A stretch of DNA of 34,337 nucleotides from Peloplasma aerotolerans (GTDB taxonomy: Bacteria > Bacillota_I > Bacilli_A > Acholeplasmatales > Acholeplasmataceae). The DNA lies in NCBI RefSeq assembly GCF_030012175.1, contig NZ_JASCXW010000020.1, positions 1 through 34,337 on the forward strand. Direction: 5' to 3'. Below, in pieces: positions 1-34,337 of this stretch; the first letter of the stretch is position 1, and every line of letters begins with the position of its first letter. The notes under the pieces were generated by a model that was given only the letters and a program-made list of their open reading frames with translations, was not told the DNA's origin and did not search any database. A program made the translations under genes and the position numbers.

Positions 1-36
1 TTCTTATGGTTAGCTAAACTTAGTAGTAAATTGAAT

Positions 37-762
37 TTATGATGAGTTGTTTTGTTCTCTAAGTCTTGCTACACGACTAAACTTTGGTTGGGTACTATAT
101 CTAACAAGATAATCACTTGCACTTTGAATATTGCATTGATTACGCGCAACTAATGGCATGACATATCCTATATAATCAGCAACGTCTTTAGCCCTTTTTA
201 CGAGTTGAGGAACATGCAAACCTGCCATAACAACAGCATTGTTCATTGCATTTTGAATCGATAGAGGTTCGTTACTTAATGTATCTTTTATTGCGTCTAA
301 TGCAAATTTTCCTAGTTCTAAATCAAGTGTTTCTAGGTCTTCACCTCTAAAATAACTAGACAGCAAGGCATAACCTGCATATCTTATATGTACATTAGTA
401 TCTTCTATAAATGATTTAATCATCTGGTGACGTTTATCAAGTTGCATGAATAATGCTGATAACCCTTGATCTACGATTGCCGTAGATTGCGCTTTAATTA
501 CCCAGTCTTTTGAAGTTTCGTCATTTATCTTTTTATCATCAGCAATGAGTGCCCCTAACATTAAATACTCATAAGTTGATGTTTCATATAAAGTTAATGC
601 CAATTCATGATTTACTTTCAGTTTTTTTCCAAGTGCTCTTATGTCTTTCATTGAAACACCTATGACATCAAGTGTGCCGGATTTTGTTGATAGAATCTTC
701 TTTTGATTCAATTGCATATGACTTTCCATATATGCTTTAATCTCTTTAAATTGAGTGTTCAT
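37..762 (-). CDS. AlkD-like HEAT-repeat protein (DNA alkylation repair family)
   Basis: A 241-residue all-helical protein that reads like the AlkD family of DNA alkylation repair proteins, which bind DNA through stacked HEAT-like repeats. The N-terminal pattern around residues 35-75 (GVSMKDIRALGKKLK, then LYETSTYEYLMLGALIA) is the usual family signature. The C-terminal half carries SIQNAMNNAVV near residue 168, as in the divergent AlkD-like branch rather than Bacillus cereus AlkD itself. I cannot match the catalytic Trp/Asp/Arg of AlkD residue by residue, so glycosylase activity is uncertain. The ATG is preceded by AAGGATGTG, a good ribosome binding site. It starts 12 bases after the stop of the DUF4256 gene, so the two form an operon. 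Confidence 0.75.
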   Translation of the reverse strand: MNTQFKEIKAYMESHMQLNQKKILSTKSGTLDVIGVSMKDIRALGKKLKVNHELALTLYETSTYEYLMLGALIADDKKINDETSKDWVIKAQSTAIVDQGLSALFMQLDKRHQMIKSFIEDTNVHIRYAGYALLSSYFRGEDLETLDLELGKFALDAIKDTLSNEPLSIQNAMNNAVVMAGLHVPQLVKRAKDVADYIGYVMPLVARNQCNIQSASDYLVRYSTQPKFSRVARLREQNNSS

Positions 763-774
763 TTTTTCACATCC

Positions 775-1341
775 TTAAACTTTCAATACTCCACGAAATC
801 CTCTTGCAGCATAATATGAGTCTGCTCCATTATGATAGACAAAAACTTTATCATAACGACGATCACAAAATAGTCCTCCACCTAATCTCCTAACATCCTG
901 TGGTGTAAGTATCCAACTTGATGTTTTTAAATCAAATGGTTCTATTTCTTGTAGTTTTCGATACTCATCTTCTGTCAACAATTCAATACCCATTTCGTTT
1001 GCCATATCGATAGCAGAATTTTCTGGTTTATGCATCTTACGGGAGTTCAGTGCTTCTCTATCATAACAAACACTTCTTCTCCCTAATGGGGTTTCCTTAG
1101 AGCAGTCATTAAATATATACTGATTTATATCTTTATTATAACCTATTACATCTGGTTCTCCACCAGTTTTCTCCATTTCATTTAGAGCATACAATTTACT
1201 TGGATTAGCAATTAATTTAGTATGTATATCATCCCATATTAAACCTATGTGGCGGTGCATGTTTTTCTCAAAACGTGTCTTTAACAAAATAAGAAGTTCA
1301 TTTGCTTCTTGACTCGAAAGTTTGCCAGTTTCGTTTTTCAT
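775..1341 (-). CDS. DUF4256 family protein
   Basis: A 188-residue soluble protein that I recognise as DUF4256, a family of unknown function found in many Firmicutes and Bacteroidetes. Features seen here that fit it are an N-terminal helical start (LLILLKTRFEKNMHRH), a central GGEPDVIGY, ETPLGRRSVCYDREAL, and a C-terminal LGGGLFCDRRYDKVFVYHNG. Length is normal for the family. The start is well fixed by GGAGGAAACAA before the ATG. It is the first gene of a two-gene operon with the AlkD-like gene. A perfect dyad sits about 60 bases upstream (1402-1416). The sequence gives no clue to biochemical function. Confidence 0.8.
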   Translation of the reverse strand: MKNETGKLSSQEANELLILLKTRFEKNMHRHIGLIWDDIHTKLIANPSKLYALNEMEKTGGEPDVIGYNKDINQYIFNDCSKETPLGRRSVCYDREALNSRKMHKPENSAIDMANEMGIELLTEDEYRKLQEIEPFDLKTSSWILTPQDVRRLGGGLFCDRRYDKVFVYHNGADSYYAARGFRGVLKV

Positions 1342-1401
1342 TTGTTTCCTCCATTGTTTGTTGAGTACTATATATTAACTTTAATCATTTAAAAACACAA
1401 T

Positions 1402-1416
1402 TGCAAACCATTTGCA
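1402..1416. promoter_or_regulatory. 15-bp perfect dyad upstream of the DUF4256/AlkD operon
   Basis: TGCAAA-CCA-TTTGCA is a perfect inverted repeat lying 61 bases before the ATG at 1341. It is next to a weak promoter-like pair on the minus strand (TTGTGT, 17 bases, TAATAT). It could be a repressor operator. No regulator is encoded nearby, so the assignment is a guess from position and symmetry. Confidence 0.35.
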
Positions 1417-1423
1417 TGCTTTA

Positions 1424-1458
1424 GGAATAAAAAAACAGCAACCAATGATTGGTTGCTG
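1424..1458 (-). terminator. Intrinsic terminator of the small membrane protein gene
   Basis: CAGCAACCAATGATTGGTTGCTG (1436-1458) is a perfect hairpin. On the minus strand it is followed by a T-rich run (A-rich on plus at 1427-1435). It lies 22 bases after the stop of the minus-strand gene ending at 1480. Confidence 0.85.
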
Positions 1459-1479
1459 CAATTCATTATGAGTTAAAGT

Positions 1480-1830
1480 TTAGAATAGGCCAAATGCAAG
1501 AATAACTTTAAAGATAACATAAATGATAATAACTACTTTGAGTAACATAAATTTGGTTTTGAATTTAGAGAAAAATAGTAAAAATAATATAATGACAATT
1601 TCAACAAACACTACAAGGTCTGCTAAAGTTCTAAAAATACTCTCTAAAAAGTTTAAAAAATCAACATTTGATATAAGACCAGCGAATCCAGAGAATGCCA
1701 TGCTCAAAGCAATTGAGCCTAAAATCGTGAATGAAACAAATGTTGGAAGCTTATCTTTTCTTGTATATGCAAAAAACAATATAAATAAGATTGATAATGC
1801 GATAATAATTCGAGCAATTTCATTAAACAT
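1480..1830 (-). CDS. Small hydrophobic membrane protein, unknown
   Basis: A 116-residue protein that I do not recognise. It is almost entirely hydrophobic and shows about four membrane segments: residues 4-22 (IARIIIALSILFILFFAY), about 29-52, 69-86 and 92-114, with basic residues between them. The reading frame is open to a TTG at 1854. The ATG at 1828-1830 is better because AAAGGAG lies at the right distance in front of it. A good terminator follows, so it is probably a single-gene unit. No catalytic motif is visible. Confidence 0.6.
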   Translation of the reverse strand: MFNEIARIIIALSILFILFFAYTRKDKLPTFVSFTILGSIALSMAFSGFAGLISNVDFLNFLESIFRTLADLVVFVEIVIILFLLFFSKFKTKFMLLKVVIIIYVIFKVILAFGLF

Positions 1831-1951
1831 TTTTCTTTTCTCCTTTCTCGACAATAGATTTTACTTTACGTGTTATATAAATATTTATTACATTTATAGT
1901 ATACATCATATTTCTGAATTATCCTATTTTTTGTCTGCTGAATCCATTTAT

Positions 1952-1984
1952 AAAAAAACATGTCAGTCAAGTCGACTGGCATGT
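1952..1984 (-). terminator. Intrinsic terminator of the 29-residue gene
   Basis: ACATGTCAGTC (1958-1968) pairs with GACTGGCATGT (1974-1984) with a single G-U pair and a 5-base loop. On the minus strand it runs into seven T (A run at 1952-1958). A second hairpin without a T run, CTAGCTG/CAGCTAG, lies at 2007-2028, between this terminator and the stop of the small gene at 2050. Confidence 0.8.
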
Positions 1985-2049
1985 GGGTCGTTTTAGTTTT
2001 AATCGTCTAGCTGACATTTAACAGCTAGTTCTCAAACAATATTTGGTAC

Positions 2050-2139
2050 TTACTTCTTAACTGTCTTAGCTGATTTAACTGGTGCTTGTTGTGCTGGTTT
2101 CTTAGCTTGAACTTTCTTAGCTTGTTTCTTATCTTTCAT
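2050..2139 (-). CDS. 29-residue lysine/alanine-rich basic protein
   Basis: A very short gene, far below usual length limits but well formed. ATG is preceded by AAAGGAAGGTGAATCAA, close to a perfect ribosome binding site. There are 29 codons, a TAA, and a strong terminator about 65 bases downstream. The product has eleven lysines and no acidic residue except Asp3. It is built of AKK/QAKK/PAQQAPVK-like pieces (for example QAKKVQAKKPAQQAPVK), resembling the tails of H1-like or AlgP-like nucleic-acid-binding proteins. It has no membrane segment. It could bind nucleic acid or ribosomes, but the function is not known. Codon use is regular (AAG AAA, GCT AAG), and repetition of these codons alone could produce the repeats. 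Confidence 0.6.
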   Translation of the reverse strand: MKDKKQAKKVQAKKPAQQAPVKSAKTVKK

Positions 2140-2336
2140 TTGATTCACCTTCCTTTCACTCATAGTTTTATATCATCTTGACAATACGGTAAACCGCTAA
2201 ATGTTAATAGCCATTTGATATAAAAAATCATGTGCGATTAAGAGGTTTAATCTAGTTTACAGCATCTTGTTTTGCTGAACTTAAAAAGGATTTATTCCTT
2301 CAACTTTATTATACACTTTTTTAAGGAATTGTGACT
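2140..2336. other. Non-coding region with dyads upstream of the 29-residue gene
   Basis: No gene above 15 codons with a ribosome binding site is visible here. It holds dyads CGGT-TT-ACCG (about 2186-2195), CAGCA/TGCTG (2260-2277) and AAGGA-TTTAT-TCCTT (2286-2300). It must contain the promoter of the minus-strand 29-residue gene, but I see no clean -35/-10 pair. Confidence 0.5.
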
Positions 2337-2420
2337 ATGAAAATAAAGAAATTTTTAATAATATTTTTTACACTTTTTGTGTCACCATTTTTTTTATTTG
2401 ATATATTTGTAAAAGATTGA
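2337..2420 (+). CDS. Possible 27-residue membrane peptide
   Basis: A candidate micro-gene on the plus strand. AAGGA lies nine bases before the ATG. The peptide begins MKIKK, runs through one hydrophobic segment (FLIIFFTLFVSPFFLF) and ends DIFVKD before TGA. Its layout, a charged start, one membrane helix and a charged end, is that of small membrane peptides, including type I toxins. ATTCCTT at 2294-2300 is complementary to AAGGAAT at 2323-2329, so an mRNA starting far enough upstream could hide the ribosome binding site. No clear promoter is seen, and chance is a real alternative in such AT-rich DNA. Confidence 0.3.
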   Translation: MKIKKFLIIFFTLFVSPFFLFDIFVKD

Positions 2421-2436
2421 AAACTTGATGATAAGG

Positions 2437-3174
2437 CTATTTTTCTATATATTCTTTCATTTTTTTAATATTGACTCGATGATCAATCATTCGCGTATCT
2501 TGGGCAAAGTCATTTGTTTTTTCAACTTTCAAATTTTCATGCTTTGTAGCTAGATATTTTGCAATATCATAAAATGAATATAAGTCATTACTATTCATCA
2601 AATAAGTGTCTGGTTTTAAGTTTTGTATTGTGTCGAATATTGCAGCAGCTGTATCCTCCATAAATGAGCAAGATGGATACCATTTTGTCGATGCTTTAAT
2701 GACTTGATGTGCTTCCATTTGTTTATATAAAAAATCAATCATATTGTTTGATCCTGGTCTATTCCCGATTTGCCATCCAATTCTTAGAATATAAGCATTA
2801 GAATGCTGTTTAATGACAGCTTTTTCTGATGCGATCTTGTATAATCCATATTCATCTTCAGCATCTAATTGATGATCAATTGTTATCGGAGCTGTTTGTT
2901 TCCCACTATAAACACTACCAGTGCTAATATATACAAATGGAATATTGAGCTCTTTTGTTAATTTCGCGAGTAGACCAGCCCATTCAGGAGTCCCCATAGC
3001 AAAATGAAGAAAATAATCTGGTTTATGTTTTACTAAAAATGAGTGGATTGCCATTTCATTTTCTACAGTAACTTCTTCTCTTTTATACTGAATGATTTCT
3101 GCACCTTTAGAGTAGAAATACTTAGCAACTTCAGGGGCAACAGTACCATTGAGTCCAGTTATCATGACTTTCAT
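2437..3174 (-). CDS. RmlD-like NAD(P)-dependent sugar reductase/epimerase (extended SDR)
   Basis: A 245-residue extended short-chain dehydrogenase, nearest in pattern to RmlD (dTDP-4-dehydrorhamnose reductase) and related sugar-nucleotide-binding proteins. The N-terminus has the Rossmann motif MITGLNGTVAPEV; the third glycine of GxxGxxG is replaced. The active site is visible as a serine in YISTGSVYSG (about 82-91) and YGLYK (Tyr109, Lys113). LRIGWQIG near 145-153 resembles the RmlD RTSWVY region. No other rhamnose genes are nearby, so the true substrate is unknown. AAAGGAGG stands before the ATG, in the 16-base gap after the QueG-like gene, so the two are co-transcribed. Confidence 0.7.
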   Translation of the reverse strand: MKVMITGLNGTVAPEVAKYFYSKGAEIIQYKREEVTVENEMAIHSFLVKHKPDYFLHFAMGTPEWAGLLAKLTKELNIPFVYISTGSVYSGKQTAPITIDHQLDAEDEYGLYKIASEKAVIKQHSNAYILRIGWQIGNRPGSNNMIDFLYKQMEAHQVIKASTKWYPSCSFMEDTAAAIFDTIQNLKPDTYLMNSNDLYSFYDIAKYLATKHENLKVEKTNDFAQDTRMIDHRVNIKKMKEYIEK

Positions 3175-3190
3175 TAATAAAATCCTCCTT

Positions 3191-4123
3191 TTATATCTTT
3201 CTCAATTTTTCTAAAATACCTTTTGCAGTCTTGTTATACCATGGTGTTTCATATTTTATAATTGAATCCTCAATCAAATCCATATATTGATTATTTTTTT
3301 GTCTTAACATAACCATTAATGCGTTTCGCATTAAGATGGTTTTGCCTTTCCATAAGTAAGACGTATCGGTATATTTTTCTTTAAACTGTTTTTCCGATTT
3401 TGTAAATAAATCAACAATGGAAACCATCTCTTTACCATTCAATTCAAATTCCTGGTGAATTTTAACACCTTTTTTAATATTTTTAGGACAAACCATTTGA
3501 CATATGTCACAACCAAACAAGCTATAATTAGCTTCAATTTCTGGAGTTGTTAGTTCACGTTTAGTTTGATTATAATGACTCATGCATTTTTCCATATCGT
3601 ATTTCCCGTCATCATATAATGCCTTTGTAGGACATGCATCTATACATATCCGGCATGTTCCACAGTCATCATCAATTTCTAAAATGATTTCCTGGTCTAA
3701 TTTAACATCTATAAAAACAATGCCTAAGAACATGTAACTACCTAGTTCTTTATTAATGATTAATTGATTCTTACCGAAAAATCCAACTCCTGCAAGAGTA
3801 GCTGCTAAACGTTCATCATGTGGATGATTGTCAACTCCAAGTTGATAATCATATGAAAAGTTTTTCATGACTTGATCTATACGGGTTTTTAAAACTTGAT
3901 GATAGTCAGAACCAAATGTATAAAATGATGGAACAAGATGTGATGTTGTATGTTTAATGATTCTCATGGGATAAGCTAAACCTAAAACAACCATTGTAGG
4001 ATAAGTCACATTTGGAACTTTCTTACCCATTTTTCTGGCTTCATTTAAATATCGATTCGTATGGATAATACCAACAACATCAAACCTATTTTTAAATGCT
4101 TGATATAGTTCTTGTTTAATCAT
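3191..4123 (-). CDS. QueG-like 4Fe-4S protein (epoxyqueuosine reductase family)
   Basis: A 310-residue protein matching the layout of QueG, the cobalamin- and Fe-S-dependent reductase that makes queuosine in tRNA. An N-terminal DUF1730 region includes VVLGLAYP near 45 and the HPHDERLAATLAGVGFFGKN segment (about 100-119). Two ferredoxin-type clusters follow: Cys154, 157, 160, 164 (CGTCRICIDACP), then Cys180, 205, 208, 212 (CDICQMVCP). The C-terminus, LMRNALMVMLRQKN, fits the HEAT-like tail. At 310 residues it is somewhat short of the roughly 380 of enteric QueG but within the range of Firmicutes homologues. AAGGATG precedes the ATG. No other queuosine gene is in the window, so it could also be a QueG paralogue with another substrate. 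Confidence 0.7.
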   Translation of the reverse strand: MIKQELYQAFKNRFDVVGIIHTNRYLNEARKMGKKVPNVTYPTMVVLGLAYPMRIIKHTTSHLVPSFYTFGSDYHQVLKTRIDQVMKNFSYDYQLGVDNHPHDERLAATLAGVGFFGKNQLIINKELGSYMFLGIVFIDVKLDQEIILEIDDDCGTCRICIDACPTKALYDDGKYDMEKCMSHYNQTKRELTTPEIEANYSLFGCDICQMVCPKNIKKGVKIHQEFELNGKEMVSIVDLFTKSEKQFKEKYTDTSYLWKGKTILMRNALMVMLRQKNNQYMDLIEDSIIKYETPWYNKTAKGILEKLRKI

Positions 4124-4171
4124 AAATAAACATCCTTTTTAAATCTATCTCCATAAAAATAATACATATAA

Positions 4172-4195
4172 AGTATACCATTTTTACAATTTGAT
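4172..4195 (-). promoter_or_regulatory. Possible extended -10 promoter for the queG-like operon
   Basis: On the minus strand TGGTATACT (plus 4172-4180) is an extended -10 element about 50 bases before the ATG at 4123. The -35 box is weak (TTAGCA, 18 bases upstream). Confidence 0.4.
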
Positions 4196-4203
4196 TGCTA
4201 AAA

Positions 4204-4226
4204 ATAAAAAAACCACGAATGGTTTT
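4204..4226 (-). terminator. Terminator of the antiporter gene (UUCG tetraloop)
   Basis: On the minus strand AAAACCA-TTCG-TGGTTTT runs into TTTATTTT. The seven-base stem (4209-4215 with 4220-4226) carries a stable UUCG loop. It lies 28 bases after the antiporter stop. Confidence 0.9.
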
Positions 4227-4254
4227 TGTATGTAGTAAATCTCTCTTATTAAAG

Positions 4255-5589
4255 TTAATGATGATGATGACGCTCAGGATCTGCTTTAGCATAATGTACA
4301 ATATTACAGAAGTTACCATCAACACCATGGCATTGCATCAATGCATGACGAACGCCTAATGGTCCGAATAATCCGTTGATAATCGTTGAAATCATAATAA
4401 CAATTAATATCATCGTTCCATAAACTGTACCAGATAAACTGCTTCTAGCAAAAAATGCTAGACCGATTGCTGCTTGAGCTTGAGGTAACAAGCAAAATCC
4501 TAGATATCTAGTAACTGATGCATCTGAATGAGCAACTTTTCCACCAATCCATGAGCCACTAAGTTTACCGAAAAATCTCATAACTACATAAATTAAAGAA
4601 ACAATTAGGATTAAGATAAGGTCAATGACTTGAAGAGACACAGCAAGTAAAATCACAATTTCAGCGCCTAATAAAGAGAAAAATAATATTAGAATAGGGG
4701 CTGAAAATAAGTCCATGATTCTTTCTGTCTCATGTTTTGCTAGATCTGTGGATAAGTTAGAGAAAAATATACCTGTTGCCATTGGTAGTAAAATTGGTGA
4801 TAAATGAATGTGAATTCCAAAAATATCAAAACCAGTACTTGCGATTGCAATGGATGCAAGAATTGCAGCAATTGCAGATATTAAAATAACAATATCTTTT
4901 TCAACATCTTCGTATTTTAAATATCGAATGATTCTTACCAATATATATCCAATTACTAAACCGATAATTAAGGAAAATATAATTTCAAGAACTGGACCAG
5001 TTAAGATTTCCATTGGGCCAAATGCTGAACCCGTTTCTACGGATACTGCATAGGATAATGTAATACCAAATAACATAATGGTGATAGAATCCTCTACACC
5101 GTGCAAAGGAACCAATGTATCAGTTAATGGTCCTGATGCATGCATTTTTTTTGTTATTAATAAGATTGGTCCAGGTTCTGTTGCAATCGCTAAAGAACCA
5201 ATTAATAATGCAATATGTAATGGTAATACTAATATATATAATGCGAAGAATGTCAGTAAAAAAGCAAACATTGCTTGAAATAAGGTAACAATAATAACTT
5301 CTTTTGTACGCTTCTTTATTCTTTTAAAATTAAGTTCAAGACCAATACTAAAAGCAATAAAACCAATACCAACATTAATAATAACCTCAAATGCATCTAC
5401 GATTTCTTCGTGTCCCGCCCATACAATAACACCACCAAAAACAAGCCCAATTAATATATAGGCTGTTAAGTTAGGGATTCGCTTACGCTCAAAAAAACGA
5501 CCTGCAAACAAACCAATGATAATTGTTATACTTAACAATAATATCAATTGATAAGACCATGAAGTAGCTTCCGCAGCTAATACTAACAT
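4255..5589 (-). CDS. CPA-type cation/proton antiporter with His-rich tail
   Basis: A 444-residue membrane protein with about 12 hydrophobic segments. It is of the monovalent cation:proton antiporter type (CPA2, Kef/NapA/GerN-like membrane domain), exchanging Na+ or K+ for H+ across the cytoplasmic membrane. FAGRFFERKRIPNLTAYILIGLVFG (about 28-52) and GIGFIAFSIGLELNFKRIKK (about 74-93) are family signatures. The discontinuous-helix region reads ATEPGPIL (136-143). The ion-binding pair is Glu166-Asp167 in HGVEDSIT, where many relatives have Asp-Asp or Asn-Asp. There is no C-terminal RCK/TrkA domain. The protein instead ends in CHGVDGNFCNIVHY and HHHH (441-444), a natural metal-binding-like tail. 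It is transcribed alone, with its own terminator. Confidence 0.8.
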   Translation of the reverse strand: MLVLAAEATSWSYQLILLLSITIIIGLFAGRFFERKRIPNLTAYILIGLVFGGVIVWAGHEEIVDAFEVIINVGIGFIAFSIGLELNFKRIKKRTKEVIIVTLFQAMFAFLLTFFALYILVLPLHIALLIGSLAIATEPGPILLITKKMHASGPLTDTLVPLHGVEDSITIMLFGITLSYAVSVETGSAFGPMEILTGPVLEIIFSLIIGLVIGYILVRIIRYLKYEDVEKDIVILISAIAAILASIAIASTGFDIFGIHIHLSPILLPMATGIFFSNLSTDLAKHETERIMDLFSAPILILFFSLLGAEIVILLAVSLQVIDLILILIVSLIYVVMRFFGKLSGSWIGGKVAHSDASVTRYLGFCLLPQAQAAIGLAFFARSSLSGTVYGTMILIVIMISTIINGLFGPLGVRHALMQCHGVDGNFCNIVHYAKADPERHHHH

Positions 5590-5745
5590 TTAATTCATCT
5601 TCTTTCTCGGTATACGCCATATCAATAATAGCATAACCCCAGATATCTTTCAAGAACTTTTTTGAGTAAGACCTAATATATTAAGATGTAAACGTTTTTT
5701 GTGTGTAAATTAAAAAAGGATAAATATTTTTTTAAAAATAAGGTG

Positions 5746-7011
5746 CTAAATCAGTGAGATAATCCCCTTATTTGCTGTATTTAGTATTTCATTATTGAGT
5801 CTACCTAAGTTTTTTATGGTTTCATCGACATTTGTTTTATTTAGACCAAATCCATCACAACTAATCGATTGGTCCATCACCATATGACCCGTTATCATAC
5901 CATTCATTGCTGCAAATGATACTTTATATGTGCATGATACTTTAGCACCATCACAAACAAAACCCATCGATGTTGAAAGGTATAAATTGATTGCATCTTT
6001 TATTTGTTTTCTTGTGCCTTCTTTACTGAAAACAAAACTTGCAGCACTACTACAGCCTGTTGCATGCCCTGTTCCACATAAGACAGTGACGATATTCATT
6101 TCTTGTTTAACATAAACACTCGTATAAAAAGATAAAACAATGAGCTGTTCTCTTTTTTTCTGTGATAGGTTATATGCATCGCTCAAAAACATTGGTGTTA
6201 CGAGTGTACCAATACCTAAATTGCCACTACCTGCAACACCATAAACTGTGAAAATATCACCTATCATTCGTTTTTTCGAAGAAACTTCAATGTGTTCTTT
6301 GAGAAAGTTGGATATTTCATTAGTACATGATTTTTGAGAATCTGTTAAATTTTCAACCAAGTAATTCCTACCTATTTTTTTCATCTCTTCGCTCGAGTTT
6401 TCATATTGAATAGTTGCTATTCTAAATAGTTCTTCTAATCCTGTAAAGTCGTTTTTCTCTACAAAATCAAATATTTCATCATAGGATAGAATTTTGTTTT
6501 GATTAACTCGATCAATCAATGCTTTTCGTTCAAATTCAGGCATCTTTTCACCATTTTTAACGACACTTACGACATTATCATAGTGATCTTTAATCACAAT
6601 TTTAACTTCATCACCATCTGTTGATGTCATTAACAATTCCTCATACAATACTGTATCATCGTATTTATGATGTTCTATTTTTACTGATATTTCCTTAAGC
6701 AAAGACTCAATTTGTTCAATATCATTATTCGTTACACTTTCAAATACACTTAGTTGCTCTTTGGGATTCTTTAAAAGGACCCCTAATGCTAAGGCTTGAT
6801 TTAAACCGCTTTTTCTTAGTCCTGGAACACCAACATTCACACTGTTTTTATATAATTCATCACTCATTGTTAAGTGAATCGAATGAATTTTTTGGTTTCT
6901 TAAAATATAAGCTCCAATAGATGCTATATATCCAACAACACCAATATCAGTACATCCGATTGTTCGTGCAATATTGCTTTCTAAGATTTTTTTAGCAGTT
7001 ACTTGGTTCAT
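5746..7011 (-). CDS. cyuA: L-cysteine desulfidase (UPF0597/CyuA family)
   Basis: A 421-residue member of the UPF0597 family (YhaM/CyuA, related to the serine dehydratase alpha chain). It splits L-cysteine to pyruvate, ammonia and sulfide with an oxygen-sensitive Fe-S cluster. Family signatures are complete: NIARTIGCTDIGVV at residues 13-26, GVAGSGNLGIGTLVTP near 257-272, VLCGTGHATGCSSAAS near 308-323, and GFVCDGAKVSCTYKVS near 350-366. The conserved Cys of these blocks are the expected cluster ligands. AGAGGT precedes the ATG. It is divergent from the ZIP gene, sharing the 156-base intergenic region. An intracellular sulfide or pyruvate source fits the amino-acid catabolism genes nearby. Serine dehydratase activity is the main alternative. 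Confidence 0.85.
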   Translation of the reverse strand: MNQVTAKKILESNIARTIGCTDIGVVGYIASIGAYILRNQKIHSIHLTMSDELYKNSVNVGVPGLRKSGLNQALALGVLLKNPKEQLSVFESVTNNDIEQIESLLKEISVKIEHHKYDDTVLYEELLMTSTDGDEVKIVIKDHYDNVVSVVKNGEKMPEFERKALIDRVNQNKILSYDEIFDFVEKNDFTGLEELFRIATIQYENSSEEMKKIGRNYLVENLTDSQKSCTNEISNFLKEHIEVSSKKRMIGDIFTVYGVAGSGNLGIGTLVTPMFLSDAYNLSQKKREQLIVLSFYTSVYVKQEMNIVTVLCGTGHATGCSSAASFVFSKEGTRKQIKDAINLYLSTSMGFVCDGAKVSCTYKVSFAAMNGMITGHMVMDQSISCDGFGLNKTNVDETIKNLGRLNNEILNTANKGIISLI

Positions 7012-7080
7012 AAGTTTACCTCTTTAATAAAGCTTGTTAGTTTTTTTATACTTTCTAGGTATTATTTTAACATTTTTTTA

Positions 7081-7109
7081 TTGAAATTCATATTTAATAA
7101 TGATATACT
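7081..7109 (+). promoter_or_regulatory. Promoter of the ZIP transporter gene
   Basis: TTGAAA (7081-7086), 17 bases, TATACT (7104-7109), with an extended -10 TG (TGATATACT). The predicted start of transcription is near 7116, about 50 bases before the gene. An alternative TATAAT at 7113-7118 has no matching -35. Confidence 0.75.
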
Positions 7110-7118
7110 TAATATAAT

Positions 7119-7136
7119 ATTAAGGTTTGCCTTAAT
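7119..7136 (+). promoter_or_regulatory. Operator-like dyad in the ZIP gene leader
   Basis: ATTAAGG-TTTG-CCTTAAT is a perfect 18-bp inverted repeat starting just after the predicted transcription start. Its form (TTA-GG half-sites facing CC-TAA) resembles operators of DtxR/MntR-type metal-dependent repressors (TTAGGTTAACCTAA class). For a metal importer such a roadblock operator would be sensible. The regulator is not in the window, so the assignment is inferred. Confidence 0.5.
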
Positions 7137-7167
7137 TTAAAATGACTTTTACACAAGGAGAACAATT

Positions 7168-7965
7168 ATGAGTCAATATGTATTTCCATTTTTATTAACA
7201 TTGTTTGCTGGGCTATCAACCGGTATTGGTGGCATTATCGCTTTTCATAAAAAAGCATCATCAAAGAAATTTTTGGCATTTGCATTGGGATTAAGTGCAG
7301 GTGTAATGATTTACGTTTCATTCATCGAGATTTTTCCTAAAGCTTTCGTATCTTTAAGTGAAGTTTATGGTGTTCGCTTAGGATATCTCTATACGACTTT
7401 AGCATTTTTTCTTGGCGTGTTTTTAATAGCTTTAATCGATAAGCTTGTTCCTAAGGCACAAAACCCACATGAACCAAAAGGGTTAAATGTTGATGATGAA
7501 TCGCATGAAAAAAATGAATTGCTTAGGATGGGTATGTTTTCTGCATTAGCAATCGCAATTCACAACTTTCCCGAAGGATTGGCAACTTTTATTGCAGCAC
7601 TTGAATCTCCTGTACTGGGGATTAGCATTGCTGTTGCTATTGCCATTCACAATATACCAGAAGGTATAGCAGTCGCTGTTCCAATCTATCATGCTACGAA
7701 GTCAAAGAAAAAAGCATTTATGTATTCATTCTTATCTGGTTTAGCAGAACCTGTTGGAGCAGTTATAGGATTTTTCCTACTATATCAATTATTAAGCGAA
7801 TCATTATTCGGTATTGTATTCGCAATGGTTGCTGGTATTATGGTCTATATTTCATTAGATGAACTCTTACCAACTGCAGAAAAGCATGGAGAGCACCATA
7901 TTGCAATATATGGACTTATTACAGGCATGATTGTCATGGCAGCATCACTTGTTTTATTCATTTAA
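7168..7965 (+). CDS. zupT: ZIP family divalent metal transporter (ZupT-like)
   Basis: A 265-residue inner-membrane transporter of the ZIP family, which imports zinc and often iron, manganese or cobalt. There are about eight hydrophobic segments. The two metal-site motifs are intact: HNFPEG starting at His132 in TM4 and HNIPEG starting at His161 in TM5. A short His/Glu-containing loop (HEPKGLNVDDESHEKNE, about 110-125) lies between TM3 and TM4, as in ZupT. AAGGAGAA precedes the ATG. It has its own promoter and an operator-like dyad, and is followed by a bidirectional terminator shared with gdh. The metal preferred in vivo cannot be read from the sequence. Confidence 0.88.
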   Translation: MSQYVFPFLLTLFAGLSTGIGGIIAFHKKASSKKFLAFALGLSAGVMIYVSFIEIFPKAFVSLSEVYGVRLGYLYTTLAFFLGVFLIALIDKLVPKAQNPHEPKGLNVDDESHEKNELLRMGMFSALAIAIHNFPEGLATFIAALESPVLGISIAVAIAIHNIPEGIAVAVPIYHATKSKKKAFMYSFLSGLAEPVGAVIGFFLLYQLLSESLFGIVFAMVAGIMVYISLDELLPTAEKHGEHHIAIYGLITGMIVMAASLVLFI

Positions 7966-7976
7966 AACCCAATATG

Positions 7977-8012
7977 AAAAGTCTAGAGATCCAAAGAGAT
8001 TTCTAGACTTTT
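7977..8012. terminator. Bidirectional terminator between zupT and gdh
   Basis: AAAAGTCTAGA (7977-7987) and TCTAGACTTTT (8002-8012) form a perfect 11-bp stem. T runs follow on both strands, between convergent genes. Confidence 0.9.
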
Positions 8013-8029
8013 TTTATATAGTTAGGTGA

Positions 8030-9319
8030 TTAAACCCACCCTCTCATCTTAACTGCATCTGCGACACGTTTGATTGCAATACCATAAGCTGCATCACGCA
8101 TGTAAAGATTCTTTTTAATTGCTAGATTATAAACTTCATGAAATGCATCAGTCATCTTTCGATCAAGCTTTTCTAGAACTTCATCAAGAGGCCAGTAATA
8201 GTTTGTATTACACTGAACTTGCTCAAAGTAACTACAAGTAACACCACCAGCATTACATAAGAAGTCTGGAATCATAAATATTTTTTTCTTTTGAATGATT
8301 TCATCTGCTTCAGTAGTTGTTGGGCCATTTGCTCCTTCGCAAATAACTTTTACTCTCTTACTTACATGTTTTAATGTTTCAGTTGTTAATTGGTTTTCAA
8401 GTGCACATGGCATTAAGATGTCAACATCTTGTTTAATCCACTCATCACCTTCTAAGACTTCACAACCTAATTCATTAATTGCTTTTTCTTTGTTGATGGT
8501 ACCAAATCCATTAGAGATACGTTCTAATGCATTAATATCCAAACCTTTTTCATTTTTAAAAGTATATGATTTTTTATCTTCAATATCCCAACAAGATACA
8601 GCAACAACAGTTCCGCCATATTCTTGATATAATTTTGCAGCATATTTTCCAACTTTGCCAAATCCTTGAATACTCGCATTTGTTGTTTTAATATCAATGC
8701 CCATTACTTTTAATGCTTCTCTTAAAGTATAAACGACACCATATCCGGTTGCTTCTGTACGGCCTAAAGAGCCACCCATACCAACTGGTTTACCTGTAAT
8801 TGCTCCTGGATAATGACCACCATAGATTGTTTCAAACTCATCAAGCATCCATAACATATGTTGTGAATTGGTCATAACATCTGGTGCAGCTACGTCAATC
8901 ACTGGACCTACATTTTTTGATAATTCTCTAACATATCCTCTACATAAGCGTTCTTGTTCACCTAATGACATTTCACGTGGGTCACAAATAACCCCACCTT
9001 TTCCGCCACCTAGTGGTATATTAACAACAGCACATTTCCAAGTCATCCACATTGCTAGTGCTCTAACTGTGTCTACCGTTTCATCTGGATGAAAACGAAT
9101 ACCACCTTTTGCGGGACCTCTAGCATCATTGTGGTGGATTCTATATCCTCTATAAATCTTAGTTGATCCATCATCCATCTTCACAGGAACTGTAATATGA
9201 ATTTCTTTCCCTGGTTGACGCAGCAAGTCTTTTGTTGCATCGTCTAAGTTAATGTTATCAGCAACATGATCAAATTGTTTTTGTGCAGTCAAATAAGCAT
9301 TGTAACCTTTTTCCTTCAC
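8030..9319 (-). CDS. gdhA: Glutamate dehydrogenase (hexameric class, RocG/GluD-like)
   Basis: A 429-residue glutamate dehydrogenase interconverting glutamate and 2-oxoglutarate plus ammonia. The substrate domain has GPAKGGIRFHP (about 68-78), WKCAVVNIPLGGGKGG with active-site lysines near 95 and 107, and APDVMTN near 144-150 with the catalytic Asp. The nucleotide domain has QGFGKVG (about 218-224). Length and motifs fit the NAD-using catabolic forms of Firmicutes, but cofactor choice is not certain. Translation starts at GTG (9317-9319), placed by AAAGGAG seven bases upstream; no ATG competes. A perfect dyad lies just upstream (9338-9359). With ornithine aminotransferase at 15.7-16.9 kb it could complete ornithine-to-2-oxoglutarate catabolism. 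Confidence 0.93.
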   Translation of the reverse strand: MKEKGYNAYLTAQKQFDHVADNINLDDATKDLLRQPGKEIHITVPVKMDDGSTKIYRGYRIHHNDARGPAKGGIRFHPDETVDTVRALAMWMTWKCAVVNIPLGGGKGGVICDPREMSLGEQERLCRGYVRELSKNVGPVIDVAAPDVMTNSQHMLWMLDEFETIYGGHYPGAITGKPVGMGGSLGRTEATGYGVVYTLREALKVMGIDIKTTNASIQGFGKVGKYAAKLYQEYGGTVVAVSCWDIEDKKSYTFKNEKGLDINALERISNGFGTINKEKAINELGCEVLEGDEWIKQDVDILMPCALENQLTTETLKHVSKRVKVICEGANGPTTTEADEIIQKKKIFMIPDFLCNAGGVTCSYFEQVQCNTNYYWPLDEVLEKLDRKMTDAFHEVYNLAIKKNLYMRDAAYGIAIKRVADAVKMRGWV

Positions 9320-9337
9320 TATAATTCTCCTTTATTT

Positions 9338-9359
9338 CATAATCATTACGTTGATTATG
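9338..9359. promoter_or_regulatory. 22-bp perfect dyad in the gdh leader
   Basis: CATAATCA-TTACGT-TGATTATG, with two perfect 8-base arms, ends about 10 bases upstream of the gdh ribosome binding site. It may be a repressor operator or a leader hairpin. No T run follows, so it is not a terminator. Confidence 0.5.
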
Positions 9360-9481
9360 TATTTTGTACGCGTCATAAAAAAGAGACCATAAATCCCTAT
9401 GAATCTATACACTTTTTCATATACGCTTGAAGTCTATTTCATCTTCAATCCAATTACATTGTAACATACTCACAAGAGAAA

Positions 9482-9495
9482 TGAAAGCGCTTTTT
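9482..9495 (+). promoter_or_regulatory. cre-like site upstream of the GH81 gene
   Basis: TGAAAGCGCTTTTT matches 12 of 14 positions of the Gram-positive catabolite-response element TGWAANCGNTNWCA and contains the palindrome AAAGCGCTTT. It lies 155 bases before the glucanase ATG and 163 bases before the divergent gdh start. CcpA control of a polysaccharide-degrading enzyme would be natural. The two 3' mismatches and the lack of a visible promoter keep this uncertain. Confidence 0.45.
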
Positions 9496-9563
9496 TTATT
9501 TTGTTTAATATTACATATTCCATCTACTAAACCCTATAGAACTGATGATTTAGGAGATCAATT

Positions 9564-9629
9564 ATGTATGGGAAAGAAACCGATTTCTTTTTATTGCTTT
9601 TTCATGGTATGATAAAAATGTATAACTAG
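9564..9629 (+). CDS. Possible 21-residue upstream micro-ORF
   Basis: ATG at 9564 is preceded by AGGAG with a 7-base spacer, as good a ribosome binding site as those of real genes here. The 21-codon frame (MYGKETDFFLLLFHGMIKMYN) stops at TAG inside the 16-bp palindrome before the GH81 gene. It might be a leader peptide or a chance frame. Nothing in the peptide is recognisable. Confidence 0.3.
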   Translation: MYGKETDFFLLLFHGMIKMYN

Positions 9630-9635
9630 TTATAC
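9620..9635 (+). promoter_or_regulatory. 16-bp perfect palindrome before the GH81 ribosome binding site
   Basis: GTATAACTAGTTATAC is fully self-complementary and sits two bases before TTTGGAGG, the glucanase ribosome binding site. An extended -10-like element, TGGTATGAT (9605-9613), lies just before it. Its position suggests an operator at the transcription start, for example for a GntR- or LacI-type sugar regulator; no such regulator is in the window. Confidence 0.5.
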
Positions 9636-9649
9636 CTTTGGAGGTTTAT

Positions 9650-12400
9650 ATGTTCAAAAAATGTTTTATACTTATCTTTTTATTAATGCTTTTTACTTTA
9701 GCTGCATGTAAAAGCAACAATAACCAATCTACACCAAACATAACTGTTCCACATGAGATTACAGATATCATTGGACTTGAAGATATGACCGTTACGAAAA
9801 ACGAATATTTCAATCCCCTTGACAATGTGAAAATATTAAATCAAAATAATGAAGATATCACATATTTAGTTCGTGTAACAGGAAATGTACATTATGGTGT
9901 TCTTGGTGAGTACGAGTTAACTTATCAAATGACTTATGGCGAAGATGAAATTAATCAAACACGGTTGATTACAGTTGATGATGGAACAATCAATAGACCT
10001 ATAAACCCTAGAAACAACATAACTTCTACAATCGTTAATGCTAATGCGGGCTCTTATCGCGTAGGCTCAGCTCCAGAAATTGATCATCCGATTCAACCAC
10101 AACTCCTAAATCCTAACTTATTAGACCAAGCAGTCCCATCTAATGGATGGTGGACTTCACTATTGGCTGCTAATTATGGTGGAGGCAATGGCATATATAC
10201 AAATCCTTTACGATCTGCATTTAGTAATGATGGTGTTGAAATCACAAACCCAGGATCTGGTTTTGTACAATATTGGAATCCTGATGGGTATAACACGATG
10301 GCAAACTTCTCTTTAGCTTTGCCAGATATGCATATAAAAACAACAAATCTTAATTTAGGATATACAACTCATGTGATTGATTACAGTGACACAACTGTCA
10401 AGGTAGCAATGAGAAATACTGGCCAACCACAAGACCAAATGGTAATGACTTACGCACAAGGATCTCCTTTCGTGTTTGCTGAAGTTGCAAAGTCTGATTC
10501 TGCTTACTTAAGACTTGCATCAAATGGAGTTGCAAGTTATGAATATTTTACTGTTGATGGTCAACTGATCAGTGGAAACACATATACAGGAGATGGTATC
10601 GTCATCCGTTTGGTACAAAAACATATTGGATATGAAACCTATAGACCTGCACAAGTTGGACAACCAATTTATGGAGATCGTTATTTCTTGGTGAGTACAC
10701 CTAGTGGATCTTTGTTTAACTTATCAACTGATAACCACCCAAGTTCTTTATTAAACAAGATTAGTATGAACTTAGGCGATGAAAACTATTTTTCAGTTGC
10801 TGCTATAGAATCTTTAACTGAAGCTTCTTTTTATCATCAACATGCTTATACTGCAACACTTAAAGGTGATGTCTCTTATCAAGTTCAACATAAAGATAGC
10901 ATTGTTGAAACCAACTATCATTTATCAACTCAACACTTAAAAGAAAATAATCTTAATGAACCCCTTCAATTTTTAATGCCTCATCATTATCAAAACAGTA
11001 CTCAAGAAGTAACTGATTATAGTTTTAATACTGTCAGAGGAGAATTAAAACTCATAGTAGGATCGCATTTTCAAACAAACCTCTCATTTCATGGTCTTCT
11101 ACCTGCAATGACATATCCTATCAATAATGAATTTAGTACAACCCATATGACTACTTATCTTAATGATTTAGATACTAGAACTGAAATCAATGATCTTACT
11201 AACTTCTTAAACGATGAAGGTCCTTATTGGAATGGTAAAGCAATTTATCCACTATCGCAAGGTATTATCATCGCTGATCAAATTGGTGATGATGCACTAA
11301 AACTCTCGTTTATTTCGAAATTGAGATATGTATTAGCGGACTGGTTTACATATGAATCGGTATCAGATGAACGCTATCTTTACTATAACGAAGCATGGGG
11401 CTCTGTTTATTACTCGAATAATGATTTCAATACTGCAAGTGAACTCAGTGATCATAGTTTTACACATGGTTATTTAATTTATGGAGCCAGTGTATTAGCG
11501 ATGTATGATGAATCGTTTGTCAATGATTATAAAGATATCGTTGAAGTTTTACTAGATGATTATCTATACCCATATAAAGATGACTATGATTTCGCTTATT
11601 TGCGGTCTTTTGATCCTTGGGCAGGTCATACTTGGGCACACGGTTTTGGAACGTTTGCAGAGGGTAATAACGTTGAATCCTCAAGTGAAGCATTGCAGTC
11701 ATGGGTCGGAGGATATTTGTGGGCATTATCTCAAAATGATGTAGACCGTAGAGATGCAGCTATTTATGGTTTTGTAACTGAACTTAATGCAGCAAAAACT
11801 TATATAATGGACTACTCAGAAACTATTTTCCCTGAAAAATATAGCATGTACGCATCTATTGCAGGTATGATTTGGGGTGGTAAATATGATTACGCGACTT
11901 GGTTTGGTGCTAATCCAACATTTATCTATGGTATCCAATGGTTACCCAATGGAGAATATATTTCAAATTATGCGTTAAATGATGATGAAAGAGCACGGTT
12001 AAATCATATATACTCTGACTACTTACTTGCAAAAAATCAAACCATAGATACATGGTTTGCTACCATGTGGAGCGTACAAGCATTAATCAATCCATCAATA
12101 GCCATCAGTCAATTTGATGCTTCTAAAATACTTAATGATGATTATCCAAGTGATTTATCGCAAACTTATTATTTAATCCATAGTTTACAAAGTTATGGAA
12201 AACGTGATACATCATATATTATGGAAATTCATGAACGTGTATCATCATCCATTTACGTGGATAGCTTAGGGGTTGTAAATGCAATGATATGGAATCCAAG
12301 TGATCAGGAACAAACCATTATCTTCAAATCGCCAACTAATCAATCTATTTCCATTACAGTACCTTCTAGAAGTCTAACAACAAATCGACTGTCAAATTAA
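9650..12400 (+). CDS. GH81 endo-beta-1,3-glucanase lipoprotein with N-terminal Ig-like domain
   Basis: A 916-residue surface lipoprotein. Residues 1-20 are a lipoprotein signal ending LFTLAAC, with Cys20 the lipidation site. Residues about 38-110 form an Ig-like/DUF5011-type domain (GVLGEYELTYQMTY, ending LITVDDG). The rest is a glycoside hydrolase family 81 domain, which cuts beta-1,3-glucans such as laminarin. GH81 signatures are clear: VPSNGWWTSLLAANYGG near 160, SDHSFTHGYLIYGAS, and RSFDPWAGHTWAHGFG followed by NNVESSSEALQSWVGGYLWA. The expected catalytic residues are present: Asp601 (acid) and Glu676/Glu680. The reading frame is open to a TTG at 9638, but the ATG at 9650 has TTTGGAGG in front. 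No sugar transporter or other glycosidase lies beside it, which is unusual for such an enzyme. Confidence 0.9.
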   Translation: MFKKCFILIFLLMLFTLAACKSNNNQSTPNITVPHEITDIIGLEDMTVTKNEYFNPLDNVKILNQNNEDITYLVRVTGNVHYGVLGEYELTYQMTYGEDEINQTRLITVDDGTINRPINPRNNITSTIVNANAGSYRVGSAPEIDHPIQPQLLNPNLLDQAVPSNGWWTSLLAANYGGGNGIYTNPLRSAFSNDGVEITNPGSGFVQYWNPDGYNTMANFSLALPDMHIKTTNLNLGYTTHVIDYSDTTVKVAMRNTGQPQDQMVMTYAQGSPFVFAEVAKSDSAYLRLASNGVASYEYFTVDGQLISGNTYTGDGIVIRLVQKHIGYETYRPAQVGQPIYGDRYFLVSTPSGSLFNLSTDNHPSSLLNKISMNLGDENYFSVAAIESLTEASFYHQHAYTATLKGDVSYQVQHKDSIVETNYHLSTQHLKENNLNEPLQFLMPHHYQNSTQEVTDYSFNTVRGELKLIVGSHFQTNLSFHGLLPAMTYPINNEFSTTHMTTYLNDLDTRTEINDLTNFLNDEGPYWNGKAIYPLSQGIIIADQIGDDALKLSFISKLRYVLADWFTYESVSDERYLYYNEAWGSVYYSNNDFNTASELSDHSFTHGYLIYGASVLAMYDESFVNDYKDIVEVLLDDYLYPYKDDYDFAYLRSFDPWAGHTWAHGFGTFAEGNNVESSSEALQSWVGGYLWALSQNDVDRRDAAIYGFVTELNAAKTYIMDYSETIFPEKYSMYASIAGMIWGGKYDYATWFGANPTFIYGIQWLPNGEYISNYALNDDERARLNHIYSDYLLAKNQTIDTWFATMWSVQALINPSIAISQFDASKILNDDYPSDLSQTYYLIHSLQSYGKRDTSYIMEIHERVSSSIYVDSLGVVNAMIWNPSDQEQTIIFKSPTNQSISITVPSRSLTTNRLSN

Positions 12401-12417
12401 AGTATTTATTTAAAAAC

Positions 12418-12456
12418 TCTTTTATTCTCCTAATTAGGAAAATTGGGGTTTTTTTT
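12418..12456 (+). terminator. Probable terminator of the GH81 gene
   Basis: An imperfect stem built around TCCT-AATT-AGGA, extended by T-A and G-U pairs to GGGG, runs into eight T, 18 bases after the stop codon. Confidence 0.6.
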
Positions 12457-12491
12457 GATATATTTGTTTACAATCACATAATTTCTATTTT

Positions 12492-12520
12492 TTGACTATA
12501 CATCAGTTATATGGTATGAT
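12492..12520 (+). promoter_or_regulatory. Strong promoter of the baeRF-like gene or its leader RNA
   Basis: TTGACT (12492-12497), 17 bases, TATGAT (12515-12520), with extended -10 TGG. The predicted start is near 12527. It is one of the best promoters in the window. Confidence 0.8.
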
Positions 12521-12526
12521 TAATTA

Positions 12527-12627
12527 TCATATGGTTGCCTTTAGATAGCAATCGTATTCCAATTATTTTTACTCGCATTTAGCGAATACACCTATCTTTA
12601 GACGACCAAAACAGGTCGGTTTTTTTT
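12527..12627 (+). ncRNA. Structured leader RNA with intrinsic terminator, unknown class
   Basis: From the predicted start to the T run the RNA is about 100 nt. Nested stems are visible: AGATAG (12543-12548) with CTATCT (12592-12597), GTATTC (12554-12559) with GAATAC (12584-12589), and a CGC/GCG apical hairpin. A terminator hairpin CGACC-AAAACA-GGTCG (12603-12618) with eight T follows. A near-leaderless mini-frame ATG GTT GCC TTT AGA TAG (12531-12548) ends exactly at the 5' arm of the outer stem, and GGTTG (12533-12537) can pair with CGACC as an alternative to the terminator. This could be a leader that controls the downstream gene, or a free small RNA. I could not match it to T-box, purine, SAM, fluoride or preQ1 riboswitches. 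Confidence 0.55.
12603..12627 (+). terminator. Intrinsic terminator in the leader of the baeRF-like gene
   Basis: CGACC, a 6-base loop, GGTCG, then G and eight T. It lies 43 bases before the coding start and after a strong promoter, so it should set how much transcription reaches the gene. Confidence 0.75.
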
Positions 12628-12669
12628 AAAAAAAACTTATTTGATGAAATAAGAAAGGACGGTATTTAA

Positions 12670-13818
12670 GTGAAATATAAAATTGTTGACACATTTCCAA
12701 ACGATTTTTTTAACAACAAAAAAGCTCCACTTTTTTCAATTTATCAAGAAACTTCTAGACATCTCACTGAAAATAAGCGCGATGCACTCGTTTTCAAAAA
12801 TTTAATTAAAGAAGTGGAGGGCTCTCTTAGAGAAAAATATGACAAAAAAGAAATAAAACCTTTGATGGAAATGTTTTCTGAGATAGAAAATGCAAGTACT
12901 TTTTGGAGTCATACATATGACGGAATTGCTTTATTTGCATCATTAGATGAATGTATTATCTATAATTTAAAGAAACCCATCAGTACACTTGCAGTTGTTT
13001 CTGACACTTTCCACATCAAACCACTGATTCATTATTTCCAAATTGCTCAGACCTATCAAATTCTTGATTTAGATGCACATTCATTTCAATTATTCGAAGG
13101 AACACCTTACCATATTGAGAAAATAGAGTTAAGCGATTCCATACAGACTACTAAGGATGAGATACTTGGTACAGAGAAAACAGATCCCTATCAAACACAT
13201 GGTACATATGGAGGTTCATCAGGAAAATCAACATTCCACGGACATGGTGGAAAAAAAGCTGAAGACGAAATTGATTTAGAAAGATTTTTTAGACAAGTCG
13301 ATTTAATCATTGATGAGAATATTTCAAAAAAATCTAAATGTCCTTTAATACTTCTTGCTCCAACTGAATATCACGCTTTATTTTTAGAAATGTCTAATAA
13401 TCTGTTTTTAGAACCAAAAGCGATATCAGGATCATATGATACACTCGGTAAAGAAGAAACTAAAAAACAAATAGAGTTGCTTAATATAGAAAGATTAAAT
13501 CAAAAAACTGAAAAACTGATTAATCAGTATCACCAACTGAGACCAAGCGAAAAAAGTTCTGATCAACTCATAGAAATTATATCAGCTGTAATAGATGGCA
13601 GAGTTGAAACGCTTTTTATCGAATTGGATAAAATCATTCCAGGTCATATTGATTTAGTTAATAAAAAGATGAAAACGAAAGATTTAGCAAATCCTGAGAT
13701 AGACGATATACTAGACGATTTAGCGCAATACACACTAGAAAAAAATGGTCATGTTTATATCTTAAGTAAAGAAGATATGCCAACCGAGTCTGGTGCTGCA
13801 GCAATTTACAGATATTAA
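12670..13818 (+). CDS. baeRF-like protein (bacterial archaeo-eukaryotic release-factor family)
   Basis: A 382-residue protein that resembles the bacterial relatives of eRF1/Pelota called baeRF, best fitting families such as baeRF3. Features are a central HGTYGGSSGKSTFHGHGGKK (177-196), where eRF1-like proteins have their Gly-rich loop, then the EIDLERFFRQVDLII and LILLAPTEYHALFLEMS core, and a C-terminal L7Ae-like part (DDLAQYTLEKNGHVYILSKEDMP, then SGAAAIYRY at the end). Relatives are proposed to act on ribosomes, in rescue or in ribosome-targeting conflict systems; none of this is shown for this protein. Translation starts at GTG with AAAGGACGG upstream. It stands alone between a regulated-looking leader and a strong terminator. 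Confidence 0.7.
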   Translation: MKYKIVDTFPNDFFNNKKAPLFSIYQETSRHLTENKRDALVFKNLIKEVEGSLREKYDKKEIKPLMEMFSEIENASTFWSHTYDGIALFASLDECIIYNLKKPISTLAVVSDTFHIKPLIHYFQIAQTYQILDLDAHSFQLFEGTPYHIEKIELSDSIQTTKDEILGTEKTDPYQTHGTYGGSSGKSTFHGHGGKKAEDEIDLERFFRQVDLIIDENISKKSKCPLILLAPTEYHALFLEMSNNLFLEPKAISGSYDTLGKEETKKQIELLNIERLNQKTEKLINQYHQLRPSEKSSDQLIEIISAVIDGRVETLFIELDKIIPGHIDLVNKKMKTKDLANPEIDDILDDLAQYTLEKNGHVYILSKEDMPTESGAAAIYRY

Positions 13819-13838
13819 AAAATAATCATAGAACAAAA

Positions 13839-13882
13839 GTGAATAAATTCACTCAGGGCGATTTAATCGCCTTTTCTTTTTT
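13839..13882 (+). terminator. Terminator of the baeRF-like gene
   Basis: GGCGAT-TTA-ATCGCC (13857-13871) is followed by TTTTCTTTTTT. A second dyad, GTGAAT-AA-ATTCAC, lies just before it (13839-13852). The IS91-type element begins somewhere close after this point. Confidence 0.85.
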
Positions 13883-13906
13883 CCCAATCTTCTTTATAAT
13901 ATACTC

Positions 13907-15214
13907 ATGGACCCTATTTTACTCAAATATAAGTACAGAGACATCTTGGCCATTGCTGCGATGCAGGGTAAGGATGTCCATGAGAATGAACTGAATAAAC
14001 TTTCAAACCTCAAAGCGAATCGAGAGACTAAACTCACGATTCAGTCCATCTTTCAAACCTATTGGCCGTTATTTAAACCTTTGTTTATCGAAAGGCTTAG
14101 ACCTGCCATCATCTCTAATGTTGAAAAGATGATTGATTGTAAAAATTTAGCCAAAGGTCATCTTTTTTTTGAGTGTCCTTCTTGTGATCAGTATTACTTA
14201 CAAGGACTTTCTTGTCACTCAAGGTTTTGTGTCTCCTGTAATCAACGCTATCGTGAAAAGCGAACACTTGCCGTTCAGTCAAAACTTTTAGATGTTCCTC
14301 ATCGTCACTTTGTCTTTTCCATAGCTAGAGAACTTAGGGATTATTTTAGAATTTATCGCGGTCTCTTTGATGTGCTCTTTTCTTCTGTTAATGAAGCACT
14401 TCAAGCACTTGTCTTTTCATCCAAGATTGCTGTAAAAGACGACCGTAGACTCGGCCTCATCGCCTTTTTACATACCTTTGGACGTGATCTCAAATTCAAT
14501 CCTCACATCCATGTCCTCGTTGCCGAAAGAACGCTTGATATTCATCAAAAGATGCGAAAGTTTTCTTATTTTCATTTTGAGAAACTCAGGCTCCACTTTC
14601 AACTCGCTTTGCTTAGAAATATCTCAAATTATTTGAAAGTAAACGCTCCTAAAGATGTCTATCATCACTTCAATCGTTTGAGAACCTTTCTTATCGCTAA
14701 ATATAAGAAAGGATTCTATGCGCACGGTCCTCAACTCAAGGACTATGGTATCCTCAACTCTGCGAAAAAGGTTTCTGATTATATCACCCGCTACGCTTCT
14801 CGTCCTGCTATTTCTGAGGAAAGAATTGTATCGCTTGATCCTTCCAATCATCATATCACATGGTTTTACGATCCCCATGAGGATGACCATAAATCCAAAG
14901 ATGACACCACCTATCTTGGTAGGCAGACTATCACCGAGCATGTCTTTCGCTTCATCGCTAAACTCATCATTCACATTCATGATCGTAACTTCCACACCAT
15001 TCGCTATTTTGGTTTCTATGCCAATAAATCCTCAAAGTCTAAATCTTCCTTCAAAAAACTGCTTTCCTCTGCTCATATTAAACTTAAACGCTCAAGACTA
15101 AACTGGCTCTTTATGTTAAAATCTATTTATAAGTACCATCCCATTTTATGTTCATGTGGCCACACCATGAGACTCAATTTAGATTTCTCTTACTTTAGAG
15201 ATCCTGGAGGTTAA
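13907..15214 (+). CDS. IS91-family HUH transposase
   Basis: A 435-residue rolling-circle transposase. Residues 90-111 hold the zinc-binding N-terminal motif (CPSCDQYYLQGLSCHSRFC). The HUH metal motif is NPHIHVLVAE, with His200 and His202. The tyrosine motif is YITRY (Tyr292 and Tyr296, the YxxxY spacing of Y2 enzymes). The C-terminus has a second Cys pair in LCSCGHTMRL. All key residues are present and the frame is intact, so it may be active. No good ribosome binding site stands before the ATG at 13907; TATAAT lies 16 bases upstream. Its last two codons (GGA GGT) form the ribosome binding site of the next gene, so the two are coupled. Confidence 0.88.
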   Translation: MDPILLKYKYRDILAIAAMQGKDVHENELNKLSNLKANRETKLTIQSIFQTYWPLFKPLFIERLRPAIISNVEKMIDCKNLAKGHLFFECPSCDQYYLQGLSCHSRFCVSCNQRYREKRTLAVQSKLLDVPHRHFVFSIARELRDYFRIYRGLFDVLFSSVNEALQALVFSSKIAVKDDRRLGLIAFLHTFGRDLKFNPHIHVLVAERTLDIHQKMRKFSYFHFEKLRLHFQLALLRNISNYLKVNAPKDVYHHFNRLRTFLIAKYKKGFYAHGPQLKDYGILNSAKKVSDYITRYASRPAISEERIVSLDPSNHHITWFYDPHEDDHKSKDDTTYLGRQTITEHVFRFIAKLIIHIHDRNFHTIRYFGFYANKSSKSKSSFKKLLSSAHIKLKRSRLNWLFMLKSIYKYHPILCSCGHTMRLNLDFSYFRDPGG

Positions 15215-15218
15215 TCCT

Positions 15219-15551
15219 ATGCCTAAATATTTTAATACAATCAAAGTCAAAATCTCCGATGAGGAGAAAAAACAGCGTTTAGAAGATTATAAATACGCCA
15301 TCAAACATGGTTTTTACTTTGGACCACCTGTCGATATCGAAGATTTTATGAAGCGCGATATCTTCGATGAATCGGTTCGCTTTAAGTGTCTTAAATGTGG
15401 CTTTGAAGATGTGCTCGAATTTGATATCCTTGAAGAAATGTGGGATGAATCTATTTCTGATTATCCAATCTTACCTTGTTATCACTGTAGTAAAGAAAAA
15501 TTTGTCCCCATCGATATTTACCATAAACAAACCTTGAAGGTTTTTAGATAG
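15219..15551 (+). CDS. Zinc-ribbon accessory protein of the IS91-like element
   Basis: A 110-residue protein I do not recognise. It has one zinc-ribbon pattern, Cys57/Cys60 (CLKC) and Cys87/Cys90 (CYHC), in an acidic, soluble protein with a basic N-terminus (MPKYFNTIKVKISDEEKKQR). The ATG follows the transposase stop by four bases, and TGGAGG overlaps the transposase end. Base composition matches the transposase and not the host. This suggests a partner carried by the element, perhaps an accessory factor for single-strand DNA transactions; that role is inferred only from location. Confidence 0.65.
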   Translation: MPKYFNTIKVKISDEEKKQRLEDYKYAIKHGFYFGPPVDIEDFMKRDIFDESVRFKCLKCGFEDVLEFDILEEMWDESISDYPILPCYHCSKEKFVPIDIYHKQTLKVFR

Positions 15552-15574
15552 TTGTTTCAATATGTGTTTGATTC

Positions 15575-15592
15575 ACCCACATTCTTGTGGGT
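15575..15592 (+). repeat. Hairpin downstream of the IS91-like genes
   Basis: ACCCACA-TTCT-TGTGGGT is a perfect 7-bp stem. It is the only strong GC-rich hairpin between the zinc-ribbon gene and the rocD terminator, and is followed by only a short T run (ATTTTG). It may be the replication-terminating end of the element or simply a transcription terminator. Confidence 0.5.
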
Positions 15593-15647
15593 ATTTTGTC
15601 TATTTAGGTTTTTGGACTGAGAAATAGAAATCCCTATTAAGTAAAAA

Positions 15648-15690
15648 AAGACCTTAACGGTGATGATCACTTGTTAAGGTCTTATTTGTT
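15648..15690. terminator. Bidirectional terminator at the end of rocD
   Basis: AAGACCTTAAC (15648-15658) pairs with GTTAAGGTCTT (15673-15683), with an inner GTGAT/ATCAC stem. On the minus strand a run of T follows rocD; on plus TTATTTG follows. Confidence 0.88.
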
Positions 15691-15694
15691 TAGT

Positions 15695-16924
15695 TTATCC
15701 GATAAAAACTTGTTTTAAAATTGATAATGCCCAATCAATTTCTGATTCTTTAATAATAAGTGGTGGGGCTAAACGAATCGTATGTTCATGCGTTTCTTTA
15801 GCCAATAAGCCAAGCTCTTTTAATTGCTCTGTATACTTTCTTGCTTTTCCTGCTTCATCTGTTAACTGAATCGCAATAAATAATCCTTTACCTCGAATTT
15901 CTTTAAACAAAGGTGAGTTGATTTCTTTTATGCCCTCAAGGAAATATTTCCCTAATTTTTCTGAGCGCTCAGCTAATGCTTCATCAATTAAGACATCTAG
16001 TGAAGCCTCACCAACTGCACAAGCTAGTGGGTTTCCTCCAAATGTACTTCCATGTGAACCTGGAGTAATCACATCCATCACAGCTTTACTTGATAACGCA
16101 GCAGATACAGGCATAACCCCGCCACCTAATGCTTTACCAACTAATAAAATATCTGGTTTAATATCATCATGCATAAAACAAAACATTTTACCAGTTCTGC
16201 AAAAGCCTGTTTGGATTTCATCAGTAATTAATAGTATATTATGCTTAGTGCAAATTTCACGAACTTTTTTTAAATATCCTGCATCAGGAATTATAACGCC
16301 TGCTTCACCTTGAATTGGCTCAACTAGGAATGCAATCGTATTTGGTGTAATGGCTTTTTCCAATGCGTTTGTATTATTGAAAGGAATATTTACAAACCCT
16401 GGTGTAAATGGACCGAAATCTTCATTTGCTCCTGGGTCTGTTGAAAAACCAACAATGGTTGTTGTTCTTCCATGGAAATTATCATTACATGTAATGATTT
16501 CCCCTTGGTTAACAGGAACTTTTTTTATTCTATATCCCCATCTTCTAGCAATTTTAATACCTGTTTCAACAGCTTCTGCACCTGTATTCATTGGTAATGC
16601 AACTTCCATACCAGATACATCGCATAACTTTTGCAAAAAGGATCCTAAGCGATCATTATAAAATGCTCTTGATGTTAATGTCACAGACTTCATTTGCTTT
16701 TTAACAGCTTTAATAATTTTAGGATGAAGGTGTCCTTGATTAACTGCTGAATAAGCAGATAAACAGTCTAAATATTTTTTCCCTTCAGGATCCCACACCC
16801 AAACCCCCTTAGCACGTTTAATAACAACAGGAATTGGCTTATAATTTTTTGCACCATATTTGGCTTCGATATCCATATATGCTTTTGAAGATAGCATTTT
16901 GTTGTGTAAGATTTGAATCAACAA
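15695..16924 (-). CDS. rocD: Ornithine aminotransferase
   Basis: A 409-residue class III PLP aminotransferase that moves the delta-amino group of ornithine to 2-oxoglutarate, giving glutamate semialdehyde and glutamate. RocD hallmarks are YGAKNYKPIPVVI, LDCLSAYSAVNQGHLHPKI, NTGAEAVETGIKIAR, EPIQGEAGVIIP, and DEIQTGFCRTGK. The PLP lysine is in LLVGKALGGG (about residue 264), and GSHGSTFGGNPLACAV follows. The start chosen is TTG at 16922-16924, because GAAAGGAG lies seven bases before it; an in-frame ATG nine codons later has no binding site. With glutamate dehydrogenase in the same window it fits arginine/ornithine catabolism. Its promoter and leader hairpin lie at 17000-17073. Confidence 0.93.
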   Translation of the reverse strand: MLIQILHNKMLSSKAYMDIEAKYGAKNYKPIPVVIKRAKGVWVWDPEGKKYLDCLSAYSAVNQGHLHPKIIKAVKKQMKSVTLTSRAFYNDRLGSFLQKLCDVSGMEVALPMNTGAEAVETGIKIARRWGYRIKKVPVNQGEIITCNDNFHGRTTTIVGFSTDPGANEDFGPFTPGFVNIPFNNTNALEKAITPNTIAFLVEPIQGEAGVIIPDAGYLKKVREICTKHNILLITDEIQTGFCRTGKMFCFMHDDIKPDILLVGKALGGGVMPVSAALSSKAVMDVITPGSHGSTFGGNPLACAVGEASLDVLIDEALAERSEKLGKYFLEGIKEINSPLFKEIRGKGLFIAIQLTDEAGKARKYTEQLKELGLLAKETHEHTIRLAPPLIIKESEIDWALSILKQVFIG

Positions 16925-16999
16925 ATCTTTACTCCTTTCTAATTGTTTTGGAATGCTACATCTAAATCTCTTACTGCCATAAGATTTTTGAAACGTAAT

Positions 17000-17034
17000 A
17001 GATGTTGTAACCTATTATTAAATAAACAACATCT
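17000..17034 (-). promoter_or_regulatory. Inverted repeat in the rocD leader
   Basis: AGATGTTGT (17000-17008) and ACAACATCT (17026-17034) are perfect 9-base arms 17 bases apart. They begin a few bases after the predicted rocD transcription start (about 17038), so they could be an operator pair or a 5' mRNA hairpin. Confidence 0.5.
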
Positions 17035-17044
17035 CGACAAATTC

Positions 17045-17073
17045 ATTATAACAAATATTTAAGTGTTGGTAAA
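17045..17073 (-). promoter_or_regulatory. Promoter of rocD
   Basis: Minus strand: TTTACC (17068-17073), 17 bases, TATAAT (17045-17050), with extended -10 TGT. The -10 is perfect and the -35 has four of six matches. The leader is about 110 bases. Confidence 0.75.
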
Positions 17074-17083
17074 TAAAGAAAAG

Positions 17084-17108
17084 AACTGACTATACATATA
17101 AGTCAGTT
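17084..17108 (-). terminator. Terminator of the racemase gene
   Basis: AACTGACT and AGTCAGTT form an 8-bp stem. On the minus strand CTTTTCTTT follows. It lies just upstream of the rocD promoter. Confidence 0.75.
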
Positions 17109-17139
17109 TCTATCATTTATCATGCGTTTTTATTTCAAA

Positions 17140-17832
17140 TTAATCGTTTAAGGAAAAATCAACAGCTGCTTTAACTTGAATTTCCATTGTATTAAATAAT
17201 GGAATATCTAAATCTTGCTGCCGGATTAACATAGGAATCTCTGTACATCCTAAAATAACGCCTTGAATACCTTTTAATTTTGCTTTGTTGATAACCTCTA
17301 TGAACTTTACTTTGCTCTCATTGCTAAATATCCCTAATATAAGTTCATGATAAATTGTGCGATGTATCATTGCTTGGTCCCTAATATCAGGTACAATAAC
17401 AGATACATCTTGATGACTGAAAATATTGGGATATAAAGTACTTTTCATCGTATAAATAGTTCCAACCAGTAAAACATTTGTTAAGTCTAGATATTTAACT
17501 TGATTCAAAGTTGCTTTCGCAATGTGAATAAGAGGTATCCCTACTTGTTTTTCGACTTCATCAGCAACAATATGCATCGTGTTTGCACAAATGAGTAAAA
17601 TTTCTGCTCCACTTTCTTTTAGTTTTTTCCCATGATTAACCAATTGCTGCGTTATTTCATCCCACTTATTTTGTTCCAACAATATTTCTAGCTCATGATA
17701 ATCAAATGAATACATTAAAATTTTCGCGGAATGAGACCCACCTAATTGTCTTTTGACTTCTAAATTAATCAGTCGATAATATTCAAGCGTTGATTCCCAA
17801 CTCATACCACCCAATAAACCTATTGTTTTCAT
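17140..17832 (-). CDS. Aspartate/glutamate racemase family protein
   Basis: A 230-residue protein of the Asp/Glu racemase superfamily (RacX/YgeA branch), PLP-independent enzymes that use two cysteines. The N-terminus MKTIGLLGGMSWEST is the family signature. Cys82 in ICANTMH and Cys196 in LGCTEIP are the expected acid/base pair. The frame is open to an ATG at 17850, but the ATG at 17832 has TGAGGT in front and matches the usual start. Such proteins may racemise aspartate or other amino acids; the substrate cannot be told. It is transcribed alone between the terminators at 17084 and 17884. Confidence 0.82.
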   Translation of the reverse strand: MKTIGLLGGMSWESTLEYYRLINLEVKRQLGGSHSAKILMYSFDYHELEILLEQNKWDEITQQLVNHGKKLKESGAEILLICANTMHIVADEVEKQVGIPLIHIAKATLNQVKYLDLTNVLLVGTIYTMKSTLYPNIFSHQDVSVIVPDIRDQAMIHRTIYHELILGIFSNESKVKFIEVINKAKLKGIQGVILGCTEIPMLIRQQDLDIPLFNTMEIQVKAAVDFSLND

Positions 17833-17871
17833 ATTTAACCTCATATTCATCTTTAGTCATATTATATCATG

Positions 17872-17899
17872 CAAAAAAAAACAGTTCTTAGAAAAGAAC
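17872..17899 (-). terminator. Terminator of the arsenic operon
   Basis: GTTCTT-AGAA-AAGAAC (17884-17899). On the minus strand it runs into about ten T. It lies 11 bases beyond the arsC stop. A T run also follows on plus. Confidence 0.88.
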
Positions 17900-17909
17900 C
17901 ATTTTTTTC

Positions 17910-18329
17910 TTATTTTATGTTAATTTCTTTAGACTCTATTCTTTTTCTTAAATCCAACATTTTTTCTTTTATTATTTTAGCTGTTTCTAAGAATACTTCA
18001 TCTGGTTCTCCAGTTGGATCATCTAAACCCCAGTCTTCTCGATGTTGAGTAGGAATATAAGGACATTCAACATTACATCCCATCGTGATTAATACATCAA
18101 GCTCTTGAGGTATATCATCAATTAACTTAGACTTTTGCGTTTGATTCATATCAACATTATATAAGTTTTTAATAATTCTAACTGCATCTTGATTAATTTG
18201 TGGCTTAGTTTCTGTACCAGCACTATAAGCTTCAAAAAAATCAGATGCTAAAGTTTTAGTAATCGCTTCTGCCATTTGGCTTCGGCAACTATTATGAACA
18301 CAAACATAATCTATTTTAAGTTTCTTCAT
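17910..18329 (-). CDS. arsC: Arsenate reductase (low-molecular-weight phosphatase fold)
   Basis: A 139-residue arsenate reductase of the LMW protein-tyrosine-phosphatase type, reducing arsenate to arsenite for export. The P-loop is Cys10-VHNS-Cys15-Arg16 (CX5R). The redox cysteines appear to be Cys85 and Cys89 in MGCNVECPYIP, a tighter pair than in Staphylococcus ArsC, and EDWGLDDPTG (98-107) gives the general-acid Asp. It overlaps the end of the ACR3 gene by 14 bases, and its ribosome binding site GGAGAG lies inside that gene. It is the last gene of the operon. The small thioredoxin upstream could recycle it, which is an inference. Confidence 0.9.
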   Translation of the reverse strand: MKKLKIDYVCVHNSCRSQMAEAITKTLASDFFEAYSAGTETKPQINQDAVRIIKNLYNVDMNQTQKSKLIDDIPQELDVLITMGCNVECPYIPTQHREDWGLDDPTGEPDEVFLETAKIIKEKMLDLRKRIESKEINIK

Positions 18330-19368
18330 AATTTAACTCTCCTTTTGGAAACCAATTTTTGGTTTTATTTGCAATTTTAACAAGCATTAACATCACGGGT
18401 ACTTCAACTAAAACACCAACAATTGTTGCTAATGCAACACCTGGATTTAATGGAAATAATGCAACTGCTACTGCTACAGCTAATTCAAAGAAATTACTCG
18501 CTCCGATCATACCTGCAGGTGCTGCAACATCGTGCGTTAATCTTAATTTTCTTGCTCCAAAATATGCAATAAAGAAAATGAGGAACGTTTGAAGAATAAG
18601 TGGAATTGCTATAAGTACAATATGTAATGGGTTTGAGATAATCAATTCGCTTTGAAGTGAGAAAATTAAAATGAGTGTTAGTAATAAACCTGATATGGTT
18701 ATTTTACTAAATTTAGGAACAAATCTGGTATTAAAGAACTCAATGCCTTTATGTTTAACGATAAAATATCTTGTCAAAGATGCCGCAACTAAAGGAATAA
18801 CGACAAACAAAAAGACTGACAAAAATAATGTTACCCAAGGCACTGATATACCACCAATGCCTAATAACAACCCAACGATTGGAACAAATAAAACTAAGAC
18901 GATTAAATCGTTAGTTGCTACTTGTACAAGTGTATATGCAGGATTACCTCTTGTTAAACTACTCCATACAAATACCATTGCTGTACATGGAGCTGCTCCT
19001 AATAAAACTGCACCAGCTAAATAGTCTTGTTGAAGATTAGCAGGAATTAAATTGCTAAAGATAACATAGAAAAATAAATATGCAATCCCAAACATCGTAA
19101 ATGGTTTGATCAACCAGTTAACAATCCACGTTAAATACAACCCTTTAGGTTTCTTACCAACATTCTTAACTGATGTGAAATCCACTTTTAGCATCATCGG
19201 ATAGATCATGATCCATATTAATATACCGATAGGGATATTGACACTTGCAAATTCGAATTGATTTAAAAAATCAGGAATTGCAGATAAGTATCTACCGATT
19301 AGCACGCCAATTAACATACAGATAAGAACAAAGATGGTTAGGTATTTCTCGAAAAATCCTATTTTCAT
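18316..19368 (-). CDS. acr3: ACR3 arsenite efflux transporter
   Basis: A 350-residue arsenite exporter of the ACR3 family (BART superfamily) with about ten membrane segments. The essential cysteine of TM4 is Cys128 in LGAAPCTAMVFVWSSLTRG. VLVEVPVMLM near 320-330 carries the conserved glutamate of the late helix. It pumps arsenite (and perhaps antimonite) out, driven by proton motive force. The gene lies 10 bases after the thioredoxin gene and overlaps arsC. This order, transporter before reductase, ensures efflux of the reduced product. Confidence 0.93.
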   Translation of the reverse strand: MKIGFFEKYLTIFVLICMLIGVLIGRYLSAIPDFLNQFEFASVNIPIGILIWIMIYPMMLKVDFTSVKNVGKKPKGLYLTWIVNWLIKPFTMFGIAYLFFYVIFSNLIPANLQQDYLAGAVLLGAAPCTAMVFVWSSLTRGNPAYTLVQVATNDLIVLVLFVPIVGLLLGIGGISVPWVTLFLSVFLFVVIPLVAASLTRYFIVKHKGIEFFNTRFVPKFSKITISGLLLTLILIFSLQSELIISNPLHIVLIAIPLILQTFLIFFIAYFGARKLRLTHDVAAPAGMIGASNFFELAVAVAVALFPLNPGVALATIVGVLVEVPVMLMLVKIANKTKNWFPKGELNYEET

Positions 19369-19378
19369 AGCAACCTCC

Positions 19379-19618
19379 CTATTTTATGTTTTGAATGATC
19401 GTTTTTACTTCTTCGCTTGAAGGTACTCTACCATAAGAAACGATCTTATCATTAATAATTAAACCTGGCGTTCTAAGTAAACCTGTGTTCGCAATTTCAA
19501 TCATATCAGTTACATAAATGATATTTGCTTTAACATCCAATGCTTTTACTGTATCTTCTACGATTTGTAACAGTTTTTTACAGTTTGAACAACCTGAACC
19601 TAAGACTTTGATTTCCAT
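19379..19618 (-). CDS. Small thioredoxin-fold protein
   Basis: A 79-residue thioredoxin/glutaredoxin-like protein of the redox-active disulfide type. The active site is Cys10-SNC-Cys13 in GSGCSNCKK, and the cis-proline is in LLRTPGLIIND (about 49-59). It is shorter than classical thioredoxin (about 105). Such proteins are often found between ArsP-type permeases and other arsenic genes. It may donate electrons to ArsC or handle trivalent arsenic. It has AAGGAG upstream and 14 bases separate it from the permease gene. Confidence 0.85.
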   Translation of the reverse strand: MEIKVLGSGCSNCKKLLQIVEDTVKALDVKANIIYVTDMIEIANTGLLRTPGLIINDKIVSYGRVPSSEEVKTIIQNIK

Positions 19619-19632
19619 ATCTTGCTCCTTTC

Positions 19633-20664
19633 TTAAATGAGTAAGTGACTAAATGCATTAAACAAATAACCCATCAATAATATACCAAAAGTTATAATTC
19701 CAATAAACATTAATAGTAGTTTTGTTTTAACAACTTTTTTAATCATAATCATTGAAGGTAATGATAATGCAGTAACTGCCATCATAAATGCTAATACTGT
19801 TCCGATACCTACACCTTTAAAGACTAACGCCTCAGCAATCGGTAATGTTCCAAAAATATCTGCATACATTGGGATTCCAATAATGGTTGCTATGACGACT
19901 GAAAAAGCATTATCCTGCCCAAGTATTGCTGAAATCATTTCTTCAGGTATATATCCATGAATAACTGCACCAATACCAACACCAATAATAATATATAGCC
20001 AAACACGTTTAATAATCATTTTGACTTGATCTATTGAGTAACCGACTCTCTGTCTTTTGGTCATTACTTCTTCTTCGTACTCTAACTCCGTATCTTCCTG
20101 ATTTCTTGTTTCTAATACAAAGCTTTCAACATAGCGTTCCATCTTAAAAAAACTAATCAATGTTCCTCCAATTACTGCTATAATCAGTCCAACGACGACA
20201 TAAGCAATCGCAACCGTCCAATTAAAAATGCTTGCTAGTAATATCACAGAAGCTAAATCAACTAATGGTGAAGAAATAAGAAAAGAAAATGTAACACCTA
20301 TTGGTAACCCAGCTTTCGTAAATCCGATAAAAATTGGAATAGATGAGCATGAGCAAAATGGTGTGACAGTTCCAAGTAATGCACCTGTAGCATTGGCTCC
20401 AATCCCTGTTTTACCTTTTAAAATTCTTCTTGTTCTTTCTGCTGAGAAAAAAGATTGTAAATACGAGGCTATAAAGATTAGTACTGATAATAGCAATAAA
20501 ATCTTAATCACATCGTATACGAAAAAACTAACACTGCTAAATAAAAGTGACTCTTTATCCATTTTTATAACATCACCAAAAAACCACTTAACGAGGTCAT
20601 CAAGCCATACCATTTTAAGAAATTGATCGTTCAGCCATACAAAGATGTTTTTTATGTATTGCAT
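19633..20664 (-). CDS. DUF318/ArsP-type permease
   Basis: A 343-residue membrane protein of the DUF318 (UPF0718) permease family, which includes ArsP, an exporter of trivalent organoarsenicals. About eight to nine membrane segments are visible. The signature GTVTPFCSCSSIPIFIGF is at 98-115, with Cys104 and Cys106. A charged cytoplasmic stretch of about 30 residues (METRNQEDTELEYEEEVMTKRQR region, about 172-205) splits the two halves. The start overlaps the arsR stop by 13 bases, so translation is coupled. The context supports metalloid export, but the substrate (methylarsenite, arsenite or another) is not settled. Confidence 0.82.
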   Translation of the reverse strand: MQYIKNIFVWLNDQFLKMVWLDDLVKWFFGDVIKMDKESLLFSSVSFFVYDVIKILLLLSVLIFIASYLQSFFSAERTRRILKGKTGIGANATGALLGTVTPFCSCSSIPIFIGFTKAGLPIGVTFSFLISSPLVDLASVILLASIFNWTVAIAYVVVGLIIAVIGGTLISFFKMERYVESFVLETRNQEDTELEYEEEVMTKRQRVGYSIDQVKMIIKRVWLYIIIGVGIGAVIHGYIPEEMISAILGQDNAFSVVIATIIGIPMYADIFGTLPIAEALVFKGVGIGTVLAFMMAVTALSLPSMIMIKKVVKTKLLLMFIGIITFGILLMGYLFNAFSHLLI

Positions 20665-20939
20665 ACTTCCTCCATGTTTTTTAGATCAGATAAGAATTGA
20701 ATCAAATCGTCTATCTTTTTTTTGTCGACAGTATGTTTGTTCCAAACACCATCTTTATGTGCTTTTGTCAAACCAACGTCAGTCAATATTTTTAAGTGAT
20801 ATGACAGTGTTGGTTGAGTGATTGTTAATTTATCTATCAAAGTACAACCACACGTTTCTCCTTTGACAAGCAATTCTAATATTTTTAGACGATTCTCATC
20901 TGATAAAGCTTTAAAAAGTAAAGCATAATCTTTATACAT
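20652..20939 (-). CDS. arsR: ArsR family metalloid-sensing repressor
   Basis: A 95-residue winged-helix repressor, first gene of the operon. The metalloid site is Cys30-Gly-Cys32 in GETCGCTLID, the ArsR1-type position; Cys93 near the C-terminus may be a third ligand. The recognition helix is ITQPTLSYHLKIL (about 40-52). The frame is open to a GTG at 20948, but the ATG at 20939 has GAGGTG six bases upstream. It should repress its own promoter (20993-21021) through the ATCTAT-type repeats at 20961-20992 and release on arsenite. Confidence 0.92.
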   Translation of the reverse strand: MYKDYALLFKALSDENRLKILELLVKGETCGCTLIDKLTITQPTLSYHLKILTDVGLTKAHKDGVWNKHTVDKKKIDDLIQFLSDLKNMEEVCNT

Positions 20940-20960
20940 ATTAAACACCTCTTTATATAT

Positions 20961-20992
20961 ATCGATATCTATCTATATAGACAACTATCTAT
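20961..20992 (-). promoter_or_regulatory. ArsR operator region
   Basis: A cluster of ATCTAT/ATAGAT units directly downstream of the -10 box. It includes the perfect palindrome TCTATATAGA (20972-20981) and a second ATCTATAT at 20987-20994. ArsR-type operators have this AT-rich ATA-repeat form. Confidence 0.7.
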
Positions 20993-21021
20993 ATTATAAA
21001 AGACTATAAAAGATATGTCAA
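20993..21021 (-). promoter_or_regulatory. Perfect consensus promoter of the ars operon
   Basis: Minus strand: TTGACA (21016-21021), exactly 17 bases, TATAAT (20993-20998). It is the only fully consensus promoter in the window, as suits a gene set kept off by a tight repressor. Confidence 0.9.
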
Positions 21022-21031
21022 GATATTTATA

Positions 21032-21077
21032 GATAAAAAATAAAAAACTTACTGAATGCTCAATAAGTTCTTTGTTG
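21032..21077. repeat. 46-bp direct repeat, left copy (terminator hairpin)
   Basis: Identical over 46 bases to 26470-26515; the flanking base differs on each side. It contains the hairpin AACTTA...TAAGTT (21046-21069, inner TGA/TCA), followed on the minus strand by a T-rich run. It sits just upstream of the ars promoter. The right copy is the terminator of the cysteine desulfurase gene, so this copy is probably derived from it. Confidence 0.9.
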
Positions 21078-21618
21078 CGTGATGCTGATTTTTTTGATAC
21101 AGATTATAGCATATACATTTTTTAAGAGCTTTAAATGAAAGTTGATTAATGGAAAACATGTATAAATATAATTGATTTAATTATTTTGGATAATATGTGT
21201 CCAATAAATAATGTCCATTTTACTTCATCTTTAATAAATATGTTCTCACATACCTGCTGCGTTGAAACAACTATATTGCTTGCAAAATCAACCTTGTGTG
21301 TATCAAAGAAACATTAAAATCAGCCAAAATATGTTTCCCCTTACATGGTTAGACAGGTTGCTAAAATACCGAAGAAACATATTTTTGAGTTGTTACCTTG
21401 AAGTCATCTAGTTTAAACACCATTGCTGATTATTCACAACAAAAATAATCAATAGGGTTTAAATCCACTTTACTGGACTGGGTTGTGTAACCTATTCTAA
21501 TACAATTACGCACCCTACAGAAGATTTTACGTACCCCTTAAATATGTCTCAGTTAAGACGTTTTGTTTTTGAGCCTTCTTTCAAATAGTAATTTATTAGT
21601 GCCAAAATAGGTGATCTG
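21078..21618. other. Non-coding stretch with long inverted repeats
   Basis: 541 bases with no credible gene on either strand. Two structures stand out. A 12-bp perfect inverted repeat AAAATATGTTTC (21326-21337)/GAAACATATTTT (21374-21385) spans 60 bases. A nested pair TTTAAAC (21412-21418)/GTTTAAA (21457-21463) encloses GATTATT (21428-21434)/AATAATC (21444-21450). It may be a structured RNA, a replication or recombination site, or the remains of a lost insertion sequence. No coding remnant is recognised. Confidence 0.5.
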
Positions 21619-21999
21619 CTAACTATTAATTACTACTTTGTTATACAAACCGTATGTAAATAAAATAATAAGTTGGTTAGAAAACAAAATTGATAAATCA
21701 ATCAATGCAATTATTTCATATTCTATAAAAAATATAAGTATGAATGAAAGAATAAGTACAAATAGTGAAAGGATTTTAGAGTATACTAATAAGACAAAAT
21801 ACAAAATTGGAATTTTTTTTCTAAATCTTGGTATGGTAAAAATTTTTGCCATCTGTTTATTCTTGATAACTATAGTTGGAATTTTTTTTTCGTCTGAAAC
21901 ACTTAATAAGTCACTTGAATTAATTAAAGAAGTATTAACAGAAAAATATATTCCGATAATAGAAACACTAACAAAAATTAATAGTAAATATATATTCAT
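21619..21999 (-). CDS. Hypothetical membrane protein
   Basis: A 126-residue protein I do not recognise. It has an N-terminal membrane segment (IYLLLIFVSVSIIGIYF), a polar basic middle with KKIPTIVIKNKQMAKIFTIPRFRKK (about residues 38-62), and a long hydrophobic C-terminal half, about two further segments. ATG at 21997-21999 is preceded by GGAG at six bases; an earlier in-frame ATG at 22011 overlaps that GGAG. A plus-strand frame of similar length overlaps it but lacks a binding site. It is the last gene of the minus-strand cluster in the island. Confidence 0.45.
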   Translation of the reverse strand: MNIYLLLIFVSVSIIGIYFSVNTSLINSSDLLSVSDEKKIPTIVIKNKQMAKIFTIPRFRKKIPILYFVLLVYSKILSLFVLILSFILIFFIEYEIIALIDLSILFSNQLIILFTYGLYNKVVINS

Positions 22000-22036
22000 A
22001 ACTGTCTCCATTTCATATAAATTGTTCTACAATTTT

Positions 22037-22195
22037 TTATACTACGTTTTCAATATTGTTCACTACAGTTGCGGTTGTAAAAATTCTTGTAATTTCATTA
22101 CTCATAGCAGTAGATAAATTATGCATAGTTCTTGTGTATGCACCCTTTGCTTTAACTAAAACTGACTCTACTTCTGAATTTTTAATGGTTAGCAT
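22037..22195 (-). CDS. Possible 52-residue protein
   Basis: A short frame seven bases after the stop of the 22203-22520 gene, in the same direction. It begins MLTIKNSEVESVLVKAKGAY, is polar and predicted helical, and ends NNIENVV. No good ribosome binding site is present, so it would depend on coupling to the gene before. The start (SEVESVLVKAKGAY...) vaguely recalls the helical small proteins that travel with LXG toxins, but it is only half their length. It may be a remnant. Confidence 0.3.
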   Translation of the reverse strand: MLTIKNSEVESVLVKAKGAYTRTMHNLSTAMSNEITRIFTTATVVNNIENVV

Positions 22196-22202
22196 AATTC
22201 GT

Positions 22203-22520
22203 TTATGTTTTTCTTATTATTTCTATTATAGTAATCCTATCCCAAATTTGCTTAAGAGTATATTTTTTTCCTTTTCCTAAACTAAACAATTTGTAAGATT
22301 GATTAAATTTACTTAAAAAACAAACACTTTCGGTTTTATCAGGTACAGGATCTATACAAATTCGATTCAACTCATTACCATTCTTTAATACATCGGTTTC
22401 TCTATATAACTTACATAATCTGTAATGAGTATAATTATTAATTGAAAAAATGATTTCTAATATCTCACCATTCTCAATTTGTTCAATAGCCTTAATATAA
22501 TCTAATGTATTTATTTCCAC
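22203..22520 (-). CDS. Hypothetical protein
   Basis: About 105 residues, soluble, mixed alpha/beta, not recognised. It starts VEINTLDYIKAIEQIENGEILEIIFSI, has two Cys (LCKLYRE and RICIDPVPD), and ends ITIIEIIRKT. The frame is open to a TTG at 22535 without a binding site. The GTG at 22520 has GGGG seven bases before it and is preferred, though weakly. It lies 29 bases after the previous gene. Size and setting would fit an immunity or accessory protein of the island; nothing in the sequence proves it. Confidence 0.45.
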   Translation of the reverse strand: MEINTLDYIKAIEQIENGEILEIIFSINNYTHYRLCKLYRETDVLKNGNELNRICIDPVPDKTESVCFLSKFNQSYKLFSLGKGKKYTLKQIWDRITIIEIIRKT

Positions 22521-22549
22521 TATGTAACCCCGCAATTTTATATTTTGTA

Positions 22550-22957
22550 TTAGCGTAGTTTAGATTCCACCATATTTAGCAACACATCTAAATCAAAATC
22601 ATTATACTCATTTCTTATTATAGAGTTATCTACTTCTTCAGGATTACAACCAGCTAAATAAAAGCAAACTTCATAATGGTCCTTAAAAAAATCTAATCCA
22701 GCATTCTTATTTTTAACGCGCAGACTAATTTGTAGATCGATATCATCACTTCTAAGTTTATCCACATAAACTTCTATGAGTTCAAAACTGTATTTTTGTA
22801 GAAGCACTTCTAATTCACCAATAACATATAATCGTAGCAAGTGTGTCTGTTGATTACTTTTGATATTAACGGTCCTCAAATATTCCTTTGCTTTGTTTTT
22901 ACCTAAAAAAGTATTTTTTTGTGTTTTTTTATAAATAGTGCCATGACTATTCCTCAT
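22550..22957 (-). CDS. Hypothetical protein
   Basis: A 135-residue soluble protein, not recognised. The N-terminus is very basic (KKTQKNTFLGKNKAKEYLR), followed by a helix (THLLRLYVIGELEVLLQKY) and an alternating strand pattern (IEVYVDKLRSDDIDLQISLRV), ending in an acidic DFDLDVLLNMVESKLR. The ATG overlaps the end of the preceding gene by 11 bases (ATGAGGAATAG), so it is translated by coupling and the two products may work together. Confidence 0.5.
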   Translation of the reverse strand: MRNSHGTIYKKTQKNTFLGKNKAKEYLRTVNIKSNQQTHLLRLYVIGELEVLLQKYSFELIEVYVDKLRSDDIDLQISLRVKNKNAGLDFFKDHYEVCFYLAGCNPEEVDNSIIRNEYNDFDLDVLLNMVESKLR

Positions 22958-23846
22958 TTTTTAATGTTTCGTTAAATCTATTAAAGTAATCAATTGATTC
23001 CAACAATTCACTTCGATTATTAACATTGCCCATAATAAAAGCGATTTTTTTATTCTTATAATATAGTCTTGTGTCATCTGGATGCATCAATCTTTGCGAA
23101 ACTGTATAAGTGATATGTTTCATATCATATGCTTTTTTAATCCCAAAAATCGTTGTTTTAGTTAGTATACCATCTTTAAATACTATTTTCCAGTTAGCCA
23201 TATATATAAATAAAAAGATAGTAATCATATGAAAAGTTAACGATATAAAAAATCCGGTTGATAAACCTTCATCTACATAAATGCTAATCGTTGGGATAAA
23301 AATGATCACAAGTGATGCAATAGGCAAAAACCATAATCCTTGAATGGGCTTTAAAACATTTGTTACGCTTTTAACTATTTTTATATTATTATTTTTTTGA
23401 TAGGTTCTGATTGCTTTATCTAGTGAACGATAATTATCTTGTAAATAGGATATAGAAAAGATACGTTTGTTATCAATGTAAAATCTATATCCTGAACTCA
23501 CATCCCTAGATTCAATATGATCATATGCTATCTTTCTCGTTTTTTTAAGGGCGGTTGTATATTTACAATACGAATCAAAAACTTGAACTTTCCAACGAGC
23601 CATATAAATCGATAGACAAATAAAAGCAATTATGATCCCAGAGAAAAAAATGAATACGAAGACTATATCTGATTGATCAATTAAATCTGGTATAAAAATG
23701 AATACTCCAAATAATATACCAAAAAATACAAATCCAATTATTGGAAAAACTATCCAAGACAATGGATAGACTATTGTATTGCTATTGTTATCTGATGATT
23801 TTCTTCTAACTAAAATACTACTCAATATTCCGCTTAACCAATTCAT
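22947..23846 (-). CDS. Membrane protein with duplicated TM + PH-like unit
   Basis: A 299-residue protein made of two similar halves. Each half has two membrane segments, then an IYMARWKV.../IYMANWKI... strand, a KKTRKIAYDHI.../GIKKAYDMKHI... turn, and a short helix at the end. The halves span about residues 24-155 and 165-295. The soluble parts look like small bacterial PH-like domains behind membrane helices; I cannot name the family with certainty (possibly DUF6560-like). AGGAG at six bases fixes the ATG. It heads a compact cluster and may be membrane-sensing or stress-related, which is a guess. Confidence 0.55.
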   Translation of the reverse strand: MNWLSGILSSILVRRKSSDNNSNTIVYPLSWIVFPIIGFVFFGILFGVFIFIPDLIDQSDIVFVFIFFSGIIIAFICLSIYMARWKVQVFDSYCKYTTALKKTRKIAYDHIESRDVSSGYRFYIDNKRIFSISYLQDNYRSLDKAIRTYQKNNNIKIVKSVTNVLKPIQGLWFLPIASLVIIFIPTISIYVDEGLSTGFFISLTFHMITIFLFIYMANWKIVFKDGILTKTTIFGIKKAYDMKHITYTVSQRLMHPDDTRLYYKNKKIAFIMGNVNNRSELLESIDYFNRFNETLKNEE

Positions 23847-23945
23847 GGTATTCTCCTAAAAATTTTATAAATATTAGACCAACCCACATCCATCTAGTAC
23901 CTTTTGTTATAATTATACTTAATTATCATAATAAATGATAGATTA

Positions 23946-24803
23946 CTATTTTAGCATTGCTTGAATAAAAGAATCTTTTAGTGGTTCAACCAATATTTTG
24001 GGTTTATCTGAAAAATAATCAGGACCCGATCCTAACAGATTTATTTCCTTGCTAATCGCTAATTGAATGATTTTTTTTGCTTTATCTTGCGGGATTTTGA
24101 AGCCTAAAATAATGGATTTTGGTTTGATACTTATTGTCAATGTTTTACCTTGTTTTGTCCCTGGGTATACTTTTTCGGGGAAATAATTAGGTATCATTTA
24201 GCGCCACTCTTTCTCATATGACCATTCAAGAGCTTTTGTGTAAAACATTAGCCTTTGCTGCTTCTTAAATGAATCACCATCAAGCCTTATCTCACTGTAT
24301 TTTAAATCGTTATAATCCACTGGCTCTCCATACTTTGAAACTAGATTGTGTGCTTTAATTAGTTCATCAGATATATCTGCACGATACTCTGAATAGTCGA
24401 CCTTTTCTAGCATCGGACCACGTTTCAAAATAGTATCTGGTATATTAAACATTCCTTTATGTTTCAAATTAAGAAGGTGGTTCTTTGCTGCTTCTAATAG
24501 TTCACTTGCATCATACTCGAAGATGGCACCTTTATAAAGATTACCATAATGTGCCCACATGATGTTACTCTGATTGTCTTCACTAAAGCAAGTAATTAAT
24601 GCAGAATCTTGTATTGCTGAGTCTCTTAAGTTTCTAAAATAATTGCTATAGATTTTAAATTTGTCATTAATCGTTTGTGTGTTATCGCTTAGAGATTCAG
24701 GTAATTTCATTCCGTTTTTTTCTATATGAGACCTTAAAATAATGTTGAATACATCTACGGAATAAAATGGCTGGTAGAGGAAAGGGGATATGAACCCTAA
24801 TTC
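23946..24803 (-). pseudogene. DUF2971 gene, 5'-truncated and interrupted by an in-frame stop
   Basis: A 170-residue frame (ATG 24710) carries the DUF2971 core: ALITCFSEDNQSNIMWAHYGNLYKGAIFEYD at about 38-68, then ending LEWSYEKEWR. A TAA at 24198-24200 stops it. The very next codon is ATG, and the same frame goes on for 83 residues with the DUF2971 C-terminal pattern (ISIKPKSIILGFKIPQDKAKKIIQLA). The usual sequence after EWR is Leu, so TTA-to-TAA is the likely mutation. Upstream of 24710 the frame stays open and protein-like to 24803 without a start, so the N-terminal part is lost. Readthrough or restart at TAAATG cannot be excluded. Confidence 0.75.
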
Positions 24804-25183
24804 TTATTAAAAATTGCTTAAATTTTCCCCACCTAATTGACTCATTTATTTTCTATATTATAGCATATTTTGCAATCAAAAATTAAGATTCCAAATTTTT
24901 AATTTTCATTGTCTAATATTTCAACCGTCTTTTATAAGAAAAATAGACGTTTTTTATACAATTTCGATGATTTTAGTAGCTGTTAATATGAAAAGCCATG
25001 TATCAATTGGACTAGACTTATTAGTTTTCAAGTCTCATATTCTTATTTTATACTCTAGTTAAGCCATTTTATTTCCATGTTCAATCTTGGACACCATTAT
25101 TGGAAATTTGGAATTCGAACTGTTTTTTTATTTTTGATCTCATTTTTATTTTCAAACAATATAATTAGATGAGGTGAATTTAA
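24804..25183. other. Non-coding region before the IS3-type transposase
   Basis: 380 bases without a gene. It holds a plus-strand hairpin with T run (CGTCT 24926-24930/AGACG 24945-24949, then TTTTTTTAT), an AAAATTAA/TTAATTTT dyad about 24880-24908, and, near 25086, TTGGACACCATTATTGG. The last is weakly similar to the inverted sequence after the transposase gene (ACGACCATCTAACAATTT) and may be the left insertion-sequence end. Confidence 0.45.
24926..24957 (+). terminator. Possible plus-strand terminator upstream of the IS
   Basis: A five-base stem CGTCT/AGACG with inner T-A pairs, followed by seven T. No plus-strand gene precedes it. It could shield the transposase gene from outside transcription. 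Confidence 0.4.
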
Positions 25184-26437
25184 ATGAGAAAAAGAAAAAC
25201 AAGTGAACAAAAGGATAAAATTATTTTATCTTATCAGAATGGCCAGAAAGTAGAAAAACTTGCAAAACATTACAAATTAAGTCGTAGTATTATCTATTTA
25301 TGGATTAGTGGAGTGAAAAAGATTTATACACTTAAAAAACATCATTCTATTGATTTCAAAAACGAAGTAATCCAAAAAATACAACAAGGCTCAAAAATTT
25401 CAGAGATTTGTGAATTATTTAAGTTGAGTCAATCAACAGTTTATCATTGGGTAAAAACAATTGATATAAATCCTAAAAAAACAACGCAAACAAAAGTTAT
25501 TGAAAAAGTGAAATATGATCTAATACTTCAACTGTTCAAAACGTATTCAATAACCAATTCCATGACTATTAAAGAAAGAATAGCTTTAATTACTCATAAT
25601 AGTAAGTCGTACACTATTAAACTTTTATGTGAGTTGTTTGATGTCAACAGATCAACATATTATAATTATATCAATCATCAAACAACGCCACAATTAGAAA
25701 GGGATATTCTATTAAAGAAAGAGATATCTGAAATCTATAATAACCACAAAAAAATAGCTAGAGCAGCAAAAATTAAGGTCCTTCTTCAAGAACAAAACCT
25801 AACTGTCAGTGAGAAAAAGATAAGATTCCTAATGACTGAACTTGGTATCCAATTCACAAAGAATAAATACACTAAAAAATATCGTCGCCCAAGAACTTCT
25901 GTAAAATACCAAAACATACTAAAGCAGGACTTTAATCAACCAATCCCAAACAGAGTATGGGTAAGTGATACGACAGAAATCAAGATTAATTACAAACCCG
26001 TTTATCTTTGTGTCATCATGGATCTTTTCTCACGCAAAGTAATCTCTTATGAGTTAACCAAAGTTAATAATACAAGATTCACACTGAATACATATAAAAA
26101 GGCTGTAATCTATAGAAAAACTCACCCAATGATTTTCCATAGCGATAGAGGTGTTCAATACACTTCAAAACTTTTTAGAACATATTTACAAAATAATGAT
26201 GTTCTACTTTCGTACAGTGCTGTTGGATACCCTTATGACAATGCAGTCATGGAATCATTTTTTTCACATTTCAAAAGAGAAGCTGTATATCCTAAATACC
26301 CGTTTTCGACAATTCAATCATATAAAACAATTATTGAAAACTATATTGATTATTACAATAGACTAAGACTTCATCAAGGTATTGGAATGATAACACCAAA
26401 TTTAAAAGAAGGATTGTATCGAAAAAGTAATCGCTAA
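25184..26437 (+). CDS. IS3-family transposase (single fused frame)
   Basis: A 417-residue transposase. Two helix-turn-helix units lie at the N-terminus (about 8-42 and 57-91). An HTH_21-like linker region follows (ERDILLKKEISEIYNNHKKIA...), then an integrase core with DDE residues Asp262 (VWVSDTTEI), Asp321 (FHSDRGVQY) and Glu357 (NAVMESFFSHFKRE). The last two are 35 residues apart, as in IS3/IS150 members. Most relatives use two frames joined by a -1 frameshift; here one frame covers both parts. AGGTGA six bases before the ATG fixes the start. It is intact, but exact element ends and a target duplication were not found. The right end would be within 30 bases of the 46-bp repeat. Confidence 0.85.
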   Translation: MRKRKTSEQKDKIILSYQNGQKVEKLAKHYKLSRSIIYLWISGVKKIYTLKKHHSIDFKNEVIQKIQQGSKISEICELFKLSQSTVYHWVKTIDINPKKTTQTKVIEKVKYDLILQLFKTYSITNSMTIKERIALITHNSKSYTIKLLCELFDVNRSTYYNYINHQTTPQLERDILLKKEISEIYNNHKKIARAAKIKVLLQEQNLTVSEKKIRFLMTELGIQFTKNKYTKKYRRPRTSVKYQNILKQDFNQPIPNRVWVSDTTEIKINYKPVYLCVIMDLFSRKVISYELTKVNNTRFTLNTYKKAVIYRKTHPMIFHSDRGVQYTSKLFRTYLQNNDVLLSYSAVGYPYDNAVMESFFSHFKREAVYPKYPFSTIQSYKTIIENYIDYYNRLRLHQGIGMITPNLKEGLYRKSNR

Positions 26438-26469
26438 ATTGTTAGATGGTCGTTAAAAGGTTAACTTGC

Positions 26470-26515
26470 GATAAAAAATAAAAAACTTACTGAATGCTCA
26501 ATAAGTTCTTTGTTG
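26470..26515 (-). terminator. Cysteine desulfurase operon terminator = right copy of the 46-bp repeat
   Basis: On the minus strand AACTTA...TAAGTT (26484-26507) with inner TGA/TCA pairs is followed by TTTTTTATTTTTTAT. It lies 19 bases after the nifS stop, the natural terminator of that operon. It is identical to 21032-21077. Confidence 0.9.
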
Positions 26516-26533
26516 TTTATCAATTTTGATTAT

Positions 26534-27670
26534 TTAATTTTTGACTTCTTGATAACTACTAATAATACGATCTGCAATATCATCAATATCTTTGGATTCA
26601 TTGTGAATTCCAAATGTTATTCGAATGGTTGCGTAATGATTATCTAATTTGATTGCTTCTAAAACATGTGATTTTGTAATTGATGTTGAAGTACATGCAC
26701 TGCCAGTTGATACATATAAGTCTTTTGCGTCTAGTGCAAATGCTAAATCATGACTATTACAATTGGAAAACGATAAACTCAAATGCCCTAATAAGCGATT
26801 GTTGCCGATGTCTGCTCCATTTAATCTTAAATTCGGAATAGCTATCCTCAACTTAGAATAAAGTGCTGTAGCAAGCATATCAATATGTCTAGGATAAGTA
26901 TCTATTTTCTTTTTAACAAGTTCACAAGCTTTAGCAAATCCAATAATACCATAGACATTTTCTGTACCAGCACGATACCCATTTTGCTGATTCCCGCCAT
27001 CGATGAGCGGCTTCAACTCTAGTCCTTCTCTAACATATAAAACCCCGCTACCTTTTGGTCCATAAAATTTATGTGCTGATAAAGATAATAAATCAATTTT
27101 TAATTTTTCTAGATCGATTTCCATTTGCCCAAACATTTGAACAGCATCAACATGCAGTGTTACATGATGCTTTTGACATATTTCAATGATTTCATCAATT
27201 TTTTGAATTGTTCCAATTTCATTATTTCCCCATATGATAGAAACCATGAGTGTATCATCATTGATAGCTTGCTCTAAATCTTCTTTAGAAATAAACCCTT
27301 TTTCATCGACAGGTAGATAGATGACTTCATAGCCTATTTCCTCCATAGATTTGCATGTATGCAGTGTTGCATGGTGTTCTATTTGTGAAGTTATTATTCT
27401 TTTTTTATTTAAATGGGCTTGTGCAAATCCTTTGATTGCCCAATTGGTTGCCTCTGTTCCCCCAGAGCAAAAAAAGACCTCTTTTCCATCTGCATTTAAT
27501 GCGTCAGCAACCGTATGTTTAGCTTGCTGGATTGCTTTCCTTACAGCAATACCATCTTTATGAATTGATGATGGATTCGCATATAAATCTTTCATATATA
27601 TAGACATTTCGTTAAATACTTCTGGATCCAAAGGTGTAGTCGCAGCATAATCTAAATATATCTTTTTCAT
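26534..27670 (-). CDS. nifS: Cysteine desulfurase (NifS/IscS type)
   Basis: A 378-residue class V PLP aminotransferase-fold enzyme that takes sulfur from cysteine for Fe-S clusters or thiolated tRNA. It has IYLDYAATTPLDPEV at the start, SGGTEATNWAIKG near 69-81, EHHATLH near 98-104, the PLP lysine Lys201 in SLSAHKFYGPKG, and the sulfur-carrying Cys326 in STGSACTSTS. The short, fixed SACTS region and length fit group I (NifS/IscS). No IscU or other cluster gene is adjacent. Its ribosome binding site GGAGG is inside the last codons of the 97-residue gene before it (3-base gap), so the two are coupled. Confidence 0.93.
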   Translation of the reverse strand: MKKIYLDYAATTPLDPEVFNEMSIYMKDLYANPSSIHKDGIAVRKAIQQAKHTVADALNADGKEVFFCSGGTEATNWAIKGFAQAHLNKKRIITSQIEHHATLHTCKSMEEIGYEVIYLPVDEKGFISKEDLEQAINDDTLMVSIIWGNNEIGTIQKIDEIIEICQKHHVTLHVDAVQMFGQMEIDLEKLKIDLLSLSAHKFYGPKGSGVLYVREGLELKPLIDGGNQQNGYRAGTENVYGIIGFAKACELVKKKIDTYPRHIDMLATALYSKLRIAIPNLRLNGADIGNNRLLGHLSLSFSNCNSHDLAFALDAKDLYVSTGSACTSTSITKSHVLEAIKLDNHYATIRITFGIHNESKDIDDIADRIISSYQEVKN

Positions 27671-27673
27671 AGC

Positions 27674-27967
27674 TTATACCTCCAAAGTGAGATAACAATC
27701 TTCTAAATCCTTTAGATTGATAAAACTGATGTCATAATCAATTGTGCGCATTAAAACATTTTTAACTTCCCTTTTTTGAAAAGACTGAATAAAATCATTA
27801 ATCAATTTTTGTACAGCATAAGATTGATGAATAATACACGGTTCATCATCGTCAAAAAGTTCAATTGATTTTTTAGTAATCGCGTCTTTTTTTATTGGTA
27901 TATCAAGTGGTTTACCTTGATATACAACTTCGTGATTGGCATCGGTGATGATGACTTTATATTTCAT
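27674..27967 (-). CDS. Conserved-looking 97-residue protein of the nifS operon, unknown
   Basis: Not recognised. A soluble protein beginning MKYKVIITDANHEVVYQGKPLDIPI, with an acidic turn (ELFDDDEPCIIHQSYAVQKL, one Cys near 54) and a C-terminal strand-helix-strand (VLMRTIDYDISFINLKDLEDCYLTLEV, second Cys near 92). Its stop is three bases before nifS and its start nine bases after the DsbD-like gene, so the three genes are one operon. The position next to a cysteine desulfurase suggests a sulfur-relay or partner role like that of DUF1831 proteins in lactobacilli, but there is no clear sequence match. Confidence 0.65.
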   Translation of the reverse strand: MKYKVIITDANHEVVYQGKPLDIPIKKDAITKKSIELFDDDEPCIIHQSYAVQKLINDFIQSFQKREVKNVLMRTIDYDISFINLKDLEDCYLTLEV

Positions 27968-27976
27968 GATTTCCTC

Positions 27977-29125
27977 CTATAACACATAAAACAAATAATA
28001 TAGTGCTATACCTAGAAAAACAAGAGCACTAAAGAGTTTAATCCAATGTAACTTCTCTCTCATAAATACTGAAATAGACATAATTGATTGTGTTTTAACT
28101 GCAATAAACGTAATGATTAATAATGGTAGTACAAAAATAAAGTTATATAAAAGGAGTAAAAGAATACCTCTACCTACATAATCTGTAAAATGTATTAAGT
28201 GTAAGATTGCTGTGAAATAAGCTTGTCCTGTGCATAAAAATTCTGTGAATGAGATGATTATGCCTATGAAAAATGTAATAACATAGATCATTTTACTGTT
28301 TTCTTCCATCTTTTTAGTAAATGATTCCATGAGTTTTCTATTAAACTTTTGTATACCTTTTGGTAATTGATTTTTAACTTTGTTATATTTTTGTAACATG
28401 GTTACGATAAAATCATAAAAATTCAATAGAAATAGAATCAAAGTAATCCCAATGATGACCCACGGTAAATAGATAACCAAAACAGATAAAAATTGCACTT
28501 TAGATAAATATTGATACAAAATAGTTCCGAATAAAAAATAACTAATAAAAATAGCACTAATAAATGTCAAACTTACAGCTATTAGCACGCTTTTTTTCTT
28601 CGTAAATCCTAATAGGGAAATAAATAGTATCAACATTGCTATTGCGCAAGGATTCACGCCATCAACAAATCCTAATAACACAAAATAAGCTAAAGAAAAT
28701 CCACTTGCAGGAGCATCAATAGGAGGTAGCATATCAATTGTTTGTGAAATCTCTAAAACCAATCCATCATCAACTGCTTTATTAATCGCGCTTCTTCCAA
28801 CGAAATATGTGTCACCAACAAACAAAATGGGAACCATACCTTGCCTTAAAGGTACATTATATGTATACTGGTAGTTTCTGAACAAGACGGTATTGTCTTT
28901 GTCGTCTTCTAAAATGTATTTCCTAACTATAACCCCTTGGTTTTCTAAGGTTTCAAATACCTTGTCATCATTTTCTAATGATTGACATGCTGAACACAAA
29001 ACAGATCCAAAATATACTGCATCAAAAGGTTCTTCTGCAGCATACACATTGGGTGGATTAAAAGTTGAAAAGATGAAAGTGAACAATATAAATATGAATG
29101 CTACTATTTTAAAAAGTTTTGCCAT
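27977..29125 (-). CDS. Thioredoxin-like domain fused to DsbD/CcdA-like membrane domain
   Basis: A 382-residue membrane protein. Residues 1-29 are a signal peptide (ending VYAA). Residues about 33-130 are an extracytoplasmic thioredoxin-like domain with Cys44-SA-Cys47. From about 142 to the end a DsbD/CcdA-like membrane domain follows, with one Cys in each half: Cys160 in DGVNPCAIAML and Cys298 in EFLCTGQAY. This is the arrangement that carries electrons from cytoplasmic thioredoxin across the membrane. About six to eight helices are visible. AGAGGT precedes the ATG. Reducing-power export with the thioredoxin head as acceptor is the likely job; the final partner is unknown. Confidence 0.8.
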   Translation of the reverse strand: MAKLFKIVAFIFILFTFIFSTFNPPNVYAAEEPFDAVYFGSVLCSACQSLENDDKVFETLENQGVIVRKYILEDDKDNTVLFRNYQYTYNVPLRQGMVPILFVGDTYFVGRSAINKAVDDGLVLEISQTIDMLPPIDAPASGFSLAYFVLLGFVDGVNPCAIAMLILFISLLGFTKKKSVLIAVSLTFISAIFISYFLFGTILYQYLSKVQFLSVLVIYLPWVIIGITLILFLLNFYDFIVTMLQKYNKVKNQLPKGIQKFNRKLMESFTKKMEENSKMIYVITFFIGIIISFTEFLCTGQAYFTAILHLIHFTDYVGRGILLLLLYNFIFVLPLLIITFIAVKTQSIMSISVFMREKLHWIKLFSALVFLGIALYYLFYVL

Positions 29126-29213
29126 GCTGCAACCTCTATATCATCTATCATATACAAACTTTGATTTTTACAATTTAATTCTAACATAATTATTGATTTA
29201 TTGTTTTTCCCAT

Positions 29214-29251
29214 GAAAAAAAACATTCTTTTTTCTAATTATGAGAATGTTT
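29214..29251 (-). terminator. Terminator of the plsC-like gene
   Basis: AAACATTCT (29220-29228) and AGAATGTTT (29243-29251) form a 9-bp stem. On the minus strand seven T follow. It lies upstream of the DsbD-like gene. Confidence 0.85.
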
Positions 29252-29289
29252 TTCATTAATTTTTTGTTTTATGAAGTTAAGTTCACTCT

Positions 29290-30081
29290 TTATGCGTTTA
29301 TTTCAGTCACATCATTAATCATATCCATGACGATTGTCGATATTTCTTGTGTCGTTAAATCCTTATAATCTTGATATAACAATGGTTTTAAAATCGTTAT
29401 ATGTCTATGTGTTCTTCTAAAAGGTGCACGACCTCTAGTCAATTGGTTACCATCTAAACGTATAACCAGTATATCAGCCTCGGCTTTTTGCGCTAATTTA
29501 AAAGCTCCAGCTTTCATTGTTAAAACATTTTCTGCTAAACGGTTTTTAATTGTTCCTTCAGGAAAAATTAAAATAGCATGACCGTTTTTAACTGTTTCAA
29601 CAGCTTTTTCTAAGTCAATTGCTGTTTTTCTTGGATTATTTCTATTAATAGGGAAAACATCATATGCTTTTATCCAGGCATTTATAATCGGTATTTTCAA
29701 TACAGATTTTTTAGGTGTTAATGTCATAGGTCTAGGTAGTTTTTCCAAAATAGCGAATGCATCGGTGTATGATTTATGATTAGAATATACAACTAATCTC
29801 CCACCTTTTGGAACATTTTCTAGACCATCAACTTTAACTTTAAGATTTAAAATGAAATGATTGAGAAAATACGATATACTTCTCATCAAATATGCTTTAT
29901 ATGGATGTTTACCAGGTAATATTAACACGAGTGGAAACTGTAGAAAATATGCGATTAGAATCGTTAAAAAGGCTGGAATAATGCAAATGACAATCCATAG
30001 GGGTATCCAAAAATATGATGTGATGAGTGTTAAATAAGTGACATAGAATATATAACTTATGATGAAAATAATTGTCGCCAT
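29290..30081 (-). CDS. plsC: 1-acyl-sn-glycerol-3-phosphate acyltransferase
   Basis: A 263-residue membrane-bound acyltransferase that makes phosphatidic acid from lysophosphatidic acid. Two N-terminal membrane segments (about 3-21 and 24-56) precede the catalytic domain. Motif I is His102-x4-Asp107 in SNHKSYTDAF, block II is VFPINRNNPRK (142-152), and motif III is FPEGT (173-177). Block IV is less clear (ILVIRLDGNQLTRGRAPF near 205). GGAGGAAATT precedes the ATG. Downstream lies a good terminator, so it is a single-gene unit. Confidence 0.88.
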   Translation of the reverse strand: MATIIFIISYIFYVTYLTLITSYFWIPLWIVICIIPAFLTILIAYFLQFPLVLILPGKHPYKAYLMRSISYFLNHFILNLKVKVDGLENVPKGGRLVVYSNHKSYTDAFAILEKLPRPMTLTPKKSVLKIPIINAWIKAYDVFPINRNNPRKTAIDLEKAVETVKNGHAILIFPEGTIKNRLAENVLTMKAGAFKLAQKAEADILVIRLDGNQLTRGRAPFRRTHRHITILKPLLYQDYKDLTTQEISTIVMDMINDVTEINA

Positions 30082-30154
30082 AATTTCCTCCAGTATTATG
30101 ATGTATTATACTATATGGTTTTACTTTTTACCAAACTAAACACTTTGATATCAT

Positions 30155-30556
30155 TTATCTTAATTGTAGAGCATCTTTTCCATATTCCATAAGTTCTATC
30201 GGATTTCCATCAGGATCATTTACCCAACACTGATAATTATTGTCAAGTCCTAGGATGACATCATGTGTTAACTCTATCCCTTTTGAAACAAGAGCTTTAG
30301 CAACCTGTTTTATGTTTATAACCTCAAGACACAAATGTTGGTATCCAGTTACGTTAGGTTGATGAACTAATGTTTCATGTGCATAAAACAACTCAATAAA
30401 CTGGTCTTTTGAGACTTGTAAATAAACAATCCATGGATTTCCTTGATCATCGTTTAATGTGAATTTCTTTCTAAAACCAAATGCTGTTTCATAAAACTCA
30501 ATTGATTTTTCCATATCTGAAACTTGAAAAGCTAAATGTGCAATACCTTTTATCAT
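30155..30556 (-). CDS. VOC family protein (glyoxalase I-like)
   Basis: A 133-residue protein of the vicinal-oxygen-chelate fold, made of two beta-alpha-beta-beta-beta units. The metal quartet of glyoxalase I is present: His7, Glu55, His74 and Glu121. The sequence starts MIKGIAHLAFQVSDMEKSIEFY and ends VNDPDGNPIELMEY, both classical. It could be a lactoylglutathione lyase or act on other metabolites; low-GC Gram-positives often lack glutathione, so the substrate is open. CGGAGGT precedes the ATG. Confidence 0.82.
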   Translation of the reverse strand: MIKGIAHLAFQVSDMEKSIEFYETAFGFRKKFTLNDDQGNPWIVYLQVSKDQFIELFYAHETLVHQPNVTGYQHLCLEVINIKQVAKALVSKGIELTHDVILGLDNNYQCWVNDPDGNPIELMEYGKDALQLR

Positions 30557-30641
30557 AATGACCTCCGTTATTTTTATTTACATCTATTATACACCTTGTA
30601 ACCATATACATTAAAGCATCTACAAAAATAATGAAAATCCA

Positions 30642-30650
30642 TGATATGAT
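30642..30650 (+). promoter_or_regulatory. Extended -10 promoter element before the flavoprotein gene
   Basis: TGATATGAT is an extended -10 about 34 bases before the ATG at 30684. No good -35 is seen. Confidence 0.45.
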
Positions 30651-30683
30651 AGTGGTAAAGGTTTTATATTTAAGGAGAAATTG

Positions 30684-31907
30684 ATGGTATATGATGTTAT
30701 CGTTATTGGTGGAGGACCTGCTGGTCTTATGGCTTGTAACGTACTTGAAAAAAATAAAATCAATTATTTATTACTTGAAAAAAATAGTACACCTGGAAAA
30801 AAACTCTTAATTACAGGTGGAACGAGATGTAATGTCACCAATCGTTTATCGATTGATGAATTTATTGTTTCTCTAAATTTCAAACATAAAAAATTCATGT
30901 ATCCTGCATTAACTTTTTTTAGTTCAAATGATATTATTTCTTATTTTAAGAATAATGGATTGAAATTGATTTTAGAAGATGATATGAAATATTTCCCAGA
31001 AACCAATAAGAGTTCAAGTGTTCTAGAGGTTTTGCTATCCAATATAGATAAAAAGAAAATGAGAACCAACCAAGCAGTTATAGAGATTGAAAAACAAAAT
31101 GATATTTTTAGATTGCATACTAAGGATTTTATATTTGAAACGAAGCATGTTGTGGTTGCTACAGGTTCTAAAAGTTATCCTCAAACTGGAAGTACGGGTG
31201 ATGGCGCTGTTTTTGCTGAGCAATTAGGCATTGAAGTGATTCCATTCACACCAGCAGAAACACATATTTATGCCTCTGATGTTATTAAGTATTATAAAGA
31301 TCTTCAAGGTGTTTCTATTTCAAACATAACAGTTAAAATTAATGGTACCAAGATAAAAACTACTGGAAGTTTGATTTTTACCCATTTCGGTTTAAGTGGT
31401 CCAGCTATCCTACATCTATCAGAAGATATTTATCGTGAGATATTAAAAAAACCTACAACTATATCTTTTAATCTTGTAAAACAATCTGTTAATGAACTAC
31501 ACGATGTAATCAATAAAGCAAGCGATCAAAATATGCATATCCTAAAAACTTTAGAACAACTAACAACAAAAAGATTGTCAAGAAAAGTTTTAGATATCCT
31601 AAAAATTGAAAATATTAGAATTAAAGAATTATCAAATAAAGACATTAACAACATCATTAATATCTTAACAAACTTCACTGTTCCAATTGATCGTGTTGAA
31701 GATAGAGAAAAAGCGTTTGTAAATGCTGGTGGTGTTGACACAAAAGAATTGGATCCCAAATCTATGGAATCCAAAAAGGTTAAGAACTTATATTTTATTG
31801 GAGAAACAATTGATCTTCACGGTCCAATAGGGGGATATAATATTACCATTGCATTATCAACAGGTAGATTATGTGCGACAGATATTATTCATAAATTATC
31901 ACAATAA
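30684..31907 (+). CDS. BaiN/HI0933-type FAD-dependent oxidoreductase
   Basis: A 407-residue flavoprotein of the HI0933/YhiN/BaiN family, annotated elsewhere as NAD(P)/FAD-dependent oxidoreductases or aminoacetone oxidases. An N-terminal FAD-binding motif is VIVIGGGPAGLMA, followed by the family mark PGKKLLITGGTRCNVTN near 39-55. VVATGSKSYPQTGSTGDG near 155-172 and the C-terminal LYFIGETIDLHGPIGGYNITIALSTGR complete the FAD site. AGGAG lies six bases before the ATG at 30684; a TTG three bases earlier is unlikely. The natural reaction is unknown in most relatives. Confidence 0.85.
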   Translation: MVYDVIVIGGGPAGLMACNVLEKNKINYLLLEKNSTPGKKLLITGGTRCNVTNRLSIDEFIVSLNFKHKKFMYPALTFFSSNDIISYFKNNGLKLILEDDMKYFPETNKSSSVLEVLLSNIDKKKMRTNQAVIEIEKQNDIFRLHTKDFIFETKHVVVATGSKSYPQTGSTGDGAVFAEQLGIEVIPFTPAETHIYASDVIKYYKDLQGVSISNITVKINGTKIKTTGSLIFTHFGLSGPAILHLSEDIYREILKKPTTISFNLVKQSVNELHDVINKASDQNMHILKTLEQLTTKRLSRKVLDILKIENIRIKELSNKDINNIINILTNFTVPIDRVEDREKAFVNAGGVDTKELDPKSMESKKVKNLYFIGETIDLHGPIGGYNITIALSTGRLCATDIIHKLSQ

Positions 31908-31908
31908 A

Positions 31909-31939
31909 AAACAGTTTTATTCAAACTGTTTTTATTTTT
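31909..31939. terminator. Bidirectional terminator between the flavoprotein and degV genes
   Basis: AAACAGTTT (31909-31917) and AAACTGTTT (31923-31931), then TTATTTTTA on plus and an A/T run for the minus strand. It lies between convergent genes. Confidence 0.82.
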
Positions 31940-31940
31940 A

Positions 31941-32786
31941 TTAAACGATTCTAGCTACATAAGCAAACATTTCAGGACCTGTATGAATGCCTAATACAGG
32001 AGTTAATGCTGAAATAGCAAGATTTCTAACATCTAAACTTTTAGAAAGCATATCTCCTAATTGTTGTGCTTTTTCTGGATCATCACCATAATGAATGGTT
32101 AAATCAATTTTGTGTCCACTAAACTTTTCAACGAGCAATTCTTTCATGTTGATGAGAGATCTTTGAAGCCCGAATGCTTTTGATAATGTAATATAAACAC
32201 CTTCATCATTTACAGTAATAACTGGTTTAATTCTCAAGATGTTACCAATCGTTCCTTCAACTTTACCAATTCTTCCGCCTTTGCGTAAGTACTTAAGTGT
32301 GTTGATTGTATAAATTGCCATACTTTCTTGAAATCTTTGTTGATCAAGTTTTTTAATAATATCCTTGATTGCAACTTTCTTACTAACCAATTCCAATGCT
32401 TCTTCAACTAAATAACCTTGAGCACTCCCTAATGTCTTCGTGTCATATTGTGTAACATTGATACCTTTGACTTCTTCAATCGCTAAACGGAACGCATTAA
32501 ATGTTCCTGATAATCCAGAAGAAATATTGATGACTAAAACATCAGTATAATCTTCTTTTTTAAGTTTCTCAATAACTGCTGTGAAATCATCCATATTGGG
32601 TAAACTTGTTGTTAAATTGTGTGTATCAATTTTTGAGTAAACTTCTTCCGCTGTAATTTCAACTTGGTCGCGAAAGCTTTTTCCATCCACTAAAATCATG
32701 AGAGGGATTACGTGTAAATTTGGGTGTTTCTTAATAAAATCTTTTGATAAGTTGGATCCTGAATCAGTAATAATTGCTGTTTTCAT
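31941..32786 (-). CDS. DegV family fatty-acid-binding protein (FakB-like)
   Basis: A 281-residue DegV-family protein; relatives called FakB hold a fatty acid for phosphorylation by FakA before it enters phospholipid synthesis. Signatures are IITDSGSNLSKDF at the start, the TSLPN loop near 59-63, and ISSGLSGTFNAFR near 86-98, whose serines bind the carboxylate. The C-terminus HTGPEMFAYVARIV is typical. AAGGAG precedes the ATG. Its promoter is TTGACA/TATGCT at 32871-32900. FakA is not in the window. PlsC nearby fits the same lipid pathway. Confidence 0.88.
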   Translation of the reverse strand: MKTAIITDSGSNLSKDFIKKHPNLHVIPLMILVDGKSFRDQVEITAEEVYSKIDTHNLTTSLPNMDDFTAVIEKLKKEDYTDVLVINISSGLSGTFNAFRLAIEEVKGINVTQYDTKTLGSAQGYLVEEALELVSKKVAIKDIIKKLDQQRFQESMAIYTINTLKYLRKGGRIGKVEGTIGNILRIKPVITVNDEGVYITLSKAFGLQRSLINMKELLVEKFSGHKIDLTIHYGDDPEKAQQLGDMLSKSLDVRNLAISALTPVLGIHTGPEMFAYVARIV

Positions 32787-32825
32787 TTTTTTCTCCTTAT
32801 AGAAATTTTATAGATGTATGTCAGT

Positions 32826-32844
32826 CATCAAAATTTGTTTGATG
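32826..32844 (-). promoter_or_regulatory. Dyad in the degV leader
   Basis: CATCAAA-ATTTG-TTTGATG has perfect 7-base arms and lies about 40 bases upstream of the degV ATG, within the predicted mRNA. It could be an operator or a hairpin. It is not the FabT or FapR consensus as I know them. Confidence 0.35.
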
Positions 32845-32870
32845 TTCAATTTATTTTTAAGTACAAGTAA

Positions 32871-32900
32871 AGCATAGCATGTGAATGTGAATGATGTCAA
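32871..32900 (-). promoter_or_regulatory. Promoter of the degV-like gene
   Basis: Minus strand: TTGACA (32895-32900), 18 bases, TATGCT (32871-32876) with extended -10 TGC. The leader is about 80 bases. Confidence 0.7.
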
Positions 32901-32950
32901 TCTTTGTGGTTTAATAACGTATAAATGTTATAAATATGTAAATATATGTA

Positions 32951-32976
32951 AAAAAACCAACATTTTCGCTGGCTTT
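32951..32976 (-). terminator. Terminator of the MFS transporter gene
   Basis: On the minus strand AGCCAGC-GAAAAT-GTTGGTT, then TTTTTT. The stem has one G-U pair. It lies about 20 bases after the stop. Confidence 0.75.
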
Positions 32977-32995
32977 TTATATTCTATCGTTGATT

Positions 32996-34270
32996 TTAGT
33001 ATGTTTCGATTTCAGTTTTAACAGGCGGTTTAATGAGTAATGCTAATATGGCTGTAATACCAGTATAAATCATCATGATGATCAATACGTTGTTATACCC
33101 ACCAGATATATCATAATCAATACCAAACGGTAAAGGACCTAATGCACTTCCTAAGACCATGAAAACAGTTGCTGCTCCACGGATACTTCCTAAATACTTT
33201 CGTCCGAAATAGTTTGGCCATAATACATTTAAAGCAACTCCTTGCACAGCTACAGCAGACCCATAGAATAATATAAATGAGATTGCAGTGACCGCATTAC
33301 TTACTGCCCATGCTAACCAACCCATACTTACAATCATTAATATTAGTGTAACAAAAAGCGTATATTTTGTAGGATACTTATCAATAACAAGTCTTGCTAT
33401 AAAAGGCATGAAAAATGCGGGAAACGCTACTAACCCAATAATTAATGCGGATTGTTCATTGGTTACATTCCTAAGTTCCATCATCCTAAAAAAATGAAAT
33501 GTAATCCCTGTTGTAAACATTGAAGGGATTGTGCTAATTAAACCAACAAACCAAAATTCTTTCGTTCTTACTGCCTGTTTTAATGTAAAGCTTTCAGCTT
33601 CCATTTTAAGTAATGATGCTTTAATCTCTTCATCAGTACCTGCAGTTAAATTTTCCATCGTGATACCTAAATCTTCAGGTTTGTTAAATACAAATAAAAT
33701 AACAAGTGGTACAAATCCTATGAGTAAAACTAAACTCCAAACTCTCCAGGCATGAACCCAACCGTAATGTGTAATCATCCAATAATTAAATGCTGGAATG
33801 GAAAGTGTTGCAATTAAATTACCAATACCAGAAAGACTTATTGCAAAAGCTCTCTTTTTTTCAAACCACTGAGGAACTAAACTATTAGGAATTAATGTCA
33901 TTGATCCTTGTCCAAAATATCTTAAGAAAAAGAATCCTACAAATATCATTCCTATATTTGATACAAAACTATTGAAAAATGCTGTGATGCTTAACATAAT
34001 AACGACTATAATCAGCATTTTTCTTTGACCGAAGCGGTCTATGGCTTTCCCCATAAAAATAATAAGTAATCCACTAATCATTGTGGCGATCGAATATCCA
34101 CTAGAGATTAAAGTACTGGAGTACCCAAATTCTTGGTTATATGCATTAATAAATACACTTATTGAGTATGTTTGTCCAGGAGCAGAAAAAAAGAATGCGA
34201 GTCCACTCATGAGGACAATCATCCAACCATAATATAGTTTTTTGTTAATCTTAATCGCTAATTCTTTCAC
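32996..34270 (-). CDS. MFS transporter, OFA (oxalate/formate antiporter-like) family
   Basis: A 424-residue transporter with 12 membrane segments. The pattern is that of the OFA family: YYGWMIVLMSGLAFFFSAPGQTYSISVF at the start, GYSIATMISGLLIIFMGKAIDRFGQRK (motif A) in loop 2-3, and FLRYFGQGSMTLIPNSLVPQWFEKKRA. A central cytoplasmic loop (about 200-240) separates the halves. The substrate is likely a small carboxylate but is not determined. The frame is open to 34312, yet GTG at 34268-34270 has GGAG seven bases before it and is the better start. An extended -10 (TGTTATAAT, plus 34293-34301) lies just upstream. Confidence 0.8.
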   Translation of the reverse strand: MKELAIKINKKLYYGWMIVLMSGLAFFFSAPGQTYSISVFINAYNQEFGYSSTLISSGYSIATMISGLLIIFMGKAIDRFGQRKMLIIVVIMLSITAFFNSFVSNIGMIFVGFFFLRYFGQGSMTLIPNSLVPQWFEKKRAFAISLSGIGNLIATLSIPAFNYWMITHYGWVHAWRVWSLVLLIGFVPLVILFVFNKPEDLGITMENLTAGTDEEIKASLLKMEAESFTLKQAVRTKEFWFVGLISTIPSMFTTGITFHFFRMMELRNVTNEQSALIIGLVAFPAFFMPFIARLVIDKYPTKYTLFVTLILMIVSMGWLAWAVSNAVTAISFILFYGSAVAVQGVALNVLWPNYFGRKYLGSIRGAATVFMVLGSALGPLPFGIDYDISGGYNNVLIIMMIYTGITAILALLIKPPVKTEIETY

Positions 34271-34292
34271 CTTATCACTCCGCATCCAAAAT

Positions 34293-34301
34293 ATTATAAC
34301 A
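34293..34301 (-). promoter_or_regulatory. Extended -10 promoter element of the MFS gene
   Basis: Minus strand TGTTATAAT is a perfect -10 with TG extension, about 23 bases before the GTG start. A TTGACA nearby is only 8 bases away, too close to act with it. If used, the 5' leader would be very short. Confidence 0.55.
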
Positions 34302-34337
34302 CGTTTTGTCAATCGATAAAAATAAATGCTTTAAAAA

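Follow-up and report, generated by a model that had tools for sequence, protein, structure and literature searches.

The gene for a Balon-type ribosome hibernation factor homologue in Peloplasma aerotolerans is probably preceded by a transcription attenuator controlling the amount of factor made. In the window (the whole 34,337-nt stretch of contig NZ_JASCXW010000020.1 that was analyzed), a leader of ~100 nt lies between the promoter and the gene start at 12670 and ends in an intrinsic terminator. The leader RNA is predicted to have mutually exclusive folds: a 5′ hairpin (HP1), a long-range antiterminator, and the terminator. The leader occurs at all four close homologue loci, namely the window and three others at 70–81% protein identity (G004, G019, and G075), which together represent two genera and three gene neighborhoods. 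The features are as follows.

12492–12520, plus strand: promoter TTGACT-17-TATGAT with TG before the -10 (extended -10); 10/12 consensus matches, aligned equivalents in G004, G019, and G075.
12526–12528, plus strand: predicted transcription start, 6–8 nt past the -10, placed by promoter spacing.
12529–12538, plus strand: predicted 5′ arm of HP1 (anti-antiterminator), from the minimum free energy (MFE) fold of the full leader, with its pairs counted.
12531–12548, plus strand: near-leaderless mini-ORF ATG GTT GCC TTT AGA TAG (MVAFR*); AUG in 4/4 leaders, early stop in 3/4.
12532–12537, plus strand: antiterminator arm 1a, UGGUUG, partner 12603–12608; predicted pairing and leader alignment.
12543–12548, plus strand: antiterminator arm 1b, AGAUAG, largely within the HP1 loop, predicted partner 12592–12597; a G-C pair becomes A-U in G075.
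12548–12557, plus strand: predicted 3′ arm of HP1 (MFE fold); a C-G pair becomes U-A in G075.
12554–12559, plus strand: antiterminator arm 1c, GUAUUC, predicted partner 12584–12589; weak in G075.
12584–12589, plus strand: antiterminator arm 2c, GAAUAC; predicted pairing and leader alignment.
12592–12597, plus strand: antiterminator arm 2b, CUAUCU; predicted pairing and leader alignment.
12603–12608, plus strand: antiterminator arm 2a, CGACCA, of which CGACC doubles as the terminator 5′ arm; predicted pairing and leader alignment.
12603–12627, plus strand: intrinsic terminator CGACC-AAAACA-GGTCG plus T-run; stem invariant in 4/4 leaders.
12670–13818, plus strand: gene for the Balon-type (baeRF) ribosome hibernation factor homologue, 382 aa, GTG start; Pfam, NCBIfam, PDB profile, and Foldseek matches.

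The arrangement of leader and terminator described in the first-pass annotation of this DNA is real: the promoter, stems, mini-frame, and terminator (CGACC 12603–12607, GGTCG 12614–12618, T-run 12620–12627) are all present base for base in the window. The two nested 6-bp stems of that description are AGATAG (12543–12548) with CTATCT (12592–12597), and GTATTC (12554–12559) with GAATAC (12584–12589). A separate promoter after the terminator had been named as an observation that would count against regulation by the leader; a promoter-like site was sought between the terminator and 12670 and none was found, the next plus-strand match being at 13684.

The gene product had been described as related to eRF1, and its sequence and fold now identify it as a Balon-type hibernation factor homologue. 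Pfam matches are to baeRF_family3, 6, and 7, and the sole NCBIfam match is NF052287 (AOC03_06830 family ribosome hibernation factor; E 7.1e-43); because the score of 147.4 bits is below the cutoff of 330, the protein is classed by sequence as a family homologue rather than as an NF052287 equivalog. A profile of 13 homologues found one sequence in the PDB, that of 8rd8, 8rdv, and 8rdw (residues 13–382, E 1.3e-25), which are Balon structures according to the data section of PMC10901736. For an AlphaFold2 model with a mean pLDDT of 85, the top six Foldseek matches were three Psychrobacter Balon chains and three mycobacterial Balon-family chains. The protein lacks the GGQ and NIKS motifs, as is likewise described for Balon (PMC10901736). 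It is on these database, profile, and fold matches, and on the missing motifs, that the assignment to the Balon family rests. Compared with Balon of Psychrobacter urativorans (PMC10901736), the likeness is a near-full-length match in profile and fold, whereas the difference lies in the structural alignments, which give only 18–19% identity to the three Psychrobacter chains, and in the score under the NCBIfam equivalog cutoff. By analogy, the protein would have ribosome-hibernation activity; members of the Balon family are described as induced by cold, heat, stationary phase, and hypoxia (PMC10901736). A PHROGs search returned no family.

The leader is confined to close relatives of the gene in the genomes compared. 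Among 160 genomes of the order, 13 carry a protein that matches with an E-value no higher than 1e-40: the window, G004 (81% identity), G075 (72%), G019 (70%), and nine at 40–45%. A draw of 395 genomes from the class gave 14 more homologues at 32–39% identity, and a further close homologue was not found in 392 genomes drawn from the phylum. The four leader-bearing homologues form one group in the protein tree (support 100/99); G075 belongs to a different genus from that of the window. Upstream of the 23 more distant homologues, 22 of which were examined (L036 starts inside the gene and was dropped), the leader was found in 0/22, with neither ATGGTYG nor CGACC-N3-9-GGTCG within 220 nt. Terminator matches at L029, L032, and L035 precede a likely -10 and, by eye, look like the ends of upstream genes. 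Homologues without the leader (L004, L005, L007, L008, and L022) have a different upstream motif around GTATACTAGAGGTA, ~60–110 nt before the start codon, which is possibly another promoter type for the hibernation-factor gene. Across 20 genomes of the window's genus the homologue is patchy (7/20, one match per genome): three genomes have the leader type and four the distant type. Neither a relative nor the leader pattern was found in viral contigs, and the plasmid search gave 14 records, each below 60% identity.

The leader can also be found independently of the protein. A covariance model of three leaders (R1), searched against 88 genomes of the family without using the protein, recovered the G075 leader with E 6.5e-8, immediately before the homologue. 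Beyond the four leaders, R1 in these 88 genomes and a second model (R2) in the 160 genomes of the order and the 395 of the class yielded only eight matches, with E of 0.0055–0.52. Seven of the eight were inspected (L017 was left out) and rejected as further leaders: L039 and L042–L044 overlap open frames longer than 80 codons and have a different fold, and L014–L016 are without the leader layout by eye. An Rfam search, which the first-pass annotation had proposed, returned no known leader or riboswitch for the window, there being 0 matches at the gathering score in the whole window and, in a permissive search of 12440–12700, three matches at E 2.6–4.6, all far under the cutoff.

Identity to the window is 93% (G004), 72% (G019), and 67% (G075) in the leader, above that at the fourfold-degenerate sites of the gene (50%, 35%, and 35%, respectively). 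The stretch from terminator to start codon is 62%, 53%, and 27% identical, respectively, and the short stretch preceding the -35 is at most 20% identical. By eye, the window and G004 share the upstream gene; in G019 the leader lies opposite an Lgt-like gene (name by eye), and in G075 beside another gene. The window itself encodes, at 9638–12400 (plus strand), a glycosyl hydrolase of GH81 type whose N-terminus is lipoprotein-like (by eye); a match to a surface Ig-like domain in it falls just under cutoff. An IS91-family transposase gene (13907–15214, plus strand) separates the hibernation-factor gene from an aminotransferase gene (15695–16924); since the matching aminotransferase end adjoins the hibernation-factor homologue in G004 (by eye), an IS91-family element was probably inserted in the window.

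Loss of the stems upstream of homologues had been named as another observation that would count against the leader; instead, the stems are kept at all four close homologues. The alignment that the first-pass annotation had suggested for covariation gave a divided answer. In its favor, window C12538, G12548, and C12592 are U, A, and U in G075, so that one column keeps its pair in both HP1 and the antiterminator. In G019, UGGUUG becomes UGGUCG, turning a U-G pair with CGACCA into C-G, and the middle antiterminator helix retains six pairs via slipping within AUAGAUAG. Against it, the covariation counts are not above those of shuffles, being equaled in 120/500 for the antiterminator and 132/500 for HP1 plus terminator, which for four sequences is not significant. 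In the alignment, HP1 contains two mismatched pairs in G019 and three in G075, whose own 5′ fold is a shifted hairpin, and antiterminator helix 3 (1c:2c) is poor in G075.

The predicted folds compete for the same bases. HP1, a 10-bp 5′ hairpin (12529–12538 with 12548–12557) missed by the first-pass annotation, is part of the MFE fold of the full leader (-22.2 kcal/mol, z -3.49). It has bases 12532–12537, 12548, and 12554–12557 in common with the antiterminator, which in turn has 12603–12607 in common with the terminator. The pairing that had been proposed between GGTTG and the CGACC arm of the terminator is indeed possible (TGGTTG 12532–12537 with CGACCA 12603–12608) and is retained in 4/4 leaders; the outer arm UGGUUG lies ~6–11 nt from the predicted start. 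In RNA without the terminator 3′ arm, the predicted probability of the 1a:2a antiterminator pairing is 1.00, 0.99, 1.00, and 1.00 (window, G004, G019, and G075), and the observed sequestration of CGACC was matched by 0, 2, 3, and 2 of 500 dinucleotide shuffles, respectively. When a similar sequestration measure was applied to the 75 nt upstream of each of 77 terminator-like sites across the compared DNA, 4 sites reached a probability of at least 0.99, exactly the four leaders; the best of the other 73 was 0.919. By prediction and conservation, the antiterminator is exclusive with the terminator in 4/4 leaders; the anti-antiterminator HP1 is predicted for the window and for G004, with imperfections in G019 and an altered form in G075. 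A U/C-rich unpaired stretch between arms 1c and 2c (12560–12580 in the window), kept in 4/4 leaders, might serve for polymerase pausing or for protein binding.

In equilibrium folds of the growing RNA, the 5′ hairpin forms first, the antiterminator forms at ~nt 80–88 (0.99–1.00 at nt 80), and the terminator appears only from nt 88–92. For the complete RNA without a ribosome, the equilibrium probability of the terminator is 0.97 in the window, 0.99 in G004, 0.02 in G019, and 0.59 in G075; that is, the window and G004 prefer the terminator, G019 stays in the antiterminator, and G075 is split. Because the full-length equilibrium depends on the species, in the window and G004 an ON state without a ribosome would depend on the kinetics of folding. 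When the first 8 nt, starting at the base equivalent to 12529, are masked, the predicted probability that CGACC is held upstream falls from 0.99–1.00 to 0.06, 0.07, 0.12, and 0.18 in the four leaders, and masking the 5′ 12–30 nt gives a predicted terminator probability of 0.97–1.00 in 4/4. As the 8-nt mask frees the terminator arm in 4/4 predictions, a ribosome at the leader AUG should switch the gene OFF; a bound ribosome is therefore predicted by these models to favor termination.

The mini-frame that the first-pass annotation had marked at 12531–12548 is present, and its AUG occurs in 4/4 leaders, 10–11 nt past the -10; its early stop, however, is lost in G075 (kept in 3/4). The products are MVAFR*, MVAYR*, and MVAS*, and in G075 the frame runs 16 codons to UAA (by eye). 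On the alignment, the AUG is better supported than the early stop. The hairpin loop of G075 is shorter, by one base compared with G004 and two compared with G019, which puts the early stop out of frame and leaves the main antiterminator pairings in place; from this, the structure rather than the exact mini-frame looks to be under selection. A Shine–Dalgarno site of its own would not fit before the mini-ORF in any of the four leaders, given only 3–5 nt between the predicted start and the AUG. Leaderless initiation is plausible in the window's group: PMC4014445 puts the average share of leaderless mRNAs in Mollicutes at 18%, with initiation on 70S ribosomes.

These elements suggest the following sequence of events. 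RNA polymerase would start at ~12526–12528 and make HP1 first. As CGACC emerges, the 5′-terminal UGGUUG could be freed from HP1 to pair with CGACC, and the helices AGAUAG:CUAUCU and GUAUUC:GAAUAC would zip up along with this pairing; AGAUAG, displayed in the HP1 loop, could serve as a toehold. With the antiterminator formed, the polymerase would read into the hibernation-factor gene. If the first ~8–12 nt were occupied, the antiterminator would be blocked, the terminator would form, and the gene would be off. The likeliest occupant would be a ribosome initiating at the AUG 3–5 nt from the 5′ end, such that the factor would be shut off while ribosomes are active and made when initiation at the leader AUG becomes rare. 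That the 5′ end of the message senses ribosome activity in this manner, with an initiating ribosome masking the antiterminator arm and a fall in initiation from any cause turning the factor on, we put forward tentatively, as a possibility and not as the probable case. The interpretation in the first-pass annotation is therefore partly supported: a conserved leader with exclusive terminator and antiterminator before an eRF1-related gene was borne out, and the ribosome as the trigger is a conjecture.

One parallel is with the trp-type attenuators of amino-acid operons, in which the position of a ribosome on a short leader ORF chooses between exclusive folds, as it would here. In those attenuators, as predicted here, a ribosome that covers the antiterminator arm causes termination. 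The present leader differs in being without a run of regulatory codons and without an amino-acid biosynthesis gene, and in that its untranslated state is predicted to be ON, not OFF. Another parallel is the vmlR leader of Bacillus subtilis, in which a short-uORF anti-antiterminator hairpin, an antiterminator, and a terminator precede the gene of a ribosome-acting factor (PMC9226507); the cplR leader is grouped with it (PMC10201436). It is unlikely, however, that the leader is a drug-inducible attenuator of this type, in which an antibiotic-stalled ribosome on the mini-ORF would open HP1 and turn the gene ON. The layout is the same, and for vmlR, too, the mini-ORF is described as lying within the first hairpin (PMC9226507); the known uORFs are equally short (MIN, MRI, MAGN; PMC10201436). 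Yet the antiterminator here needs the 5′ arm of HP1, which a stalled ribosome would cover, and blocking 12–30 nt favors the terminator in all four leaders as given above; so while ribosome stalling leads to readthrough in vmlR (PMC9226507), occupancy of the 5′ end is predicted to lead to termination here. Furthermore, the vmlR uORF has a predicted Shine–Dalgarno site, for which the 3–5 nt before the present AUG leave no room, and the early stop is missing in G075.

Control of attenuators by proteins or ligands is common. Binding of such a regulator to HP1 or the antiterminator, for example of the hibernation factor or of some other RNA-binding protein, with the AUG being incidental, is a doubtful explanation that nevertheless fits the better conservation of the structure than of the mini-frame, particularly as UGGUUG is required for pairing and would alone conserve most of AUGGU. 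It fits less well with the lack of an Rfam match above cutoff in the window, and with the A of the AUG, which is retained in G075 though its HP1 partner is lost. We consider it quite unlikely that the terminator is constitutive and partial, setting a low basal level, or that the ~100-nt leader RNA is released as an sRNA, with the alternative folds as a by-product. A terminated RNA would arise in either case, and the full-length equilibrium of the window and G004 favors the terminator, but all four leaders retain the antiterminator pairing at a strength equaled by none of the other 73 terminator-like sites, and it is preserved through compensation and slippage. That the RNA acts as a thermometer in cold or heat shock is highly improbable: Balon-family genes are temperature-induced elsewhere, such as B. 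subtilis YocB by heat and cold shock (PMC10901736), but the predicted terminator probability is nearly flat from 5 to 50 °C in 3/4 leaders, falling from 0.96 to 0.50 in G075.

Attenuators that combine a terminator, an antiterminator, and an anti-antiterminator are already known; the present leader is without an Rfam match, has an antiterminator arm at the 5′ terminus, and precedes an unusual target gene. In the full-text literature searched, as judged by titles and the beginnings of abstracts and with most subscription papers and bioRxiv preprints outside its coverage, RNA attenuation of a Balon-family gene was not evident. As a compact switch of ~100 nt, the leader could link the rate at which translation initiates to production of a ribosome-silencing protein. 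If ribosome sensing at the 5′ end holds true, it would connect idle translation with ribosome dormancy through a feedback made of RNA alone, its logic inverted relative to drug-inducible attenuators; the inverted sign would suit a factor that is needed when translation stops. Mini-ORF attenuators would then extend from drug resistance to dormancy, with their usual sign reversed.

Follow-up and report, generated by a model that had tools for sequence, protein, structure and literature searches.

A duplicated nifS terminator frames an accessory island

In the analysed window, a stretch of 34,337 nucleotides from Peloplasma aerotolerans, 5.4 kb of ill-assorted and partly broken genes lie between the cysteine desulfurase gene nifS and the ars operon, and they are framed by a 46-bp direct repeat that is, judged from its sequence, a duplicated nifS terminator. 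We give about an even chance to the explanation that this frame is an insertion scar, which would have arisen through recombination at the terminator and been kept because both copies still terminate. A repeat search of the window showed that positions 21032–21077 and 26470–26515 are identical at 46/46 bases with a start-to-start spacing of 5438, and it yielded no second comparable repeat pair anywhere in the window. The bases flanking the two copies differ (A/C on the left, C/T on the right), in agreement with the sequence-only reading that preceded this analysis, and the chance expectation for exact repeats of this length is <1e-16. In the whole 2.04-Mb draft genome only these two copies were found with up to 3 mismatches allowed, and among 20 genomes of the genus the 34-bp core of the repeat occurs twice in this genome, once in the relative G040 and in no others. 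The repeat is therefore not a common dispersed sequence, and a dispersed element was ruled out on these counts.

Read on the minus strand, the 46 bp form a hairpin of 14 pairs with a T-rich run behind it (-12.8 kcal/mol, z = -5.5). The stable hairpin, the T run after it and the conserved pairing are the features expected of an intrinsic terminator. The right copy (T, 26470–26515, minus strand) lies directly 3' of nifS (26534–27670, minus strand; stop codon 26534–26536) and matches G040 except for one gap; its earlier assignment as the terminator of the cysteine desulfurase operon is supported. The left copy (T', 21032–21077, minus strand) was likewise found where it had been placed, directly upstream of the ars promoter (TTGACA...TATAAT, 20986–21023, minus strand; motif read from the sequence), and its diverged G040 orthologue keeps the hairpin. 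The first gene of the ars operon is arsR (20652–20948, minus strand); the operon encodes ArsR, an ArsP-type permease, a thioredoxin-like protein, an arsenite-type transporter and ArsC, and extends to 17910. In this position T' would halt minus-strand cargo transcripts short of ars. The earlier proposal that a working terminator was kept on both sides stands insofar as both copies can form the hairpin; the insulating role is one that we infer. A duplication longer than 46 bp that includes the nifS 3' untranslated region is suggestive in G040 only and is not significant.

The island interior carries a transposase and no integrase

T' is followed by a spacer of 180 bp (21078–21257) that is ~85% identical to G040, and then by R1 (21258–21478, plus strand), a conserved noncoding module whose left border is sharply defined across many genomes, and which terminates in an inverted tRNA-Ser-3'-like stretch. 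R1 adjoins R2 (21479–21540, plus strand), a dispersed element end with the imperfect palindrome TGGGTTGTGTAA...TTACGCACCCTA, many copies of which bear further TACGCACCCC repeats. Inspection by eye of the R2 copies examined recognised no neighbouring transposase that would make R2 an end of a known insertion-sequence family. The left noncoding region was also considered as a decayed version of the transposase block in inverted orientation; this was rejected, as the match was no better than that of shuffled sequence.

The cargo lies on the minus strand and comprises an ORF of 130 aa without a family (21619–22011), an ORF of 110 aa without a convincing family (22203–22535), an ORF of 135 aa with a 50% identical homologue in the G040 island (22550–22957), an ORF for a 299-aa DUF6560 membrane protein with a weak relative in the G040 island (22947–23846), and a broken DUF2971 gene (23946–24710), whose two ORFs each match a different part of PDC-S31, a candidate-defence model. 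This last gene is broken at both ends; its N-terminus is missing at a junction near 24772, up to which its reading frame is open. In a defence-system search of the cargo it alone convincingly matched a candidate-defence model, and no common known function was found for the minus-strand ORFs. Searches for known RNA families in the frame and for its presence in viral contigs were negative.

The cargo abuts a 26-bp copy of the tRNA-Ser(GGA) 3' end, CCA included (24772–24797, minus strand; two mismatches), which forms the left end of the transposase block. The transposase itself (25184–26437, plus strand) is a single-frame protein of 417 aa that scores 278.8 bits against NF033516 (NCBIfam IS3; cut-off 160) and is 94% identical to its homologue in G040, 86% in G038 and G043, and 69% in G027. 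A link of 32 bp from its stop codon to T (26438–26469) is conserved in G040. Domain and family searches found no integrase gene within the frame, so the earlier statement to this effect held, but it had left unmentioned the IS3-family transposase, the sole mobile-element enzyme present. Although this protein passes the IS3 cut-off, it is unlike a typical IS3-family insertion sequence in having one full-length copy per genome and a single frame. No terminal inverted repeats of at least 25 bp were found for it in the window, and similarity between transposase copies stops at or just past the stop codon. IS3 elements make target duplications of about 3–5 bp, so the transposase cannot have made the 46-bp repeat directly. 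Such a target duplication was ruled out by length, and no such repeat was detected beside the transposase copies of G038 and G027.

Related modules in the genus are not bounded by the terminator

On contigs C183 of G038 and C35 of G027, a serine recombinase (572 and 585 aa, respectively), R1, R2 or an R2-like element, minus-strand cargo, the tRNA-Ser mimic and the transposase follow one another in the orientation seen here. The side of R1 that corresponds to the 180-bp spacer bears the recombinase in those genomes. Because the order matches, the interior of the window's island looks like a related composite module without its serine recombinase. No terminator repeat framing the module was found in G038, where further accessory genes lie to the left, or in G027, where the contig ends close to the recombinase, so the 46 bp are no obligatory end of this element. 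Insertion of the whole unit by a large serine recombinase, with the terminator as its attachment site, would agree with the position of R1 downstream of an intact enzyme in both modules, in the order and orientation found here. However, the recombinase copies examined adjoin unrelated genes with no such repeat in G038 or G027, and serine recombinases normally leave a very short shared core, not 46 bp; we regard this route as very improbable.

The sequence-only reading had taken the repeat for an attachment site with the terminator hairpin as target. The frame does resemble tyrosine-integrase islands and prophages at gene 3' ends, in which a direct repeat of tens of bases restores the 3' end or terminator. 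A tyrosine integrase might have used the nifS terminator, its gene being later lost or supplied in trans: the terminator is restored on both sides, 46 bp of identity is a typical length for attachment-site repeats, and five proteins over the phage-integrase cut-off are encoded elsewhere in the genome, three of them clustered on contig C34. Unlike such islands, however, the frame is without an integrase, and none was noticed in the two G040 contig ends; the related modules of G038 and G027 have no terminator repeat around them, the interior parts have borders of their own, and the 46-bp sequence with other cargo was found nowhere in the 20 genomes, G040 excepted. A genuine attachment site is thus an unlikely explanation, if one that keeps some weight, and our literature search on terminators as integration sites found nothing directly relevant. 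A better candidate for an attachment site than the 46-bp repeat is the tRNA-Ser 3'-end mimic. The cargo differs by genome, with an ABC-transporter-like set in G027 and a DUF3800 gene in G040, and it always abuts the mimic, with unrelated cargo there in four species.

Both junctions recur in the nearest relative

The nearest relative, G040, is a "Tenericutes bacterium" MAG. Its contig C29 (locus L124) carries ars, a diverged T', a similar spacer and R1/R2, together with a gene homologous to one of the cargo ORFs, and its contig C23 (locus L033) carries the DUF3800 gene, the tRNA-Ser mimic, the transposase, T and nifS; the G040 island is inferred from these two unjoined contig ends, which share no end overlap. 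No other relative among the 20 genomes has the repeat, and G040 has it with different cargo and both terminators on the two contigs. In both species the copies lie at the outer limits of accessory DNA, and the earlier view that the repeat frames such DNA is supported. As the window is a single contig from a draft of 88, the identical stretches might be thought to come from a metagenome mis-join. Such an artefact is hardly credible, since G040, which was assembled independently, shows both junction contexts again, with terminators that are not identical.

The T' of G040 is ~85% identical to the nifS terminator and differs from that of the window by ~4 substitutions plus indels. Both of its stem changes preserve pairing and it still folds (-10.9 kcal/mol), a compensated stem that fits maintained terminator function. 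Since G040 has both junctions and its ars-side copy has diverged, the terminator duplication and both junctions are, by this comparison, older than the species split. The near-identity of T between G040 and the window is explained by the exchanged tract described below, and so it is the T' of G040 that carries the argument on age.

The repeat copies were probably homogenised and one border was exchanged

Under free divergence, zero differences in 46 sites would be expected with a probability of ~0.001 at 15% divergence and 0.008 at 10%. To account for so improbable a match, either the sequence must be strongly constrained or exchange must have followed, and the G040 sequence is evidence that the terminator tolerates change. 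The identity of T and T' in the window was probably restored after the duplication; because the G040 copies diverged, it points to later homogenisation rather than to a recent insertion.

The window and G040 are 93–98% identical from inside the transposase through T to ~26592, 77 bp past T and including the 3' end of nifS (26516–26592), and beyond this point identity falls to 75–83% across the nifS body and the next gene. Codon differences in nifS number 1/19 in the tail versus 178/359 in the body (p = 7.5e-5). With its sharp drop inside nifS, the alignment demonstrates that the transposase, T and the final 57 bp of nifS passed between the lineages by recombination as a single tract. A second tract of high identity to G040 lies at 30472–31971, which places exchange of this sort outside the island as well.

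ars occupies other positions in the other relatives checked

The similarity of the ars locus to closer relatives begins at the promoter and ends at the T' edge. In G031, G043, G038 and G044, ars lies behind a CBS-domain gene, and in G027 and G028 it lies beside gcvT (judged from upstream sequence in G028). Downstream of nifS, G031, G043 and G038 have an oxidoreductase, an epimerase-like gene and an Asp/Glu racemase, and G044 has the oxidoreductase and then the contig end. A racemase gene (17140–17850) comes after arsC in the window, indicating that ars and the island occupy the place where relatives have other genes. At 17 other nifS loci no ars gene was present within the fetched stretch.

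In all the other relatives checked nifS and ars are unlinked; only G040 shows both junctions, on its two unjoined contigs. The empty nifS-terminator-ars join, which the earlier reading had proposed to look for in relatives, was not found in the genomes searched. An ancestral join of this kind may plausibly have existed before the island arrived.

Because ars lies elsewhere in these relatives, it moved or was acquired here. The second terminator might be a local duplication or have come with the ars move, and have been kept as an insulator unrelated to island movement. The different location of ars in all other relatives checked, the end of the ars-locus similarity at T' and the conservation of the hairpin in G040 are in favour of this. 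As a possible ancestor of T', the hairpin-like sequence that precedes ars in G027 and G028 is a weak candidate, and closer relatives do not have it. In both species, however, the copies sit exactly where the accessory DNA ends on either side, as a random duplication need not, and we accord this explanation a small but real chance.

Discussion

We favour recombination at the terminator as the origin of the frame. In the ancestor of this species and G040, nifS, the terminator and the ars promoter would have been joined. Foreign DNA with the transposase block and a copy of the nifS terminator would then have entered this junction by recombination between terminators, most simply through a single crossover by ordinary homologous recombination that left one terminator at each end. 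The interior has evidently turned over since, as seen from the other cargo in G040, the broken DUF2971 gene and the missing serine recombinase, and the transposase, terminator and nifS tail were swapped between the two lineages, as shown by the identity drop. Gene conversion, or excision followed by re-integration, may later have equalised the two terminators in this genome. Both copies would have been retained because one stops nifS transcripts and the other stops minus-strand cargo transcripts before ars, roles suggested by the hairpins. We prefer homologous exchange to a dedicated integrase because no integrase is present, because searches around the related units turned up no such repeat and because the exchange tract runs through this terminator. 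A homologous crossover could be expected to leave nifS sequence beside T', and the similarity of the flanks there did not reach significance (p 0.05 to 0.6).

Direct repeats around an integrase-less islet make an ordinary kind of frame; what is unusual is that the repeat is a terminator and that its hairpin is maintained on both sides. The closest precedent is the H47 genomic island of Escherichia coli, also a small chromosomal island that has direct repeats at its ends and no site-specific recombinase of its own (PMC5426353). The H47 repeats are imperfect (148 and 144 bp, sharing blocks no longer than 20 bp), there are known empty sites for that island, and its excision was detected without dependence on RecA (PMC5426353), whereas the repeat described here is a perfect 46-bp terminator for which the genomes searched showed no empty site. 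The identity of T and T' is consistent with excision by host recombination of the H47 type. In a stronger version, the terminator hairpin would be a reusable recombination site at which accessory DNA goes in and out via host or trans-acting enzymes, with the neighbours insulated and the copies kept identical; we think this improbable.

For the loading of cargo in this genus, the tRNA-Ser mimic beside the transposase is the more promising lead. The present case can be tested, for both junctions survive with diverged sequences in the sister species. If terminators provide short arms of homology, islands could be inserted between operons and leave the neighbouring genes undisturbed, which, if true, would help explain gene turnover at operon borders.

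Repeats and mobile elements

Outside the window, genes framed by a terminator-bearing repeat occur independently in a relative's genome, G027. On the minus strand of locus L209 (G027:C45), at about 7820, a 286-bp direct repeat (86% identity) flanks cargo with its two copies 2.5 kb apart, and a terminator hairpin lies inside the repeat, adjoining R1, the noncoding module found at 21258-21478 (+) in the window. R2, a dispersed element end at 21479-21540 (+), carries TACGCACCCC motifs in repeated form, and dozens of copies of R2 are spread across 14 genomes. Several of these lie directly outside terminators similar to the one 3' of a tRNA-Leu gene in G044 (L069).

The window holds a further mobile-element gene, encoding an IS91-type (Y2) transposase of 435 aa (13907-15214). 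The HI0933-like flavoprotein region (30472-31971) is a further tract exchanged between the window and G040, its nearest relative, with 93-99% identity to G040 versus roughly 75-88% in adjacent stretches.

Copies of the tRNA-Ser 3' end

At the start of the transposase block the tRNA-Ser(GGA) 3' end, including CCA, is copied exactly or almost exactly, at 24772-24797 in the window, L033 1788-1813 in G040, L216 9564-9589 in G038 and L132 6883-6908 in G027. In all four, the cargo touching this copy is unrelated between species. The copy before the transposase is likely an attachment-site relic or a decoy. A tRNA-Ser-3'-like stretch also ends R1 (21454-21476) in inverted orientation relative to the copy at 24772, so the tRNA-end mimics on either side of the cargo form an inverted pair. 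Serine recombinase genes occur in pairs close to where the genuine tRNA-Ser gene has its 3' end (G031:C3, L215 6927-10665; G037:C57, L214 6518-11060), suggesting that this 3' end is an integration hot spot across the genus.
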